Positions 1 to 64,000 of a DNA stretch of 64,000 nt are shown here, piece after piece. The position numbers and the translations under genes are program-made. Every line of letters starts with the position of its first letter. Positions within the stretch are counted from its first letter, which is position 1. The stretch spans positions 1 through 64,000 of the forward strand of contig JAIKYA010000006.1 of the NCBI GenBank assembly GCA_024683645.1, in the 5' to 3' direction. The notes beneath the pieces were generated by a model. The model had not been told where the DNA came from. It was given only the letters and a program-made list of their open reading frames with translations, and did no database searches. Source of the DNA: Lachnospiraceae bacterium (lineage in GTDB: Bacteria; Bacillota; Clostridia; Lachnospirales; Lachnospiraceae).

Positions 1-1
1 G

Positions 2-259
2 CTGAAAAGATACGGAGTGAACGGATACTGTCCGGCCTGCATCCTTACGGACGCCGATACCATCACAGCCGGTGATCCTCTGACCAGAGCTCTTAACAGC
101 CAGTCGGATCATGCCGTTCCCTTACGCGTCGGCATAAACTATTACGCACCGGCAGCCATGCTCGGCGAAGCCTTATCCGACGGCAACGCGGCCGGCAGAT
201 CCGTTAAGGAGCTGTTGCGACAGGCAGTCGAGGGCATCACCTCCGAAGTAATGGAATAA
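2..259 (+). CDS. C-terminal fragment of a protein cut by the window edge (possibly extracellular solute-binding protein)
   Basis: Open frame from base 2 (LKRYGVNGYCPACILTDADTITAGDPL...) to TAA at 257-259. Family assignment from the tail only, weak. Confidence 0.4.
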   Translation: MKRYGVNGYCPACILTDADTITAGDPLTRALNSQSDHAVPLRVGINYYAPAAMLGEALSDGNAAGRSVKELLRQAVEGITSEVME

Positions 260-284
260 CATCGTCAGCAAACATAAATCTACG

Positions 285-316
285 AAAGCCATGGGGCACC
301 CCGTGGCTTTATCAAT
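285..316 (+). terminator. Terminator-like hairpin after the first gene
   Basis: AAAGCCATGGGG-CA-CCCCGTGGCTTT inverted repeat just after the stop; only a weak T tract follows. Confidence 0.45.
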
Positions 317-518
317 GTTTCGACAATGTGCAGCCAAAGATCAGGCCCTTGCTAAGCCGGGCGTACACTAAGCTCAAACTTCGCAGCAAAACAATCCCTG
401 TCCTCGCAACGTTCTCTTCGAGAAGTTGCTGCGTCCGGGATATGCTGCTCGTTTTTGCCAAGTGTCGCCCTAAATCGCAGGGCCTTGATCCTTTGGCTGC
501 ACATTGTCGCAGTTGATA
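310..518. repeat. Long imperfect foldback (about 209 nt), MITE-like or structured RNA
   Basis: TATCAA...CGACAATGTGCAGCCAAAGATCAGGCCC (310-348) mirrors AGGGCCTTGATCCTTTGGCTGCACATTGTCG...TTGATA (479-518). Pairing continues inward (GGGCGTACACT/AGTGTCGCCC, AATCCC/GGGAT) to a TTCG tip near 417-420. Confidence 0.8.
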
Positions 519-689
519 TACGAGGGCGCCCCTGCGACTATAGGAAATGCGTAGGCGATATGTTACGGATTTGTAAGGTTTAAGGTGAAAGTGTAAGAAA
601 AAGCTATGGAAGGAAGAGCGGGGCAGTATTATAGTTTTGGCTGTGGTATAGATCAGGATGTAAGATCCGGGACGGAAAGGATAAATGAG

Positions 690-1460
690 ATGAGTGTGAT
701 ACTTGAAGTAAAGAATGCGGAGAAATATTACGGGAATAAGAACAATCTGACGGCGGCGCTGAACGATCTGAGTTTCAGTATTGAAGAGGGAGAGTTTGTG
801 GGGATCATGGGTGCCAGCGGCAGCGGAAAGACAACGCTGCTTAACTGTATATCCACGATAGATACACTTTCTGCAGGAAAGGTGTTGCTCAAGGGACAGG
901 ATATAGCGGAGCTTAAGGGGAAGAAGCTGGATGAATTCCGAAGCAGGATGCTGGGTTTCATTTTTCAGGATTTTAATCTTCTGGATACAATGACTGCAAG
1001 GGAGAATATCGCACTGGCGCTTTCCATACAGGGTGAGGGAGCGGCTGTTTCGGAAAAGAAGACGGAGGAAGCGGCAAAAACCCTGGGTATCACGGAGATA
1101 CTGGATAAGTATCCGTATGAAATGAGCGGAGGACAGAAGCAGAGAGTCGCGGCAGCAAGAGCAGTTGTAACGGATCCGGCACTGGTGCTTGCGGATGAGC
1201 CTACGGGAGCGCTTGATTCCAAGGCATCCGGGGCTCTTATGGAAAGTCTTATGAGTCTTAATAAGGAGAAGGGCTCGACCATACTCATGGTAACTCATGA
1301 TGCTTTCAGTGCGAGCTATGCAGGGCGCATCATCTTTATAAAGGACGGAAGGCTTTTTACCGAGATAGTACGGGAAGAGGGAGAGGAAAGAAAGGCCTTT
1401 TTCAAACGCATAGTTGACGTGACTACGGTACTGGGAGGCGAGATGGATGAACTCATTTAA
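690..1460 (+). CDS. ABC transporter ATP-binding protein, BceA/antimicrobial-peptide type
   Basis: Walker A GASGSGKTT, signature MSGGQKQRVAAARA, Walker B LVLADEPTGALD. ATG at 690 preferred over the 606 ORF start. Confidence 0.93.
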   Translation: MSVILEVKNAEKYYGNKNNLTAALNDLSFSIEEGEFVGIMGASGSGKTTLLNCISTIDTLSAGKVLLKGQDIAELKGKKLDEFRSRMLGFIFQDFNLLDTMTARENIALALSIQGEGAAVSEKKTEEAAKTLGITEILDKYPYEMSGGQKQRVAAARAVVTDPALVLADEPTGALDSKASGALMESLMSLNKEKGSTILMVTHDAFSASYAGRIIFIKDGRLFTEIVREEGEERKAFFKRIVDVTTVLGGEMDELI

Positions 1461-3489
1461 GATAGCACTGAAGAATATAAAAAAATGCAGGCGGGATTAT
1501 TCGGTTTATTTCTTTACGCTTATCATCGGCGTTGCGATATTCTATATGTTCAATTCCGTCGGTACACAGGGACTGCTCGAGGATCTTTCGAGATCGGGAA
1601 ATGAGAATGTTCAGTCGCTGATCCGCATGACGGAAGCTGTTTCGGGAGGAGTAGCGATAGTACTCGGAATGCTCGTGATATATGCAAACAGATTCCTTAT
1701 AAAAAGACGTAAGAAGGAATTCGGTCTGTATATGCTGCTGGGAATGAGTAAAAAGAAGGTGTCGGGCATACTGGTCAGGGAGACCTGTATCGTAGGTTTC
1801 GTCTCGATGCTCATAGGTCTTGTCTCAGGTATATTCGGTTCACAGCTGCTTTCCATAGTTGTTGCTAAGATGTTTGCGATCGATGTCAGCAAATATACCT
1901 TTGATGTATCAAAAAGTGCGATAGTGATAACTCTTATCTGCTTTGTAGCGATATTTGCGGTAGTGCTCATCTTTAATGCGGGCATGGTCTCGAAGTATAA
2001 GCTTATCGATCTTTTAAATGCGGCAAAGATGAATGAGAAGCAGATCATACATAATACAGGTATCGCTATAGGCGGCTTTATCATATCACTCGCGGTTCTG
2101 ATCACAGCCTGTGTAAGGGTAGGTTTTTTCGGAAAGGATTTAGACAGAAATGGTTTTGTGCTCTGTATAATTTCAGGTATAGCGGGTATATTCGGGATGT
2201 TTGCCTTCTTTGCGGGCTTCTTTCAGAAGCTTATGGCGGGGAGGAAAAAGTTCTATGCAAAGGGACTGAATTCCTTTGTGGTAAGGCAGTTTAGCGGTAA
2301 CATGAATACTTCCGCAGTTTCGATGGCTCTTATTTCCATACTGCTCTTTGCAGCACTCTGCCTGTTTTCAAGCGGTTTTTCAATAAGGACCTATTTAAAC
2401 AAAAGGCTTGGAAATGCTACGCCGGTGGATGTGACCATGAACATCGAAAGTAAAGATGTTGAAAGTTTTCTTGAAGAAAAACAGATCCCGCTTAAGGACT
2501 GGGCGGGAGAGTATCTTACCATTCCCGTATATGAAGGACCTGCCGTAACCATAGCCGATACGGTAGCGCCGGTTATGGAGGAAGCAAGAAAGACCTTTAT
2601 GCATGCCAATTGGGAAGCGCGGGAAAATGTTATAAAGCTCTCGGATTATAATGCGCTGGAGCGTATGTACGGCAGAAAGGAACTGAAGGTAGGAGAAGGA
2701 AGTTATGCGATAGTTTCCGACTTTGAGCTTCTGAATACACTGCTCATACCGGCATTGGAAAAGGGGAATGAACTGACTGTAGCAGGCAGGAAGTTAAAGC
2801 CGGCATATGAGAGCGTGATAAATGAGTTCATACTGATGTCCGGAATGAGTGCGGATATGGGAGCAGTCATAATTCCGGATGAGGCCGTAGATGATCCGGA
2901 AAGCGGGTTTGAATGCACATCCACTCTGGTGATAGCCGATTACAGTGCGGCTTCAAAAGAAGAGCGTGAAAAGACTGATGAAAGACTGATGGCTGCACTC
3001 GGTGAGATCAATGAAAAGACCAAAAACGGAGATACTGCCGAAGGCGAGATCAGGGTGGCGATATCCGAAAAGACCGAAGTGGAAAAGGCGTCTGTCGGAA
3101 CATCGGTGATCACGGTATTTCTGGTGCTCTACATTGGTCTGGTATTCGTGATAGCCTGTGCCGCGATAATCGGACTCAAGCAGATGTCGGATGCACTCGA
3201 CAGCGCGGGCAGATTTGAGATACTCGCGAGGATAGGAGCAGGCAGGGATATGAGAGAGAAGGCTCTTTTCGCCCAGGTCATCATGAACTTCCTGATCCCT
3301 GTCATAGTAGCTGCATTTACCGCTTTCTTCGGACTCAGGTATATAAAAGGACTCATCTCTGCCGTAGGACTGGTCAATATGACTTCCGGAGTGGCGTTTA
3401 CTTTCGCAGTGATGCTGCTGGTGTACGGCGGCTACTTCTTGACAACTTACGCGGGTTGTAAGAAGATAGTCATGGGCATAAACACATAA
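1447..3489 (+). CDS. ABC transporter permease, FtsX-like, BceB type
   Basis: 680 aa multi-TM protein with a large extracytoplasmic segment; overlaps the ATPase gene; followed by RR and HK genes. Confidence 0.9.
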   Translation: MNSFKIALKNIKKCRRDYSVYFFTLIIGVAIFYMFNSVGTQGLLEDLSRSGNENVQSLIRMTEAVSGGVAIVLGMLVIYANRFLIKRRKKEFGLYMLLGMSKKKVSGILVRETCIVGFVSMLIGLVSGIFGSQLLSIVVAKMFAIDVSKYTFDVSKSAIVITLICFVAIFAVVLIFNAGMVSKYKLIDLLNAAKMNEKQIIHNTGIAIGGFIISLAVLITACVRVGFFGKDLDRNGFVLCIISGIAGIFGMFAFFAGFFQKLMAGRKKFYAKGLNSFVVRQFSGNMNTSAVSMALISILLFAALCLFSSGFSIRTYLNKRLGNATPVDVTMNIESKDVESFLEEKQIPLKDWAGEYLTIPVYEGPAVTIADTVAPVMEEARKTFMHANWEARENVIKLSDYNALERMYGRKELKVGEGSYAIVSDFELLNTLLIPALEKGNELTVAGRKLKPAYESVINEFILMSGMSADMGAVIIPDEAVDDPESGFECTSTLVIADYSAASKEEREKTDERLMAALGEINEKTKNGDTAEGEIRVAISEKTEVEKASVGTSVITVFLVLYIGLVFVIACAAIIGLKQMSDALDSAGRFEILARIGAGRDMREKALFAQVIMNFLIPVIVAAFTAFFGLRYIKGLISAVGLVNMTSGVAFTFAVMLLVYGGYFLTTYAGCKKIVMGINT

Positions 3490-3500
3490 GGAGCAGACAG

Positions 3501-4211
3501 ATGTACCGTATCGGTATATTGGAAGATGATCTTAAGATGGGATCGGAACTTAAGATCTTTCTGGAAAATGCCGGCTATGAGGTCAGATTTATAGAACCGG
3601 CAGAATATAAAGGTATCAGTGAAGCGGAAATGATAGCTCTTCTTCTCGGAGAAGAGTTGTCACTTCTTCTTTTGGATATAGGACTTCCCGGCTTTGACGG
3701 GATACGCGTATGCAGAGAGCTTCGCGCAAAAAGCAGCTTTCCGGTGATAATGATAACAAGTGACAGCAGCGAAGTTACCGAACTGATGAGTATAGAGAGC
3801 GGCGCAGATGATTTTATTCCCAAGCCGTTTAACACACGGATACTCCTGGCAAGGATGGAAGGCATACTGAGGCGTGTATACAGCACCGAACTGCTGACTG
3901 ACCGTAAGGAAGTGTTTCTTGAGGATGGCCGGCTTTTTGTACTCGATAATGCGAAGGCAAGAGTGAGCGTTAAAGAAGGAGAAGAGGCGGAACTGACAAA
4001 GAATGAATTCCTGATACTTAAACTCCTGGTAAAAAATCAGGGGCGTGTGGTATCCAGAGATGAGATAATGGCGGAGCTGTGGGATAATGAGGATTTTGTG
4101 GATGATAATACGCTCACTGTAAATATGACGAGGCTTCGTTCGAAGCTTGATCAGATCGGTATAAAGGAAGCCATAGCAACCAAAAGAGGAGCGGGGTATA
4201 TTCTGAATTGA
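3501..4211 (+). CDS. Response regulator, OmpR family
   Basis: Receiver motif LLLLDIGLPGFDGIRVCRELR...SGADDFIPKPF and C-terminal winged helix. Confidence 0.93.
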   Translation: MYRIGILEDDLKMGSELKIFLENAGYEVRFIEPAEYKGISEAEMIALLLGEELSLLLLDIGLPGFDGIRVCRELRAKSSFPVIMITSDSSEVTELMSIESGADDFIPKPFNTRILLARMEGILRRVYSTELLTDRKEVFLEDGRLFVLDNAKARVSVKEGEEAELTKNEFLILKLLVKNQGRVVSRDEIMAELWDNEDFVDDNTLTVNMTRLRSKLDQIGIKEAIATKRGAGYILN

Positions 4212-5206
4212 GTTTTGCAAGATATGTAAAAGAGCATGCCGTATGGATCGCGGCATTTTTGTTTGTCGCATTTACAACGGATATATTTCTGCTGACGATA
4301 AACGGCGCATTGTGGCTTATGATATATGTTGCGGCAGCATCGCTGCTTAGTCTGCTCGCGGGGCTGTTTGCCGGGTACAGGCATTCAAAGCTGTTTTATG
4401 ATGAGATACAAAAGAGGACAGAGGAACTGGAAAAAAAGTACCTGGTACCCGAGGTGATCTCTGAGGATGCTACCCAGGAGGGAGAGCTGGTACATGAAAT
4501 ACTTAAGAAGGCAGAAATATCGATGGCTGACAATGTGGCAAAGTACCGGCGCGAGACCGAAGAATACAGGGATTATGTCGAGAGCTGGGTTCATGAGATA
4601 AAGATACCTATATCGGCAGCCCAGATGATCACCGAGAATCATAAGGACGAAAGCGTAGGCCAAAGCGGAATCAGAGACGAGCTGGATCGTATAGAGTCCT
4701 GTGTCGAACAGGCTCTTTTCTATGCAAGAAGCAATTATGTTGAAAAGGATTATTTCATAAGGGAGATAAATGCTGCAGAACTGGTGCGGCGTGCGGTAGC
4801 CGGGCGCCGCAGGAGCCTGATAGCCCTGCGTGCAAAGATAGATATACGTATCGATGACAGCTTAAAGATCAGAAGCGATGCCAAATGGCTTTCGTTCATA
4901 CTGGGGCAGCTTATAGATAACAGCATCAAGTATGCGAAGGAGGACGGGCAGTTTGTGCTCTCCTTTTATACGGAGGAGACGGACGGACATGTAAATCTGG
5001 TGACAGAGGATAACGGGATGGGCATAAAGAGTTCCGAACTCCCACGTGTCTTCGAAAAAGGTTTTACAGGCAGCAACGGCAGAGCTGGAAAGGCATCGAC
5101 GGGCATAGGTCTGTATCTGTGCAGAAAGCTGTGCCTTCGTCTCGGTCATGATATGATCTGTCAGTCCGAAGAAGGAAAAGGTACTCTGGTAAAGGTGGTA
5201 TTCTGA
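4208..5206 (+). CDS. Sensor histidine kinase, BceS-like intramembrane-sensing type
   Basis: Two N-terminal TM segments, H-box SWVHEIKIPISAAQ, N box QLIDNSIKYAKE, G box GIGLYLCRKL. TTG start overlapping the RR stop. Confidence 0.9.
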   Translation: MSFARYVKEHAVWIAAFLFVAFTTDIFLLTINGALWLMIYVAAASLLSLLAGLFAGYRHSKLFYDEIQKRTEELEKKYLVPEVISEDATQEGELVHEILKKAEISMADNVAKYRRETEEYRDYVESWVHEIKIPISAAQMITENHKDESVGQSGIRDELDRIESCVEQALFYARSNYVEKDYFIREINAAELVRRAVAGRRRSLIALRAKIDIRIDDSLKIRSDAKWLSFILGQLIDNSIKYAKEDGQFVLSFYTEETDGHVNLVTEDNGMGIKSSELPRVFEKGFTGSNGRAGKASTGIGLYLCRKLCLRLGHDMICQSEEGKGTLVKVVF

Positions 5207-5898
5207 TGAATGAGTTTGCAGGGAAAAAAATACTGGTAACGGATGATGACGTATCCATAGGCGATATGCTTGAGGAGGCTCTCAAAGCAGAAGCTTATAA
5301 GGTATGCCGTGCGTATTCCGGGACGGAAGCCCTGATGGTGATCGAAAAGGAAAAACCCGATCTGGTACTGCTGGATCTGATGCTGCCGGGACTTAGCGGA
5401 GAGGAAGTACTGCCGAAGCTTTCCGGAATACCTGTCATAGTGGTAAGTGCAAAGACCGATATCGATAACAGGATAAAGCTCCTCTATGAAGGGGCCTGTG
5501 ATTATATAAGCAAGCCTTTTGTGATCGCCGAACTGCTGGCACGTATAGCCGTGCAGCTGAGGCTTGCCGGAACAAAAGAAAAAAACTTTGCTGATGATAG
5601 CGGAGATACTCTGGCTGCGGGAGGTGTGGAGCTTGACTTTGAACTGCTGAGGGCAGTATGCGGCGGCAGTGAAATAAGCCTTACACGTACCGAGGCAGCC
5701 ATACTCCGTATACTGATGAGTAATCCCGACAGGCCCATAAGCCGCGGGACTATACTTGACCGCATAAGTGAGGATACGCCTGACTGTACCGAACGTTCCC
5801 TGAAACAGCATATCAGCAACATACGTAAAAAGCTGCAGGCTGCGGACGGCATCGATCATATAGAAGCCGTATATGGTATAGGCTTTAAATTCAATTGA
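5206..5898 (+). CDS. Second response regulator, OmpR family
   Basis: KPDLVLLDLMLPGLSGEEVL...ISKPF and winged helix; start overlaps the HK stop. Confidence 0.93.
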   Translation: MNEFAGKKILVTDDDVSIGDMLEEALKAEAYKVCRAYSGTEALMVIEKEKPDLVLLDLMLPGLSGEEVLPKLSGIPVIVVSAKTDIDNRIKLLYEGACDYISKPFVIAELLARIAVQLRLAGTKEKNFADDSGDTLAAGGVELDFELLRAVCGGSEISLTRTEAAILRILMSNPDRPISRGTILDRISEDTPDCTERSLKQHISNIRKKLQAADGIDHIEAVYGIGFKFN

Positions 5899-5902
5899 AG
5901 AT

Positions 5903-5958
5903 CTTGACACTTTCTTGACTATTCTTTGGCCGCTTTCTTGACCTTTATCTCTTATAAT
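5903..5958 (+). promoter_or_regulatory. Putative OmpR-family operator and promoter of the second ABC operon
   Basis: CTTGAC copies at 5903, 5914 and 5937 (about 11-12 nt phasing, one degenerate copy between) upstream of TATAAT at 5953-5958. Confidence 0.6.
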
Positions 5959-5983
5959 GTGCGCATACAGGGAGGAAATAAAA

Positions 5984-6898
5984 ATGGAAACTATCTTTAA
6001 ATCTGAAAATCTGTGCAAAAAATACGGGAGCTTTTCAGCTCTTTGCGGGCTCGACATGGAGATACGGAAGGGCGAGATCTACGGCTTTGTGGGTAAGAAC
6101 GGTGCAGGTAAGACCACTCTCATCCGTCTGCTCTGCGGTCTGCAGCAGCCGACGTCCGGAAGCTTTACGCTGATGGGAAAGACAAACGATGATAAAGAAC
6201 TGTACCGTGAGAGACGCAGGATAGGTGCGGTTGTTGAATCACCGGCGATCTTTAAGGACATGAGCGCTAAGGATAATATCATACAGCAGTATCTGATGCT
6301 CGGGCTTCCCGATATGAAAGGCGCAGATGAACTGCTCAAGCTTGTGGGACTGGAAGATACAGGCAGGAAAAAAGCAAAGAACTTTTCACTCGGAATGAAA
6401 CAGCGTCTCGGGCTTGCGATAGCGCTCTGCGGACAGCCGGATTTCGTGATACTTGACGAGCCTACCAACGGCCTCGATCCGCAGGGGATCATAGAGATAC
6501 GTGAGCTCATACTTAAGCTTAACCGTGAGCAGGGCATCACTTTTCTGATCTCCAGTCATATACTTGACGAACTTTCGCGTCTGGCCAGCTGCTACGGTTT
6601 CATCGATAAGGGACGTATGGTGAGACAGATGACGGCAGAGGAACTGCAGAAGGAATGCAGGAAATCCGTGAGGATGAAGGTAAGCGACACAGGCATACTT
6701 GCAAAGATCATGGATGAAAAAGGACTGGAATATAAGATACTGGATAAGGATATGGCGGATGTATATGCCGAAGTCAACTTTTCGGAAATGGCCGAGGCTT
6801 TTGCAAAAGAGAACTGTACCATCTTCAAGATGGAAGAACATGATGAAAGTCTCGAAGCCTTTTATCTTGCTCTGCTTGGAGGAGAAAAAGATGCTTAG
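5984..6898 (+). CDS. ABC transporter ATP-binding protein, BcrA/lantibiotic-immunity type
   Basis: GKNGAGKTTLIRLL, FSLGMKQRLGLAIAL, FVILDEPTNGLDP; ATG at 5984 after GGAGGAAA. Confidence 0.93.
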   Translation: METIFKSENLCKKYGSFSALCGLDMEIRKGEIYGFVGKNGAGKTTLIRLLCGLQQPTSGSFTLMGKTNDDKELYRERRRIGAVVESPAIFKDMSAKDNIIQQYLMLGLPDMKGADELLKLVGLEDTGRKKAKNFSLGMKQRLGLAIALCGQPDFVILDEPTNGLDPQGIIEIRELILKLNREQGITFLISSHILDELSRLASCYGFIDKGRMVRQMTAEELQKECRKSVRMKVSDTGILAKIMDEKGLEYKILDKDMADVYAEVNFSEMAEAFAKENCTIFKMEEHDESLEAFYLALLGGEKDA

Positions 6899-7661
6899 GA
6901 TGTTTTATGCGGATTTAAGGAGTACACTGCGGAATAAGGGCTTTATCGAGTGCTGTGCCGGCGTCGCGGTGTACATGGCCGGCTTTGTGATAATTCTTTC
7001 GCTGATCATGGATATGATGAAAAAAGGCGACAGGATCTCCGCAGAAGAAATAATGAATGCTTATTCGGATATGGGCATACTGGTCGTAACGGCTGCTACT
7101 ATCTTTGTATTCAATACCGATTTCGCGGACGGGATCATAAGGAACAAACTGATCTGTGGCGTGAAGAGGAGAGGGATCGCCGCCTCATCAGTGACCTGCG
7201 GAATGATAGTCGGAGCGCTGATCAGCATAAGCGCCATAGTAGCAGGGAACCTGCTGGTGCCGTTTTTTTCAAGCGGATACATAAGCTATACAGTAAGCGA
7301 GGCACTAGGATCGTTTCTGGTGTTTATCCTTTCTTCCATGTCAGTAGGAGCTTTCGCTACGATGCTCATGATGGTTCTGGGCGGTACAAAAGCGGTATAT
7401 GTGGCAGGACTTGCAATTGCCTTCGGACTTAGGGTCTTTGGAATGGATGTTATGGAGAAGCTGTATCCGGAAAGCGGGGAATGTCTTTTGAGCGGAAGCA
7501 AACTGATACTGTACAGAGCCTATGACCGCTTTGTGCCTTATGCGCACTTTGCTTTCTTCAGACGCTGGGCAATGAGCGATTATATCATCGGCAGTGCGGT
7601 ATGTATACTGATCTCTTATCTGGCAGCGGTATTGATCCTTGAAAGAAAAGAGATAAGATGA
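6891..7661 (+). CDS. ABC transporter permease
   Basis: ATG 6891 after GGAGGAGAAAAAG, overlaps the ATPase stop; about six TM segments. Confidence 0.85.
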   Translation: MLRMFYADLRSTLRNKGFIECCAGVAVYMAGFVIILSLIMDMMKKGDRISAEEIMNAYSDMGILVVTAATIFVFNTDFADGIIRNKLICGVKRRGIAASSVTCGMIVGALISISAIVAGNLLVPFFSSGYISYTVSEALGSFLVFILSSMSVGAFATMLMMVLGGTKAVYVAGLAIAFGLRVFGMDVMEKLYPESGECLLSGSKLILYRAYDRFVPYAHFAFFRRWAMSDYIIGSAVCILISYLAAVLILERKEIR

Positions 7662-7673
7662 CGATTGGAGGAT

Positions 7674-8414
7674 ATGATGAAAAATCTTTATAAAGCAAAT
7701 CTGTACAGAATGATAAAAAGGCCTGATTATCTCCTTGGCTGTGTGATAGCCATGGTCGTGACCTGTGCGATAACAAGCGGTGCATATGCATTTCCTTTTC
7801 TTGCAGCGAAGACAGCTGATATAAGAATGCTTTTTACTGGAGCAGCCATGGTTTTATTCTTCAGCATATTTCCGCCGCTGTTCATCAATCCGGAATATGC
7901 CGACGGCTGTATACGTAACCGTATCATCGCAGGTTTCTCCCAGAGACAGGTGTACCTCAGCCACCTGCTGTCGATGGTAAGTGCGATGACGTTCATGTTT
8001 ATCTGCTATCTTATCGGCGGCCTGATCGGCGGAGCAGCTTTTGAAGCAAAGACCCTCGAAGCACTTTTCGTTCTCTTCATAGCAGTCTGTGCTTATGCGG
8101 TGCTTGCGGCTACGGTGTCCTTCCGCTTCAGAAAGATCATCGCATCGATGCTCACGACCATGCTGATATTCAACGTCTGTTTCAACGGCCTGCTGTTCGG
8201 AAATGCCATACTGTCGATACTTAATGGGGCTGCATTGCGCGTGGGAGCAGTGATCTATAACATCAACGCCTTCGGCCAGTGGTTCTGCCTTACAGGCTAT
8301 GCGGATGATGTGGCAAACCCCGGAAGCGGCATACAGATACTTCTTTCGCTGATGATAATGGTAATATCGTTTGTTTTTGGTATGGCCGGACTTGATAAGA
8401 GAGATCTGAACTGA
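7674..8414 (+). CDS. ABC transporter permease, paralog of the preceding one
   Basis: Hydrophobic six-TM protein sharing NPEYADGCIRNRIIAGFSQRQ with NTDFADGIIRNKLICGVKRRG of the previous permease. Confidence 0.87.
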   Translation: MMKNLYKANLYRMIKRPDYLLGCVIAMVVTCAITSGAYAFPFLAAKTADIRMLFTGAAMVLFFSIFPPLFINPEYADGCIRNRIIAGFSQRQVYLSHLLSMVSAMTFMFICYLIGGLIGGAAFEAKTLEALFVLFIAVCAYAVLAATVSFRFRKIIASMLTTMLIFNVCFNGLLFGNAILSILNGAALRVGAVIYNINAFGQWFCLTGYADDVANPGSGIQILLSLMIMVISFVFGMAGLDKRDLN

Positions 8415-8456
8415 GATAATATGTTGCCGGGACCATACATCCGGAAAGGATCATAA

Positions 8457-9335
8457 ATGAAATATCTGCTGCTGATCAGTGTGATAATTAATATCATAGT
8501 GTTGATAAAGCTCGCAGCCGTGCGGATATCGCTCAGGGAACTGCGCAGGGATTTTTCCGAAAGAAAGGATCTGCGCAGCAACACTGCTCTGGGAGTATCA
8601 GGCAGGGATGTACAGCTTCGCGCACTTGCTTCCGATATGAATGATACGCTCAGTCGGCTGCAGGCTTCCTATAACAGATACGAGAGGGGAGACAGAGAAC
8701 TGAAGAGTGCGGTGACGAACATCGCTCACGATCTGCGCACGCCGCTCACAGCCATATGCGGATATGCGGAGATGGCTGAATGGACGGATGATCCGGAACT
8801 TAAAAAGAAATATCTGGCGATCATAGCAGAGAGGGCCGGATATATGAAGAAACTTACGGAGGAACTGTTTGAGTATTCGGTGATCACGGGTGGAGAACTC
8901 AGCGAAGAGCCGCAGAGTCTTCGGGTGGACAGGATACTTGAGGATACACTGATGAATTACTATCCCATGTTTAAGGAGCGGGGGATAGATCCCAAAGTAT
9001 CCATAAGTGAAGAAGGCGTGGAGAGGAAACTGATAAGATCCTATGTGGAGAGGATATTTTCCAATCTTATCGGGAATGCGCTCAAATACTCCGACGGTGA
9101 TCTCGAGATATCTTTAAGTGAAAAGGGGCATCTGCGCATAGCAAATTCCGCAGCAGCACTGAACAATGTGGAAACGGAAAAACTCTTTGACCGTTTCTTT
9201 ACCGTAGAGAGTGCAAGGAATTCCGGTGCGCACGGACTGGGACTTTCGATAGTGAAGATATTCACACAGCGCATGGGGACGCCGCTTTTGGCCTCATATG
9301 AGAACGGAAAGCTTGTGATAGAAATAGATTTTTAA
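8457..9335 (+). CDS. Sensor histidine kinase
   Basis: TNIAHDLRTPLTAICGYAEM H box, NLIGNALKYSDG N box, HGLGLSIVKIF G box. Confidence 0.92.
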   Translation: MKYLLLISVIINIIVLIKLAAVRISLRELRRDFSERKDLRSNTALGVSGRDVQLRALASDMNDTLSRLQASYNRYERGDRELKSAVTNIAHDLRTPLTAICGYAEMAEWTDDPELKKKYLAIIAERAGYMKKLTEELFEYSVITGGELSEEPQSLRVDRILEDTLMNYYPMFKERGIDPKVSISEEGVERKLIRSYVERIFSNLIGNALKYSDGDLEISLSEKGHLRIANSAAALNNVETEKLFDRFFTVESARNSGAHGLGLSIVKIFTQRMGTPLLASYENGKLVIEIDF

Positions 9336-9377
9336 AAAACAGTTAAGGATCCGGGAAGACTTGGATTAAGACTTTAT

Positions 9378-9419
9378 ACTCCGTTTGTTGTACATTGGTA
9401 TCAACAGACGGAGTTTTTT
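9378..9419 (+). terminator. Rho-independent terminator of the second ABC/TCS operon
   Basis: ACTCCGTTTGTTG-loop-CAACAGACGGAGTTTTTT. Confidence 0.85.
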
Positions 9420-9421
9420 CA

Positions 9422-9600
9422 CTTTATAGGAAATTCCTCTGGAATTTCCATAAAGCAAAAAGCCCTCCGGGCGGGATGCACACTCGCGCGAGAGGAAAAT
9501 GTTGCCTTCGGCAACCGCGCTCGGCGCTAGCGTTCCGCAAGCGGAACGCTTTGTTCTACATAAGACTTTTTCAAATGAAAGTCTGCAGCAGCATGTGCTG
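9422..9600. repeat. Cluster of successive palindromes/hairpins
   Basis: CTTTATAGGAAATTCC-TCT-GGAATTTCCATAAAG, CTCGCGCGAG, GTTGCC-TTC-GGCAAC, GCGTTCCG-CAAG-CGGAACGC, AGACTTT...AAAGTCT, CAGCA-GCATG-TGCTG. Confidence 0.75.
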
Positions 9601-9765
9601 AAGAATCTGAATCTTGAGGTATACAGGGGGGACTTCACCGTGAACCATACTGATCGTTATCTTTGTGGAGTCACTGGTGATAAGGGCTAAGATAAGCCAC
9701 GAATGGAGAGGCATGGGAATAAGCAAGGCTCTCAGACAGACAAGCGCAGACGGCGCGGAGCGTAT
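9562..9765 (+). pseudogene. Collapsed ABC-transporter remnant (ATPase N-terminus joined to permease C-terminus)
   Basis: KTFSNESLQQHVLKNLNLEVYRGDFTV (ATPase start) then, in another frame, LIVIFVESLVIRAKISHEWRGMGISKALRQTSA (FtsX-like permease tail); Walker A and everything between missing. Confidence 0.65.
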
Positions 9766-9803
9766 TGTTCACAGAATGTTCAGTGTACATTTTGTGTCTT
9801 ATG

Positions 9804-9831
9804 TTGCCGGGCGGAGTCTTTGTGTTATAAT
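9804..9831 (+). promoter_or_regulatory. Candidate sigma-A promoter of the VTC operon
   Basis: TTGCCG - 16 nt - TATAAT upstream of the 9865 start. Confidence 0.45.
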
Positions 9832-9864
9832 CGCCATAAGAAAAATGAAGGGAAGTGATGCTTA

Positions 9865-10542
9865 GTGGGAGAAAGATACAGGCATGAGTGGAAGCATGAG
9901 ATAAGCTACGCAGACCTGCTTTCCATAAGATCGAGACTGAGAGCGGTCGCAAGACCGGATCCGCATGCGAAAGACGGAAAGTATTTCATACGTTCATTAT
10001 ATTTTGATGATCCGAATGATAAGGCACTGAGAGAAAAGATCGACGGAGTGAACATGAGGGAGAAATTCAGGATAAGATTTTATGATATGGATCCGTCCCT
10101 CATCCATCTGGAAAAGAAGAGTAAGATAAACGGTCTGGGTACAAAGTACAGTGCGGCAATCACTGAAGAGGAAGCGCGGAAGATAACAGGATCCGATATT
10201 GACTGGATGTCAGACTGCGATCGCCCGCTTTTGCGCGAACTGTATTTCAGGATGAGGAACGGAGGGCTTAAGCCTAAGACCATAGTGGATTACACGCGAG
10301 AGCCCTTCATCTTCGGGCCGGGAAACGTGAGAGTCACTTTTGACTATGATATAAGGACGGGACTATATGCTACCGATTTCCTGAACCCGGACTGTGTAAC
10401 GATACCGGCAGGCGATGAACATATCATACTGGAAGTAAAGTGGGATGAGTTCCTGCCGGATGTGATAAAAGACGCGGTACAGACCGCAGGAGTCAGAGTC
10501 GGAGCTTTTTCAAAATACGCACAATGCAGAATATACGGATAA
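9865..10542 (+). CDS. VTC-domain (polyphosphate polymerase-like) protein
   Basis: YRHEWKHEIS, YFIRSLYFDD, KFRIRFYD, IHLEKKSK, VRVTFDYDIRT, ILEVKWDEFLPD: VTC/TTM tunnel-fold pattern. Confidence 0.85.
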   Translation: MGERYRHEWKHEISYADLLSIRSRLRAVARPDPHAKDGKYFIRSLYFDDPNDKALREKIDGVNMREKFRIRFYDMDPSLIHLEKKSKINGLGTKYSAAITEEEARKITGSDIDWMSDCDRPLLRELYFRMRNGGLKPKTIVDYTREPFIFGPGNVRVTFDYDIRTGLYATDFLNPDCVTIPAGDEHIILEVKWDEFLPDVIKDAVQTAGVRVGAFSKYAQCRIYG

Positions 10543-10560
10543 GAATCGGAGGATAAAAAC

Positions 10561-11244
10561 ATGGTGAGAGATATAAACTTTACGGATATTTTTAAATCAA
10601 GCTTTCTTGAAAATGTTGCAGCGGTAACTATATTTGATATGGTGCTGGCCCTGCTGCTGGCTTTCGCCCTGGGCCTTTTCATACATTATGTATATAAGAA
10701 GACCTATGCCGGAGTGATGTATTCAAGCGGCTTCGGTATGACGCTGGTAGCACTTACAATGATCACGACGCTGGTGATCCTGGCAGTCACCAGTAACGTG
10801 GTACTTTCGCTTGGTATGGTCGGTGCCCTTTCCATCGTACGTTTCAGGACAGCGATAAAGGAGCCGATGGATATAGCTTTCCTGTTCTGGTCGATAGCAG
10901 CAGGTATAGTGCTGGCTGCGGGAATGATACCTCTTGCGGTATTCGGCAGCGTAGTGATAGGCATAGTTATCCTTTTATTTGCGAACAGAAAGGATCTGAC
11001 TCATCCTTATATAGTAGTTCTGAATGTTGACGGACATGATAATGAGAAAAAGGCTGTTGAATTTCTTAAGAGCAAAACAAAGAAGTGTGTGACCAAGAGC
11101 AAGACGGCAAGAAAAGGAAATGTGGAGATAAATCTGGAGATCAGGCTTGCGGATGACAATACAGATATGATAAATGAACTCTCGGAGATGGACGGGGTGG
11201 AGAGTGCCGTTCTCGTTAGCTATAACGGAGACTATATGGGATAA
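10561..11244 (+). CDS. DUF4956 domain-containing membrane protein
   Basis: Four TM segments with LGMVGALSIVRFRTAIKEPMDIAFLFWSIAAGI, typical DUF4956 core next to VTC genes. Confidence 0.85.
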   Translation: MVRDINFTDIFKSSFLENVAAVTIFDMVLALLLAFALGLFIHYVYKKTYAGVMYSSGFGMTLVALTMITTLVILAVTSNVVLSLGMVGALSIVRFRTAIKEPMDIAFLFWSIAAGIVLAAGMIPLAVFGSVVIGIVILLFANRKDLTHPYIVVLNVDGHDNEKKAVEFLKSKTKKCVTKSKTARKGNVEINLEIRLADDNTDMINELSEMDGVESAVLVSYNGDYMG

Positions 11245-11284
11245 GTGTTACGGACAGAGCAAGGTATAACGGAGGTGATCCGGT

Positions 11285-13195
11285 ATGACAGATTCGAAAA
11301 GATATAACATAATAAGTATAGTGGTGATTATCCTTGCCGTAGCGGTAACTATCCTGTTTATAAACGGTGAAGCACTGGGAATGACTGTGGTTGAGGATCA
11401 GGATGCAGAGGGCACGGAAGAGGGCTCTTCGGAATACTTCAGTAAAAGTGATCTGGATGGTGACTGGTATCGCGACAGGAACAGTATCACAAAGATAATA
11501 CTTGACGGAAACGATATAAAGATAAGCGGTTCGGGTGCATATGAGTATAACGGTGACGCGGTGATATCACGAAGCGGATGGTACAGCGTATCCGGAAGTC
11601 TGGATGACGGAAGTATCATAGTAAATGCAGACTCTTCTTCAAAGGTATGGATACTGCTCGATAATGCGGAGGTATATGCTTCGGATGATGCGGCACTGAG
11701 AGTGGATCAGGCTGACAAGGTATTTCTTACACTTGCGGAGGGAAGCGAAAACAGGCTTGAATGCGGTGATACCATGTCGGATGAGGCAGAGGATGATAAT
11801 ACAAACGGTGCAGTTTTTGCGCATGATGATCTGACCATAAACGGCAGCGGAAGTTTAAGTATTGTTTCGGAATATGAACATGGAATAAAGGAAAAAGACA
11901 GTCTGAAGATATGCGGAGGGAATATAAGCATAAAGGCGAACGCCGACGGCATACATATAAACGATCATTTCAAAATGACGGGTGCCGAAATTTCCATCGA
12001 TGCTATGGATGACGGCATATGTTCGGAAACCGACCTGCTGATAGTTTCGGGAGGGCTGCTTATCAGTGACTGTTATGAAGGACTGGAATCCCCGCAGATA
12101 ACGGTGCTTGACGGAGATATCGAGATCTATCCCGATGATGACGGATTTAATGCCAACGGCGGTTCATCAGGTTTCGGGAATATCGGTTTCTTCGGAAAAG
12201 AAAGCGAAAGCGGAAATGAGGAAACTGAAGCTGCAGATCCCTGTATCACGATCCGCGGAGGAAATATAAAGATAGTAAATGAAGATGCCCGTGATGCCGA
12301 CGGACTCGATTCCAATAAAGACATATTCATCTACGGCGGAAATATACTTATAAGTCTTCCGGGAGGCGGTTCCAACAACGGAATAGACTTTGGGAGTGAG
12401 AGCGGAGGCGTGTGCGAGATCCACGGTGGTACGCTGATAAGCTGCGGCGGTTCCGGAATGGTCGAAGCCCTGAGTGAGACTTCAACACAGAATTCGTTTC
12501 TGTATAATATGGGGAATAATACTTCTGATGATGTGAGCGTGGTCCTTAGGGACGGAGACGGAAATGTTATCATGGAAAACACCGTGCCCATAGCCTTTAA
12601 CTCTGTATGCATCTCTTCGCCGGACATGAAGACGGGAGAGACATATACTTTGGAAATGGGAGATAAGAAAGAAGAGATAACACTTGATTTTGTATCAACT
12701 GTAGTCGGCGGGATAAGCAGCATTGGTGATTTCGGAAACTCTGCTGACAGAGGAATGAAGTTGCAGGGCAACAGCGAAGAAGATGGCGATGGTGAGGATC
12801 CGGAAAGACCGGAAATGCCTGAAGGAACGGAAATGCCGAAATGGAACAGCGACACGGAAGATGCGGATGCTTTCGGAAAAACGTTCGGCGATCGTGGAAT
12901 GCGTGGCGGAATGAGAGGCGGCATGCCGGGGAAAATGACTGAAGGCGGAAATGACGAAGCAGATTATGGCATGCGACCGGGAACGGGCAATAATGAAGAA
13001 AACAATGCGGTAAATGAAAAGGCTTTCGGAAAACAGATGTTTAACGAAGGGGAGAATACGGAAAGTGTCGCGCAGGTCTATGAAAGCAAGGCAAAGAGTC
13101 TTGCGGAATATGACGCCGGTGTATGGAAATATCTCACGGCTTCTGCTATAGTATTAGCAGCCGCACTTCTTACGGTAAAACTATTCAGAAGGTGA
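11285..13195 (+). CDS. Carbohydrate-binding domain-containing (DUF4353-like) beta-repeat surface protein, C-terminal TM
   Basis: N-terminal TM, repetitive GG-rich beta-helix-like repeats (GDDTLTINGSGSLSI-type), low-complexity RGMRGGMRGGM linker, terminal TM and KLFRR. Confidence 0.75.
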   Translation: MTDSKRYNIISIVVIILAVAVTILFINGEALGMTVVEDQDAEGTEEGSSEYFSKSDLDGDWYRDRNSITKIILDGNDIKISGSGAYEYNGDAVISRSGWYSVSGSLDDGSIIVNADSSSKVWILLDNAEVYASDDAALRVDQADKVFLTLAEGSENRLECGDTMSDEAEDDNTNGAVFAHDDLTINGSGSLSIVSEYEHGIKEKDSLKICGGNISIKANADGIHINDHFKMTGAEISIDAMDDGICSETDLLIVSGGLLISDCYEGLESPQITVLDGDIEIYPDDDGFNANGGSSGFGNIGFFGKESESGNEETEAADPCITIRGGNIKIVNEDARDADGLDSNKDIFIYGGNILISLPGGGSNNGIDFGSESGGVCEIHGGTLISCGGSGMVEALSETSTQNSFLYNMGNNTSDDVSVVLRDGDGNVIMENTVPIAFNSVCISSPDMKTGETYTLEMGDKKEEITLDFVSTVVGGISSIGDFGNSADRGMKLQGNSEEDGDGEDPERPEMPEGTEMPKWNSDTEDADAFGKTFGDRGMRGGMRGGMPGKMTEGGNDEADYGMRPGTGNNEENNAVNEKAFGKQMFNEGENTESVAQVYESKAKSLAEYDAGVWKYLTASAIVLAAALLTVKLFRR

Positions 13196-13200
13196 AGAAT

Positions 13201-13578
13201 ATGACTGAACAGGAAATGGCGAGAGAAAGGACCGAGCTTTCTCATGAACGGACGGAACTCTCCGTTCTCAGAACGGAACTGGCATTTAATAATACGAGAC
13301 TGTCGGTGGAGCAGACACATCTTTCTTTTCTGCGTACGATAGTATCGCTGGTAGGCAGTGCAGCTACGGTATATAAAGCACTTCCCGCGTTGGGAGTATC
13401 GGATGCTTTCAGTACGGGGCTGTCGGTGTTTCTTCTCATAGCGGCACTGTACTTTACGGTCAAGGATCTTACTACGATACCGAGACTGCGTAAACAGATC
13501 GAGAAGATGGATGAGATCAAAAACGAACTTACAAAAAAGTCTTCTTCCGTTTCGGAAAAAAATCCGGATGAAAACTGA
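13201..13578 (+). CDS. DUF202 domain-containing membrane protein
   Basis: Heptad-like LSHERTELSVLRTELAFNNTRLSVEQTHLSFLRTIVSLVGSAATVYKALP, two TM helices. Confidence 0.75.
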   Translation: MTEQEMARERTELSHERTELSVLRTELAFNNTRLSVEQTHLSFLRTIVSLVGSAATVYKALPALGVSDAFSTGLSVFLLIAALYFTVKDLTTIPRLRKQIEKMDEIKNELTKKSSSVSEKNPDEN

Positions 13579-13586
13579 CTTATGAA

Positions 13587-13614
13587 AGGGGTATCGCAAC
13601 AGATATCCCTTTTT
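13587..13614 (+). terminator. Rho-independent terminator of the VTC operon
   Basis: GGGGTATC-loop-GATATCCCTTTTT. Confidence 0.75.
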
Positions 13615-13696
13615 GCTTGCTTGCATTACTCTGCGTATTTTGTTAAGATGAGTAACGGAAAAAAGAGGGGGCATAAGCCCGGAAAGGAAAACAAAA

Positions 13697-15331
13697 ATGC
13701 CTATTATCGATTACCTTGAGAGAAACAGAAGAGATTACGGTGATGAGGTTGCTCTTATTGAACTCAACCCCGAACAGAAAGAAAACAGAAGAGTGAGCTG
13801 GAAAGAGTATTCGCTTATACAGCAGACAACAGACGAACCTTACAGAAGAGAGATAACCTGGAGAGTCTTTGATGAAAAGGCGAACCGTATGGCGAACATG
13901 CTTCTTTCAAGAGGCGTAAAAAGAGGAGACAAGGTTGCGATACTGATGATGAACTGTCTGGAATGGCTGCCCATTTACATGGGGATACTTAAAAGCGGTG
14001 CCATCGCAGTTCCATTTAATTTCAGATACTCGGCCGATGAGATACAGTACTGTGCCGATCTGGCTGAAGTCGATGTTCTTCTTTTCGGTCCGGAATTCAT
14101 AGGACGTGTTGAATCCATAGTAGATACTTTATCAAAAAACAGACTTCTCATTTTTGTTGGTGAGACCTGTCCTACTTTTGCGGAAAGCTATCGGGAACTT
14201 GTTGCCGACTGCTCGAGTGAAAAACCTGCCGTAGAGATAAAAGACAGTGATGACGCTGCGATATATTTTTCTTCGGGTACAACTGGTTTTCCCAAAGCCA
14301 TACTTCATAAGCATTTAAGTCTGATGACAGCAGCAACGGTTGAACAGCACCATCACGGTCAGGGACGTGATGATAATTTCCTTTGCATTCCTCCGCTGTA
14401 TCACACCGGTGCAAAGATGCACTGGATGGGTTCACTTGTTGCAGGTTCGAAAGCAGTACTGCTGCGCGGAACAAAACCGCAGTACATCTTTGATGCGGTA
14501 TCACGTGAACATTGTACGATAGTATGGCTGCTGGTTCCCTGGGCACAGGATATACTTGACTGTCTTGATGCGGGAACACTGAAGATAGAAGATTACGAAC
14601 TTTCACAATGGAGACTTATGCATATAGGAGCACAGCCTGTTCCTCCTTCACTTATAAAGAGATGGAAAGCATACTTCCCCGATCATCAGTATGATACAAA
14701 CTACGGACTTTCTGAATCGATAGGACCGGGCTGCGTTCATCTCGGTGTGGAGAATATACACAAGGTAGGCGCGATAGGTGTTCCCGGTTACGGCTGGCAG
14801 TGCAAGATAATCGATGATGAAGGAAAAGAAGTAAAGCAGGGAGAAGCAGGTGAACTTTGTGTTAAAGGTGATGGTGTGATGACCTGCTATTACAGAAATC
14901 CCGAAGCAACCGAAGAAGTATTAAAAGACGGATGGCTGCTCACAGGTGATGTCGCAATGCAGGATGAAGACGGATTCATCTTCCTTGTTGACAGAAAAAA
15001 AGATGTGATAGTATCCGGAGGTGAAAACCTGTATCCCGTACAGATAGAGGATTTCCTGCGTCAGTATGACAAGATAAAAGATGTTGCGGTGATAGGATTA
15101 CCCGATGCGAGACTCGGTGAGATCGCAGGTGCGATCATTGAAATAAAAGAAGGAATGGAATGCACCGAAGAAGAAATAAACGAATTCTGTCAGGGTATGC
15201 CGAGATATAAAAGACCCCGCAAAGTCATATTTGACAAGGTTCCCAGGAATCCGACAGGTAAGATAGAAAAACCGGAACTCAGAAAAAGATACAGTGTTGA
15301 ACGACTGGTTGAAAGGGAAAACGAAGGATAA
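13697..15331 (+). CDS. Class I adenylate-forming enzyme (acyl-CoA synthetase/AMP-ligase family)
   Basis: YFSSGTTGFPKA, YGLSES, GWLLTGDVA, DRKKDVIVSGGENLYP, NPTGKIEK motifs. Confidence 0.93.
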   Translation: MPIIDYLERNRRDYGDEVALIELNPEQKENRRVSWKEYSLIQQTTDEPYRREITWRVFDEKANRMANMLLSRGVKRGDKVAILMMNCLEWLPIYMGILKSGAIAVPFNFRYSADEIQYCADLAEVDVLLFGPEFIGRVESIVDTLSKNRLLIFVGETCPTFAESYRELVADCSSEKPAVEIKDSDDAAIYFSSGTTGFPKAILHKHLSLMTAATVEQHHHGQGRDDNFLCIPPLYHTGAKMHWMGSLVAGSKAVLLRGTKPQYIFDAVSREHCTIVWLLVPWAQDILDCLDAGTLKIEDYELSQWRLMHIGAQPVPPSLIKRWKAYFPDHQYDTNYGLSESIGPGCVHLGVENIHKVGAIGVPGYGWQCKIIDDEGKEVKQGEAGELCVKGDGVMTCYYRNPEATEEVLKDGWLLTGDVAMQDEDGFIFLVDRKKDVIVSGGENLYPVQIEDFLRQYDKIKDVAVIGLPDARLGEIAGAIIEIKEGMECTEEEINEFCQGMPRYKRPRKVIFDKVPRNPTGKIEKPELRKRYSVERLVERENEG

Positions 15332-15409
15332 AAAATTTTCGTTAACAAAAAAATCATTGAAAAATCAAGAAAAACTCTTGCAAATGTTAACATAATAATG
15401 TAAACTGTG

Positions 15410-15436
15410 TTTAATTTAAGTGAAACTTAAATTAAG
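15410..15436. promoter_or_regulatory. AT-rich dyad upstream of the histone-like gene
   Basis: TTTAATTTAAGT-GAA-ACTTAAATTAAG, 11 of 12 bp complementary. Confidence 0.6.
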
Positions 15437-15471
15437 AAATAAAACAACGGAACCAAATGGAGGGAGTAAAA

Positions 15472-15879
15472 ATGGCAGAAAAGAAGACGCCTGCAAAGAA
15501 GGCAACGACTACTGCAAAGAAGGCAACAGCTGCAAAGAAGCCTGCAGCAAAGAAAGCAACTGCAACAACAGCTAAGAAAGCAACTGCTGCAAAGAAGACT
15601 ACAACAGCTGCTGCAAAGAAGCCCGTAGTAAAGAAGGCAACAACAGCTAAGAAGACAACCACAGCTGCAAAGAAGCCCGCTGCAAAGAAGGCAACAACAG
15701 CTAAGAAGACTACGACTGCAAAGAAGACAACAGCTGCTGCAAAGAAGCCCGCAGTAAAGAAGGCAACAACAGCTAAGAAGACAACCACAGCTGCAAAGAA
15801 GACAACAACAGCTAAGAAAACAACCACAGCTGCAAAGAAGCCTGCTGCAAAGAAGACTACAGCTGCAAAAAAAAAGTAA
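15472..15879 (+). CDS. Lys/Ala/Thr-rich histone H1-like protein
   Basis: [28 protein letters not shown]... repeats; SD GGAGGG and ATG at 15472. Confidence 0.85.
15870..15876 (+). promoter_or_regulatory. Putative -1 programmed frameshift slippery site A AAA AAG
   Basis: 0-frame GCA AAA AAA AAG TAA; A-run 15867-15875, G 15876, stop 15877-15879. The -1 frame stays open through glycogen phosphorylase. Confidence 0.55.
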
Positions 15880-18158
15880 GTCCTGAATTTGTTAAACTTG
15901 AGGATTTAATTTTCAACTTATACAAGAAGAGTGTTAAGGAGTGCACGTACGATGAACTGTATGCTGCACTCCTTTTGTTTGTAAAAGAAGAATGTGCCGG
16001 AAGAAAACAGATCAGGGGAAAGAAAAAAATTTATTATATATCTGCCGAATTTCTTATAGGAAAACTCCTCTCCAATAATCTTATAAATCTTGGTATATAT
16101 GATACATTAAAAGAAGATCTGGCATCAGAAGGAAAAGACATAGCAAAGATAGAAGAAAGAGAAAACGAGCCTTCGCTCGGTAACGGAGGTCTCGGAAGAC
16201 TTGCGGCATGTTTCATTGATTCGATCGCAACACTCGGACTGCCCGGTGCAGGCATAGGACTTAATTACCACTTCGGGCTTTTCAGACAGGTATTCAGAAG
16301 AAGGATGCAGAATGCCGAAAAAGACAGCTGGATAGACAGTAACTGCTGGCTTAACAAAACGGATACGGCTTTTGATGTGTATTTCGGAAAAAAGAAAGTA
16401 GTATCACGTCTCTATGATATAGATGTATGCGGATATGAGAACGGTATAAACAAGCTTCATCTTTTTGATCTTGAAGGTATAGATGAGAAGCTTGTGAAAG
16501 ACGGCATCGATTTTGATAAGAAAAAGATCACAAAGAATCTTACGCTTTTCCTTTATCCCGATGACTCGGATGAAGACGGAAGGATACTGAGGGTTTACCA
16601 GCAGTATTTCATGGTGTCTTCAGGTGCACAGCTCATCATAAAGGAGATGAAAGAAAACGGATACGATCTGCATAAGCTGAACAGACATGCGGTGATACAG
16701 ATCAATGATACGCATCCTTCCATGGTCATCCCGGAACTGATACGTATACTCACACAGCAGGAAGGCTTTACTATGGATGAAGCGATCGATGTGGTGACAA
16801 AGACCTGTGCATATACAAATCATACCATACTTGCGGAAGCACTTGAGAAGTGGCCGATGAAGTATCTTAAGAAAGCCGTTCCGCAGCTGATACCTATAAT
16901 AGAAGAACTGAATTTCCGTGTGATCAAAAAGTTCCCGGATAAAAAAGAAGTATGGATCATAGATGATGATAACAGAGTTCACATGGCACATATGGACATA
17001 CATTACGGCATGAGTGTTAACGGTGTTGCGGCACTGCATACAGAGATACTTAAGAATACGGAGCTGAATGCGTTTTACCGTATCTATCCGAAGAAGTTTA
17101 ACAATAAGACCAACGGCATCACATTCAGAAGATGGCTGCTCTCCTGTAATCCCGAACTTGCGGGACTTATAGATGAAGCTATTGGAAGCGGGTTTAAAAA
17201 GGATGCGTTCGAACTGAAGAAACTCGAACTCTTTGCAAACGACAAGAAGTTTCTTAAGGAAGTAGAAGATATCAAACGCAAAAAGAAACTGCAGCTGTGT
17301 GAATACATTAAGAAAAAAGAAAAGATAAGCATCGATCCGGATTCGATCTTTGATATTCAGATAAAACGTATGCATGAGTATAAGAGACAGCAGATGAACG
17401 CGCTCTACATCATTCATAAATATCTTGAGATACGTTCGGGAAAACTTCCGAAGAGACCGGTCACTTTTATCTTTGGTGCAAAGGCTGCTCCCGCCTACAG
17501 GATCGCGCAGGACATCATCCATCTGCTGCTGGTTCTTGCGGATATCATCAATAAAGATCCGAAGGTAAATAAATATATCAAACTTGTATTCGTTGAAAAC
17601 TATAATGTATCCTATGCGGAAAAACTGATACCGGCCTGTGATATCTCGGAACAGATATCGCTTGCGTCACAGGAAGCTTCGGGAACGGGCAACATGAAGT
17701 TCATGCTGAACGGTGCGGTTACACTGGGTACAGACGACGGAGCAAATGTAGAGATACATGAATTGGTCGGAGACGATAACATATTTATCTTCGGAAAGAA
17801 ATCCGATGAAGTGTTAAAGCTTCGTGAAAACTATAATGAAAAGTATGATGCAAGGAAGATCTACGAGTCTGATCCTGTTATAAAGGAAGCGGTCGACTTC
17901 ATCATCTCAAAGGAAGCGCTCGCAAAGGGTAATAAGACGGCGCTTATGAGACTTTACAACGAGATAGTCGGAAAAGACTGGTTTATGGGCTTGCTTGATC
18001 TCAAAGCATATATTAAAATGAAAGATAAGGCTTTTGCTGTATATGAGAACAGGGCAAAATGGAGAAGGATGATGCTGATCAATATAGCCAACGCGGGTTT
18101 CTTCTCCTCCGACAGGACAATAGCCGAGTATAATAAGGATATCTGGAAATTAAAGTGA
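15876..18158 (+). CDS. glgP: Glycogen/starch/alpha-glucan phosphorylase (reading frame from the putative frameshift; no ATG/GTG start seen)
   Basis: [75 protein letters not shown]. Track ORF starts at TTG 15975, but [38 protein letters not shown] upstream looks like family N-terminus. Confidence 0.85.
15936..15980 (+). terminator. Terminator-like hairpin inside the 5' part of the phosphorylase frame
   Basis: AAGGAGTGCA CGTAC -GATGAACT- GTATG C TGCACTCCTT followed by TTGTTT. Confidence 0.55.
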
Positions 18159-18166
18159 GGAATGAA

Positions 18167-19648
18167 ATGAGAAGCAGCGGGATACTTTTGCCGGTGGCAT
18201 CACTGCCTTCAGAATACGGCATAGGCGCTTTTTCAAAAGAAGCATATGAATTCATAGATCTGCTTGAAGCCGCAGGCCAGAAGATATGGCAGGTGCTGCC
18301 TCTGGGGCCTACAGGCTACGGTGATTCACCATACCAGTCTTTTTCGACTTTTGCAGGCAACCCGTATTTTATCGATCTTGAGGAACTGATAGATCGCAGC
18401 TGGCTTACAAAGAAAGAATGTGACCGCGTGGATTTCGGCAGTGACACCTCCAGGGTGGATTATGAGAAGATATACCTGGGGAGGTTCAGGCTTCTGAAAA
18501 AAGCATACAGAAGGAGCGGCATAGAAAACAACAGGGCTTACCAAAACTTTGTTAAACAGAATGCATTCTGGCTTAATGACTATACTCTCTTTATGGCGAT
18601 AAAGGATGCAAATAAGGGAAAGAGTTTTGAAAAATGGCCGGAAGATTTAAGAAAACATAAAAAGGCTGCCCTCGACGGGATAAGGAAAGATGCAAAGATA
18701 GCGGAGAGTGTGGGATGTTATGCTTTCATGCAGTATCTTTTCTTTGAACAGTGGTATAAGCTCAAGGCCTATGCAAATAAATGCGGAGTGAAGATCATCG
18801 GCGACATCCCCATCTACGTTGCATATGACAGCGCGGATTACTGGGCCGATCCCAAGCTTTTTCAGACCGATAAAAACGGAACACCCACAGGTGTTGCGGG
18901 CTGCCCTCCCGATTATTTCTCAGCTACGGGACAGCTCTGGGGCAATCCTCTGTATGACTGGCCATATCATAAGAAGACAGGCTACGCTTGGTGGATGAAG
19001 CGGCTCGGTCACTGCTTTAAACTGTATGATGCAGTACGTATCGATCACTTCAGAGGCTTTGACGAATATTACAGCATACCATACGGAGCCGAAAATGCGA
19101 TCGGCGGTCATTGGGAGAAAGGACCCGGCTACGAGCTTTTTGATACCATGAAAAAGACTCTGGGTAAAAGGGATATCATTGCCGAGGATCTCGGATATCT
19201 GACAGAGAGCGTGATAAAGCTTGTGAAGAAGACAGGGTATCCGGGAATGAAAGTCCTTGAGTTTGCTTTCGACAGTAATGAAGACAATGATTATCTGCCG
19301 CACAACTTCGAGAAGAACTGTGTGGTCTATACAGGAACGCATGATAATGATACAGCGAGAGGCTGGTATGAAAGCCTTAGCAGTAAGGATAAGAAATACA
19401 CTAGAGAGTATTTAAACGTTAAAAGTGCGAAAGATATCGAAAAGGCACTTATACGTCTGGCTCTTGCCAGTACCGCCGATACAGCGATCATCCCCATGCA
19501 GGATTATCTCGGACTTGGCAGCGAGGGACGGATCAACACACCGTCCACTCTTGGCGGCAACTGGAGTTGGCGCATGAAAAAGAGCGAGCTTGATATTAAG
19601 ATAGCACATGAGATAAGGCACCTGACGGAACTCTACGGCAGGAGGTAG
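18167..19648 (+). CDS. malQ: 4-alpha-glucanotransferase
   Basis: SGILLPVASLPSEYGIGAFSKEAYEFIDLLEAAGQKIWQVLPLGPTGYGDSPYQSFSTFAGNP, RIDHFRGFDEYY; ATG 18167 (GTG 18155 also possible). Confidence 0.95.
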   Translation: MRSSGILLPVASLPSEYGIGAFSKEAYEFIDLLEAAGQKIWQVLPLGPTGYGDSPYQSFSTFAGNPYFIDLEELIDRSWLTKKECDRVDFGSDTSRVDYEKIYLGRFRLLKKAYRRSGIENNRAYQNFVKQNAFWLNDYTLFMAIKDANKGKSFEKWPEDLRKHKKAALDGIRKDAKIAESVGCYAFMQYLFFEQWYKLKAYANKCGVKIIGDIPIYVAYDSADYWADPKLFQTDKNGTPTGVAGCPPDYFSATGQLWGNPLYDWPYHKKTGYAWWMKRLGHCFKLYDAVRIDHFRGFDEYYSIPYGAENAIGGHWEKGPGYELFDTMKKTLGKRDIIAEDLGYLTESVIKLVKKTGYPGMKVLEFAFDSNEDNDYLPHNFEKNCVVYTGTHDNDTARGWYESLSSKDKKYTREYLNVKSAKDIEKALIRLALASTADTAIIPMQDYLGLGSEGRINTPSTLGGNWSWRMKKSELDIKIAHEIRHLTELYGRR

Positions 19649-19727
19649 AATAACCGTTGTATCCCGGGGGAGCCGGGGTGCGATCGGTCAGTCGGGTGAT
19701 CCGCGGAAAAGCGAAAGACGGAGATGT

Positions 19728-20183
19728 CTACAGGCTTTTGGAGCGGCTCATATAGCTGTTGGAATAGCGGCGGTCTTCTGTGACGTCGGCGCCGAACCAG
19801 TCGGGAGCGGTGAAAGCGTTTGCGGCCTCGACTGAGTCGAATTCTACTTCGGCGATGACAGTGCCTTCGAATTTACCTTCGAAGATATCAAGTTCGATGG
19901 TGAGGGCAGTTCCTTCTATAGGAATAAGGTAGCGCTTCTTGCTGATGATATTGCCGTCGGCTTTGGGAAGAAGGTGTTCATAGGCTTCTTTGTTAAGAGG
20001 GAGATTGTACTCCTCCCTGGCAAGGAAGCCTTTTCCTTTGTAGGTCATATAGTACTCCTCGTCCTCACGGCGTACGCGCACGACCGGATCGGTGCACAGA
20101 TAGGCCTGTTCGATCATATGGAAGCTGTATCTTTCGAGATCGGCAGGAAGTGAGCTGACAAGGAATTTTCTTTCTATTTCCAT
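19728..20183 (-). CDS. CYTH domain-containing protein
   Basis: MEIERKFLV...YLCTDPVVRVRREDEEYYMTYKGKG...LTIELDIFEGKFEGTVIAEVEF: ExExK tunnel-fold signature. Confidence 0.9.
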   Translation of the reverse strand: MEIERKFLVSSLPADLERYSFHMIEQAYLCTDPVVRVRREDEEYYMTYKGKGFLAREEYNLPLNKEAYEHLLPKADGNIISKKRYLIPIEGTALTIELDIFEGKFEGTVIAEVEFDSVEAANAFTAPDWFGADVTEDRRYSNSYMSRSKSL

Positions 20184-20325
20184 GATAGGTTCTCCATTAT
20201 TTAAGATTCTGAACGAAGAATCTTTTTTTCAAAAAGTTCTTTACAGTATTAAAAGGAAACATCATAATTATACCATAAAACCGGTGAAGCCGGTGCGTAT
20301 AAAAAACAGGAAGGAAAACAGCATA

Positions 20326-20883
20326 ATGACTGACGAACGATTCGGACAGTGCATGGCTGCAATGGTCGGAGGAGACCGCAGCGGACTTAAGGAGATATAC
20401 GAAGAGTATATGCCCTATGTGTACAGGGTGGTCTACGGTGTGGTTGGTAAGCGTGAAGATGCCGAGGATATCAGTACCGATGTTTTTCTGAAGCTTTGGG
20501 ACAATGCCGCCTCCTTCAGGCAGGGCAGTCCGCACAAGGCTTATATTGCCACCGTTTCCAGAAACCTTGCGATAGATTTCATGAGGAAACATAACAGGAT
20601 AGTATTCGGGACCGAGGAAGAAACCGTCGAAGATATGGCCGGGGCGGGGAGCGATCCTCCGCCGGATACAGCGGATACGGTAGTCGGAAACATAAGTGTC
20701 GCCGAGGCACTTAACAGTCTGAATGAGGCGGAACGGATGGTAGTATCCATGAAGGTGCTTTCCGACATGACTTTTAAGGAGATAGCCGAACAGACGGGTA
20801 TCCCGATGGGAACCGTCACATGGCGGTACAGGGAAGCAATGAAGCGTTTGAGGAGGTACGGATTCGATGAGGGATCTGAATAA
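20326..20883 (+). CDS. ECF-type RNA polymerase sigma factor
   Basis: YRVVYGVVGKREDAEDISTDVFLKLW region 2 and MTFKEIAEQTGIPMGTVTWRYREAMKRLR region 4; ATG 20326. Confidence 0.92.
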   Translation: MTDERFGQCMAAMVGGDRSGLKEIYEEYMPYVYRVVYGVVGKREDAEDISTDVFLKLWDNAASFRQGSPHKAYIATVSRNLAIDFMRKHNRIVFGTEEETVEDMAGAGSDPPPDTADTVVGNISVAEALNSLNEAERMVVSMKVLSDMTFKEIAEQTGIPMGTVTWRYREAMKRLRRYGFDEGSE

Positions 20884-21646
20884 AGAATATAATGATATGG
20901 TCCTGAAAGAAACCCCGGATATATGGTCGAGGATAGAAGCGGGACTTGACGAGCGGCAGAAAGCGGCCGTACCTGAGGCGGCAGCAGCAGCGGCGCAGAA
21001 TATTGCGGTACAGCAGACGGCTGTATCACCAAAAAGAAAGATAATACCCTTTAAGCGTATCATGGCCTATGCGGGCGGCGTGGCAGCGGCGGTGATCTGT
21101 ATCTGTCTGGTACTGCCGGCCATAAGCGGAAGTAAAGATTCCGGAACAACAGCGGCCCTTGTGTCTAACCACGTAAGGCAGGAGGCACCGGCTGAAGCTG
21201 CAACGGCAGCAGCTTCCGAAACTATGGCTGATGAAGCAGCAGATATGAAAGACCATGCTGCAAACAAAGACAGGGCAAAGGGCGCTATGAATTTCGCATC
21301 GGAGATCAAAGAATTTGCTGACGGCGGAGAGCTTGCTATGGAAACTGCAGAGGAACCGGCTGCAATGGCAGAAGAAAGCGAGGACGCCGGAATACCGGAG
21401 ACGGATGCACCTGCGGGCGGACTGCTGTTTCGGATCACCATGGTACCGGGTGCAGAATTCGGATCAATAAACTATATTATAGAAGAATTCTCACTCAGCA
21501 TCTGTGACGAAAAGGATGATACCTTGTTCTTCATCATTCCGGAAGGAATAGATACGGAGGAACTGAAGACGATAGCTGCAAATGATGAAAATATCGCCGA
21601 GAGCGAGATAATTACAACTGAGGATTATTCAAATTTCACACGATAA
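20867..21646 (+). CDS. Putative anti-sigma factor / single-pass membrane protein
   Basis: Overlaps the sigma gene, N-terminal cytosolic segment, one TM (MAYAGGVAAAVICICLVLPAI), Ala-rich extracytoplasmic part. Confidence 0.65.
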   Translation: MRDLNKEYNDMVLKETPDIWSRIEAGLDERQKAAVPEAAAAAAQNIAVQQTAVSPKRKIIPFKRIMAYAGGVAAAVICICLVLPAISGSKDSGTTAALVSNHVRQEAPAEAATAAASETMADEAADMKDHAANKDRAKGAMNFASEIKEFADGGELAMETAEEPAAMAEESEDAGIPETDAPAGGLLFRITMVPGAEFGSINYIIEEFSLSICDEKDDTLFFIIPEGIDTEELKTIAANDENIAESEIITTEDYSNFTR

Positions 21647-21688
21647 ACAATATCCTTGATATAGCGATGTATCAGGGAGGCTGCATAA

Positions 21689-22033
21689 ATGTTCACGGAT
21701 AAAGAGCAACTGGCGTTAGGCAAAAGGATAAGAAAAATAAGAAAAGAAAGTGACGAATCGCAGCTTGAGTTTGCTGAGAAGGTAAGCATATCATCGAATT
21801 TTCTCTCGGAGATAGAAAACGGGAAAAAAGGTCTATCCTGCGAAAATCTGTATAATATCTGCGAGAGTGCAAAGATCAGCGCGGATTACCTTCTTTTCGG
21901 TGATAAAGACCGGAATGATTTCAGTAATACGGTCGTAAGCGTGGCCCCGAAACTGGAAGTCAGGGAACTTGAGGTGCTGACGGAATACCTGAATTCAGTA
22001 CTTAAAATGAAAAAAACGAAGATCAGGGTGTAA
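21689..22033 (+). CDS. XRE-family helix-turn-helix regulator
   Basis: LGKRIRKIRKESDESQLEFAEKVSISSNFLSEIENGKKGLSCENLYNICESAKISADYLLFG. Confidence 0.9.
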   Translation: MFTDKEQLALGKRIRKIRKESDESQLEFAEKVSISSNFLSEIENGKKGLSCENLYNICESAKISADYLLFGDKDRNDFSNTVVSVAPKLEVRELEVLTEYLNSVLKMKKTKIRV

Positions 22034-22099
22034 ACTTGTTTATATTCTGAATTAGAGATATAATACTTCTACCGATTTAAGATTATTACGGAGGTTTTT

Positions 22100-25000
22100 A
22101 TGAGATCCGTTTGCAGAAGATATATCTCTTTTTTATTGCTGCTGATATTGTTGATTGCGGATATCGGCGGAAACAATGTAATAAAACTCAGAGCGGAAGA
22201 GGCGGGCAGTGTTCCCGGCACTTCATCAAATTCTGTTTCGGAGGATACGGTTTCGGAAGACAGTATTTCGGACAATACCACTTCCGAAAACGTGGCAGAT
22301 CTGAACATCTATCACAGGACCCAGGCTGAGATAAGCGACTTCATAAAAAGCCACCCCGCAGCGTATATCAAGGCGGCTGATGCTTATGATACAAAGCCTT
22401 CCCTGACAAGTCCTTATGCAAGCGGGACCTTAAAGAAAAAGGCTGAAGAAGCTGCATACAATGCGATCAACCAGGCGCGTTTTGCGGCGGGCCTTGATGC
22501 CGATGTGACCAAAAATCTTACATATACTTCAAAGGCCCAGGCTGGAGCGCTTGTCAATGCAGTGAATAAGAGTCTCAAGAGACCGCCGGCCAGACCTGAC
22601 GGAATGGGTGATGAGATGTATAAGCTCGCTCAGGACGGGGTAAATGCGTCGCTCCTTGCGGGAGACTGCGATTCTCTGGCCAGAGCTATCCTGGAGGTTT
22701 GGATACCGGACAAGAAGAACGAGAGCAGTCTGGGACTCAGGAGATGGGCTCTGAATCCGGAAATGCTGGCGACAGGATTCGGACAGGTTGAAAAATATGA
22801 AGCCATGTATATATTCGACAGAGGCAGAAAGACAGGAACCAGGACAGTGGCCTGGCCCGCCGAGAATATGCCTCTTGACTGGATGAACGATAACATGTGC
22901 TGGAGCGTAAACTTCGGATGGAAACTGGACGAGAGCAGGATCGAAGTCGAGCTGATGAGAGAGAAGGATAAAAAGACCTGGACCTTCTCCAAGAAGAAAG
23001 CTGACGGTGTATTTCATGTAAATAACGGCAATTACGGTCAGCAGGGCTGTGTTATCTTTAAGCCAAGCGGTTTTAAGAAGGAAGCCGGTGACCGCTACAG
23101 AGTGCGTGTGAGCGGAGCATCGGAGCTGACACTTGAATATAATGTTGAGTTTTTTATTCCCGGTCTGGAGGTGAAGCTTTCCAATACAAATGTGCTGATG
23201 CCGCCCGGGGCCGAGTATCAGCTGAAGGCAACGATCACTCCGTCTTCCGCTCCTCAGACCGTGGTCTGGAGTGTGGAAAAGGGCGATGCGGTAAGCGTTG
23301 ATGCCAAAGGAAACATAAAAGCCGAGAAGCTCGGTACGGCTGTTGTCAGAGCAACATCAACGGCCAGCACTGGCATGTATGCCGAGTGCAGCGTGACGGT
23401 AGAGGAGGAGAATCTCACACCGCCGTATATCTATTCGCCGGCAGGGCTCAATCCGGAGCCGGGTGATGTGATAGTGATAAGTGCGGCACTTCCCGAAGAA
23501 GGGCTTAAGCTCATGTATGCCGTGGATGATGATGAGTATCGTGAATACTATAAGCCCATAACGGTCGAAGAGAGCATGGTTGGGAAGGACATATGCGTAA
23601 AAGCTTTTATTTCCGCAAATCAGGCAGCTAAGCATAAGAGCAGTAAAATATCTGCGCAGACATTTCACGTGATGGAGGCGGATGTGCGCGGGGATATAAC
23701 GGACGAGGACTGGGCGAGCATAAGCATAAACGGCGTCCCCGACGGGATATGGGTAAGAGGACTTCAGCCTTCATATGAGTATACGGGAAAGAAGATAAAG
23801 CCGGCCGATCTCAGGGTATATTACAGGAATATACTGCTCGGAAAAGCGGACCGCAGCATAAAGTATATTAACAACAGGGATGCGGGCACTGCTACGGTAA
23901 AGATATCGCTTAAGGGCAACTTTAAGAATGATGCCGCAAGGCCGCTGACTTACAGTTTTAAAATCGAGCCCATAGATATCGGCGGGGATGATTTTTCTGC
24001 AGAGGATATCTGTCTTTCGGTTCTTAAGGACAGGGACGGGATGCCGAAGCTTCAGAAAGTAAGCCTGAAGATACTTCGCAACGGTAAGAATTTCCCGCTG
24101 AAGAATGTCGATGTTTTATGCTATCCGATTGATGATACCGAAAGAAAGCGTCCTGTAAGGTCTGTCATGAACGAAGGCGATTATACCGTTGTGATCAGAG
24201 GAAAGAAGAATTATACCGGAGAGCGCGTGATAAAGCTGCATGTGGACAGCCGTATATGTTTAAACGGCATGAAGGCAACGGGATATGCACGGAAGCTGAA
24301 GCTTGATCCGTCAAAGAAGGGGCAGGAACCGGATCTCTCAAAGCTTAAACTGAAGCGCAAAGATGCAAAGCTTACATATGATGATCTCTCCCGTTTTGAT
24401 GTAAGCGTGTCCGACAACGAATGCACGGGGAAGGCTTATGTGCTGATAAGTGCAAGACCCGGAGATAAGGAATACGCAGGAAGCCTTAAACTGCCCTTTA
24501 CGATCACGGGTTACTCGGTGAAGGCTTCAACGGTCTCTTTCCCCAAAGAGAATTATTACCGCGGTTCGGAAACAGTCTTTTCGGAGACGGAATTAAGCGT
24601 TGTCAGCAGGCTGACGGGCAGAAGACTGGAAGCCGGAAAGGATATGACCGTAAGCTATGAGAAGAATACCGATGCCGGTACGGCCAGGCTTATCATCAGC
24701 GGAAAGGGCATGTATTCGGGGACGCTTAAGAAAAGCTTTAAGATAAAACGCTGCAACATAGATGAGTTCAGGGACCGTATCAAGGCAGATATCCCTGACA
24801 GCCTGCGTTTTTCAAAGAACGGCAATGTGATGAAGAAGAGAAGCATCAGCTTAAATGATACGGTAACAGGTAAAAAGCTTGTCGAAGGAAAGGACTATAC
24901 GCTTAAGTATTATAACAATAAATCCGCTAACGGAAGCAAGACTCCCTATATAAAGATAAGCGGCAAGGGAAATTACAGCGGCGTGAGAAAAAAGTATTTC

Positions 25001-25645
25001 ACCATAACAGCTCCTGATATCAGGGAGACCTCAATGATAGCGGGCAATATAGTCTGGAAGGATAAGGCAGGAGTATATAAGAGTCCCTATGCGCTCTTTG
25101 ATGTGGACGGAGGGAAGCTTAAGTCCGGAAAAGATTATAACAAAGCGGTATATAAATATGCTTATTTTACCACGGTGCGCGACAGCCTGACCGGTGAGAA
25201 GAGGGCAAGGACAGCCGGAGAGACGATACAGCCCGGAGATATACTGCCGCTCGGAAGTGTGGTGCGTCTGGAAGTGAGCGGCAAGGGAAACTATGCCGGG
25301 AAGGATGCAGATGGAAAGGTACTGAAACAGAACTGCGAATATACCCTGGTGAAGGATGATATAAAAGGTTTTGACTTCAGAGTGGACAGCTATGAATATA
25401 CCGGCAGGGGTATAACACCGAGACCGGTTGAGTATGCGGGAAAGGAAAAAGGCATACATGCTTCGTATTTCCCTGCGGGTGTAAGGGAAGATGCGATAGG
25501 TAAATACCGCGTGCTTTATTACAGTGCGAATGTTAAAAAAGGTACCGCTCGCATCATCGTTACGGGGAACGGAAGCTACGGCGGCACCAGAACGATAAAG
25601 TTCAGGATAGGCAGACGATACGGAAGAGCTGCCGAGGGGGAATGA
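22100..25645 (+). CDS. Large secreted protein with CAP-like, Ig-like (Big2) and repeated C-terminal modules
   Basis: Signal peptide, AAYNAINQARFAAGL CAP-like start, VKLSNTNVLMPPGAEYQLKATITPSSAPQTVVWSVEKGDAVSV Big2, repeated YTGK...DAGTATVKISLKGNF modules. Confidence 0.75.
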   Translation: MRSVCRRYISFLLLLILLIADIGGNNVIKLRAEEAGSVPGTSSNSVSEDTVSEDSISDNTTSENVADLNIYHRTQAEISDFIKSHPAAYIKAADAYDTKPSLTSPYASGTLKKKAEEAAYNAINQARFAAGLDADVTKNLTYTSKAQAGALVNAVNKSLKRPPARPDGMGDEMYKLAQDGVNASLLAGDCDSLARAILEVWIPDKKNESSLGLRRWALNPEMLATGFGQVEKYEAMYIFDRGRKTGTRTVAWPAENMPLDWMNDNMCWSVNFGWKLDESRIEVELMREKDKKTWTFSKKKADGVFHVNNGNYGQQGCVIFKPSGFKKEAGDRYRVRVSGASELTLEYNVEFFIPGLEVKLSNTNVLMPPGAEYQLKATITPSSAPQTVVWSVEKGDAVSVDAKGNIKAEKLGTAVVRATSTASTGMYAECSVTVEEENLTPPYIYSPAGLNPEPGDVIVISAALPEEGLKLMYAVDDDEYREYYKPITVEESMVGKDICVKAFISANQAAKHKSSKISAQTFHVMEADVRGDITDEDWASISINGVPDGIWVRGLQPSYEYTGKKIKPADLRVYYRNILLGKADRSIKYINNRDAGTATVKISLKGNFKNDAARPLTYSFKIEPIDIGGDDFSAEDICLSVLKDRDGMPKLQKVSLKILRNGKNFPLKNVDVLCYPIDDTERKRPVRSVMNEGDYTVVIRGKKNYTGERVIKLHVDSRICLNGMKATGYARKLKLDPSKKGQEPDLSKLKLKRKDAKLTYDDLSRFDVSVSDNECTGKAYVLISARPGDKEYAGSLKLPFTITGYSVKASTVSFPKENYYRGSETVFSETELSVVSRLTGRRLEAGKDMTVSYEKNTDAGTARLIISGKGMYSGTLKKSFKIKRCNIDEFRDRIKADIPDSLRFSKNGNVMKKRSISLNDTVTGKKLVEGKDYTLKYYNNKSANGSKTPYIKISGKGNYSGVRKKYFTITAPDIRETSMIAGNIVWKDKAGVYKSPYALFDVDGGKLKSGKDYNKAVYKYAYFTTVRDSLTGEKRARTAGETIQPGDILPLGSVVRLEVSGKGNYAGKDADGKVLKQNCEYTLVKDDIKGFDFRVDSYEYTGRGITPRPVEYAGKEKGIHASYFPAGVREDAIGKYRVLYYSANVKKGTARIIVTGNGSYGGTRTIKFRIGRRYGRAAEGE

Positions 25646-25945
25646 TCACTCCGAGAGATGTTCCATTCCCAGTTCGATCATCTTCTTTACATGATCGTCA
25701 TCGAGAGAATAAAAAATCTGTTTGCCATCACGCCGGCTCTTTATGAGCCGGCTTTGTTTAAGTATGCGCAGCTGGTGAGAAACAGCCGATTGTGTCATTT
25801 CAAGGGCGGCTGCCAGGTCTGCCACACAGATCTCGGCATCTATGAGTTCATAGAGTATCCTGATCCTGGTGGAATCGCCGAAAAACTTGAACAGTTCGGC
25901 AAGGTCGTAAAGTTCTTCTATATCCATTTTCTGTTTCATACTCAT
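25646..25945 (-). CDS. ArsR/SmtB-family metal-responsive repressor
   Basis: LAELFKFFGDSTRIRILYELIDAEICVADLAAALEMTQSAVSHQLRILKQSRLIKSRRDGKQIFYSLDDDHVKKMIELGMEHL; ATGA overlap with upstream ATPase stop. Confidence 0.9.
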   Translation of the reverse strand: MSMKQKMDIEELYDLAELFKFFGDSTRIRILYELIDAEICVADLAAALEMTQSAVSHQLRILKQSRLIKSRRDGKQIFYSLDDDHVKKMIELGMEHLSE

Positions 25946-27921
25946 AACCTCTTTACAAATAATGCTCGGATGGAATTGAGGACTGCCAGTACCATGACTC
26001 CGGTATCCGCGAAGATGGCGAGCCACATGTTTGCAAAACCAAGTGCACCGAGTATCAGGCAGATGAATTTGATCCCGATCGCAAACCAGATGTTCTCATA
26101 AACTATGCGCATGCATTTGCGGGATATACGTATCGCCTTGGCGATCTTTCCCGGATCATCATCCATAAGGACTATATCTGCGGCTTCTATGGCGGCGTCG
26201 CTGCCGAGAGCACCCATGGCTATACCTATATCGGCGCGGGAGAGGACAGGCGCATCGTTGATGCCGTCACCCACAAAAGCAAGCAGTTCTTTGCCGTGCT
26301 TTTCCGCCAGCAGTTCTTCAACATATTTTACTTTATCTTCAGGCAGCAGTTCCGCATGAACCTCGTCTATGCCTATATTTGCGGCTACCTCATCCGCAAC
26401 ATTTTTTGCATCACCTGTGAGCATTATGTTCCGGCGGACACCGCAGGTTTTTAGTGAGGCGATGGCAGCGGCGGAACCGGGCTTGATCACATCGGAGATG
26501 ACGAGGTGGCCGACGTAAGAGCCGTCTACCGCCATATGTACCACGGTACCGTGATCGTCTTCGCATTCCTTATAGCTTATCCCGTTCTCGCTCATGAGAC
26601 GTGCATTACCGAGCAGCAGTTTTTTATCATCCACGATGGCACTTATGCCGCCGCCGGGAAGCTCCTTCACGCTGCTGACACGTTCCCTGACGATATGGCG
26701 TTCCTCTCCGGAGCTTTCATTGCTTTTTACCGGAAGAGCGGCGCCGGTCTCGGGATCGATCTTCCATACCAGTCCGTCAAGCCAGGCTTTCTGTATGCTC
26801 CTGGAGATGGGGTGCGATGAAAAGCATTCCGCATGCGCCGCATAATCAAGCAGGCTGCAGTGTTCCATCGTTCCGTGGTGTATGGCGCTCACCTCGAAGA
26901 TACCCATTGTCATGGTGCCGGTCTTGTCGAAAGCAACGATGCCGGTTTTGGAAAGTGCCTCCAGATAGTTGGAACCCTTTACCAGTATGCCCTCGCGGCT
27001 TGCACCGCCTATGCCGGCAAAAAAGCTTAAGGGTATGGAGATAACGAGAGCGCAGGGACAGCTGATGACCAGGAAGGTAAGTGCTCTGTATACCCATGAA
27101 CTCCACATGGCATCGCGTCCTATGATCATTAAGACCACAGGCGGCAGCAGTGCCAGGGTAAGTGCGCAGATACATACCACCGGAGTGTAGTATTTGGCGA
27201 ATTTCGTGATGAAGTTTTCGGACGAGGACTTTTGCGAGGAAGAGTTCTCGACAAGCTCAAGGATCTTTGAAACCGTTGACTCACCGAATTCCTTCTCCGT
27301 CTTTATCTTTATGACTCCCGTCATGTTGATGCAGCCGCTTATGACTTCATCGCCTTTTAGTACCTCCCTGGGGCGGCTCTCACCTGTGAGGGCGCTTGTA
27401 TTTAAGCTGGAGTCACCTTCGACTATACAGCCGTCTAAGGGGATCTTTTCACCGGGACGCACCACTATGATGCTGCCTACGGGAACCTCATCGGGAGAGA
27501 CCTGTTTCAGCTCACCGTTTTCCTCGATATTTGCATAGTCGGGGCGGATGTCCATCAGATCGGAAATGTTCTTGCGGCTCTTTCCGACAGCATAGCTCTG
27601 GAAGAGCTCGCCTATCTGATAGAGCAGCATGACCATCACGGCTTCGGAGTATTCACCGCTGCCCTCATACAGGGCGATGGCAAAGGCTCCGATGGTGGCG
27701 ACGGACATCAGGAAATTCTCATCGAATACCTGACGGTTAAGTATGCCCTTAAAGGATTTCTTCAGAATATCATAACCGATGATAAGATAGGGAACCAGAT
27801 ATATCAGTGCCCATACCGGACCCGGCAGCTCTTCAAAGAGATCATATGCTATATGCAGTATCACCAGAAGAAGAGCAGTGATGATTATTCTGATCAGCAC
27901 TTTGCGTTGTTTTTTGTTCAT
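25942..27921 (-). CDS. Heavy-metal translocating P-type ATPase (Zn/Cd type)
   Basis: SCPCALVISIPLSFFAGIGGASREGILVKGSNYLEAL, AFDKTGTMTMG, FVGDGINDAPVLSRADIGIAMG. Confidence 0.94.
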   Translation of the reverse strand: MNKKQRKVLIRIIITALLLVILHIAYDLFEELPGPVWALIYLVPYLIIGYDILKKSFKGILNRQVFDENFLMSVATIGAFAIALYEGSGEYSEAVMVMLLYQIGELFQSYAVGKSRKNISDLMDIRPDYANIEENGELKQVSPDEVPVGSIIVVRPGEKIPLDGCIVEGDSSLNTSALTGESRPREVLKGDEVISGCINMTGVIKIKTEKEFGESTVSKILELVENSSSQKSSSENFITKFAKYYTPVVCICALTLALLPPVVLMIIGRDAMWSSWVYRALTFLVISCPCALVISIPLSFFAGIGGASREGILVKGSNYLEALSKTGIVAFDKTGTMTMGIFEVSAIHHGTMEHCSLLDYAAHAECFSSHPISRSIQKAWLDGLVWKIDPETGAALPVKSNESSGEERHIVRERVSSVKELPGGGISAIVDDKKLLLGNARLMSENGISYKECEDDHGTVVHMAVDGSYVGHLVISDVIKPGSAAAIASLKTCGVRRNIMLTGDAKNVADEVAANIGIDEVHAELLPEDKVKYVEELLAEKHGKELLAFVGDGINDAPVLSRADIGIAMGALGSDAAIEAADIVLMDDDPGKIAKAIRISRKCMRIVYENIWFAIGIKFICLILGALGFANMWLAIFADTGVMVLAVLNSIRALFVKRL

Positions 27922-27936
27922 GGATAAAACTCCTGT

Positions 27937-28155
27937 TTAAAGATAGATCTCGCAGTCGTCTTCGACTTTCTTGCAGTTTTTCAGGACTTCCTTCATAACT
28001 GCCTTTTCGTCGGTGCCTTCATCGAATTCAACATTCATCTTGAGTGTCATAAAGTTAACCGTTACTGATTTTACACCTGCGGTCTTTGCAGCAGCCTCTT
28101 CCATTTTGTTTGCGCAGTTGGCACAGTCAACTTCGATCTTGTAAGTTTTTTTCAT
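27937..28155 (-). CDS. Heavy-metal-associated (HMA) domain protein
   Basis: 72 aa, YKIEVDCANCANKMEEAAAKTAGVKSVTVNFMTLKMNVEF; CxNC ligand motif DCANC. Confidence 0.9.
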   Translation of the reverse strand: MKKTYKIEVDCANCANKMEEAAAKTAGVKSVTVNFMTLKMNVEFDEGTDEKAVMKEVLKNCKKVEDDCEIYL

Positions 28156-28193
28156 TTGTTTAATCCTCCTGTATATTGATCAGTAAAAACATA

Positions 28194-28214
28194 TGAACAA
28201 TTATTCATGTGTTC
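28194..28214 (-). promoter_or_regulatory. Putative ArsR/SmtB-type operator
   Basis: TGAACAATTATTCA dyad followed by TGTGTTCAT, upstream of the HMA gene start; resembles known TGAACA-n-TATTCA SmtB-family sites. Confidence 0.65.
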
Positions 28215-28326
28215 ATTATACATAAAACCTCATGTTTGTCAAGCATAATCTTCTTGAAAATGCCCCTGACATGGATTAGTATGAAAGTGAAGGTATGAAC
28301 TTCATATGAAGAACGGGGGTGACAAT

Positions 28327-29793
28327 ATGTTAAAAGAATGGGTTAAGGCTGAAAGACCGTCGGATGAAGAGATAAGCGAGAGGCTCAAAAAAGCAAGAGG
28401 CGAGCTGGCAGGAGCACAGATGGCGATCAAGGAAAAGAAGCTGCCGGTGCTGGTGATAATGGACGGCTGGGGCGGAGCCGGAAAAGGCGGTGTTCTGGGT
28501 AAAGTGATCAAGAATCTGGACCCGCGTTTTTATAAGACGGAGACGCTTTCAAAACCAACTGAAGACGAGGAACGCAGACCGTTTCTATACAGGTATTTTG
28601 TGCGTATCCCGGAGGCCGGGAAGTTCTCGTTCTTTGATGGGAGCTGGATGGATGAAGTGTGCAGGAACAGGCTGTGCGGAGAAACATCCGGGGATGAATA
28701 CCACAGACAGCTGACGAGTATAAAGCGTTTTGAACGTACGCTTTCCGATAACGGATATCTCGTTGTGAAATTCTTTTTCAATATTTCGGAGAAGGAACAG
28801 AAAAAACGTCTTGAAGAGCTGGAGGAGAGCAAGAGCACTTCCTGGCGTGTGGATAAATGGGATAAGTGGCAGAACAGACATTATGATGAATGTATGGATG
28901 TTTTTGATGAATATCTGGAGGCGACAAACCAGTTCATAGCTCCCTGGTATTTCGTTGATTCCAAAAACCGGAAGTGGGCCGAACTGCAGGTCACTGAACT
29001 GCTGGTAAAGAACATAGAGATAGCGCTTAAGAATACCGGACATGCGGCAACGGTGCTGCAGAATACTTTCCCGCTCAAACAGATGCCCAAACTTTCGGAT
29101 ATAGCGCTTGATGTTTCCATAAGCGATGAAGAATATGACAGCCGTCTGGAAGAACTGCAGGCAAAGCTTGCGGATCTTCATAACCGCATATACCATAAGA
29201 AAATACCAGTTGTGATAGCGTATGAAGGCTGGGATGCGGCAGGCAAGGGAGGAAATATAAAACGTCTTACAGCGGCGCTTGACCCCCGCGGCTTTGAAGT
29301 GCATCCGATCGCATCTCCGGAGCCTGCGGAGAAAAACAGGCATTATCTCTGGCGGTTCTGGAAGAGACTGCCGAAAGACGGACATATAGCAATATTCGAC
29401 CGTACCTGGTACGGAAGGGTGATGGTCGAGAGGCTGGAGGGGTTCTGTACGGAGAATGACTGGCAGCGTGCTTATAATGAGATAAATGAATTTGAAAAGG
29501 AGCTCGATGACTGGGGAGCCGCAGTGATCAAGTTCTGGGTGCAGATCGATAAGGATACCCAGCTCGCACGTTTTACCGACAGGCAGAATACGCCGGAAAA
29601 ACAGTGGAAGATCACCGACGAGGACTGGCGTAACCGTGAAAAGTGGGATCTGTATGAAGAGGCCATCGATGAGATGATACAGAAGACCAGCACAGAGTTT
29701 GCGCCCTGGCATATACTTGAATCCAACGATAAGCACTATGCACGTATCAAGGCACTAAAGACAGTGATAGCGGAAATAGAAAAGAGACTGTGA
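28327..29793 (+). CDS. Polyphosphate:AMP phosphotransferase-like protein, tandem PPK2 domains
   Basis: Two PPK2 copies: VLVIMDGWGGAGKGGVLGKVIKNLDPR and VVIAYEGWDAAGKGGNIKRLTAALDPRGFEV, FDRTWYGRVMVERLEGF. Confidence 0.9.
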   Translation: MLKEWVKAERPSDEEISERLKKARGELAGAQMAIKEKKLPVLVIMDGWGGAGKGGVLGKVIKNLDPRFYKTETLSKPTEDEERRPFLYRYFVRIPEAGKFSFFDGSWMDEVCRNRLCGETSGDEYHRQLTSIKRFERTLSDNGYLVVKFFFNISEKEQKKRLEELEESKSTSWRVDKWDKWQNRHYDECMDVFDEYLEATNQFIAPWYFVDSKNRKWAELQVTELLVKNIEIALKNTGHAATVLQNTFPLKQMPKLSDIALDVSISDEEYDSRLEELQAKLADLHNRIYHKKIPVVIAYEGWDAAGKGGNIKRLTAALDPRGFEVHPIASPEPAEKNRHYLWRFWKRLPKDGHIAIFDRTWYGRVMVERLEGFCTENDWQRAYNEINEFEKELDDWGAAVIKFWVQIDKDTQLARFTDRQNTPEKQWKITDEDWRNREKWDLYEEAIDEMIQKTSTEFAPWHILESNDKHYARIKALKTVIAEIEKRL

Positions 29794-29806
29794 TAAGAGT
29801 TTTTTC

Positions 29807-29835
29807 TTGATTAGACGGAGCTAATCCTATATAAT
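29807..29835 (+). promoter_or_regulatory. Promoter of the PurF-like gene with embedded dyad
   Basis: TTGATT (29807) - 17 nt - TATAAT (29830); GATTAG-acggag-CTAATC dyad at 29810-29826. Confidence 0.6.
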
Positions 29836-29887
29836 TGTTTGCGTCTTAAGATGGGGCCCGGGGGAAAAATATAATTCGGAGGTCTAT

Positions 29888-31300
29888 ATGGGCGGTATAT
29901 TTGCTGTAGCGGAAAAAGAGGATTGTGTTTTTGATCTGTATTTCGGAACCGATTATCACTCACATCTCGGCACAAGGCGTGCGGGAATGATAGTGTACGG
30001 TGATAAGGGCTTCAACAGGGCGATCCACAATATTGAAAGTGCACCCTTTAGAACGAAGTTTGACAAGGATTTTCACGAGATGCACGGCCACCTGGGGATA
30101 GGCTGTATCTCCGATTACGAACCGCAGCCGCTGATAGTGAGAAGTCATCACGGTACTTATGCGATAACCACTGTAGGTAAGATAAACAACACCGAGAAAC
30201 TGACTGAAGAAATAATAAAGACCGGCAGCCATTTCATGGAACTGTCGGGCGGGACTATCAACGCTACCGAACTGGTAGCAGCTCTCATAAACCAGAAAGA
30301 CAATATAATAGAGGGTATCAGATATGCGCAGGAGATGATAGACGGAAGCATGTCGATCATGCTGCTCACTCCGCAGGGAGTCTACTGTGCACGTGATCGG
30401 ATGGGAAGGACACCGATAGTGCTGGGAAAGAAGGAGGAGGGCTACTGTGCTTCTTTCGAATCTTTTGCATATCTTAATCTGGGCTTTTCGGATTACAGGG
30501 AACTGGGACCGGGAGAGATAGTGATAATGACACCGGAAGAAGTACGTACGCTTGCGGCACCCGGTTCAAAGATGAAGATATGTACATTCCTGTGGGTTTA
30601 TTACGGATATCCTTCTTCCTTCTATGAAGGAGTGGGAGTGGAAAAGATGCGTTATAACTGTGGCGCCAAGATGGCAGGACGTGATAAAGAGACGGGTGTC
30701 GATGCGGATATAGTTGCAGGCGTTCCGGATTCGGGAACAGCTCATGCTGTAGGTTATGCCAATGCATCAGGTATACCGTTCTCCAGACCTTTCATCAAAT
30801 ACACGCCGACCTGGCCCAGGTCTTTCATGCCTACTATACAGACGAAGAGAAATCTGATCGCAAAGATGAAACTTCTGCCGGTGCATGAACTGATCGACGG
30901 GCACAGCATACTTTTGATAGATGATTCCATAGTGAGAGGAACACAGCTAAGGGAGACCACAGAATTTCTGTACAGGAGCGGAGCAAAAGCGGTACATGTG
31001 CGCCCGGCCTGCCCTCCGATAATGTTTGGCTGCAAGTATATCAATTTTTCAAGATCCAACTCCGAGATGGAACTGATCGCAAGACAGGTGATCGCGGAGG
31101 AAGAGGGCAGTGAGGTGGAGCGCAGCGTTCTCTATGATTATGCTGATCCGGATTCCGACAGATATCATAAGATGCTGGATAAGATAAAGGATAAGATGGG
31201 CTTTACATCACTGGCATTTAACCGTCTCGACGATATGATGGACGCGGTAGGGATCGATAAGGACAGACTCTGCACCTACTGCTGGAACGGACAGGAATGA
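29888..31300 (+). CDS. Amidophosphoribosyltransferase-like protein lacking the N-terminal Cys
   Basis: PurF pattern throughout (YHSHLGTRRAGM, GTYAITTVGKINN, PRPP motif ILLIDDSIVRGTQLRE), but begins MGGIFAV instead of MCGI. Confidence 0.85.
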   Translation: MGGIFAVAEKEDCVFDLYFGTDYHSHLGTRRAGMIVYGDKGFNRAIHNIESAPFRTKFDKDFHEMHGHLGIGCISDYEPQPLIVRSHHGTYAITTVGKINNTEKLTEEIIKTGSHFMELSGGTINATELVAALINQKDNIIEGIRYAQEMIDGSMSIMLLTPQGVYCARDRMGRTPIVLGKKEEGYCASFESFAYLNLGFSDYRELGPGEIVIMTPEEVRTLAAPGSKMKICTFLWVYYGYPSSFYEGVGVEKMRYNCGAKMAGRDKETGVDADIVAGVPDSGTAHAVGYANASGIPFSRPFIKYTPTWPRSFMPTIQTKRNLIAKMKLLPVHELIDGHSILLIDDSIVRGTQLRETTEFLYRSGAKAVHVRPACPPIMFGCKYINFSRSNSEMELIARQVIAEEEGSEVERSVLYDYADPDSDRYHKMLDKIKDKMGFTSLAFNRLDDMMDAVGIDKDRLCTYCWNGQE

Positions 31301-31569
31301 CAGATGAAGTGAGCCGCGCGGCGGCACTTGCAAAAATAAGACTATCCGAAGAGGAGAAGCTGAAGGCGGCGGAAGAACTTAAAAGCATGCTTTCGTATCT
31401 TGAACTGCTTAAGACTGCTGATGTGAGCGGAGTCGGTGAAGATACGGAGACAGCCTGCGAAGCGGAGCTGAGAGAGGATGAAGCTGCCTTGGGCGGTATG
31501 GGCGCAGCGATAACAGAAGCTGCTCCGGAGACTTTTGAGGATATGTTTGTTGTTCCGAGGACTGTGTGA
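31297..31569 (+). CDS. gatC: Asp-tRNA(Asn)/Glu-tRNA(Gln) amidotransferase subunit GatC
   Basis: AALAKIRLSEEEKLKAAEELKSMLSYLELLKTADVSGV...LREDEA, characteristic GatC pattern. Confidence 0.85.
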   Translation: MTDEVSRAAALAKIRLSEEEKLKAAEELKSMLSYLELLKTADVSGVGEDTETACEAELREDEAALGGMGAAITEAAPETFEDMFVVPRTV

Positions 31570-31571
31570 TA

Positions 31572-32537
31572 ATGAGATGTCTGATATTTACGGGCGGGGA
31601 TAAAAACCCGCTCTTCGACATTCTGATGAGCGATCTTAAGGACAGGGAGGACGTGACCCTGCTGTCATCCCTTCCCGCGCTTCCGGGCGATGTACTGTAC
31701 CGCTTTCTGCATGCAAGAAGCCTGAACAGAAAAAGGCCCACACCGCTAAGGAGCTTATGGAACGGGCTTTCCGCAGCTTTGGAAGATGCGGTGGCACAGG
31801 AAGCGGAAAAAGACAAAGATCTCTGTCTGGTATTCAATAATTTTTCTGTATCTTTTTTTGAACCCGCTGTTTTAAAAAAATGGAAAAAGAAGTACGGAGC
31901 AAAGCTCATTCTTTATTTCCTTGACCGTGCGGATTCTTATTATTCCGCAGAGGCAAAGCTTTATACGCGCTGTGTGGATTTCGACAGGATATTTACCTAT
32001 CACAGACCGGATGAAAAAAAGTATGGTTTTACCTATTTTGACTGCTATTATTCTAAAAGCCCGGTGAATGCCGCGCCGCAGGAAAGCGATGTTTTTTTCT
32101 GGGGATCCGACGGAGACAGGCGCGGTATGGTGGAAGAGATATACCGTCATGTCACGAAGCTCGGATACAGGGCGGATTTCGGTATATGTTATCCTCTGGG
32201 AGAGGGAAGGCAGGAAGGCATCGTATATGATAAGGAGCTTACGTATACGCAGATACTGGAGCGGACGCTGGCCTCAGGGGTGATACTTGATATAGTACGT
32301 CCGGACAGCCTCGGAGTCTCACTCAGATATTTTGAAGCAGTGGTCTACGGGAAGAAACTCATAACAAATAATCCGCTGGTTAAGGATATGCGTTTTTTTA
32401 AACCGGAGCAGATGCTGGTGATAGAAAGGCCGGAAGATATCAGCCGCAGCTTTCTGGAAAGCGATACACACCCTGTGGTCTACAATGATGAATTTTCACC
32501 GCGCCACTTTGCTTCACTTTTGCTACGCGCGGAGTAG
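31572..32537 (+). CDS. Uncharacterised protein, possible GT-B glycosyltransferase-like fold
   Basis: 321 aa; LILYFLDRADSYYS, VILDIVRPDSLGVSLRYFEAVVYGKKLITNNPLVKDMRFFKPEQMLVIERPEDI resembles capsule/GT-like proteins. Confidence 0.5.
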   Translation: MRCLIFTGGDKNPLFDILMSDLKDREDVTLLSSLPALPGDVLYRFLHARSLNRKRPTPLRSLWNGLSAALEDAVAQEAEKDKDLCLVFNNFSVSFFEPAVLKKWKKKYGAKLILYFLDRADSYYSAEAKLYTRCVDFDRIFTYHRPDEKKYGFTYFDCYYSKSPVNAAPQESDVFFWGSDGDRRGMVEEIYRHVTKLGYRADFGICYPLGEGRQEGIVYDKELTYTQILERTLASGVILDIVRPDSLGVSLRYFEAVVYGKKLITNNPLVKDMRFFKPEQMLVIERPEDISRSFLESDTHPVVYNDEFSPRHFASLLLRAE

Positions 32538-32588
32538 TATGATATGACGGGATTGATACACAACGATATTATATAGGAGGTAATCATT

Positions 32589-35500
32589 ATGCCAAGACCT
32601 TGGGAAGATCAGAATAACAAATATTATGACAATTACTGGGGACCCGAAAAGGTGCCTTTTGCCATTCCTATGGCTGAACTCAGGACACTTATAAGAGATA
32701 ACGATCTGCCGGCACCTGAGAGAGTCGAGGAGTTGGATGATGAACAGTTTTATGACGCTATGGTTCCGATAATCAAAGAAAAAGGACTCGAACCGCCTGC
32801 AAAGATGCCGGAACTGACAAGGGAAGCTTTTTATGACAAAATGCGTGCCAACGGCTGGACCAGGGAAGGCGACGATGCTATCATCGCTGCAATGTACTGG
32901 CTGGGCTGTCATAATCAGATGGTCTACAATCCGGATATCGATTTCTTTAACCGTATGATGAATTCATCCGCAGCTACCGAAGAAGAAAGAAACAGACTGC
33001 TGACCGATGTTTCCAAGCTTGAATACAATCAGCTGAAACTTTCAAGAGACCTGCGTGAGGTGCTGCGGTATAAGATATGGAACATATCAGATGCGAGGCA
33101 TAAAAGTGATTTCCTGATAGAATTCGCAGAAAACGCTTATGTAAAGGCAGAGGACGAACGTGTACTGGATGTCATCTATGACTGTTACGAAAAACAGGGG
33201 GATGATACCGGTGTTTTGCGTATCAAGTATAATGAGAAATCTGACGGGACCCATTCGGATTTTGCAAATTTCCTGGGTGAGAATATAAGAAAGGCTGAAC
33301 GGGAAGGCTGGTTTAATAATGAGGATGAAAAATATAAGCTTGACATATTAAAGGAAGAATATGAAAAGCAGAATCAGATCAGCAGAGAAATAAAAGCCAG
33401 ACAGGATAGGGAGGATTATCTGCGGGAGACTGCCGTTATAAGGAAATATATGGATTATGCCATAAAGCATCATCTGGAAGATGTAATAAACTCACCCGCC
33501 CAGGTGGATCTGGAATGGGGAACAGCTAATGAGGAACAGCTTACAAGAAAGAGAAACATGCTCAATGCGCAGAAGAACCTGCTTTATCCGCTGTTGACCG
33601 TTTTACAGGATCCCAGGAACAGTCAGGCTGTTGAAAATGTGAAAAACGGCGCCGATACCGCAGATCAGAAGTGGGTATTTGAACGCATCGCCAATACGGG
33701 AATGCTGCGGGAGATAAGTAAACATGATGAAGTACAGCAGGAGCAGAACCTTAATATACTGACCAGAGTGTTTTCCAATTCGATCGAAGATACTTCGGAG
33801 ATCTTTACCGACGAAGAACTTAAAGACAGCTTCTGGACTAATTTCTCCCGTACGCTGACTACCAACGAGATAAAGACCATGCAGGATAAGTTTCTTGCTC
33901 TTACGGACGCCGGCCTTGACTGGGAAGAGTTTGTGGATACCGCAGCCTACAATAAGCTGATGTTTACGCATGGCTTCAAAACATCGGAATACTCTACTTC
34001 GCCCTATAATCTGGCAATGCGTTCACTCGAAGGACGTGAGGGTGAAAATTATATGAAGACGCATCTGAGCGTCTCGCAGTACGATCAGATGATGAAAGCC
34101 CTTGAGGTCATAGATAAGGAGTTTAAGGAAAAGGGCCAGGGGCTTATGGATATGGATGTGCAGGAACTCAGTGGCTGGTTCAATCACAGCGGTTACGACA
34201 TGATCCAGAACACCATACTCATGACCAATGGTTTTGAAGAAAAGATCGTAGACGGAAAGAGCGTCAAGTACATAGATCTGAGCAGTGATGTCGATGAAAG
34301 CAAACTGGACAGGGATCTGCTGACAGAAGACAGTTATAAGAAACTTATCGAGAACGCGAAGGAAGCGCAGAAGATATATAACGACAACAAGAACGTTTTC
34401 CGTGAGATATTTGATACGATGCAGTCCCTGCATGGCAGTAATCTCGGAGGCGAGATACTCGGTGATATGGTAAAGAGTGCAAGCATGAACAAAAAGGCAC
34501 TCGGGGAGATGAACCGTTTCAGACATCTGCTCTTCAACATGAAGGTTGCGGATGCCGACACCTGCAAGCTGATAGATCTGAAAAATAACAATAAAGATGT
34601 GCTTGTTAAGCCGCTCGATGAGAATACAACCTTTGATAAGAATATGGTCGATAAGGAAAAATCCTATATCGACACCTGTATCGAAATGCTCAAGGAGCCT
34701 ACGAACCGGGTGAGCCGCAGCTCGAGGGAGTACTGGAATGTACTTGATTCTCTGGCCGACATGAAGAAGAGCATGGATAAGACCTATGAAAATGATGAGG
34801 AAGCCAAAAGGGCCTACATCAAGTCGGTCAATAAAGTGCTGAGTGATATCAACAAGTACCGCGAACACAAGGCAAAAGACGGTGTAAAACAGGATGCGAC
34901 GAGAGACAAGCTGATCGCACTTGAACGTGTCGACAAGCTGCTGCGTACCAGATACAGGTCAATGGAGCAGAGAGAGTATGAAGACAATATCTACGGCATA
35001 GCTGAACTCTTCAAGGTGGAAGTCGAAGAGGGCAAGATGGGTGACGAATACCTCTACGACAAGGCTATGGCTAAGATCAACAACATGAACAAGAGTATGG
35101 ATGATCTGAGGGCTGAATTCAAACTGATAGATGAGGAAGAGGCCGGCAAGATCAAACGGTCAAATACGATAGGGACCACAAGCGCTGCCAAAGAAACTGC
35201 AGCTGATATAATCGGCAAAATGGAATCACCCAAAAAGGCCGAGCTGAAGAAGAACCTGGAAAAGCTTGACAACAATACTCATCTGAAAACGGCAGAATCA
35301 AAAGAAGAAGCCTTCCGTAATAAGATGGATCCCAAGGATGATTACGGAAAGGAGATGCTGATAAGATCTGCTGAAAAAGAGCTTTACATAGCTTCGGTAA
35401 AGGAACAGGCCAGACAAAAGACCGTTATAGACGGACCTGAAGCCGGTGAAAAGTTCATGAACTCCAGGATGAGCGAGGTTGAGAAGGGTAACAATCTGAG

Positions 35501-35864
35501 ATACCGCACTTTCAAGTTCGAAAACCTGACAGACAAGGACTTTAACAAGGAATTCCAGAAGAGAGTACTGGACGGAGCCGAGAAAGGAAAGACGAGCAGC
35601 AGGGATATCATGACCTTCGCCGATGAAGCACTGACTGCCTGCTACGAAAAGAACAGGAGCAGGAGCGCGGATTTCGACAAACTGTCCGCAACCCTGGGCT
35701 CACAGGTAAACTCAAAGAACCTGAAGAACAAGGTCAATATAAACAAGCTCAAAAACGAAGAAGCTGCCAAAGAGCCCAAGAAAGAAGAAGCTCCGATCAG
35801 GAGGACCAGGACCTTCGACGGCAAGGCAGAGTTAAAAAACGAAAACGGCCCGAAGAAAAAATAA
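32589..35864 (+). CDS. Large uncharacterised, highly charged helical protein (1091 aa)
   Basis: Strong SD (GGAGG) and ATG; no signal peptide or TM seen; no recognised catalytic motif; Lys-rich tail. Confidence 0.85.
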   Translation: MPRPWEDQNNKYYDNYWGPEKVPFAIPMAELRTLIRDNDLPAPERVEELDDEQFYDAMVPIIKEKGLEPPAKMPELTREAFYDKMRANGWTREGDDAIIAAMYWLGCHNQMVYNPDIDFFNRMMNSSAATEEERNRLLTDVSKLEYNQLKLSRDLREVLRYKIWNISDARHKSDFLIEFAENAYVKAEDERVLDVIYDCYEKQGDDTGVLRIKYNEKSDGTHSDFANFLGENIRKAEREGWFNNEDEKYKLDILKEEYEKQNQISREIKARQDREDYLRETAVIRKYMDYAIKHHLEDVINSPAQVDLEWGTANEEQLTRKRNMLNAQKNLLYPLLTVLQDPRNSQAVENVKNGADTADQKWVFERIANTGMLREISKHDEVQQEQNLNILTRVFSNSIEDTSEIFTDEELKDSFWTNFSRTLTTNEIKTMQDKFLALTDAGLDWEEFVDTAAYNKLMFTHGFKTSEYSTSPYNLAMRSLEGREGENYMKTHLSVSQYDQMMKALEVIDKEFKEKGQGLMDMDVQELSGWFNHSGYDMIQNTILMTNGFEEKIVDGKSVKYIDLSSDVDESKLDRDLLTEDSYKKLIENAKEAQKIYNDNKNVFREIFDTMQSLHGSNLGGEILGDMVKSASMNKKALGEMNRFRHLLFNMKVADADTCKLIDLKNNNKDVLVKPLDENTTFDKNMVDKEKSYIDTCIEMLKEPTNRVSRSSREYWNVLDSLADMKKSMDKTYENDEEAKRAYIKSVNKVLSDINKYREHKAKDGVKQDATRDKLIALERVDKLLRTRYRSMEQREYEDNIYGIAELFKVEVEEGKMGDEYLYDKAMAKINNMNKSMDDLRAEFKLIDEEEAGKIKRSNTIGTTSAAKETAADIIGKMESPKKAELKKNLEKLDNNTHLKTAESKEEAFRNKMDPKDDYGKEMLIRSAEKELYIASVKEQARQKTVIDGPEAGEKFMNSRMSEVEKGNNLRYRTFKFENLTDKDFNKEFQKRVLDGAEKGKTSSRDIMTFADEALTACYEKNRSRSADFDKLSATLGSQVNSKNLKNKVNINKLKNEEAAKEPKKEEAPIRRTRTFDGKAELKNENGPKKK

Positions 35865-35893
35865 GCCGGCACACGATCCGGAGCAGCTATTCC

Positions 35894-35920
35894 GAGCGCC
35901 CCTTTAGGGGCGCTCTTTTT
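35894..35920 (+). terminator. Rho-independent terminator
   Basis: GAGCGCCCC-TTTA-GGGGCGCTC-TTTTT. Confidence 0.95.
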
Positions 35921-36015
35921 CGCACATACGCAGCCACGGAAGGGCTTTGATCCCTGCTATATCACCGGTTCTGATGTCACATTGTGTGTGGACAGCCGTT
36001 AAATGGACTATAGAG

Positions 36016-36308
36016 ACACGAAGAATGGATTAGATTTGAGGTTTTCGTGTCGCCTGTTTTTAATGGCGATGAGAAAAAAGACACGAATAACGGAGCGGTT
36101 CAGCTTTTTTCGTGTAAGACGATTTTCAGGCAGATGAAATAAAAGCACGAAAAAATGGTTTATTTCCTTATTTTCGTGCCGGTTGTCCTGGCTGCCTGAA
36201 ATGATGCGGACACGAAGAAAACAAGAAGTGTTTGCTTTTCGTGTATGGCAGAAAAAGAGTCTTCAGACTGCCAGACACGAAAATTCAAGATTTTGCAGTT
36301 TATCGTGT
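36016..36308. repeat. Five-unit periodic inverted-repeat array (ACACGAA-N21-TTCGTGT, period about 65 nt)
   Basis: ACACGAA/GCACGAA at 36016, 36081, 36145, 36210, 36275; TTCGTGT/TTCGTGC/ATCGTGT at 36044, 36109, 36173, 36238, 36302. Confidence 0.9.
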
Positions 36309-36408
36309 ATAAAGTGTAAACCAAACTCGATAAGACAGCATATCAGCCGGTATTCAGTGCTGGTGCTGTTTTTAATTGGCACCATAGATGTCAGGGGTGT
36401 GTGGTTTT

Positions 36409-36428
36409 GACAGTAACTTTATACTGTC
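36409..36428. promoter_or_regulatory. Operator-like dyad upstream of gatA
   Basis: GACAGTA-ACTTTA-TACTGTC, perfect 7-bp arms. Confidence 0.5.
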
Positions 36429-36445
36429 ACCGTATAAATATTCCC

Positions 36446-36474
36446 TTGGATACAAATAAATAAAAAGGTATAAT
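36446..36474 (+). promoter_or_regulatory. Sigma-A-type promoter of gatA
   Basis: TTGGAT - 17 nt - TATAAT. Confidence 0.6.
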
Positions 36475-36511
36475 GGTTATATGTGAAAAAGGAGAATAGT
36501 TTCGGGTGAAT

Positions 36512-37924
36512 ATGAAAAATGCTGTTCGAATGGCAGAGGAGATAAGGAACAGAAAGCTTTCCGTACGTGAGCTGCTGGATAAAACATTTGAAAATACAGA
36601 TGAGCGGGAAAGTGAGCTTAACTGCTACATCACGCTCGACAGGGATGCGGCGTACAGGGCGGCGGCGGAAGTGCAGAGGCGCATAGATGCAGGAGAAGAA
36701 GCCGGAGCGCTGGCAGGAGTGCCGGTGGCGGTAAAGGATAATCTGTGTACGAAGGGAATGCGTACCACCTGCGGTTCAAAGATGCTTGCCGACTGGATTG
36801 CACCTTATGATGCTGCTGTGGTCGAAAGAATAAAGAGCGCCGGAGCTATTGTCATAGGCAAGACCAACATGGATGAGTTTGCTTTCGGCTCCGGGAGCGA
36901 TACTTCCTGTTTCGGAGCAGTGCGAAATCCAAGGGACAGGGAGAGGTCGGCCGGAGGTTCATCGGGCGGCTCAGCTGCGGCGGTGGCGGCAGGAGAGGCG
37001 CTGGTCGCTCTCGGCACCGATACGGGCGGTTCCGTGAGGCTGCCTGCGTCGCACTGTGGCATAGTAGGGATCAAGCCTACTTACGGGAGAGCGTCGAGGT
37101 ATGGGCTCATCGCCTACGCGTCATCTTTTGACCAGGCGGGAGTGCTGGCTGCGGATGTGGAGAGCGCAGCGGCAGCGCTTGAACTGATATGTTCGTATGA
37201 CAGAAGGGATGCAACTTCCGTAAGCTGCAATGAAAGCTTTGAAACTGATACGGCTGACATAAGAGGCATGAGAGTAGGTCTGTGTGAGGATGTGCTTGCC
37301 GGCTGCAATGATGAGGTGGCTGCAGCTGTAAGGAAAGCGGCAGCTGTGTTTGAGGATGCCGGTGCACATGTGGAGGCTGTCAGTCTCAGAAACAGGGAAT
37401 ACGAGCTGCCGGCATATTATGCGCTGGTCACGGCAGAAGCTTCATCGAACCTGGAGAGATATGACGGGGTAAAGTACGGATACAGGGCAGCGGAGTATAA
37501 AGACCTTGAGGAAATGTATGTTAAGAGCCGTACGGAGGGCTTTGGCAGCGAGGTAAAAAGAAGGATAATGCTTGGGAGTTACGTGCTGTCGGCAGGTTAC
37601 TATGATGACATTTATTTGAGAGCGATGAAAGTGCGCCGACTGATAAGCGGGGAATATGACGAACTGTTCGGAAAAATGGATGCGCTGATAGGACCGGTAT
37701 CACCGGAGACGGCGCCGCTCCTTTCGGACAGTTATAAGGATCCCGTGAAGGAGTGGATGAAGGATCTGTGTACCGTAGCGGCCAATCTCGGCGGCTATCC
37801 TGCGATGAGCCTGCCCTGTGGAACGGACGGAAAGGGATTGCCGATAGGCCTGCACATTATGAGCGGAAGATTTAGGGAAGCAGTTATGCTTAAACTTGCC
37901 CGCGCTTTTGAGGAGATGAGATAA
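36512..37924 (+). CDS. gatA: Asp-tRNA(Asn)/Glu-tRNA(Gln) amidotransferase subunit GatA
   Basis: GVPVAVKDNLCTKGMRTTCGSKML, RSAGGSSGGSAAAVAAGEALVALGTDTGGSVRLPASHCG amidase signature; GTG 36506 also possible. Confidence 0.95.
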   Translation: MKNAVRMAEEIRNRKLSVRELLDKTFENTDERESELNCYITLDRDAAYRAAAEVQRRIDAGEEAGALAGVPVAVKDNLCTKGMRTTCGSKMLADWIAPYDAAVVERIKSAGAIVIGKTNMDEFAFGSGSDTSCFGAVRNPRDRERSAGGSSGGSAAAVAAGEALVALGTDTGGSVRLPASHCGIVGIKPTYGRASRYGLIAYASSFDQAGVLAADVESAAAALELICSYDRRDATSVSCNESFETDTADIRGMRVGLCEDVLAGCNDEVAAAVRKAAAVFEDAGAHVEAVSLRNREYELPAYYALVTAEASSNLERYDGVKYGYRAAEYKDLEEMYVKSRTEGFGSEVKRRIMLGSYVLSAGYYDDIYLRAMKVRRLISGEYDELFGKMDALIGPVSPETAPLLSDSYKDPVKEWMKDLCTVAANLGGYPAMSLPCGTDGKGLPIGLHIMSGRFREAVMLKLARAFEEMR

Positions 37925-38787
37925 TGAGCCGGAGGCCGGAGATGAAGGACAGCCCTTTTAACAGGGAAAGAAGAGAAAGAGTGCTGTGTATCATGGCGGC
38001 GCTGATACTGACTGCGGCACTTTTCTGTTCATGCGGCGCGGAAGGCGGGAAGTCATGTGATGTATGGTTCTTTAATGTCGGGAAAGCGGATGCGATATTG
38101 CTGGATCTGGCCGGAAAGTATGTGATGATCGACTGCGGAGAAAAGGATACGGGAAAAGAGCTGGTAAAAGCTCTTAAAGAAAAAGGGATCAACAGACTTG
38201 AGTATCTGATCATCACCCATTTCGACAAGGATCATGTCGGAGGAGCTGCGAGGGTGCTGGAAGAACTGACGGTAGGCTGTGTGCTGCAGAACGCCAGAGA
38301 GAAGGACAGCGACGAGTACGATGATTATGTTGATGCCGTAAAAAAAAGTGGTGTAGCGACGGTAACCGTACGAGAAAGATATGATTTTGAAACAGGCGGC
38401 GCATCCTTTAGCGTGATACCGGGAGCCGGCGGATATGATAAAGACAAGAGCAATAATTATTCGCTGGTCACCGCCGCGAATATAGGAGGAGTAAGCTTCC
38501 TGTTTACAGGTGATATACGGACAGAGAGGATAGATGAGCTGCTCGCGGACGGAGCGGTCCATGCCGATATCCTGAAGGTTCCGTACCACGGCAAAGAAGA
38601 GGAAAGGTTAGCGGAACTGCTTGCGGCAGTCAGTCCGGAGGTGGCCGTGATCACTTCATCGGATAAAGAACCGGAGAGCGAAAGCAGTATGGAGGCTTTA
38701 AAAGCTGCAGGGGTGACTACTTATCTGACAAGGGAAGGCACGGTCCGCATAAGCGTAAAAGACGGAGCATACAGCGTGGGCCGGTAG
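37924..38787 (+). CDS. MBL-fold metallohydrolase, ComEC/Rec2 C-domain-like, likely lipoprotein
   Basis: Signal/lipobox-like LFCSCGAEG; FNVGKADAILLDL, LIITHFDKDHVGGA, FTGDI, VPYHGKEE. Confidence 0.87.
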   Translation: MSRRPEMKDSPFNRERRERVLCIMAALILTAALFCSCGAEGGKSCDVWFFNVGKADAILLDLAGKYVMIDCGEKDTGKELVKALKEKGINRLEYLIITHFDKDHVGGAARVLEELTVGCVLQNAREKDSDEYDDYVDAVKKSGVATVTVRERYDFETGGASFSVIPGAGGYDKDKSNNYSLVTAANIGGVSFLFTGDIRTERIDELLADGAVHADILKVPYHGKEEERLAELLAAVSPEVAVITSSDKEPESESSMEALKAAGVTTYLTREGTVRISVKDGAYSVGR

Positions 38788-38849
38788 AAGAACGGATGAA
38801 AGCAGGACAGGAAATAAAAGCATGGATGAAGATGTGAAAGGATAAGACT

Positions 38850-39026
38850 ATGGCTGATCAGTGTGAAAATTGCATGTACTACGAATATGATGAGGAGTTT
38901 GACGAGTACGGCTGCGGAGCCGGACTTGACGAGGATGACATGTATAAATTCCTGACCGGGAATACAAAAGAATGCGTCTATTTCCGTGCCGGAGACGAAT
39001 ACCAGATCGTAAAACATCAGATGTGA
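38850..39026 (+). CDS. Small Cys-containing protein (DUF6472-like), 58 aa
   Basis: MADQCENCMYYEYDEEFDEYGCGAGLDEDDMYKFLTGNTKECVYFRAGDEYQIVKHQM; not in the supplied track because it is short. Confidence 0.8.
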   Translation: MADQCENCMYYEYDEEFDEYGCGAGLDEDDMYKFLTGNTKECVYFRAGDEYQIVKHQM

Positions 39027-39208
39027 AACAGCGGCAGGAGACCTTCCTGTAGTTTATAAATAACGCAAAATGAAAATAAAGAACATCAAGCTAAGATTGA
39101 AACGTGTTATGAAAAAACATGATATTAAGATGCGGATGACTGCGCTTACGAACATATGACAGTATAAAGCTAAAGCAGAGTAACAAACGCCAGTAAGAGC
39201 AAAAGACT

Positions 39209-40639
39209 ATGGAATACGAAACTGTTATAGGTCTCGAAGTGCATGTGGAGCTGAATACGAAGACGAAGATATTCTGTTCGTGCTCCACTGCTTTCGGGGC
39301 AAAGGCAAATACACAGATATGTCCGGTATGTGCGGGACTGCCGGGAGCCCTGCCTGTTCTGAACAGGCAGGTTTTGACTGCGGCTGTAAGGGCAGGTCTT
39401 GCGCTCAACTGTGAGATCGCGGAGCGCACGCGTTTCGACCGCAAGAATTATTTCTATCCTGACAATCCACAGAATTATCAGATATCACAGCTGTATCTTC
39501 CGATATGCAAAAAAGGGTACATGGAATTTGATACAGGTGAAGGAAGAAAAAAAGTCAGGATACATGATATCCACATGGAAGAGGATGCAGGAAAGCTCTA
39601 TCATGACAGCGAAAAGGGAGTGAGTTATGCCGACTATAACAGAGCCGGAGTCCCGCTGCTTGAGATCGTGACGGAGCCGGATATGAGAAGCGGCGAGGAG
39701 GCTGTGGCCTTTCTTGAAAAGCTAAAAAGCCGCCTGCGTTATCTCGGTATATCCGATTGCAGGATGCAGGAAGGCTCCATGAGGGCGGATGTGAATCTTT
39801 CCGTACGGCCGGCCGGGAGCAGCGAATACGGCACGCGCACGGAAATGAAAAATCTGAGTTCTTATACAGCGGTAAGGGAGGCGGCTGCGGCGGAGACAAA
39901 ACGGCAGATCGCCATACTTGAGAGCGGCGGGAGCGTGATGCGCGAGACCAGACGCTTTGATGAAAAGAAAAAAGAAAGCACGGGGATGCGCGGTAAGGAA
40001 GGAGCGGAGGATTACAGGTATTTTCCGGAGCCGGACCTTAAAGCAGTGTATATAGCAAAAGAAACGACAGAGAAGCTGCGTGCGCAGATGCCTGAATTTT
40101 CCGAGGAGAAGACAGAGCGTTTCTGCAGGGAGTACGGTCTGGGAGCCAAGGATGCCGCCCTGCTTTGCCGGGAAAGGAAGATGGCAGAGCTTTTTGAACA
40201 GACGGTATCACTCGGAGCGGAGGCAAAGAGTGTTTCCAACTGGCTGAACGGGGAAACGCTAAAGCTGATGGCAGAGCGGGAAGTGGCGGATGAGCTGCGG
40301 TTTACTGCGGATAGACTGTATAAGCTGATAAAGCTCATAAAGGACGGCATCATCAACAACACTACAGCCAAGGAAGTATTTGAAAACATGTATGATGATA
40401 ATACGGACCCGGAAAAATATGTTGAAGAAAAAGGGTTGGCCCAGAGCAGTGATGAGGATGAGATAAGAGAACTGTGCATGCAGGTGTTTAATGCAAATCC
40501 GGATGCTGTCAGCGATTACAGAAACGGAAAGGGCAGAGCGCTCGGCTTTCTCGTGGGCTGTGTGATGAAGGCGGGAAGCGGAAAAGTGGAACCGAAGACG
40601 GTAACGAAAGTCATGAAAGAGTGTCTGGAGAAGGGATGA
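39209..40639 (+). CDS. gatB: Asp-tRNA(Asn)/Glu-tRNA(Gln) amidotransferase subunit GatB
   Basis: YETVIGLEVHVELNTKTKIFCSCSTAFGAKANTQICPVCAGLPGALPVLN; YAD, DYRYFPEPDL. Confidence 0.96.
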   Translation: MEYETVIGLEVHVELNTKTKIFCSCSTAFGAKANTQICPVCAGLPGALPVLNRQVLTAAVRAGLALNCEIAERTRFDRKNYFYPDNPQNYQISQLYLPICKKGYMEFDTGEGRKKVRIHDIHMEEDAGKLYHDSEKGVSYADYNRAGVPLLEIVTEPDMRSGEEAVAFLEKLKSRLRYLGISDCRMQEGSMRADVNLSVRPAGSSEYGTRTEMKNLSSYTAVREAAAAETKRQIAILESGGSVMRETRRFDEKKKESTGMRGKEGAEDYRYFPEPDLKAVYIAKETTEKLRAQMPEFSEEKTERFCREYGLGAKDAALLCRERKMAELFEQTVSLGAEAKSVSNWLNGETLKLMAEREVADELRFTADRLYKLIKLIKDGIINNTTAKEVFENMYDDNTDPEKYVEEKGLAQSSDEDEIRELCMQVFNANPDAVSDYRNGKGRALGFLVGCVMKAGSGKVEPKTVTKVMKECLEKG

Positions 40640-40666
40640 TTTCATGTAAACAAACGGAGGTTTGAG

Positions 40667-43600
40667 ATGGCATTGCATTTTATAATAGGGGGTTCGGGTT
40701 CGGGAAAGAGTGCGAAGTTGCAGCAGATAATGATAGACAGGTCTGCGGAAGATGAGAAGCGGCAGCACATAATAATGGTACCGGATCAGTTTACCATGCA
40801 GACCCAGAAAGAAGTGGTACTGAGACACCCGAGGAGGGGAATACTGAACATCGATGTTCAGAGTTTCGGCAGACTTTATCACAGGCTGAGCAGCGAAGCG
40901 GGCTGTGACGGCATGACGGTACTTGATGATACAGGTAAGAATCTGATCCTCAGAAGAATTGCCGGCGAAATGAAGGATGAACTCCCGGTTATCGGCTCAA
41001 GCCTTAACAGAAACGGTTATATACAGGAAATAAAGAGCGTGATCTCGGAGTTTATGGAATACGGGATCGGCATAAATGAAGTGAACGAAATAGCCGGAAG
41101 CTTAAGCGGGAAGAAACTTCTTTCGGGCAAGCTTTCAGACATTGCCAGACTGTACGGCGCATTCGAAAACTATCTCGGCGAAAAATTCATAACCAGGGAA
41201 AGCAGGCTGGATAAGCTGGCCGGACTGATACCGTCCTCGGCACTCATAAAGGGCGCCGTGGTGGGTTTTGACTGCTTTACCGGATTTACGCCGGTGCAGT
41301 ACGGCGTGATAAGACAGCTGCTGGAAGTATGCACAGATGTATATGTAAGCCTGATAATGCCGGCGGCGGAATTTGAAAGATATAAAAACGGATATGAGGC
41401 ACATGATATCTTCGCACTGAGCATGAAGACCTACGGTGCGCTCATGCAGCTGGCGCATGATACGGGATGCGGAGAGGGAGAATATATTTTCTGTGATGAG
41501 CCGGAAGGATACCGTTATGCGGACAGACCCGTGCTTGCCCATATAGAGAAAAATATCTTCCGCAGCAGGACGGCCGCGTATACGGGAAGCTGCGGGGATG
41601 AGCTTAAGCTGATCGCAGCGGAGGATCCTGCCTCAGAGCTTGAAGAGATATTTTTAAGGATAAGGGAAGAAACACGTCTCGGAGGACTTGCTTTCAGGGA
41701 TATCGCAGTCGTGACAGGAGATCTGGAACGGTATGCGCCCTATACGGATGAGCTTTCGGCGAGGTACGGGATCCCCGTCTTTCTCGATATGAACAGAATG
41801 GTAAGTCATAATCCCTTTGCCGAAGCGTTAAGAGGAGCGATGCAGATTATAATAAAGGCTTATGATCATGACAGCGTGATGCGCTTTCTGCGGAGCGGAG
41901 CAGCCGGTATAAGCAGCGATGAGGCTGACCGTTTTGATAATTATCTGCTGGCTACGGGGATAAGGGGCAGCAGGGCTTATAAGGAAATGTTTGTCTTCAG
42001 ACCGGCCTATATGGGTAAGGATCCGGAGGAAATGGAACTTGTAAATCACGTCAGGGAAAAACTCAATGAAATGCTGAGCCCCATAGCGGCGTTTTCAAAA
42101 GGCGGCAGTGCGGGAGAGATTGCAGAAGCGCTCCGCACATTTTCGAAAGATAACGGTCTTGACGAAATGCTCAGAACATTTTCCGAAAAGTTTCGTGATA
42201 AAGGAGACAGTGCAGCTTCAAAAGAATACGAAAATGTTTATGAGAGTATAGAGAATATGCTGATACAGATCGGCGAACTTATCGGCGATGAAGAAATGAG
42301 TCTGAAAGAGTTCCTCGAAATCTTTGATGCAGGCATATCGGAACTCAAGCTGGGCATGCTTCCGCTTGATGCCGACAGGGTAGTCATAGGAGATGTGGAA
42401 AGAACGAGACTCAAGCCCGTAAAACTGCTGTTTTTCGCCGGTATAAACGACGGAGTGATACCGGTGCGCAGCGGCGAAGGGGGAGTGATATCCGACCTGG
42501 ACAGGGAGCTTTTAAGCGATATGGGCTGCGCGCTGTCGCCTACTCCGAGGGAGAAGATGTTCATACAGAGACTTTATCTTTACCATGCCCTCAGCCGGCC
42601 GTCCGAAAGGCTGATACTCTCATACAGCGTGATGGACAGGCAACGGGAGAGCATACGGCCGTCCTATCTGATAGCCGAGATACAAAAACTCATACCGGCG
42701 CTTAACGTTGAGAGTGCGGGTATGGATGCCATGCGCCGCAGCCTTTGTGCGGGCGTGATCCCGCCTTATGTGCTCCCGGAGTACCTGCGCGAATATGCTG
42801 CCGGAACCATGGACGGAAAAGAAGCGGGGGTACTTGGCAGCCTGCTGGCAGAAGAAGAAAGACGTGATCCTGCCGGAGCCGCACGCTTAAGGGATACGGC
42901 ATTCTACAGATATGATCCGGCAAAGCTCGGAAGTGAAAAAGCAGCGGGATTATACGGAAGGATACTGACGAACAGCGTGAGCCGTATAGAGAGTTTTGCC
43001 CTCTGTCCGTATGCACATTTTCTGAAATACGGTCTGAAGCTTAAGAGCAGGGAACAGTCTGATATAGGGGCGCCCGATCTCGGCAGCCTGTATCACAGGG
43101 CTATGGAACTGATAGGAAAGGATATGTCGGATAAAGACTGGGAAGAACTGGACGAAGAAGGAGCTGATGCGCTCGCAGAAAAGGCTGTTGATGATGCGGC
43201 AGTCGAGTTCGGTATACACAGACTTTACCGGGATGCCAGAGCAGCGTTTGCGGTAAAACGCATGAAGAGGATAATCTCGCGGAGCATAATGGCTGTGGCA
43301 TATCAGATAAGGAAGGGGAGCTTTAGACCCGTTGAATATGAAATGGAATTCGGGAAGAAATGCCTTGATGACGGTGAGCTTACCATGAAGCTGGTCGGCA
43401 AGATCGACCGTCTGGATGCCATGGAAAAAGCGGATAATATGTATCTGAAGGTGGTAGATTACAAGTCGGGTGCAAGAAAACTCGAAAGCGAAAAGATCTA
43501 TACGGGAGTACAGCTGCAGCTGCCCGTATATCTTGAACAGGCGGTAGAGAAATACTCAAAGAAATACCCGGATAAAAAGGTGCTTCCGGCGGCACTCTTC

Positions 43601-44056
43601 TATTTCAGGATAAAGGATCCGATGATCAGCGGCAACGCCTCGGATGATGAGGCAGCGATAGAAAAGAAACGCATCTCCGAGATGCGCCCCACCGGGCTTA
43701 TATGCAGCGAAGAAGAAGTGATCAGCGGAATGGATGCTTTTACTTCGGGAGAGTCCGATGTGGTAAAGCTTAGGCGCAACAACGACGGCAGGCTTGCCAA
43801 AAACTCCGAAACAGTGAGCATTGCGGAGCTTCAGAATCTCTGTGCTTTTGCGGACAAAAAGCTTGGAGAACTCGGCAGGCAGATAATGGAAGGTGACATA
43901 GCTGCTTCGCCTCTGGGGGAGGATGCCTGCAGCTGGTGTGATTTTAAGGAAGCCTGTTTCTTTGACCGCAGGATACCGGGCTGCAGGCAGAGAAACTATC
44001 CCGATGCGGGACAGGCCAGGGAAAAAATCTTTAACGAGGGGGGTGAGGAAGCATGA
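40667..44056 (+). CDS. addB: ATP-dependent helicase/deoxyribonuclease subunit B
   Basis: FIIGGSGSGKSAKL, VPDQFTMQTQKEV, RIESFALCPYAHFLKYGLKL, CSWCDFKEACFFD Fe-S cysteines. Confidence 0.95.
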   Translation: MALHFIIGGSGSGKSAKLQQIMIDRSAEDEKRQHIIMVPDQFTMQTQKEVVLRHPRRGILNIDVQSFGRLYHRLSSEAGCDGMTVLDDTGKNLILRRIAGEMKDELPVIGSSLNRNGYIQEIKSVISEFMEYGIGINEVNEIAGSLSGKKLLSGKLSDIARLYGAFENYLGEKFITRESRLDKLAGLIPSSALIKGAVVGFDCFTGFTPVQYGVIRQLLEVCTDVYVSLIMPAAEFERYKNGYEAHDIFALSMKTYGALMQLAHDTGCGEGEYIFCDEPEGYRYADRPVLAHIEKNIFRSRTAAYTGSCGDELKLIAAEDPASELEEIFLRIREETRLGGLAFRDIAVVTGDLERYAPYTDELSARYGIPVFLDMNRMVSHNPFAEALRGAMQIIIKAYDHDSVMRFLRSGAAGISSDEADRFDNYLLATGIRGSRAYKEMFVFRPAYMGKDPEEMELVNHVREKLNEMLSPIAAFSKGGSAGEIAEALRTFSKDNGLDEMLRTFSEKFRDKGDSAASKEYENVYESIENMLIQIGELIGDEEMSLKEFLEIFDAGISELKLGMLPLDADRVVIGDVERTRLKPVKLLFFAGINDGVIPVRSGEGGVISDLDRELLSDMGCALSPTPREKMFIQRLYLYHALSRPSERLILSYSVMDRQRESIRPSYLIAEIQKLIPALNVESAGMDAMRRSLCAGVIPPYVLPEYLREYAAGTMDGKEAGVLGSLLAEEERRDPAGAARLRDTAFYRYDPAKLGSEKAAGLYGRILTNSVSRIESFALCPYAHFLKYGLKLKSREQSDIGAPDLGSLYHRAMELIGKDMSDKDWEELDEEGADALAEKAVDDAAVEFGIHRLYRDARAAFAVKRMKRIISRSIMAVAYQIRKGSFRPVEYEMEFGKKCLDDGELTMKLVGKIDRLDAMEKADNMYLKVVDYKSGARKLESEKIYTGVQLQLPVYLEQAVEKYSKKYPDKKVLPAALFYFRIKDPMISGNASDDEAAIEKKRISEMRPTGLICSEEEVISGMDAFTSGESDVVKLRRNNDGRLAKNSETVSIAELQNLCAFADKKLGELGRQIMEGDIAASPLGEDACSWCDFKEACFFDRRIPGCRQRNYPDAGQAREKIFNEGGEEA

Positions 44057-47000
44057 GTAAGGTGAAGTATACACCTGCCCAGCAGGACGTTATAGATGCG
44101 AGAAAATGCAATCTGCTGGTGAGTGCAGCCGCCGGAAGCGGTAAGACCGCCGTGCTGTCGGAACGTATCCTCTCGCTCCTTTCCGATAAAGATGATCCGA
44201 TGGATATCGACAGGATGCTGATAGTTACTTTTACCAAAGCGGCGGCGGCCGAGATGCGTGAACGTATAGCCGGGGCCATTGACAGATATGCCGCAGAACA
44301 TCCCGAAGACCATCATATGGAAAGACAGAAGGCGCTCATACATAATGCGCAGATAACAACGATCGACAGTTTCTGTCTCTATGTGGTCAGGAATGATTTT
44401 TCAACGATAGGCCTTGATCCGGGCTTCAGGATCCCGGATGAATGTGAGAGTGTGCTGATGCTCAAGGATGCACTTGATCAGGTACTTTCGGAAGAATATG
44501 AAAAGGCAGACGAAGACTTTACTGACTTTATGGAGAGCTATGCGGCAGGAAACAGGGATACGACAGCCGAGAAAATGATACTTGCTCTGTATCATTTTGC
44601 CATGAGCAATCCTTATCCCGAAAGATTTCTAAATGAAGCGGCAGCGGAATATGAAAAACTGACAATGGAAGAGATAGCACAGCTTCAGTGGTTCAAGGAT
44701 ATGGAGACGGAGTGCGACACAGTGCTTGGGAGGGTAAGAGAACTCTGCGCGGAGGCTTTCCGCTTATGTGACATGCCGGGCGGACCCGCACCCTACCGCG
44801 AAGCGATCGCGGCGGTAGATGATACTGCTGCGCTTATGCTTGATGCAAAGAGCTATGCCGGCAGACACAGGATAGCCTGCTCGGCTTCCTTCCCGCAGCT
44901 TTCCAGAAAAAAAAGCGAGGATGAGGGCCTGAGGGAGAAAGCGAAGGAAGTGCGTTCCTATGCAAAAGACCTTCTTGAGGAAGTTTTTGCAAAGTATATG
45001 CTGTCTGAGGAAGAGATAGAAAAACAGCAAGTGGTGACGGGAAGAGCCTTCAATGTTCTGAAGGATCTTACGCTTAAACTTAAGGAGCGGTTCACTCTCA
45101 TAAAGAGAGAAAACAATGTGCTGGATTTCAATGACATGGAGCATTTTGCACTGAAGATACTCCTCGATGAGGAGGGGAAGCCGACCGATGCAGCGGCATC
45201 ATACAGGGAGCATTTTCAATACATATGCATTGATGAATACCAGGACAGCAACTATGTACAGGAATATATAATCGGGAGCATAGCGGATAAAGATGACCTC
45301 TTCTGTGTCGGTGATGTGAAACAGAGCATATACAGGTTCAGGCTGGCCAGACCCGAGATATTCATGGATAAATATGCGCGCTACGGTGACCTGGGGCCGG
45401 ACAGAAGGATAGATCTGAACAGCAACTTCAGGAGCAGACACCAGGTCATAGACTTTGTGAATCTTATTTTTGAGAACATAATGACGAAGGCATCCGCAGG
45501 GATGGATTATGATGAGAGGGCTGCACTGAAACCGGGGCTTTCGTACCCTGAAGGAGCTAAGGGAATGTATGATCCCGAGGTGCTGATACTGGATTGTGAG
45601 GATATGGAGGAGGCCGGACTGGAAGCCGGAGATGTGATCGAAGCGGAAGCACTGCTTACCGCGGACAGGATAAAAAAACTCTTTGAAGAAGGCTTTAAAG
45701 TATATGATAAGGAAAGCGGGGAACTGAGGGATATACGGTATTCGGATATATGCGTGCTGGCGAAGTCAACGGCCAAGTACGAAGCAGAGCTTAAGGCAGC
45801 CTGCAATGACAGGGGCATCCCTTTATACTGCGGAGCCAGAAAAGGATACTTTGCCACGACTGAGATACGTACCATGATGAACGCGCTTACGGTACTTGAT
45901 AATCCGAGGCAGGACATACCGCTTTATTCGACTCTCACCTCTTTTCTGGCACTGTATACCGATGAGGAACTTTCAGTCATAAAGGCGGCGCAGAGAAATG
46001 AGGACGGAACGGATGGAGAGTGTCTGTATGATCTGATGGGGAGGCTGGCAGCAACGGAAGAGCCCGGAGCGGAAGGCGCCCGGAGATTTATGGACTGGCT
46101 TACAAAGTACAGGGAGCTTGCGGTCTATACCAGAGTAAGAGAGCTGATGATGCTGATGCTTGCAGACAGCGGGTATCTCAGAACCGTTCGTGCCATGCCC
46201 GGAGGCAATGTCCGTGCAGCCAATCTCGGAATACTGATGGAGAAGGCTGCGGATTATGAAGAGAGTTCATACCATGGTCTGTTTTCCTTCATACGTTATA
46301 TCGACCAGGTAAAGGAAAATGAGATAGACTACGGCGAGGCGATGATGCTGGACGAGAATGCGGATGTTGTCCGTTTCATGACCATACATAAGAGCAAGGG
46401 ACTGGAGTTCCCCGTGGTACTGTGCATGGGGCTTAGCAGACAGTTCAACAGACAGGACGCGTCAAAGACCTGTCTGGTCGACATGAAGTGCGGCTGTGCG
46501 CTGGATGCGATAGATACAAAGAGGCGTGTAAAGACAGCAGGCTTTAAGAAAAAGATACTGGCCGGCAGGATAAAGGATGACTGCGTAGCCGAGGAGATGC
46601 GAGTGCTCTATGTGGCACTGACCAGGGCAAGGGAGAAGCTGATAATCACCGCTGCGCAAACAAGGCTGCCGGAGCTCGAAGACTGCGAGGAGCAGCTTGA
46701 CAGTGTAAGTATAAAGAAAGCGTCTTCCTCCATGAAATGGATAACGGAGGTGCTGAGGAGAAGCGGTAAGGCCGCATCTTATATACATGTAACGACAGCC
46801 GGAGATTTTGCAAAGGAGCTGACAGGCAGTGCGGATACGGAAGCTGCCAGGGGTGAAGCCTTATTCAGGGGTAGTATTGGCAGCGATGCGGAGACGGAGC
46901 GTATCATAGAAGAAGGAAAGAGCAGGGTATATGCACATCCCGGGCTTAAAGGCCTCTATACGAAGACCAGTGTATCGGAACTGAAGAAAGCCGCATATGA

Positions 47001-47580
47001 AGACGAGGAAGCGCATGAGCTGATAAAGGCGGAGAATGAGGCCGGGAGCGGGAGGACGGGCGGTGCAGAAAGAGGTACAGCCTATCACCGGTTTATGGAA
47101 CTGGTGGATCATAAGAAACTTCCGCCCACGCCGCTTGATACGGATATAGATGCGGAGATGGCACGCATACTGGCTGAGGGCAGGATGAAGGAAGAAGAAT
47201 GCGCCCTTATATACAGAAAGGATATGGTCACGATACTTCAGAGTGAGGTCTGTGCCAGAATGAAGATTGCGGACGCTGCCGGCAGGCTGTACCGTGAAGC
47301 ACCTTTCTTTATGGGAATACCTGCAAGCGTGATGGATCCGGCTTTTCCGGAGGAGGAAACAATACTGATACAGGGAGTTATCGATGCGTACTGGGAAGAA
47401 GACGGAGAGCTGGTACTGCTTGATTACAAGACAGACCGGGTAAAGGATGCCGATACACTGATAAAGAGATATAAAAAGCAGCTGGAGCTGTATGCGGATG
47501 CACTTTGGCAGCTCACCGGGAAGAAGGTAAAGGAGAGGCTGATCTATTCCTTTGCTCTGAAGCAGAGCATCCCTCTGTGA
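44053..47580 (+). CDS. addA: ATP-dependent helicase/nuclease subunit A
   Basis: UvrD-like YTPAQQDVIDARKCNLLVSAAAGSGKTAVLSERI, IDEYQDSN, VKQSIYRFR, nuclease VLLDYKTDRV. Confidence 0.96.
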   Translation: MSKVKYTPAQQDVIDARKCNLLVSAAAGSGKTAVLSERILSLLSDKDDPMDIDRMLIVTFTKAAAAEMRERIAGAIDRYAAEHPEDHHMERQKALIHNAQITTIDSFCLYVVRNDFSTIGLDPGFRIPDECESVLMLKDALDQVLSEEYEKADEDFTDFMESYAAGNRDTTAEKMILALYHFAMSNPYPERFLNEAAAEYEKLTMEEIAQLQWFKDMETECDTVLGRVRELCAEAFRLCDMPGGPAPYREAIAAVDDTAALMLDAKSYAGRHRIACSASFPQLSRKKSEDEGLREKAKEVRSYAKDLLEEVFAKYMLSEEEIEKQQVVTGRAFNVLKDLTLKLKERFTLIKRENNVLDFNDMEHFALKILLDEEGKPTDAAASYREHFQYICIDEYQDSNYVQEYIIGSIADKDDLFCVGDVKQSIYRFRLARPEIFMDKYARYGDLGPDRRIDLNSNFRSRHQVIDFVNLIFENIMTKASAGMDYDERAALKPGLSYPEGAKGMYDPEVLILDCEDMEEAGLEAGDVIEAEALLTADRIKKLFEEGFKVYDKESGELRDIRYSDICVLAKSTAKYEAELKAACNDRGIPLYCGARKGYFATTEIRTMMNALTVLDNPRQDIPLYSTLTSFLALYTDEELSVIKAAQRNEDGTDGECLYDLMGRLAATEEPGAEGARRFMDWLTKYRELAVYTRVRELMMLMLADSGYLRTVRAMPGGNVRAANLGILMEKAADYEESSYHGLFSFIRYIDQVKENEIDYGEAMMLDENADVVRFMTIHKSKGLEFPVVLCMGLSRQFNRQDASKTCLVDMKCGCALDAIDTKRRVKTAGFKKKILAGRIKDDCVAEEMRVLYVALTRAREKLIITAAQTRLPELEDCEEQLDSVSIKKASSSMKWITEVLRRSGKAASYIHVTTAGDFAKELTGSADTEAARGEALFRGSIGSDAETERIIEEGKSRVYAHPGLKGLYTKTSVSELKKAAYEDEEAHELIKAENEAGSGRTGGAERGTAYHRFMELVDHKKLPPTPLDTDIDAEMARILAEGRMKEEECALIYRKDMVTILQSEVCARMKIADAAGRLYREAPFFMGIPASVMDPAFPEEETILIQGVIDAYWEEDGELVLLDYKTDRVKDADTLIKRYKKQLELYADALWQLTGKKVKERLIYSFALKQSIPL

Positions 47581-47619
47581 TATGTGCTTCACTTTTGCGG
47601 CAAAGGTCATCAATTAACT

Positions 47620-47648
47620 TTGACGTTTGCCGTTTATTATGATATAGT
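47620..47648 (+). promoter_or_regulatory. Candidate promoter of the HD-GYP gene
   Basis: TTGACG - 17 nt - TATAGT. Confidence 0.5.
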
Positions 47649-47696
47649 GGTTGGTGGACTTTGCGTCCGAATATAACTGTGAGGATTGTATCGAAA

Positions 47697-49163
47697 ATGC
47701 GTAACACTGTCGGCCGTCTCCTGGAGATAGGATATTCCCTTGCCACGGAGCAGAATTATGTGAAGCTTTTTGAGAATATACTGAATGCCTGTGTTGAATT
47801 TACCAATGCAGACGGAGGAAGTCTTTATATAGCCGATAACGGAGCACTGATGCACCTTATAGATATCAACAGGTCTCTGGGAATAGAGCGTTCCGTGGCG
47901 GACGCTGATAAGTCCGTGGCTGTTGATAACGATACGAATATCTATACATATACCTATCATCACCGGGAACTGCTGAATATTCCCGATGTCTATCTGGATG
48001 AACGTTTTGATATCACGGACATAAAAGAATTTGACGAGAGCAATGAGTACCGGACCAATTCGGTACTGATGGTGCCGGTGGCTGTTTCCGATGAAAAGGC
48101 TCTGGGCGTGCTGATGCTTTACAACTGTATGAACGGTCTGGGGCAGGTGGTGCCCTTTGATGAGGAAGGCGAGACCTTTGTCCGTTCGCTTACTTCGCAG
48201 ATGGCCAATTCGCTGACCAGTATCATGCTGATCCAGGATATGGAAGATCTGCTGGGTTCCTTCGTGGAGAGCCTTACGTACGCTATCGATACCAAGACAC
48301 CGTACAATGCGCATCATACCCTGAATGTGGCCAAGTACTGCATGGTGATGGCAGAGTATATAAACTCGCAGCATACCATAGGCATGACGGACATGTTCAT
48401 TAATGAAAATGATCAGGAACAGCTGAAGATGGCTGCCATGCTCCATGATATAGGCAAGATCGTGACACCGAGAGAAGTGCTCAATAAATCCACCAGACTG
48501 GGACCTTTAAGAGAGCATCTGGAAGACAAGCTCGTCGGTATCAGACTGATGAAGAAGATCGACATGCTGGAAGGCCGTATGGATAAGGACGCTTGGGAGA
48601 AGGATGATGTGGCCATATATGAGTTTGTCGAAAAACTGGAAGATCTCGATGTTAAGGACAGACTGACAGACAGCGATCTGGAGCTGGTAAACAGCATGGC
48701 CGAAAAAAGCTATGTTTCTCCGGAGGGAGTTTATTATCCCTATCTTTCCGAAGAAGAACATGAATGCTTAAGCATAAAAAAAGGCACACTTACGGATGAT
48801 GAAAGACATATAGTGAACCAGCATGTGGTTTATACCGACAAGATGCTGGGAAGCATTAATTTTACCGAGAAGTTTAATAAGGTAAGGACCATAGCAGCCA
48901 ATCATCATGAATATCTGAACGGTACCGGTTATCCGAACCGCAAGAAGGGTGATGAGATAGGGCCGCTGGCAAGGCTTCTTACCATCTGTGATATCTTTGA
49001 CTCACTTACAGCCGACGATAGGCCGTATAAAAGAGCCCATTCTCTCGAACGGGCCCTTGAGATACTTAAGGAAATGGCCGATGAGGGCAAGCTCGATGCC
49101 GGCCTCGTAAAGATGCTAAGTGATTGCATGCGCGGTGAGTGGGAAGGGCTGGCGGAAGTTTAA
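47697..49163 (+). CDS. GAF and HD-GYP domain-containing protein
   Basis: AMLHDIGKIVTPREVLNKSTRL, ANHHEYLNGTGYPNRKKGDEIGPLARLLTICDIFDSLTADDRPYK; N-terminal GAF-like region. Confidence 0.9.
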   Translation: MRNTVGRLLEIGYSLATEQNYVKLFENILNACVEFTNADGGSLYIADNGALMHLIDINRSLGIERSVADADKSVAVDNDTNIYTYTYHHRELLNIPDVYLDERFDITDIKEFDESNEYRTNSVLMVPVAVSDEKALGVLMLYNCMNGLGQVVPFDEEGETFVRSLTSQMANSLTSIMLIQDMEDLLGSFVESLTYAIDTKTPYNAHHTLNVAKYCMVMAEYINSQHTIGMTDMFINENDQEQLKMAAMLHDIGKIVTPREVLNKSTRLGPLREHLEDKLVGIRLMKKIDMLEGRMDKDAWEKDDVAIYEFVEKLEDLDVKDRLTDSDLELVNSMAEKSYVSPEGVYYPYLSEEEHECLSIKKGTLTDDERHIVNQHVVYTDKMLGSINFTEKFNKVRTIAANHHEYLNGTGYPNRKKGDEIGPLARLLTICDIFDSLTADDRPYKRAHSLERALEILKEMADEGKLDAGLVKMLSDCMRGEWEGLAEV

Positions 49164-49840
49164 CCCTCCGCCATGTTCTTTATCCTGTTCAGCCCTTTCT
49201 TTACGGGCGGCAGGAGTATCACTATCACGGTAATCACCGCTTCGACAACGAGATATGAATAGTTGTAAGCGATGGGGTAGATGACTGCAAGTGATGAAGG
49301 GAAATTATCAGGCATGTAATCCATCCAGTAGAGATAGCCTCCGATGGTATGGAATACACCTCTTAAGAAAACGGCCACGAGATAACCGATGATCAGGCCG
49401 TTCTTTTTATTCTTAAAGAAGCCCGAAGCACCGAGTGCCGTGAAAGCCAGAAAATAATCGCAGCATACCTGGAAGGGAGTGAGCATGTAGCTGCCTCCGC
49501 TCTGGATGAACTGAAGTATGCTGTATACGAAGGCGGCTGCAAAGCCGGTGCCCGGTCCGAACAGATATCCGACAAAGACAACAAAGAACATCGAGAGCAG
49601 GGTGATATCACCGCCCCAGGGCATTTTCCAGATCCTTACATATGAAAGCACAAATGCGAGCGCCAGTGAAACTCCGGTAAATGTGAGGGTGATCACGGGA
49701 GCTTTTTTTGAAGCCTTATCATCTTTTCTGTTTTTTCTGAAAACGTAGATGAGTATCAGTACGAAGATCGCGATCGCGGCGAGAGCGCCGTAGCCTTTTG
49801 CATTAAGAACATAGTAACCGTCATCTGAATTCCAAAACAT
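49160..49840 (-). CDS. thiT: Energy-coupled thiamine transporter S component ThiT
   Basis: FALSYVRIWKMPWGGDITLLSMFFVVFVGYLFGPGTGFAAAFVYSILQFIQ, TPP riboswitch upstream. Confidence 0.92.
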   Translation of the reverse strand: MFWNSDDGYYVLNAKGYGALAAIAIFVLILIYVFRKNRKDDKASKKAPVITLTFTGVSLALAFVLSYVRIWKMPWGGDITLLSMFFVVFVGYLFGPGTGFAAAFVYSILQFIQSGGSYMLTPFQVCCDYFLAFTALGASGFFKNKKNGLIIGYLVAVFLRGVFHTIGGYLYWMDYMPDNFPSSLAVIYPIAYNYSYLVVEAVITVIVILLPPVKKGLNRIKNMAEG

Positions 49841-49849
49841 ATCTTACCT

Positions 49850-49932
49850 CCTTACGCCGGTATTATCCGGATCAAGTGTTAAGAGTTCAGCCTGCTTTCA
49901 GGCTGTCTCAGCGGATATCCGCACCTCTGGTC
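49850..49932 (-). ncRNA. TPP (THI element) riboswitch
   Basis: Reverse complement contains GCGGATATCCGCTGAGACAGCC...AACACTTGATCCGGATAATACCGGCGTAAGGAGG, matching CUGAGA and CCUGAUCUGGAUAAUGCCAGCG-type conserved boxes. Confidence 0.93.
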
Positions 49933-50017
49933 TGGTGTCAGCCTGCATTTTTGACCTGCAAGCCACAACATGGTAATATAGTGCATGTGTTTAACAAAGT
50001 CAAGAGGAAGTTACGGA

Positions 50018-51517
50018 ATGTATAAATATATCCTGTTTGATCTGGACGGGACGCTTACCGATCCGAAGGAAGGCATATGCCGTTCGGTTCAGTACGCCCT
50101 GGAAAAGATGGGCATAGAAGAAAAAAACACAGACAGGCTCACGGTATTTATCGGTCCGCCGCTGGCGGACAGCTTCAGGGAGCATTACGGGCTGGATAAG
50201 GAGCATTGCGATAAGGCGATAGAATACTACCGCGAACGTTTCTCGTCTGTAGGCTGGAAGGAGAATATCCCGTATGAAGGAGTGGGAAGCATGCTCTCAC
50301 GTTTAAAGTCTTCGGGGGCAAAGCTTGCCGTGGCTTCATCAAAGCCGACGGTATTTGTGGAAAAGATACTTAAGTATTTCGGACTCAGAAGATATTTTTC
50401 CGTTGTCGTGGGCAGTGAACTGAACGGAAGCCGAAGCAGCAAGGAAGAAGTGGTCGAAGAAGTGTTCAGACAGCTCTATGCAAAGGACAGGAGCGGAAAG
50501 AGCAGGGAGGAATTAAAGAATCTGACCGTGATGGTCGGAGACAGAAAATATGATATCGAAGGTGCACATGAAAAGGGCATAGAAGCCATAGGCGCAGCCT
50601 ACGGCTATCAGCAGGACGGTGAGCTGGCGGAGGCGGGAGCCGACGCTATAGCCTCGGATATGGAGGAACTGTGCGACCTGCTCATCGGCGGCAGGGAAAC
50701 GGAAAACGACCGTAAAAAGAAGCTGCCGCGTTCCTCTTTTGTGCGTGCTCTTTATATGCTCGTACCATTTGCGCTGTACATCCTGGTATTCCGCCTGTCA
50801 ATTGCGCTCATGAGGGCGGTCAGTCTTGTTTTCCCGGCCATACGCACGGACGGGGGCATATACATAAGCCTGACGGTTTATGTGATCATTGCCGCGGTAC
50901 TGTATGCGGCTTTCAGGAAAAAGGAACCGCTCGATCTGTTCGGCAGAGTGCCTACGGCAATTCCTGCGGCGGCATTTTTCTGCGGCATCTTTCTGGCGGC
51001 AGCGCTGAATCTGTATGCGGTAAAACTGATGGAAGTATTAAAGACGAGCGCGGAAGTGGCAAATGCCGCGGCCTTCAAGGCGGAGTCGGCTTTCCTGCCC
51101 GGGCTTCTGGTATATGTGGCCCTGTCCCCTCTGTGTGAGGAGATGTGCTTTCGGTGGCTTATGTTCGGAAGGATACGCAGATGTATAGGTGCCGGGCCGG
51201 CAGTGGTGACTACGGCGCTCTTCTTCGGTTTATTCCACGGCAATCCGGTCCAGGGCATATATGCCTTTATAATGGGCTTTATCATGGCCGTCTTTTATCA
51301 GAAAACGGGAGCCTTTCTCACAAGCCTTCTTTTCCACGTAGGGGCGAATGCCGTGATATATGTGGCGGCATATGTGGGAAAGAGCGGAGGAGAACTGGAC
51401 GAGATAGTCACGGCAACAGGCTGTCTGCTTGCATCACTGCCTCTTTTATGGTATGTTTGTCGGGAGCAAAAATCAGAAGAGAAGAAAAGGACAGGAAAGA
51501 TAAATGGCAGCAGGTGA
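50018..51517 (+). CDS. HAD-family hydrolase fused to CPBP-family intramembrane metalloprotease
   Basis: FDLDGTLTDPKEG, ASSKP, VGDRKYDIEGA (HAD); CEEMCFRWLMFGRIRR, FFGLFHGNPVQG, HVGANAV (CPBP). Confidence 0.9.
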   Translation: MYKYILFDLDGTLTDPKEGICRSVQYALEKMGIEEKNTDRLTVFIGPPLADSFREHYGLDKEHCDKAIEYYRERFSSVGWKENIPYEGVGSMLSRLKSSGAKLAVASSKPTVFVEKILKYFGLRRYFSVVVGSELNGSRSSKEEVVEEVFRQLYAKDRSGKSREELKNLTVMVGDRKYDIEGAHEKGIEAIGAAYGYQQDGELAEAGADAIASDMEELCDLLIGGRETENDRKKKLPRSSFVRALYMLVPFALYILVFRLSIALMRAVSLVFPAIRTDGGIYISLTVYVIIAAVLYAAFRKKEPLDLFGRVPTAIPAAAFFCGIFLAAALNLYAVKLMEVLKTSAEVANAAAFKAESAFLPGLLVYVALSPLCEEMCFRWLMFGRIRRCIGAGPAVVTTALFFGLFHGNPVQGIYAFIMGFIMAVFYQKTGAFLTSLLFHVGANAVIYVAAYVGKSGGELDEIVTATGCLLASLPLLWYVCREQKSEEKKRTGKINGSR

Positions 51518-53417
51518 TTACGCAAAGGCGTTTAAGGCCGGGGCAAGGGACTACAAGAACAGGATCGCACGCGGCGAATATCCCTATCTCCCGGTACTGG
51601 AAGAGATAGTTTCGCATGTGGATATAGAAGGGCAGGTACCGCTTGGCCTTGTTGAGATACCGATCAAATCGATAGTCGGTACCTACAGCTCGGGAAGGAC
51701 AACGGCTTTTGCCTCTAATTTTATGCCCATACTTGAGAGTGATTCGGAGTTTGCAATGAAATGGTCGCAGCTCTATGACGACATACTCGCGGAGGGGCTC
51801 AGGGATCCCATAAAGGCTTATGAATTCAATAACAAATTCTATGTTATGGAAGGAAACAAGCGAGTATCGGTGTCAAAGTATACCGATGCCGTGAGCATCG
51901 AGGGCAATGTGACCCGTATGGTGCCCAGAAAGAGCGACGATCCCGAGGTGAAGATATACTATGAGTTCATGGATTTCTATGAGCTGACAGGCATCAATTA
52001 CCTCTATATGTCAAGGGAAGGAAATTTCAGAAAGCTGCTGGAACTGACCTATGGCGGCGATAAGGAATGGGATGTCGAGCAGAAGCAGGATTTCAGGGCA
52101 TTTTTCTCCTATTTTGAAAAAGAATACAATCTGAAGGCGGCCGGGAAGTTAAACATCACTCCGGGTGATGCTGTGATCGTATACCTCGGAGTATACGGTT
52201 TTAAGGAAGCGCTGGAAAAGACGGAGGCTGATCTTCGCAAAGAACTCTCCAGGCTGTGGCCGGAATTCGAGAGCTATGCGGCAGGTGAAGAGCTGAAGCT
52301 GGTATTGAATCCGACTCCGGAATCCAGAAAAGTGGCACTCAGCAAGCTGCTCCCCGGAAACAGTGTGATGAAGATCGCATTCATACATGACCGTTCGGCT
52401 CAGGATTCTTCCTGGACTTACAGTCATGAGCTGGGCAGGCAGTATGTCAGGGATGTTTTCGGCGACCGTATAGTAACGTCCTGTGTGGAACGTGTGGACG
52501 GGGACGATGCGGATGATGTTTTCGAGGCTGCATGTGAGGCCGGGAACAAGCTGATCTTTGCAACCTCTCCCAAGCTGGCACAGGCTGCGATAAAGGCGGC
52601 GGTGAACCATCCGGAGGTGACGATACTCAACTGCTCGATGAATCTGAGCCACAAGACCATCAGATCCTATTACCTGCGTATGTACGAAGCCAAGTTCGTG
52701 ATCGGAGCCATAGCCGGGGCAATGCATGCCGGCGGTAATATAGGATATCTTTCGGATTATCCCATACACGGGACGACCGCGGAGATCAATGCCTTCGCCA
52801 TGGGAGTACAGATGACCAACCCGGGGGCAAAGGTCTTTCTGGAGTGGTCGATGATAAAGGATCATGATTTCATAGAGACCTTCAAGGCCAATAACGTAAA
52901 GCTGGTGAGCGGGCGAGACCTGAATGCCAAGATGAGCCTGGGAAGGGAATTCGGTCTGTACATGATAGATGAAGACGGACAGAAGAATATAAACCTGGCG
53001 ATGCCCGTACGCCACTGGGGCAAGCTGTATGAGGAGATAATCCGTTCCGTGATGAGAGGCGGTTATAAGAATGACGAAAATGTATTCCAGGAGCAGGCAC
53101 TTAATTATTTCTGGGGAATGAGCTCGGGAGCCATAGATGTCATATATTCGAGAAATCTCCCTGCGGGCCAGATAAGACTGTTACGGACCCTGCGTAACGG
53201 CGTAAAGAACATGGACATCAATCCCATGACAGGACCGATATATTCGCAGGACGGCATGATAAGATGTGAAGACGGCGAGACCTTAAGACCTGAAGATGCG
53301 GTCAGCATAGACTGGCTCTGCGACAATATCGAGGGGTATATCCCGGATATATCGCAGCTTAAGGAAGAGGCGGTGGACCTGGTTAAGATACAGGGAATAA
53401 AGAGCGGAGTTGAATAA
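51504..53417 (+). CDS. BMP-family (PnrA-like) protein with N-terminal ParB-like domain, no signal peptide
   Basis: YVMEGNKRVSVSKYTDA (ParB-like); KIAFIHDRSAQDSSWTYSHELGRQYV, FVIGAIAGAMHAGGNIGYLSDYPIHGTTAEINAFAMGVQMTNP (BMP). Confidence 0.8.
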   Translation: MAAGDYAKAFKAGARDYKNRIARGEYPYLPVLEEIVSHVDIEGQVPLGLVEIPIKSIVGTYSSGRTTAFASNFMPILESDSEFAMKWSQLYDDILAEGLRDPIKAYEFNNKFYVMEGNKRVSVSKYTDAVSIEGNVTRMVPRKSDDPEVKIYYEFMDFYELTGINYLYMSREGNFRKLLELTYGGDKEWDVEQKQDFRAFFSYFEKEYNLKAAGKLNITPGDAVIVYLGVYGFKEALEKTEADLRKELSRLWPEFESYAAGEELKLVLNPTPESRKVALSKLLPGNSVMKIAFIHDRSAQDSSWTYSHELGRQYVRDVFGDRIVTSCVERVDGDDADDVFEAACEAGNKLIFATSPKLAQAAIKAAVNHPEVTILNCSMNLSHKTIRSYYLRMYEAKFVIGAIAGAMHAGGNIGYLSDYPIHGTTAEINAFAMGVQMTNPGAKVFLEWSMIKDHDFIETFKANNVKLVSGRDLNAKMSLGREFGLYMIDEDGQKNINLAMPVRHWGKLYEEIIRSVMRGGYKNDENVFQEQALNYFWGMSSGAIDVIYSRNLPAGQIRLLRTLRNGVKNMDINPMTGPIYSQDGMIRCEDGETLRPEDAVSIDWLCDNIEGYIPDISQLKEEAVDLVKIQGIKSGVE

Positions 53418-53419
53418 AG

Positions 53420-54070
53420 ATGCGTATCCTGGCGCTTGCTGATAAGGAATCGAAAAATTATTGGGACTATTACCAGCCGGGAAAACTTGAGGGTATAGAT
53501 ATCATCATATCCTGCGGAGACCTGGACCCGAGATTTCTGTCTTTTCTTGCGACCTTTACGCATGCCCCGGTACTCTATGTACACGGGAACCATGATGATA
53601 AATATGAAAGGATACCTCCCGACGGCTGCATATCCATCGAGGACCGTATCTACATTTATGAAGGGATAAGGATACTCGGACTGGGAGGCTCCATGCAGTA
53701 TAAACCGGGAGCACATCAGTATACGGACAGCCAGATGAACAGGAGGGTCAGAAAACTCAGACGGCAGCTGTGGAAGCACAAGGGTTTTGACATACTGGTG
53801 ACACATTCGCCGGCATATCACGTGGGAGACGGCGAGGATCTGCCGCATCGGGGCTTTGAAGCTTTCAGAACGCTGCTTGATAAGTATTCTCCCCGGTATT
53901 TTCTCCACGGGCATGTGCATATGACCTACGGCAGGGAGTATAAAAGACACAGGACCTATAAGGACACGCTGATAATAAACCCTTACGAGTCTTATATATT
54001 CGAATATGAGACCGAGTATGAAAATGAATTTGAGAAGATCAGAAGGAGAGAGGAAAGAGACGCAAAATGA
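53420..54070 (+). CDS. Metallophosphoesterase
   Basis: ISCGDLDPRF, VHGNHDD, LVTHSPAYHVGDGED, LHGHVHMTYG. Confidence 0.92.
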   Translation: MRILALADKESKNYWDYYQPGKLEGIDIIISCGDLDPRFLSFLATFTHAPVLYVHGNHDDKYERIPPDGCISIEDRIYIYEGIRILGLGGSMQYKPGAHQYTDSQMNRRVRKLRRQLWKHKGFDILVTHSPAYHVGDGEDLPHRGFEAFRTLLDKYSPRYFLHGHVHMTYGREYKRHRTYKDTLIINPYESYIFEYETEYENEFEKIRRREERDAK

Positions 54071-55131
54071 GCTGGGAAGATAAGGTAAGAAAGGTGGAGC
54101 CTTACGTTCCGGGAGAGCAGCCGGACGCAAAGGATATGATAAAACTGAATACCAACGAATGCCCGTATCCGCCGGCACCTGCGGTGAAGGACTGTTTATG
54201 GAGCATGGATTATGACAGGATGAGGCTTTATCCGAATCCCGATGTGCTGCCGCTCAGAAAGGCCCTTGCACAGTATCACGGGCTGGACACGGAGCAGGTG
54301 TTCGTGGGAGTGGGAAGTGATGATGTTATAGACATGGCTTTCCTTACCTTTTTTAATTCGGATATACCCGTACTGTTTCCGGAGATATCCTATTCTTTTT
54401 ATAAGGTCTGGGCTGAACTGTACAGAATACCCTATGCGACTAAGCCGCTTGATAAGGATTTTCATATCGTGCCGGCTGATTATAAAAACGCAAACGGCGG
54501 TATCATATTCCCGAACCCCAATGCACCTACCGGTGTACTTGAAAGCGTTGATACGGTGGAAGAGATAATCGCAGCCAATCCGGACAGTGTGGTGATGATC
54601 GATGAGGCCTATGTTGATTTTGCCGGCGAGGGTGCAAGCGTGCTGCCGCTTATAGACCGCTACGAAAATCTCCTTGTGATAAGGACTTTTTCGAAGTCGA
54701 GGGCAATGGCAGGTGCAAGGATAGGTTACTGCATGGGCAGCAGAAAACTGATAAGCTGTCTTGAAGCAGTGAAATTCTCCGTAAACTCCTATACGATGAA
54801 CACTCCGGCTATAGAAATGGGCGTCGTTTCGGTGAAGGATGATGCATATTTTAAGGAGATCATCGGCAGGATCGTAAACACCAGGGAAAGAATGAAGAAG
54901 GAGCTTAAGGCTCTCGGCTTTTCGATGCCTGACGGAAAGGGAAATTTTGTGTTCGCCAAACATGAGAAGATTCCCGCCAAGAAGATCTATACGGCTCTGA
55001 GAGAACGGAATATATTCGTGCGTTTTTTTGATACGCCTCTTCTGAATGACAGGCTGAGGATCACCGTGGGTACGGATGAGGAAGCGGACAGACTGATGGC
55101 CGCATTAAAAGAGATAGTGGAAGGTGCGTGA
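54067..55131 (+). CDS. hisC: Histidinol-phosphate transaminase
   Basis: IKLNTNECPYPPAP, IIFPNPNAPTG, IDEAYVDF, TFSKSRAMAGARIGY. Confidence 0.93.
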   Translation: MSWEDKVRKVEPYVPGEQPDAKDMIKLNTNECPYPPAPAVKDCLWSMDYDRMRLYPNPDVLPLRKALAQYHGLDTEQVFVGVGSDDVIDMAFLTFFNSDIPVLFPEISYSFYKVWAELYRIPYATKPLDKDFHIVPADYKNANGGIIFPNPNAPTGVLESVDTVEEIIAANPDSVVMIDEAYVDFAGEGASVLPLIDRYENLLVIRTFSKSRAMAGARIGYCMGSRKLISCLEAVKFSVNSYTMNTPAIEMGVVSVKDDAYFKEIIGRIVNTRERMKKELKALGFSMPDGKGNFVFAKHEKIPAKKIYTALRERNIFVRFFDTPLLNDRLRITVGTDEEADRLMAALKEIVEGA

Positions 55132-56042
55132 AGATAATGGCTTTTGTGATCGATATATTAAAAGGAATGGTAATGGGGATAGCCAATGTCATCCCCGGAG
55201 TGAGCGGCGGAACCATGGCAGTGGCCATGGGCATATACGACAGGCTTATAACTGCGCTTACACATATTTTCAAGGAGTTTAAAAAGAGCTTTGCCTCGGT
55301 ACTGCCCATAGGCATAGGCATGGTACTCGGTATCGTCGGACTTTCGATGGTTATAGAGTGGATGTTCGGTGTGATACCGGTTCCGACCAATCTTTTGTTC
55401 ATAGGGCTCATATTGGGAGGTGTACCGGCAATCTGGCAGAGAGTAAAGGGAAATAAGGTAAAGGCCGGACATATTACCGGATTTATCATTTTCTTTGCGC
55501 TCGTTATAGCTCTTTCCTTTATACAGGCCTCGACCGAGAAGGAAAAAGAGCTGATGAAGGCGGAAGAGAACGTTGAGACTGCTTTTTCCGTAGAGACAGG
55601 AGTAGTGCCGGCGATAAAGTACGGCTGTGCCGGCGTTGTTGCATCCGCGACCATGGTCATTCCCGGTGTGTCGGGTTCCATGATGATGATGGTGATGGGG
55701 CTTTATGAAGACATAATCGCATCGATCAGCAATCTGGTCAAAGCCCTTCCTTCGCTGGATATGGATATGATAGGAATGTGCTGCGGTCTGCTGGTACCCT
55801 TCGGCATAGGCGCGATTGTCGGCATATTTGCGATCGCAAAGCTGATCGAGATGCTGCTGGAAAAACATTCGGTCATAACATTCTGGTGCATACTGGGACT
55901 CATCGCGGGTTCACCGGTTGCCATAATAGTTGTTAATGCCGGGCTGTTTACGGCGATGAACGCAGTAAGCATCATAGCCGGAGTCCTTGCTTTGGCAGCA
56001 GGTTTTGCGATAGCATTTTTTCTTGGAAAAGACAGGAAGTAA
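55128..56042 (+). CDS. DUF368 (PopT-like) membrane protein
   Basis: KGMVMGIANVIPGVSGGTMAVAMGIYDRLI and second half VIPGVSGSMMMMVMGLYE. Confidence 0.92.
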   Translation: MKIMAFVIDILKGMVMGIANVIPGVSGGTMAVAMGIYDRLITALTHIFKEFKKSFASVLPIGIGMVLGIVGLSMVIEWMFGVIPVPTNLLFIGLILGGVPAIWQRVKGNKVKAGHITGFIIFFALVIALSFIQASTEKEKELMKAEENVETAFSVETGVVPAIKYGCAGVVASATMVIPGVSGSMMMMVMGLYEDIIASISNLVKALPSLDMDMIGMCCGLLVPFGIGAIVGIFAIAKLIEMLLEKHSVITFWCILGLIAGSPVAIIVVNAGLFTAMNAVSIIAGVLALAAGFAIAFFLGKDRK

Positions 56043-56085
56043 GGTTATAATGGTATAGGTAATACCCGCATTTACGGAGGCGGTA

Positions 56086-57480
56086 GTGAAGACAGAAACA
56101 TCACAGAGAAAAGTTAAAGGTAAATATGTATACAGAGGGATATGCTGTATACTGCTGACTGCAGGCTGTCTGCTGCTGTTCTATTCAAGATGGTATCCCT
56201 TTGTTAAGGCCAACAACACTACGGGCTGGCTGACAGGAAAGGGTAACCTGCTGATGAGCGGAGGCATCCATCTGGGGCTTATCGTTCTTCTGCTCCGGGG
56301 CCTTGGCGGATACAGCATAGGTGTCGACAGGCTGACGAGCGTCATAGGTTCGCAGCTGGTCAGTTTCTTTGTGATAGATTTTATGGAAGTGTTCATTTCC
56401 ATGGCAGTCACGGGACATTTCAGGATGATCGGAAAGATCTTCCCCGTGTTTCTGGTACTGTTTGTACTCGAGAGCCTTTTCGGCATAGTCTTTTCCATGC
56501 TCGCAGGTGCGCTGTACTGCAAACTTTTCCCGCCTCTGCGTATCGTCGAGTTCTATTCCGAAGGAACGGAAGTGATGATGGATAAGATGAACGCAAGACC
56601 CGACAAGTATGAGGTTAAGAGGCTCGTCCGCTGCGATGTTCCCGAGCGGGTGATACGCCGTGAGATATCCGAGCACGATGCGGTACTGATGCATGACATC
56701 CCCAGTCATTACAAGAATCATATCTTAAAGATCTGTTTTGAAATGGACAAGAGAGTGTACTTCACGCCGAAGATCTCGGACATAATCACGAAGTTCTCGA
56801 CCCAGCTCAATCTTTTTGATACACCGCTGTATCTCTGCCGCAACCAGGGCATACCGCTGTGGAGACGAATAATAAAGCGCAGTTTTGATATCATACTTTC
56901 GCTGATAGCGATAGTCGTGCTCTCGCCGATAATGCTGATAACCGCACTGCTGATAAAACTGCAGGACGGCGGCCCCGTGATGTATAAGCAGGAAAGAACG
57001 ACCATAGGCGGCAGGCGTTTCATGATATGGAAATTCCGCAGTATGATAGTGGATGCGGAAGCGGACGGAAAACCGCACCCGGCTACGGAACGTGACAGCC
57101 GCATCACTCCGGTGGGACGTTTTATCAGGGCTACGCGTATAGATGAATTGCCGCAGCTTATCAATATACTGAAAGGTGACATGTCGATAGTAGGCCCCAG
57201 ACCCGAGAGGGTTGAGCATGTTGAGATGTATACGAAGGACATTCCCGAGTTCATCTTCCGTGAGAAGATAAGGGGCGGGCTGACAGGTTATGCACAGGTA
57301 TTCGGGAAGTACAATACTTCCGCACTGGATAAGCTGAAGCTTGACCTTACATATATAATGAATTATTCGCTGCTCCTTGATGTGCAGATAATACTCGAGA
57401 CCGTGAAGATAATCTTTATGAAGGAGAGTACCGAAGGCTTCAAGACAGCTGAAGAAAAAAAAGAGAATAAAAAGAAATGA
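56086..57480 (+). CDS. Polyprenyl glycosylphosphotransferase / sugar transferase
   Basis: KRSFDIILSLIAIVVLSPIMLITALLIKLQDGGPVMYKQERTTIGGRRFMIWKFRSM, GDMSIVGPRPER. Confidence 0.93.
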   Translation: MKTETSQRKVKGKYVYRGICCILLTAGCLLLFYSRWYPFVKANNTTGWLTGKGNLLMSGGIHLGLIVLLLRGLGGYSIGVDRLTSVIGSQLVSFFVIDFMEVFISMAVTGHFRMIGKIFPVFLVLFVLESLFGIVFSMLAGALYCKLFPPLRIVEFYSEGTEVMMDKMNARPDKYEVKRLVRCDVPERVIRREISEHDAVLMHDIPSHYKNHILKICFEMDKRVYFTPKISDIITKFSTQLNLFDTPLYLCRNQGIPLWRRIIKRSFDIILSLIAIVVLSPIMLITALLIKLQDGGPVMYKQERTTIGGRRFMIWKFRSMIVDAEADGKPHPATERDSRITPVGRFIRATRIDELPQLINILKGDMSIVGPRPERVEHVEMYTKDIPEFIFREKIRGGLTGYAQVFGKYNTSALDKLKLDLTYIMNYSLLLDVQIILETVKIIFMKESTEGFKTAEEKKENKKK

Positions 57481-57496
57481 TCTGCGGGGTGTGTTT

Positions 57497-58276
57497 ATGG
57501 ATATTAAGAGCGCGATAAAGGAAGGCGTGATGTACGCCATCATCCCGGCAAGAGCCGGATCAAAGGGCGTAAAGAACAAGAACATCCGCTGCGTTAAAGG
57601 CTATCCGCTGCTGGCCTATGCCATAGCGGCGGCGAAGCGGTGCAGCTGTGTATCAAGGATACTGGTATCCACGGATTCGGAGGAATATGCAAAGATAGCA
57701 AGGTATTACGGGGCGGAAACGCCTTTTTTGCGTCCTGCGGAATTTGCCGCCGACAATTCTCCGGATATACAGTTCATGGAACATGCGATAGGCTGGCTTT
57801 ATGAGAACGAAGGGGTATTGCCGGAATACTTCATGCATCTGAGGCCCACCTCCCCTCTGCGTGAAAAAAGCGTTGTGGACAGAGCCTGCGAACTGATGCT
57901 TGCCGATCCGGCGGCGACCAGTCTCAGAAGTGCTCATAAACAGGTATTTCCGCCCTATAAGATGTTCTATGCAGGCAATGACGGCTACTTCAGCTGCTTT
58001 ATTGACGGGATGACTCCGGATGAAGCGAATAATCCGAGGCAGGATTTTAAACAGGTATATGTGCCCGACGGCTATGTGGATATACTGAGGACTTCGCATG
58101 TAGTCGGGGAGCATCTGATGCACGGCAGTAAGGTGATAGCATATACGATAGAAAAAAGCGTGGATGTGGATGCAAAGGAAGATCTGGATTATCTGGAATT
58201 CTATATGGAAAAAAACAGATCCGAACTGTATGAGTATCTGAAGGAGCGGTATAAGACACTGGAGGAGGCATTTTGA
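57497..58276 (+). CDS. Acylneuraminate cytidylyltransferase-family protein
   Basis: AIIPARAGSKGVKNKNIRCVKGYPLLAYAI, LVSTDSEEYA, LRPTSPLRE. Confidence 0.92.
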   Translation: MDIKSAIKEGVMYAIIPARAGSKGVKNKNIRCVKGYPLLAYAIAAAKRCSCVSRILVSTDSEEYAKIARYYGAETPFLRPAEFAADNSPDIQFMEHAIGWLYENEGVLPEYFMHLRPTSPLREKSVVDRACELMLADPAATSLRSAHKQVFPPYKMFYAGNDGYFSCFIDGMTPDEANNPRQDFKQVYVPDGYVDILRTSHVVGEHLMHGSKVIAYTIEKSVDVDAKEDLDYLEFYMEKNRSELYEYLKERYKTLEEAF

Positions 58277-59301
58277 AAATACTGATGATGGGGCTGGGCA
58301 GCATAGGCCAGCGGCATGTGAGAAATATCAGAAGAGTGCTCGGTGATAAAGCCGAGATACTGGCTTACAGGACAAGGGGAAGCAGGATATGCTTTACCGA
58401 TAAGCTGGAAATAAGGGAAGGCGTGGATCTTGAGAGCGAGTACAGCATAAAGTCATATACGGATATGGATGAGGCACTGGAAGCAAAGCCCGATGCTGTA
58501 TTTATAACCAACATCACATCCAGGCATATCGAATGTGCCTTAAAAGCTGCAGAAGCGGGCTGCCATATATTCATGGAGAAACCGCTGGGCGACAGTCTCG
58601 ACGGAACGGAAGAACTGCAGAGACTTGTAAAAGAAAAAGATCTCGTTTTCTTTATGGGCTTTCAGAACCGTTATCATCCCTGCATAAAAAAAGTGAAGGA
58701 AACGCTGGATAAGGGAGACCTTGGAAGAGTTGTATACGGGGAGTGTGAGTTTTCCGAAAGGCTCACGACCATGCACCGTTACGAGGACTACCGGGGAACT
58801 TATATGGCCAGAAAGGATATGGGCGGAGGGCCCGTGTTCAATCTGCTGATGCATGATCTGGATATCATAAGATATCTTTTCGGTACGCCGGCGAGAGTGA
58901 GCTCGCTGCTTTCAAAAGTAAGTGATCTGGAGATAGATGTTGAGGAAGCGGCAAACGGGATATTTGAATGGGAAGGTGATAAGGCATTCAGCTTTGCGGT
59001 ACATACGGATTTTATCCAGTATCCGCCCGTGCACCGTTTTAAGATCGTGGGAGAAGCGGGACGTATAGAAGCGGACTTAAACGCAGCCTGCGTAAAAATA
59101 TACCGGGGCGATGAGGCTGTAAGAGAAGAGGGTTTTCCGGCTTTTCAGAGGAACGACATGTTCAGTGAAGAACTGAAGGATTTTATGGACTGTATAAACG
59201 GAAAGCGTGATAAGCTCATAGGATTTGAGGCGGGACTGGAAGCGCTGAAGATGGCTGTGGCCATGAAGAGATCAGCCGGGTCATCTATTGTGGTGCAGTG
59301 A
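58273..59301 (+). CDS. Gfo/Idh/MocA-family oxidoreductase
   Basis: KILMMGLGSIGQRHVRNI, HIFMEKPLGDSLDG, VFNLLMHDLDIIRYLFG. Confidence 0.92.
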   Translation: MKILMMGLGSIGQRHVRNIRRVLGDKAEILAYRTRGSRICFTDKLEIREGVDLESEYSIKSYTDMDEALEAKPDAVFITNITSRHIECALKAAEAGCHIFMEKPLGDSLDGTEELQRLVKEKDLVFFMGFQNRYHPCIKKVKETLDKGDLGRVVYGECEFSERLTTMHRYEDYRGTYMARKDMGGGPVFNLLMHDLDIIRYLFGTPARVSSLLSKVSDLEIDVEEAANGIFEWEGDKAFSFAVHTDFIQYPPVHRFKIVGEAGRIEADLNAACVKIYRGDEAVREEGFPAFQRNDMFSEELKDFMDCINGKRDKLIGFEAGLEALKMAVAMKRSAGSSIVVQ

Positions 59302-59328
59302 AGAGCTTTGGCAGAAAAGGAGAGCAGT

Positions 59329-60171
59329 ATGAAAAAAAGATACATGGACAGATTCAGTATAGAAGGAAAGGTGGTAGTGATCACCGGCGGCGGCGGACTG
59401 ATCGGCATGAAGCATGCGGAAGCGGTGCTTGAGGGAGACGGTATCCCCGTGCTTATCGATATATCAAAGGAAGCGATGGAGCGGGTAAAGAATGCTCTCA
59501 CTGAAAGCTATGGCGAGGAACCCGTGATGGAGTGTATAGTTGCTGATATCACGGACAGGAGCGCCCTGGAGAAAGTAAGGGACGGACTGCTGGAAAAATA
59601 CGGACACATTGATGTGCTGATAAACAATGCCGCTAACAATCCGAAAGTGGAAGGCGGGTCAAAGAACCTCGGAGCCATCCGTTTTCATAATTTCCCGAAG
59701 GATATGTGGGATCAGGATATAGCCGTGGGACTTACAGGTGCCTTTCTCTGTGCGCAGGTTTTCGGCGAAGTCATGGAAAAACAAAACAGCGGCATAGTCT
59801 TAAACATTTCTTCGGACTACGGACTGATCGCCCCCGATCAGAGAATATACAGAAAAGAGGGTATACCCGAAGAGGAGCAGACGGTAAAGCCGGTTTCCTA
59901 TTCGGTAGTAAAACATGCACTCATAGGGCTCACAAAATACCTGGCGGTTTACTGGGCTGATAAAGGGATAAGGGTAAACACTCTCTGTCCCGCAAGCCTT
60001 GAAAACGGGCAGAACGAGGAGTTCAAGGAGAAGATCTCGAAGCTGATCCCGTTAGGGCGCATGAGCAGGCCTGATGAGTATGTATGCACGATACTGTATA
60101 TGATATCCGGTGCAGCTACATATATGACGGGAGCAACTGTAGTGCTTGACGGCGGCAGGACCATATGGTAA
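59329..60171 (+). CDS. SDR-family oxidoreductase
   Basis: VVVITGGGGLIGMKHAEAV, DVLINNAANNP, NISSDYG, SYSVVKHALIGLTKYLAVYWADKGIRVNTLCP. Confidence 0.92.
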   Translation: MKKRYMDRFSIEGKVVVITGGGGLIGMKHAEAVLEGDGIPVLIDISKEAMERVKNALTESYGEEPVMECIVADITDRSALEKVRDGLLEKYGHIDVLINNAANNPKVEGGSKNLGAIRFHNFPKDMWDQDIAVGLTGAFLCAQVFGEVMEKQNSGIVLNISSDYGLIAPDQRIYRKEGIPEEEQTVKPVSYSVVKHALIGLTKYLAVYWADKGIRVNTLCPASLENGQNEEFKEKISKLIPLGRMSRPDEYVCTILYMISGAATYMTGATVVLDGGRTIW

Positions 60172-60184
60172 GGAAAGGACTGTT

Positions 60185-61516
60185 ATGAAGAACTATACAA
60201 AAGATGATGTGAGAAGAGTGGTGGAAGAAGAGGATGTGGAATTCATCCGTCTGCAGTTTACGGATCTTTTCGGAAACCTGAAGAATATGGCGATCACGGC
60301 GGGACAGCTGGAAAAGGCGCTTGAAAACCGCTGTATGTTTGACGGCTCGAGCGTTGACGGCTTCGGCGATCCGACAGGCAGTGACATGTATCTTTATCCC
60401 GATACCAACACCATGAACATCTTTCCCTGGAGACCGCAGCACGGCAAGGTAGCCAGGCTTATCTGTGATGTATATACCCGCGACAGAAAGCCTTATGGGG
60501 GTGATCCCCGCTATGTTCTGAAACGCGCGATGGCGGAGGCTGAGAAAATGGGATATTCCTTAAACGTCGGGCCGGAATGCGAATTCTTCCTTTTTCAGAC
60601 CGATGAAAATGCCCAGCCTACCACGATAGCAAACGACAGGGGAGGCTACTTTGATCTGGGACCGGTGGACCAGGGCGAGAATGCCAGAAGGGATATGGTG
60701 CTTACTCTGGAGGAGATGGGCTTTGATATCGAATCCTCGCACCATGAGGCGGCACCGGCACAGCATGAGATAGATTTCAAATATGACAAGGCTCTGGCTA
60801 CGGCGGACAACATCATGACCTTTAAACTCACGGTCAAGACCATAGCGAGAAGGCACGGACTGCATGCGACCTTTATGCCGAAGCCCAAGAGCGACACGCA
60901 GGGGTCAGGAATGTATCTGAGCATGTCGCTGGAAAAAGACGGGAAAAACATCTTTGCCGATAAGAACGATCCGGAAGGGATAAGCGAAGACGCGAGGTAT
61001 TTTATAGGCGGGCTGCTCTCACATATAAGAGGAATGTGCGCGGTACAAAACCCCCTGGTCAATTCCTATAAGAGACTGGTACCGGGCTATGAGGCTCCGG
61101 TATATGCGGGATGGGGAAGGGGAAACTGTTCGCAGGTGATACGCGTTCCGCATCGCGAAGAAGAGAATGTGAGAGTGGAACTGAGAAGTCCGGACTCGGC
61201 GGCCAATCCCTATCTTGCAATAGCCGTGGCGCTTATGGCGGGACTGGATGGCATAAAGAATAAGATACTGCCGCCGGCGGCCGTCGATCGCGATCCGGTA
61301 GGGATGAGCGCAGAGGAAAGGAAGACTTATGGCACAGACAGACTGCCGGAGGATCTGAATACCGCGATCGACGAAATGCTTAGGGATAAGCTGATAACCG
61401 ATACGCTGGGAGAACGGGTGACCGCCGCATTCGTACAGGCCAAGAGAAAAGAGTGGCGGGAATATAATGAGGAAGTATCTGACTGGGAAGTAAAAAGATA
61501 TCTGAACAGATATTAA
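60185..61516 (+). CDS. glnA: Glutamine synthetase, type I
   Basis: MFDGSSVDGFGDPTGSDMYLYPD, GPECEFFLF, KPKSDTQGSGMYLSMSL, ELRSPDSAANPYLAIAVAL. Confidence 0.95.
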   Translation: MKNYTKDDVRRVVEEEDVEFIRLQFTDLFGNLKNMAITAGQLEKALENRCMFDGSSVDGFGDPTGSDMYLYPDTNTMNIFPWRPQHGKVARLICDVYTRDRKPYGGDPRYVLKRAMAEAEKMGYSLNVGPECEFFLFQTDENAQPTTIANDRGGYFDLGPVDQGENARRDMVLTLEEMGFDIESSHHEAAPAQHEIDFKYDKALATADNIMTFKLTVKTIARRHGLHATFMPKPKSDTQGSGMYLSMSLEKDGKNIFADKNDPEGISEDARYFIGGLLSHIRGMCAVQNPLVNSYKRLVPGYEAPVYAGWGRGNCSQVIRVPHREEENVRVELRSPDSAANPYLAIAVALMAGLDGIKNKILPPAAVDRDPVGMSAEERKTYGTDRLPEDLNTAIDEMLRDKLITDTLGERVTAAFVQAKRKEWREYNEEVSDWEVKRYLNRY

Positions 61517-61539
61517 GCTGATTTGAAAGGAGAGCTGTT

Positions 61540-62085
61540 TTGGCCGGAGTGGTGGTACTCTTTGGAAAAGTTCAGGAAGCTGCGGCCGTTAAAGATCTCC
61601 TGGTAAAGAGGGGATACGACGTATCGGCCGCATGCACCCTGGGAGCACAGGCCCTGGCGGCACTTGATGCACTGGACAGGGGCATAGTCGTATGCGGATA
61701 CAAATATGCAGACATGATATATTCCGCCCTGTGGGCCCAGCTGCCCAAGGGCTTTGGCATGCTCCTGATCGCGGGCAGCGGTGTGCTGGAAGAGGGAGTG
61801 GAAGAGAATGTTGTAACTCTTCCGATGCCGCTTAAGGTGGAGGATCTGACAGCAACACTTGATATGATGCTTTCGACCATGGAGCGGCAGAGAAAAAAAG
61901 AAAAGGCCCGCGGACTGCGGCGTAATAACAGCGAAAGAGCGCTGCTGGATGAAGCCAAGTCGGTACTTATGGGAAGAAACCACATGAGCGAGCAGGAAGC
62001 CCACCGTTATATGCAGCTAAGCTGCATGGAGAGCGGAAGGGGAATGATGGAGACGGCAAAGCTTATACTTACCCTGATGGGTTAA
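61540..62085 (+). CDS. ANTAR-domain response regulator (putative RNA-binding antiterminator)
   Basis: Degenerate receiver-like N-terminus; ERALLDEAKSVLMGRNHMSEQEAHRYMQLSCMESGRGMMETAKLIL ANTAR motif; TTG start. Confidence 0.88.
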   Translation: MAGVVVLFGKVQEAAAVKDLLVKRGYDVSAACTLGAQALAALDALDRGIVVCGYKYADMIYSALWAQLPKGFGMLLIAGSGVLEEGVEENVVTLPMPLKVEDLTATLDMMLSTMERQRKKEKARGLRRNNSERALLDEAKSVLMGRNHMSEQEAHRYMQLSCMESGRGMMETAKLILTLMG

Positions 62086-62138
62086 GGCCTGCAGCTGTGA
62101 AGTATAAATTTAGGAAAAACATAAAGGAGGAAGCACGG

Positions 62139-62687
62139 ATGGCAAAGGTAATAACATTTCTTGCGGATGGTTTTGAAGAGATAGAAGCACTCACGCCGGT
62201 GGATATACTGCGCAGAGGCGGGATCGAGGTTGTAACCGTTTCGATCAGCGGTAATAAGACTGTATACGGTTCGCACAATATCAATGTTGAAGCGGACGAG
62301 GTGCTGGACACGGCAGACATAGACAGCGCGGATATGCTCTTTCTGCCAGGAGGCAAACAGGGAACGGAAAACCTGGATGGGTGTGAGCCTGTAAAGGAGA
62401 AGATAAGGCAGTTTCTGGCTGCGGGGAAATATGTTGCAGCGATATGTGCCGCACCTACGGTCCTGGGACGCATGGGAGTGCTGGAAGGCAAGAGGGCTAC
62501 CTGCTATGGCGGAATGGAAGACCGGCTTACCGGGGCAGTTACATCTGCGGATAAGGTAGTGACGGACGGCAATATCATCACTTCAAGAGGCATGGGTACT
62601 TCGCTGGATCTGGCGCTTAAGCTTCTTGAGATATTTACGGATAAAGAGACAGCGGACAAAATGGCTGCAACTGTAATGTACTTATGA
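62139..62687 (+). CDS. DJ-1/PfpI-family protein
   Basis: AKVITFLADGFEEIEALTPVDILRRGGIEVVTVSI, VAAICAAPTVLGRMGVLEGKRATCYGG. Confidence 0.93.
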   Translation: MAKVITFLADGFEEIEALTPVDILRRGGIEVVTVSISGNKTVYGSHNINVEADEVLDTADIDSADMLFLPGGKQGTENLDGCEPVKEKIRQFLAAGKYVAAICAAPTVLGRMGVLEGKRATCYGGMEDRLTGAVTSADKVVTDGNIITSRGMGTSLDLALKLLEIFTDKETADKMAATVMYL

Positions 62688-64000
62688 AAAACCTGTGGAA
62701 ATATTTTAAAAACTACAGACTGGAGTGCGTACTCGGTCCGCTCTTCAAACTGCTGGAAGCTTCATTTGAACTGATGATCCCGCTGGTGATAAAGAACATC
62801 ATTGACGTGGGCATCGCCAATTCCGATACAGGCTATATCATCCGCTATGCGCTTCTGATGGTTGCGCTCGGCGTGATCGGACTGGGCTGCTCGCTGACGG
62901 CACAGTATTTCTCTGCGAAGGCGGCGGTAGGCTTTTCGGCTAAGGTAAAACAGGAAGTCTTTTCACATATACAGACTCTGTCCTACTCGGAGATAGATTC
63001 ACTCGGAACGGGTACACTAATCACCAGGCTTACCAGTGATATCAATACGCTGCAGGGCGGCGTGAACATGTCCCTGCGGCTTTTCCTGCGTTCTCCTTTT
63101 GTTGTTGCCGGCGCAGTGGTGATGGCTTTCACCATAGATACGAAGGCAGCGACGTGCATAGCGCTCACAGTCCTTGCACTATCCGTGGTGGTGTATGTGA
63201 TGATGAGGATCACCATCCCGCTGCAGAAGCAGGTACAGAACAGACTGGACACTGTTCTCACCAGGACGAGGAGTAACATAAGCGGTGTAAGGGTGATCAG
63301 GGCTTTCGGAAACGAGGAGGCGGAGAAAGAAGAATTCAATGCGGCAAATAAGGCGCTGAATGCTCTGCAGATATTCAGCGGACGGATATCTTCCGCCATG
63401 AATCCCGTGACTTTTGCTCTGGTAAATGCAGGACTTGCCTGGCTGATATGGGAAGGCGCGATAGCGGTAAATGTGGGAAGGCTGACTCAGGGTGCCGTGG
63501 TGGCGCTGGTCAATTATATTTCGCAGATACTAGTGGAGCTGATCAAACTTGCCAACCTTATCGTGCAGCTTACAAGAGCTCTTGCCTGCGGAGGCAGGAT
63601 CTCTGACCTGCTCGATATCGGATCGTCCATGAAAGAGGGAGAATGGGACGGAGAGATACCTGAGAACGGCTGCCGCGTAGAGATAAAAGACGCGGGGCTT
63701 AAGTATGCAGGCAGCGGCGAGTACTCCGTAAAGGGCGTCAGCATAGAAGCGGAGCCGGGAAGCATCATCGGTATAATCGGAGGTACAGGTTCCGGCAAGA
63801 CCTCGCTCATCAATCTGATCCCCAGATTTTATGATGTGAGCGAAGGAGAGATAAAAGTTGACGGCGTGAATGTACGGGATTACCGTTTCTCATCACTCAG
63901 GGGAAGGATAGCCGTGGTGCCCCAGAATCCGGTACTGTTTTCGGGCAGTATCAGGGACAATATAAAGTGGGGAAAGAAGGATGCCACGGACGATGAGATA
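62684..64000 (+). CDS. ABC transporter ATP-binding/permease fusion (exporter type), truncated by window end
   Basis: MKNLWKYFKNYRLECVLGPLFKLLEASFELMIPLVIKNIIDVGI..., Walker A GGTGSGKTSLINLIPRFYDV, PQNPVLFSGSIRDNIKWG; open to base 64000. Confidence 0.93.
   Translation, partial: MKNLWKYFKNYRLECVLGPLFKLLEASFELMIPLVIKNIIDVGIANSDTGYIIRYALLMVALGVIGLGCSLTAQYFSAKAAVGFSAKVKQEVFSHIQTLSYSEIDSLGTGTLITRLTSDINTLQGGVNMSLRLFLRSPFVVAGAVVMAFTIDTKAATCIALTVLALSVVVYVMMRITIPLQKQVQNRLDTVLTRTRSNISGVRVIRAFGNEEAEKEEFNAANKALNALQIFSGRISSAMNPVTFALVNAGLAWLIWEGAIAVNVGRLTQGAVVALVNYISQILVELIKLANLIVQLTRALACGGRISDLLDIGSSMKEGEWDGEIPENGCRVEIKDAGLKYAGSGEYSVKGVSIEAEPGSIIGIIGGTGSGKTSLINLIPRFYDVSEGEIKVDGVNVRDYRFSSLRGRIAVVPQNPVLFSGSIRDNIKWGKKDATDDEI

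Follow-up and report, generated by a model that had tools for sequence, protein, structure and literature searches.

The array of inverted repeats at 36016-36308 of the window, i.e., the whole 64,000-nucleotide stretch of DNA that was analyzed, appears to be an orphan, nuclease-less copy of an array that elsewhere in the same genome (G000) adjoins the gene for a predicted PD-(D/E)XK nuclease (C189). We favor, with moderate confidence, the reading that this array is the orphan of the C189 protein's cognate array, including the scheme of binding and spreading proposed below. The C189 protein very probably binds ACACGAA dyads and is likely to do so as cooperating dimers; that the predicted nuclease also cuts and copies its arrays is put forward tentatively. 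Almost certainly, the array is part of a family of nuclease genes that each have their own, differing site array. Searches of open-access PMC papers, Pfam, NCBIfam, PADLOC, PHROGs, and Rfam yielded no description of this family, which is new relative to these sources.

The array and its surroundings comprise the following features.

35894..35915, + strand: predicted hairpin resembling a terminator, assigned to the 1091-aa ORF upstream; the left limit of the array-bearing gap
36014..36329, no strand: orphan array block, five dyad units with short flanks (blastn against the C60 and C157 blocks)
36016..36050, no strand: dyad unit 1, ACACGAA-N21-TTCGTGT
36081..36115, no strand: dyad unit 2, ACACGAA-N21-TTCGTGT
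36145..36179, no strand: dyad unit 3, GCACGAA-N21-TTCGTGC
36210..36244, no strand: dyad unit 4, ACACGAA-N21-TTCGTGT
36275..36308, no strand: dyad unit 5, ACACGAA-N20-ATCGTGT
36447..36474, + strand: predicted promoter-like site TGGATA-16-TATAAT between the array and gatA; about one such match is expected by chance
36506..37924, + strand: gatA, Asp-tRNA(Asn)/Glu-tRNA(Gln) amidotransferase subunit A, the downstream neighbor (ORF list)

The half-sites ACACGAA (36016, 36081, 36210, and 36275) and GCACGAA (36145) and their mirror halves TTCGTGT (36044, 36109, and 36238), TTCGTGC (36173), and ATCGTGT (36302) all lie where a preliminary description had placed them, with the start-to-start spacings of 65, 64, 65, and 65 that it had given. 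The N21 interior that it ascribed to the units holds for units 1-4, but unit 5 has N20. Its statement that the array is not CRISPR stands as well. The array resembles CRISPR arrays in its regular spacing, its variable sequence between short conserved parts, its intergenic position, and its variable copy number. However, a direct repeat of CRISPR length (20-50 nt) is absent, the longest family in 35700-36600 consisting of two 14-nt copies outside the array; only half-sites of 7-8 nt are conserved, paralogues differ by point changes in the intervening sequences, and the linked gene encodes a solitary PD-(D/E)XK protein. No cas gene was noticed among the neighboring ORFs. Since the array sits between a predicted terminator and the predicted gatA promoter, control of gatA by the array is unlikely. 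The gatA gene is present in 30 of the 35 genomes of the genus, no array was found at the gatA loci of relatives, and the gene is outside the array system. The 1091-aa ORF directly upstream of the array (window 32589-35864, + strand) has no Pfam match.

A search of the window only, with up to three mismatches, is a poor test (four matches vs. 1.79 expected), and genome-wide exact searches with reversed control patterns were used instead. The 3.1-Mb genome contains 22 exact dyads when interiors of N17-25 are allowed, vs. 0 for the control, which is far beyond chance, and a pattern of three half-sites gave 14 matches vs. 0. Every occurrence falls in one of six compact intergenic arrays, which hold 37 units: C59 (6), C60 (5), C154, i.e., the window (5), C155 (10), C157 (5), and C189 (6). 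Their period varies within the genome, with 54-55 bp besides 64-65 bp in C59, C155, and C189. Arm positions 2-6 are invariant among the 34 distinct units, and the extended consensus is GACACGAA/TTCGTGTC. Across 85,000 genome species, the exact ACACGAA pattern gave two true arrays, L033 and L034; five further matches appear to be unrelated repeats with CACGAA/TTCGTG. The L033 array (5131-5366), in a Clostridiales genome, has N22 interiors and one step of 74 bp among steps of 63-64 bp, and a nuclease gene is absent within the 8 kb examined there. A Desulfobacterales contig (L036:3180-3600) carries dense, nested CCACGAA/ACACGAA...TTCGTGT/TTCGTGG repeats, which appear unrelated to the nuclease-array family.

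At C189, the six-unit ACACGAA array is located directly upstream of an ORF of ~280 aa with a PD-(D/E)XK nuclease domain. In an uncultured Lachnospiraceae genome (L034), which was found by the pattern alone, the array likewise precedes a homologous ORF (BLASTP 2e-20). The genome of the window contains three further homologues besides that at C189, i.e., four family genes, all on contigs other than that of the window. A scan of the flanks of these three for any alternating inverted half-site revealed an array upstream of each. All four genes have their own upstream array with a different half-site, GACACGAA at C189 and the following at the other three.

C180 nuclease locus: half-site GACACGCAG, period 53 bp
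C202 nuclease locus: half-site GGCAACG, period 62 bp
C9 nuclease locus: half-site AGTCAAC, period 54 bp

Across the family, the half-sites measure 6-10 bp and alternate in inverted orientation. The nuclease ORF at C189 (L020:5330-5540) lacks an obvious ATG in the region where its start is expected, and tandem copies of a ~50-60-bp unit with a GGAGG-like motif lie ahead of it.

The nuclease gene is found in 15 of the 35 genomes of the genus, and so is absent from 20, and in 49 of the 295 genomes of the order, where a single genome may carry eight copies or more. In a sample of the phylum, full-length members were restricted to the same family, and beyond the order only the C-terminal domain was found, usually inside larger proteins. 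Among 81 distinct nuclease loci flanked on either side by 600 bp or more, a fixed criterion (array score of at least 5) identified an array at 62, which is located upstream only in 52 cases, downstream only in 4, and on both sides in 6; the survey covered one genome per species, including many draft assemblies, and the numbers of arrays at contig ends are minimum values. Scores did not exceed 3 in 82 one-kilobase segments of gatA loci from the same genus or 4 in shuffles. Several of the 19 loci under the cut-off still hold 6-11 copies of one hexamer. The family appears to be large in the order, each member having its own half-site array beside the gene and sometimes orphans elsewhere. The nuclease genes are often found 3' of guaA, comEC, or lysS, and different clades of the family occupy the same slot. 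Nuclease-array units fill the guaA 3' slot at L046, L049, L060, L105-L115, and L123 and the comEC 3' slot at L057-L068, L135, L142, L169, and L171; the clades in these slots share about 28-30% protein identity. At guaA loci of the same genus without the nuclease gene, there is no array, with one weak match in a coding region. A partner gene common to most loci was not found, and the nuclease gene is solitary.

The periods of 67 arrays cluster at 52-54, 62-65, 73-76, 83-86, and 94 bp, with little between, which corresponds to 5-9 turns of DNA. The Rayleigh optimum is at about 10.6-10.75 bp (R = 0.80, 85 classes); as the Rayleigh statistics, like the E-values, treat related arrays as partly independent, a test with one value per protein cluster was added, in which R averages 0.89 for 29 clusters, whereas 5000 uniform draws reached at most 0.61. 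Fifteen arrays mix period classes, mostly 9-12 bp apart, and the ACACGAA family mixes 64-65 bp with 54-55 bp. This quantization in helical turns suggests that the arrays are recognized as double-stranded DNA and from a single helical face; it is what proteins lined up on one face of B-DNA would be expected to produce, but RNA hairpins would not. Thus, among the options that the preliminary description had listed, a multi-dimer protein-binding platform gains support from the helically quantized periods and from the cognate PD-(D/E)XK gene family.

A confident AlphaFold model of a family protein (pLDDT 87.6) opens with one helix, a sheet of three strands, and another, long helix and continues into a PD-(D/E)XK-like domain. 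The best, weak matches of the model in the PDB are Bax1 (E = 1.6e-3), then MunI and Hjc. The residues E173, D203, E218, and H219 do not vary among 21 sequences, with His replacing the canonical Lys in an E-H-x-G motif. The acidic active-site residues and the structural matches identify the linked gene as that of a predicted member of the PD-(D/E)XK nuclease superfamily. The N-terminal domain gave no match to known DNA-binding folds, Foldseek returning only weak, prefoldin-like coiled-coil matches, and scans of members with Pfam, NCBIfam, PADLOC, and PHROGs revealed no HUH/TnpA match. Similarity between half-sites tracks protein identity (Mantel r = 0.28, reached by 0 of 1000 permutations), and the correlation is stronger for the N-terminal half (r = 0.32) than for the C-terminal, nuclease half (r = 0.19), which supports the view that the protein reads the half-site, probably via its N-terminal half. 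In the clade formed by the C189, C180, and G013 proteins, the half-sites have a common GACACG core with different extensions.

The block of the window recurs, in otherwise unrelated intergenic surroundings, at C60 and C157, with about 77-79% identity among the three (blastn: 36014-36329 of the window vs. C60, 76.7%; 35965-36328 vs. C157, 77.8%), and ATCGTGT is common to the last units of all three arrays. In these paralogous blocks, 69 of 70 half-site columns are identical vs. 126 of 220 columns elsewhere (p = 4e-13); thus, the sites have been kept. Among the patterns searched, orphan arrays were found for three half-site families: five for ACACGAA and one for ACACGCAG, while for GATAGTAAG G301 has two and G222 has three. 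The orphan of the C180 family is located at C145 (L182). Two GATAGTAAG orphan loci occupy orthologous places in G301 and G222, with a changed number of units, and the third is present in G222 only. Their persistence at orthologous positions would be as compatible with a host function that has been kept as with slow mobility. Neither a clean empty site nor a target-site duplication or excision product turned up at gatA (G013), guaA (16 species of the same genus), or an orphan locus (one genus), where gene order differs and makes such tests unsuccessful, so it is the paralogous blocks that suggest movement.

At four composite orphan loci (L185:2220-2700, L186:2232-2710, L187:2520-3562, and L188:2108-2664), a GATAGTAAG array abuts a AGGCAGTAG array, both with a 52-bp period. 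The two half-sites differ by ~3 bases, and the nuclease at the comEC locus of a related species (L169) uses GCAGTA. These loci are possibly the fossil record of a switch in specificity.

In the scheme that we favor, each dyad would be bound by a protein dimer, and neighboring dimers would cooperate in assembling along one DNA face, since the dyads are spaced by whole helical turns. Action of the nuclease on or near the arrays, followed by recombinational repair, could then expand the arrays locally and generate copies at new intergenic sites, and gene and arrays would co-evolve as a result, like a REPIN-RAYT pair. More tentatively still, we suggest that this constitutes a new genetic system, in which a PD-(D/E)XK protein polymerizes on phased dyad arrays of a private half-site and drives their expansion, their dispersal, and recurrent change of the recognition sequence. 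If so, blocks of old and new half-sites would be left side by side, as at L185-L188, and the system would parallel REPIN-RAYT at the level of double-stranded DNA, its specificity turning over in a PRDM9-like manner. The nuclease-array family would also explain puzzling intergenic arrays in Lachnospiraceae-related genomes. Moreover, the family would offer dozens of natural protein/half-site pairs, several per genome and with the cognate site beside the gene, from which the recognition code of an uncharacterized DNA-binding domain could be read from sequence alone.

RAYTs are encoded by distinct single-copy genes flanked by cognate repeats, the REPINs, which have dispersed extragenic copies (PMC3116915; PMC8049555). 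The nuclease-array system shares with them a single-copy nuclease or transposase gene adjoined by its own repeat family (here at 62 of 81 loci and in none of the controls), several distinct families per genome with no repeats in common, dispersed, extragenic, non-autonomous copies, and co-divergence of repeats and protein (PMC3116915; PMC8049555). However, the enzyme is of the PD-(D/E)XK type instead of a Y1 HUH transposase (TnpA-REP), the repeats are turn-phased arrays of 6-10 bp half-sites, probably read as double-stranded DNA, instead of doublets of 16-mer REP hairpins recognized in single-stranded form, and orphan copies number about 2-5 per family instead of hundreds. Since enzyme class and repeat type differ, the system is an analogue of REPIN-RAYT and not a member; it would be a PD-(D/E)XK addition to the few bacterial examples of a dispersed repeat family maintained by a single-copy enzyme.

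Tn7-like and CAST transposons have ends with multiple transposase-binding sites, and their TnsA is a PD-(D/E)XK nuclease. The nuclease-array loci share this domain, and at some of them the gene is flanked by an array on either side, but no recurring DDE transposase or ATPase partner is found beside the gene, and no defined termini or target duplications were found.

The arrays could also be operators and titration sites that restrain a potentially harmful nuclease, i.e., a DNA-based antitoxin, with gene-linked arrays repressing the gene and orphans adding binding capacity. The upstream position of the arrays at most loci agrees with this, as do the solitary nature of the gene, which lacks a partner at most loci, and the last half-site, which is usually found 30-60 bp before the coding start; at C180, the array even reaches the ribosome-binding site and thus leaves no space for a promoter between array and gene. 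Yet, at some loci the array is located only downstream, one GATAGTAAG orphan array (L185) lies between two convergent genes, and helical phasing among many dyads is not demanded by titration alone. We consider such a DNA sponge unlikely as the function of the arrays.

The chance is smaller still that the array-bound protein is a stored, poised enzyme against phages or plasmids, with the rapid change of half-sites reflecting an arms race. Several divergent copies occur per genome, and the C-terminal domain is homologous to the C-terminus of PDC-S68, a phage-defense candidate in PADLOC (E down to 5e-29), but the likeness is limited to a nuclease domain held in common with a much larger protein: the PDC-S68 models measure ~1200 aa vs. 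~280 aa here, with a different N-terminal half. Recurring defense-island partners are also lacking, the neighbors being housekeeping genes, such as guaA, comEC, and lysS. In line with a defensive role, the family is nearly absent from phage and plasmid records, where one nearly full-length relative was found on a 4.2-kb faecal contig that is unannotated and shows no clear array, and other relatives are partial, mostly restricted to the C-terminal domain. Viral contigs contain relatives of this domain only, and arrays of the ACACGAA half-site were not found in them.

A domesticated chromosome organizer, in which the arrays anchor nucleoid structure or segregation and the nuclease fold serves binding, appears highly improbable. 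The strict helical phasing, the conservation of half-sites after duplication, and the two orphan loci retained at orthologous positions would suit such a role, but a pure binder would not need the invariant active-site residues, and the gene is missing from many relatives (20 of the 35 genus members).

Hardly any credence can be given to an array of structured RNA hairpins, or to an RNA like the antitoxin of type III toxin-antitoxin systems (ToxIN-like), in which a repeat array is likewise located directly upstream of a nuclease gene: although arrays often precede the gene here too and the region folds better than shuffles (z = -5.1), as expected of any inverted repeat, the periods are quantized by DNA turns and so argue for double-stranded DNA, some arrays are downstream of the gene or orphan, the window array lies between predicted transcripts, and an Rfam scan of the window found no family at the array. 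Type III toxins are not known to have the nuclease fold of the PD-(D/E)XK protein. The preliminary description had seen possible covariation in the third unit, where both arms are changed, but this is one unit of 34, and pairing between the arms (233 of 238 cells) does not exceed that of shuffled arms: exchanging arms among units gives a mean of 232.5 paired cells, and 902 of 2000 such shuffles attain the observed value. In seven units, a G faces an unchanged T, and in three the inner pair is A-A. Elsewhere in the window, a TPP riboswitch (RF00059, 73.6 bits) is located at 49832-49938 on the - strand.
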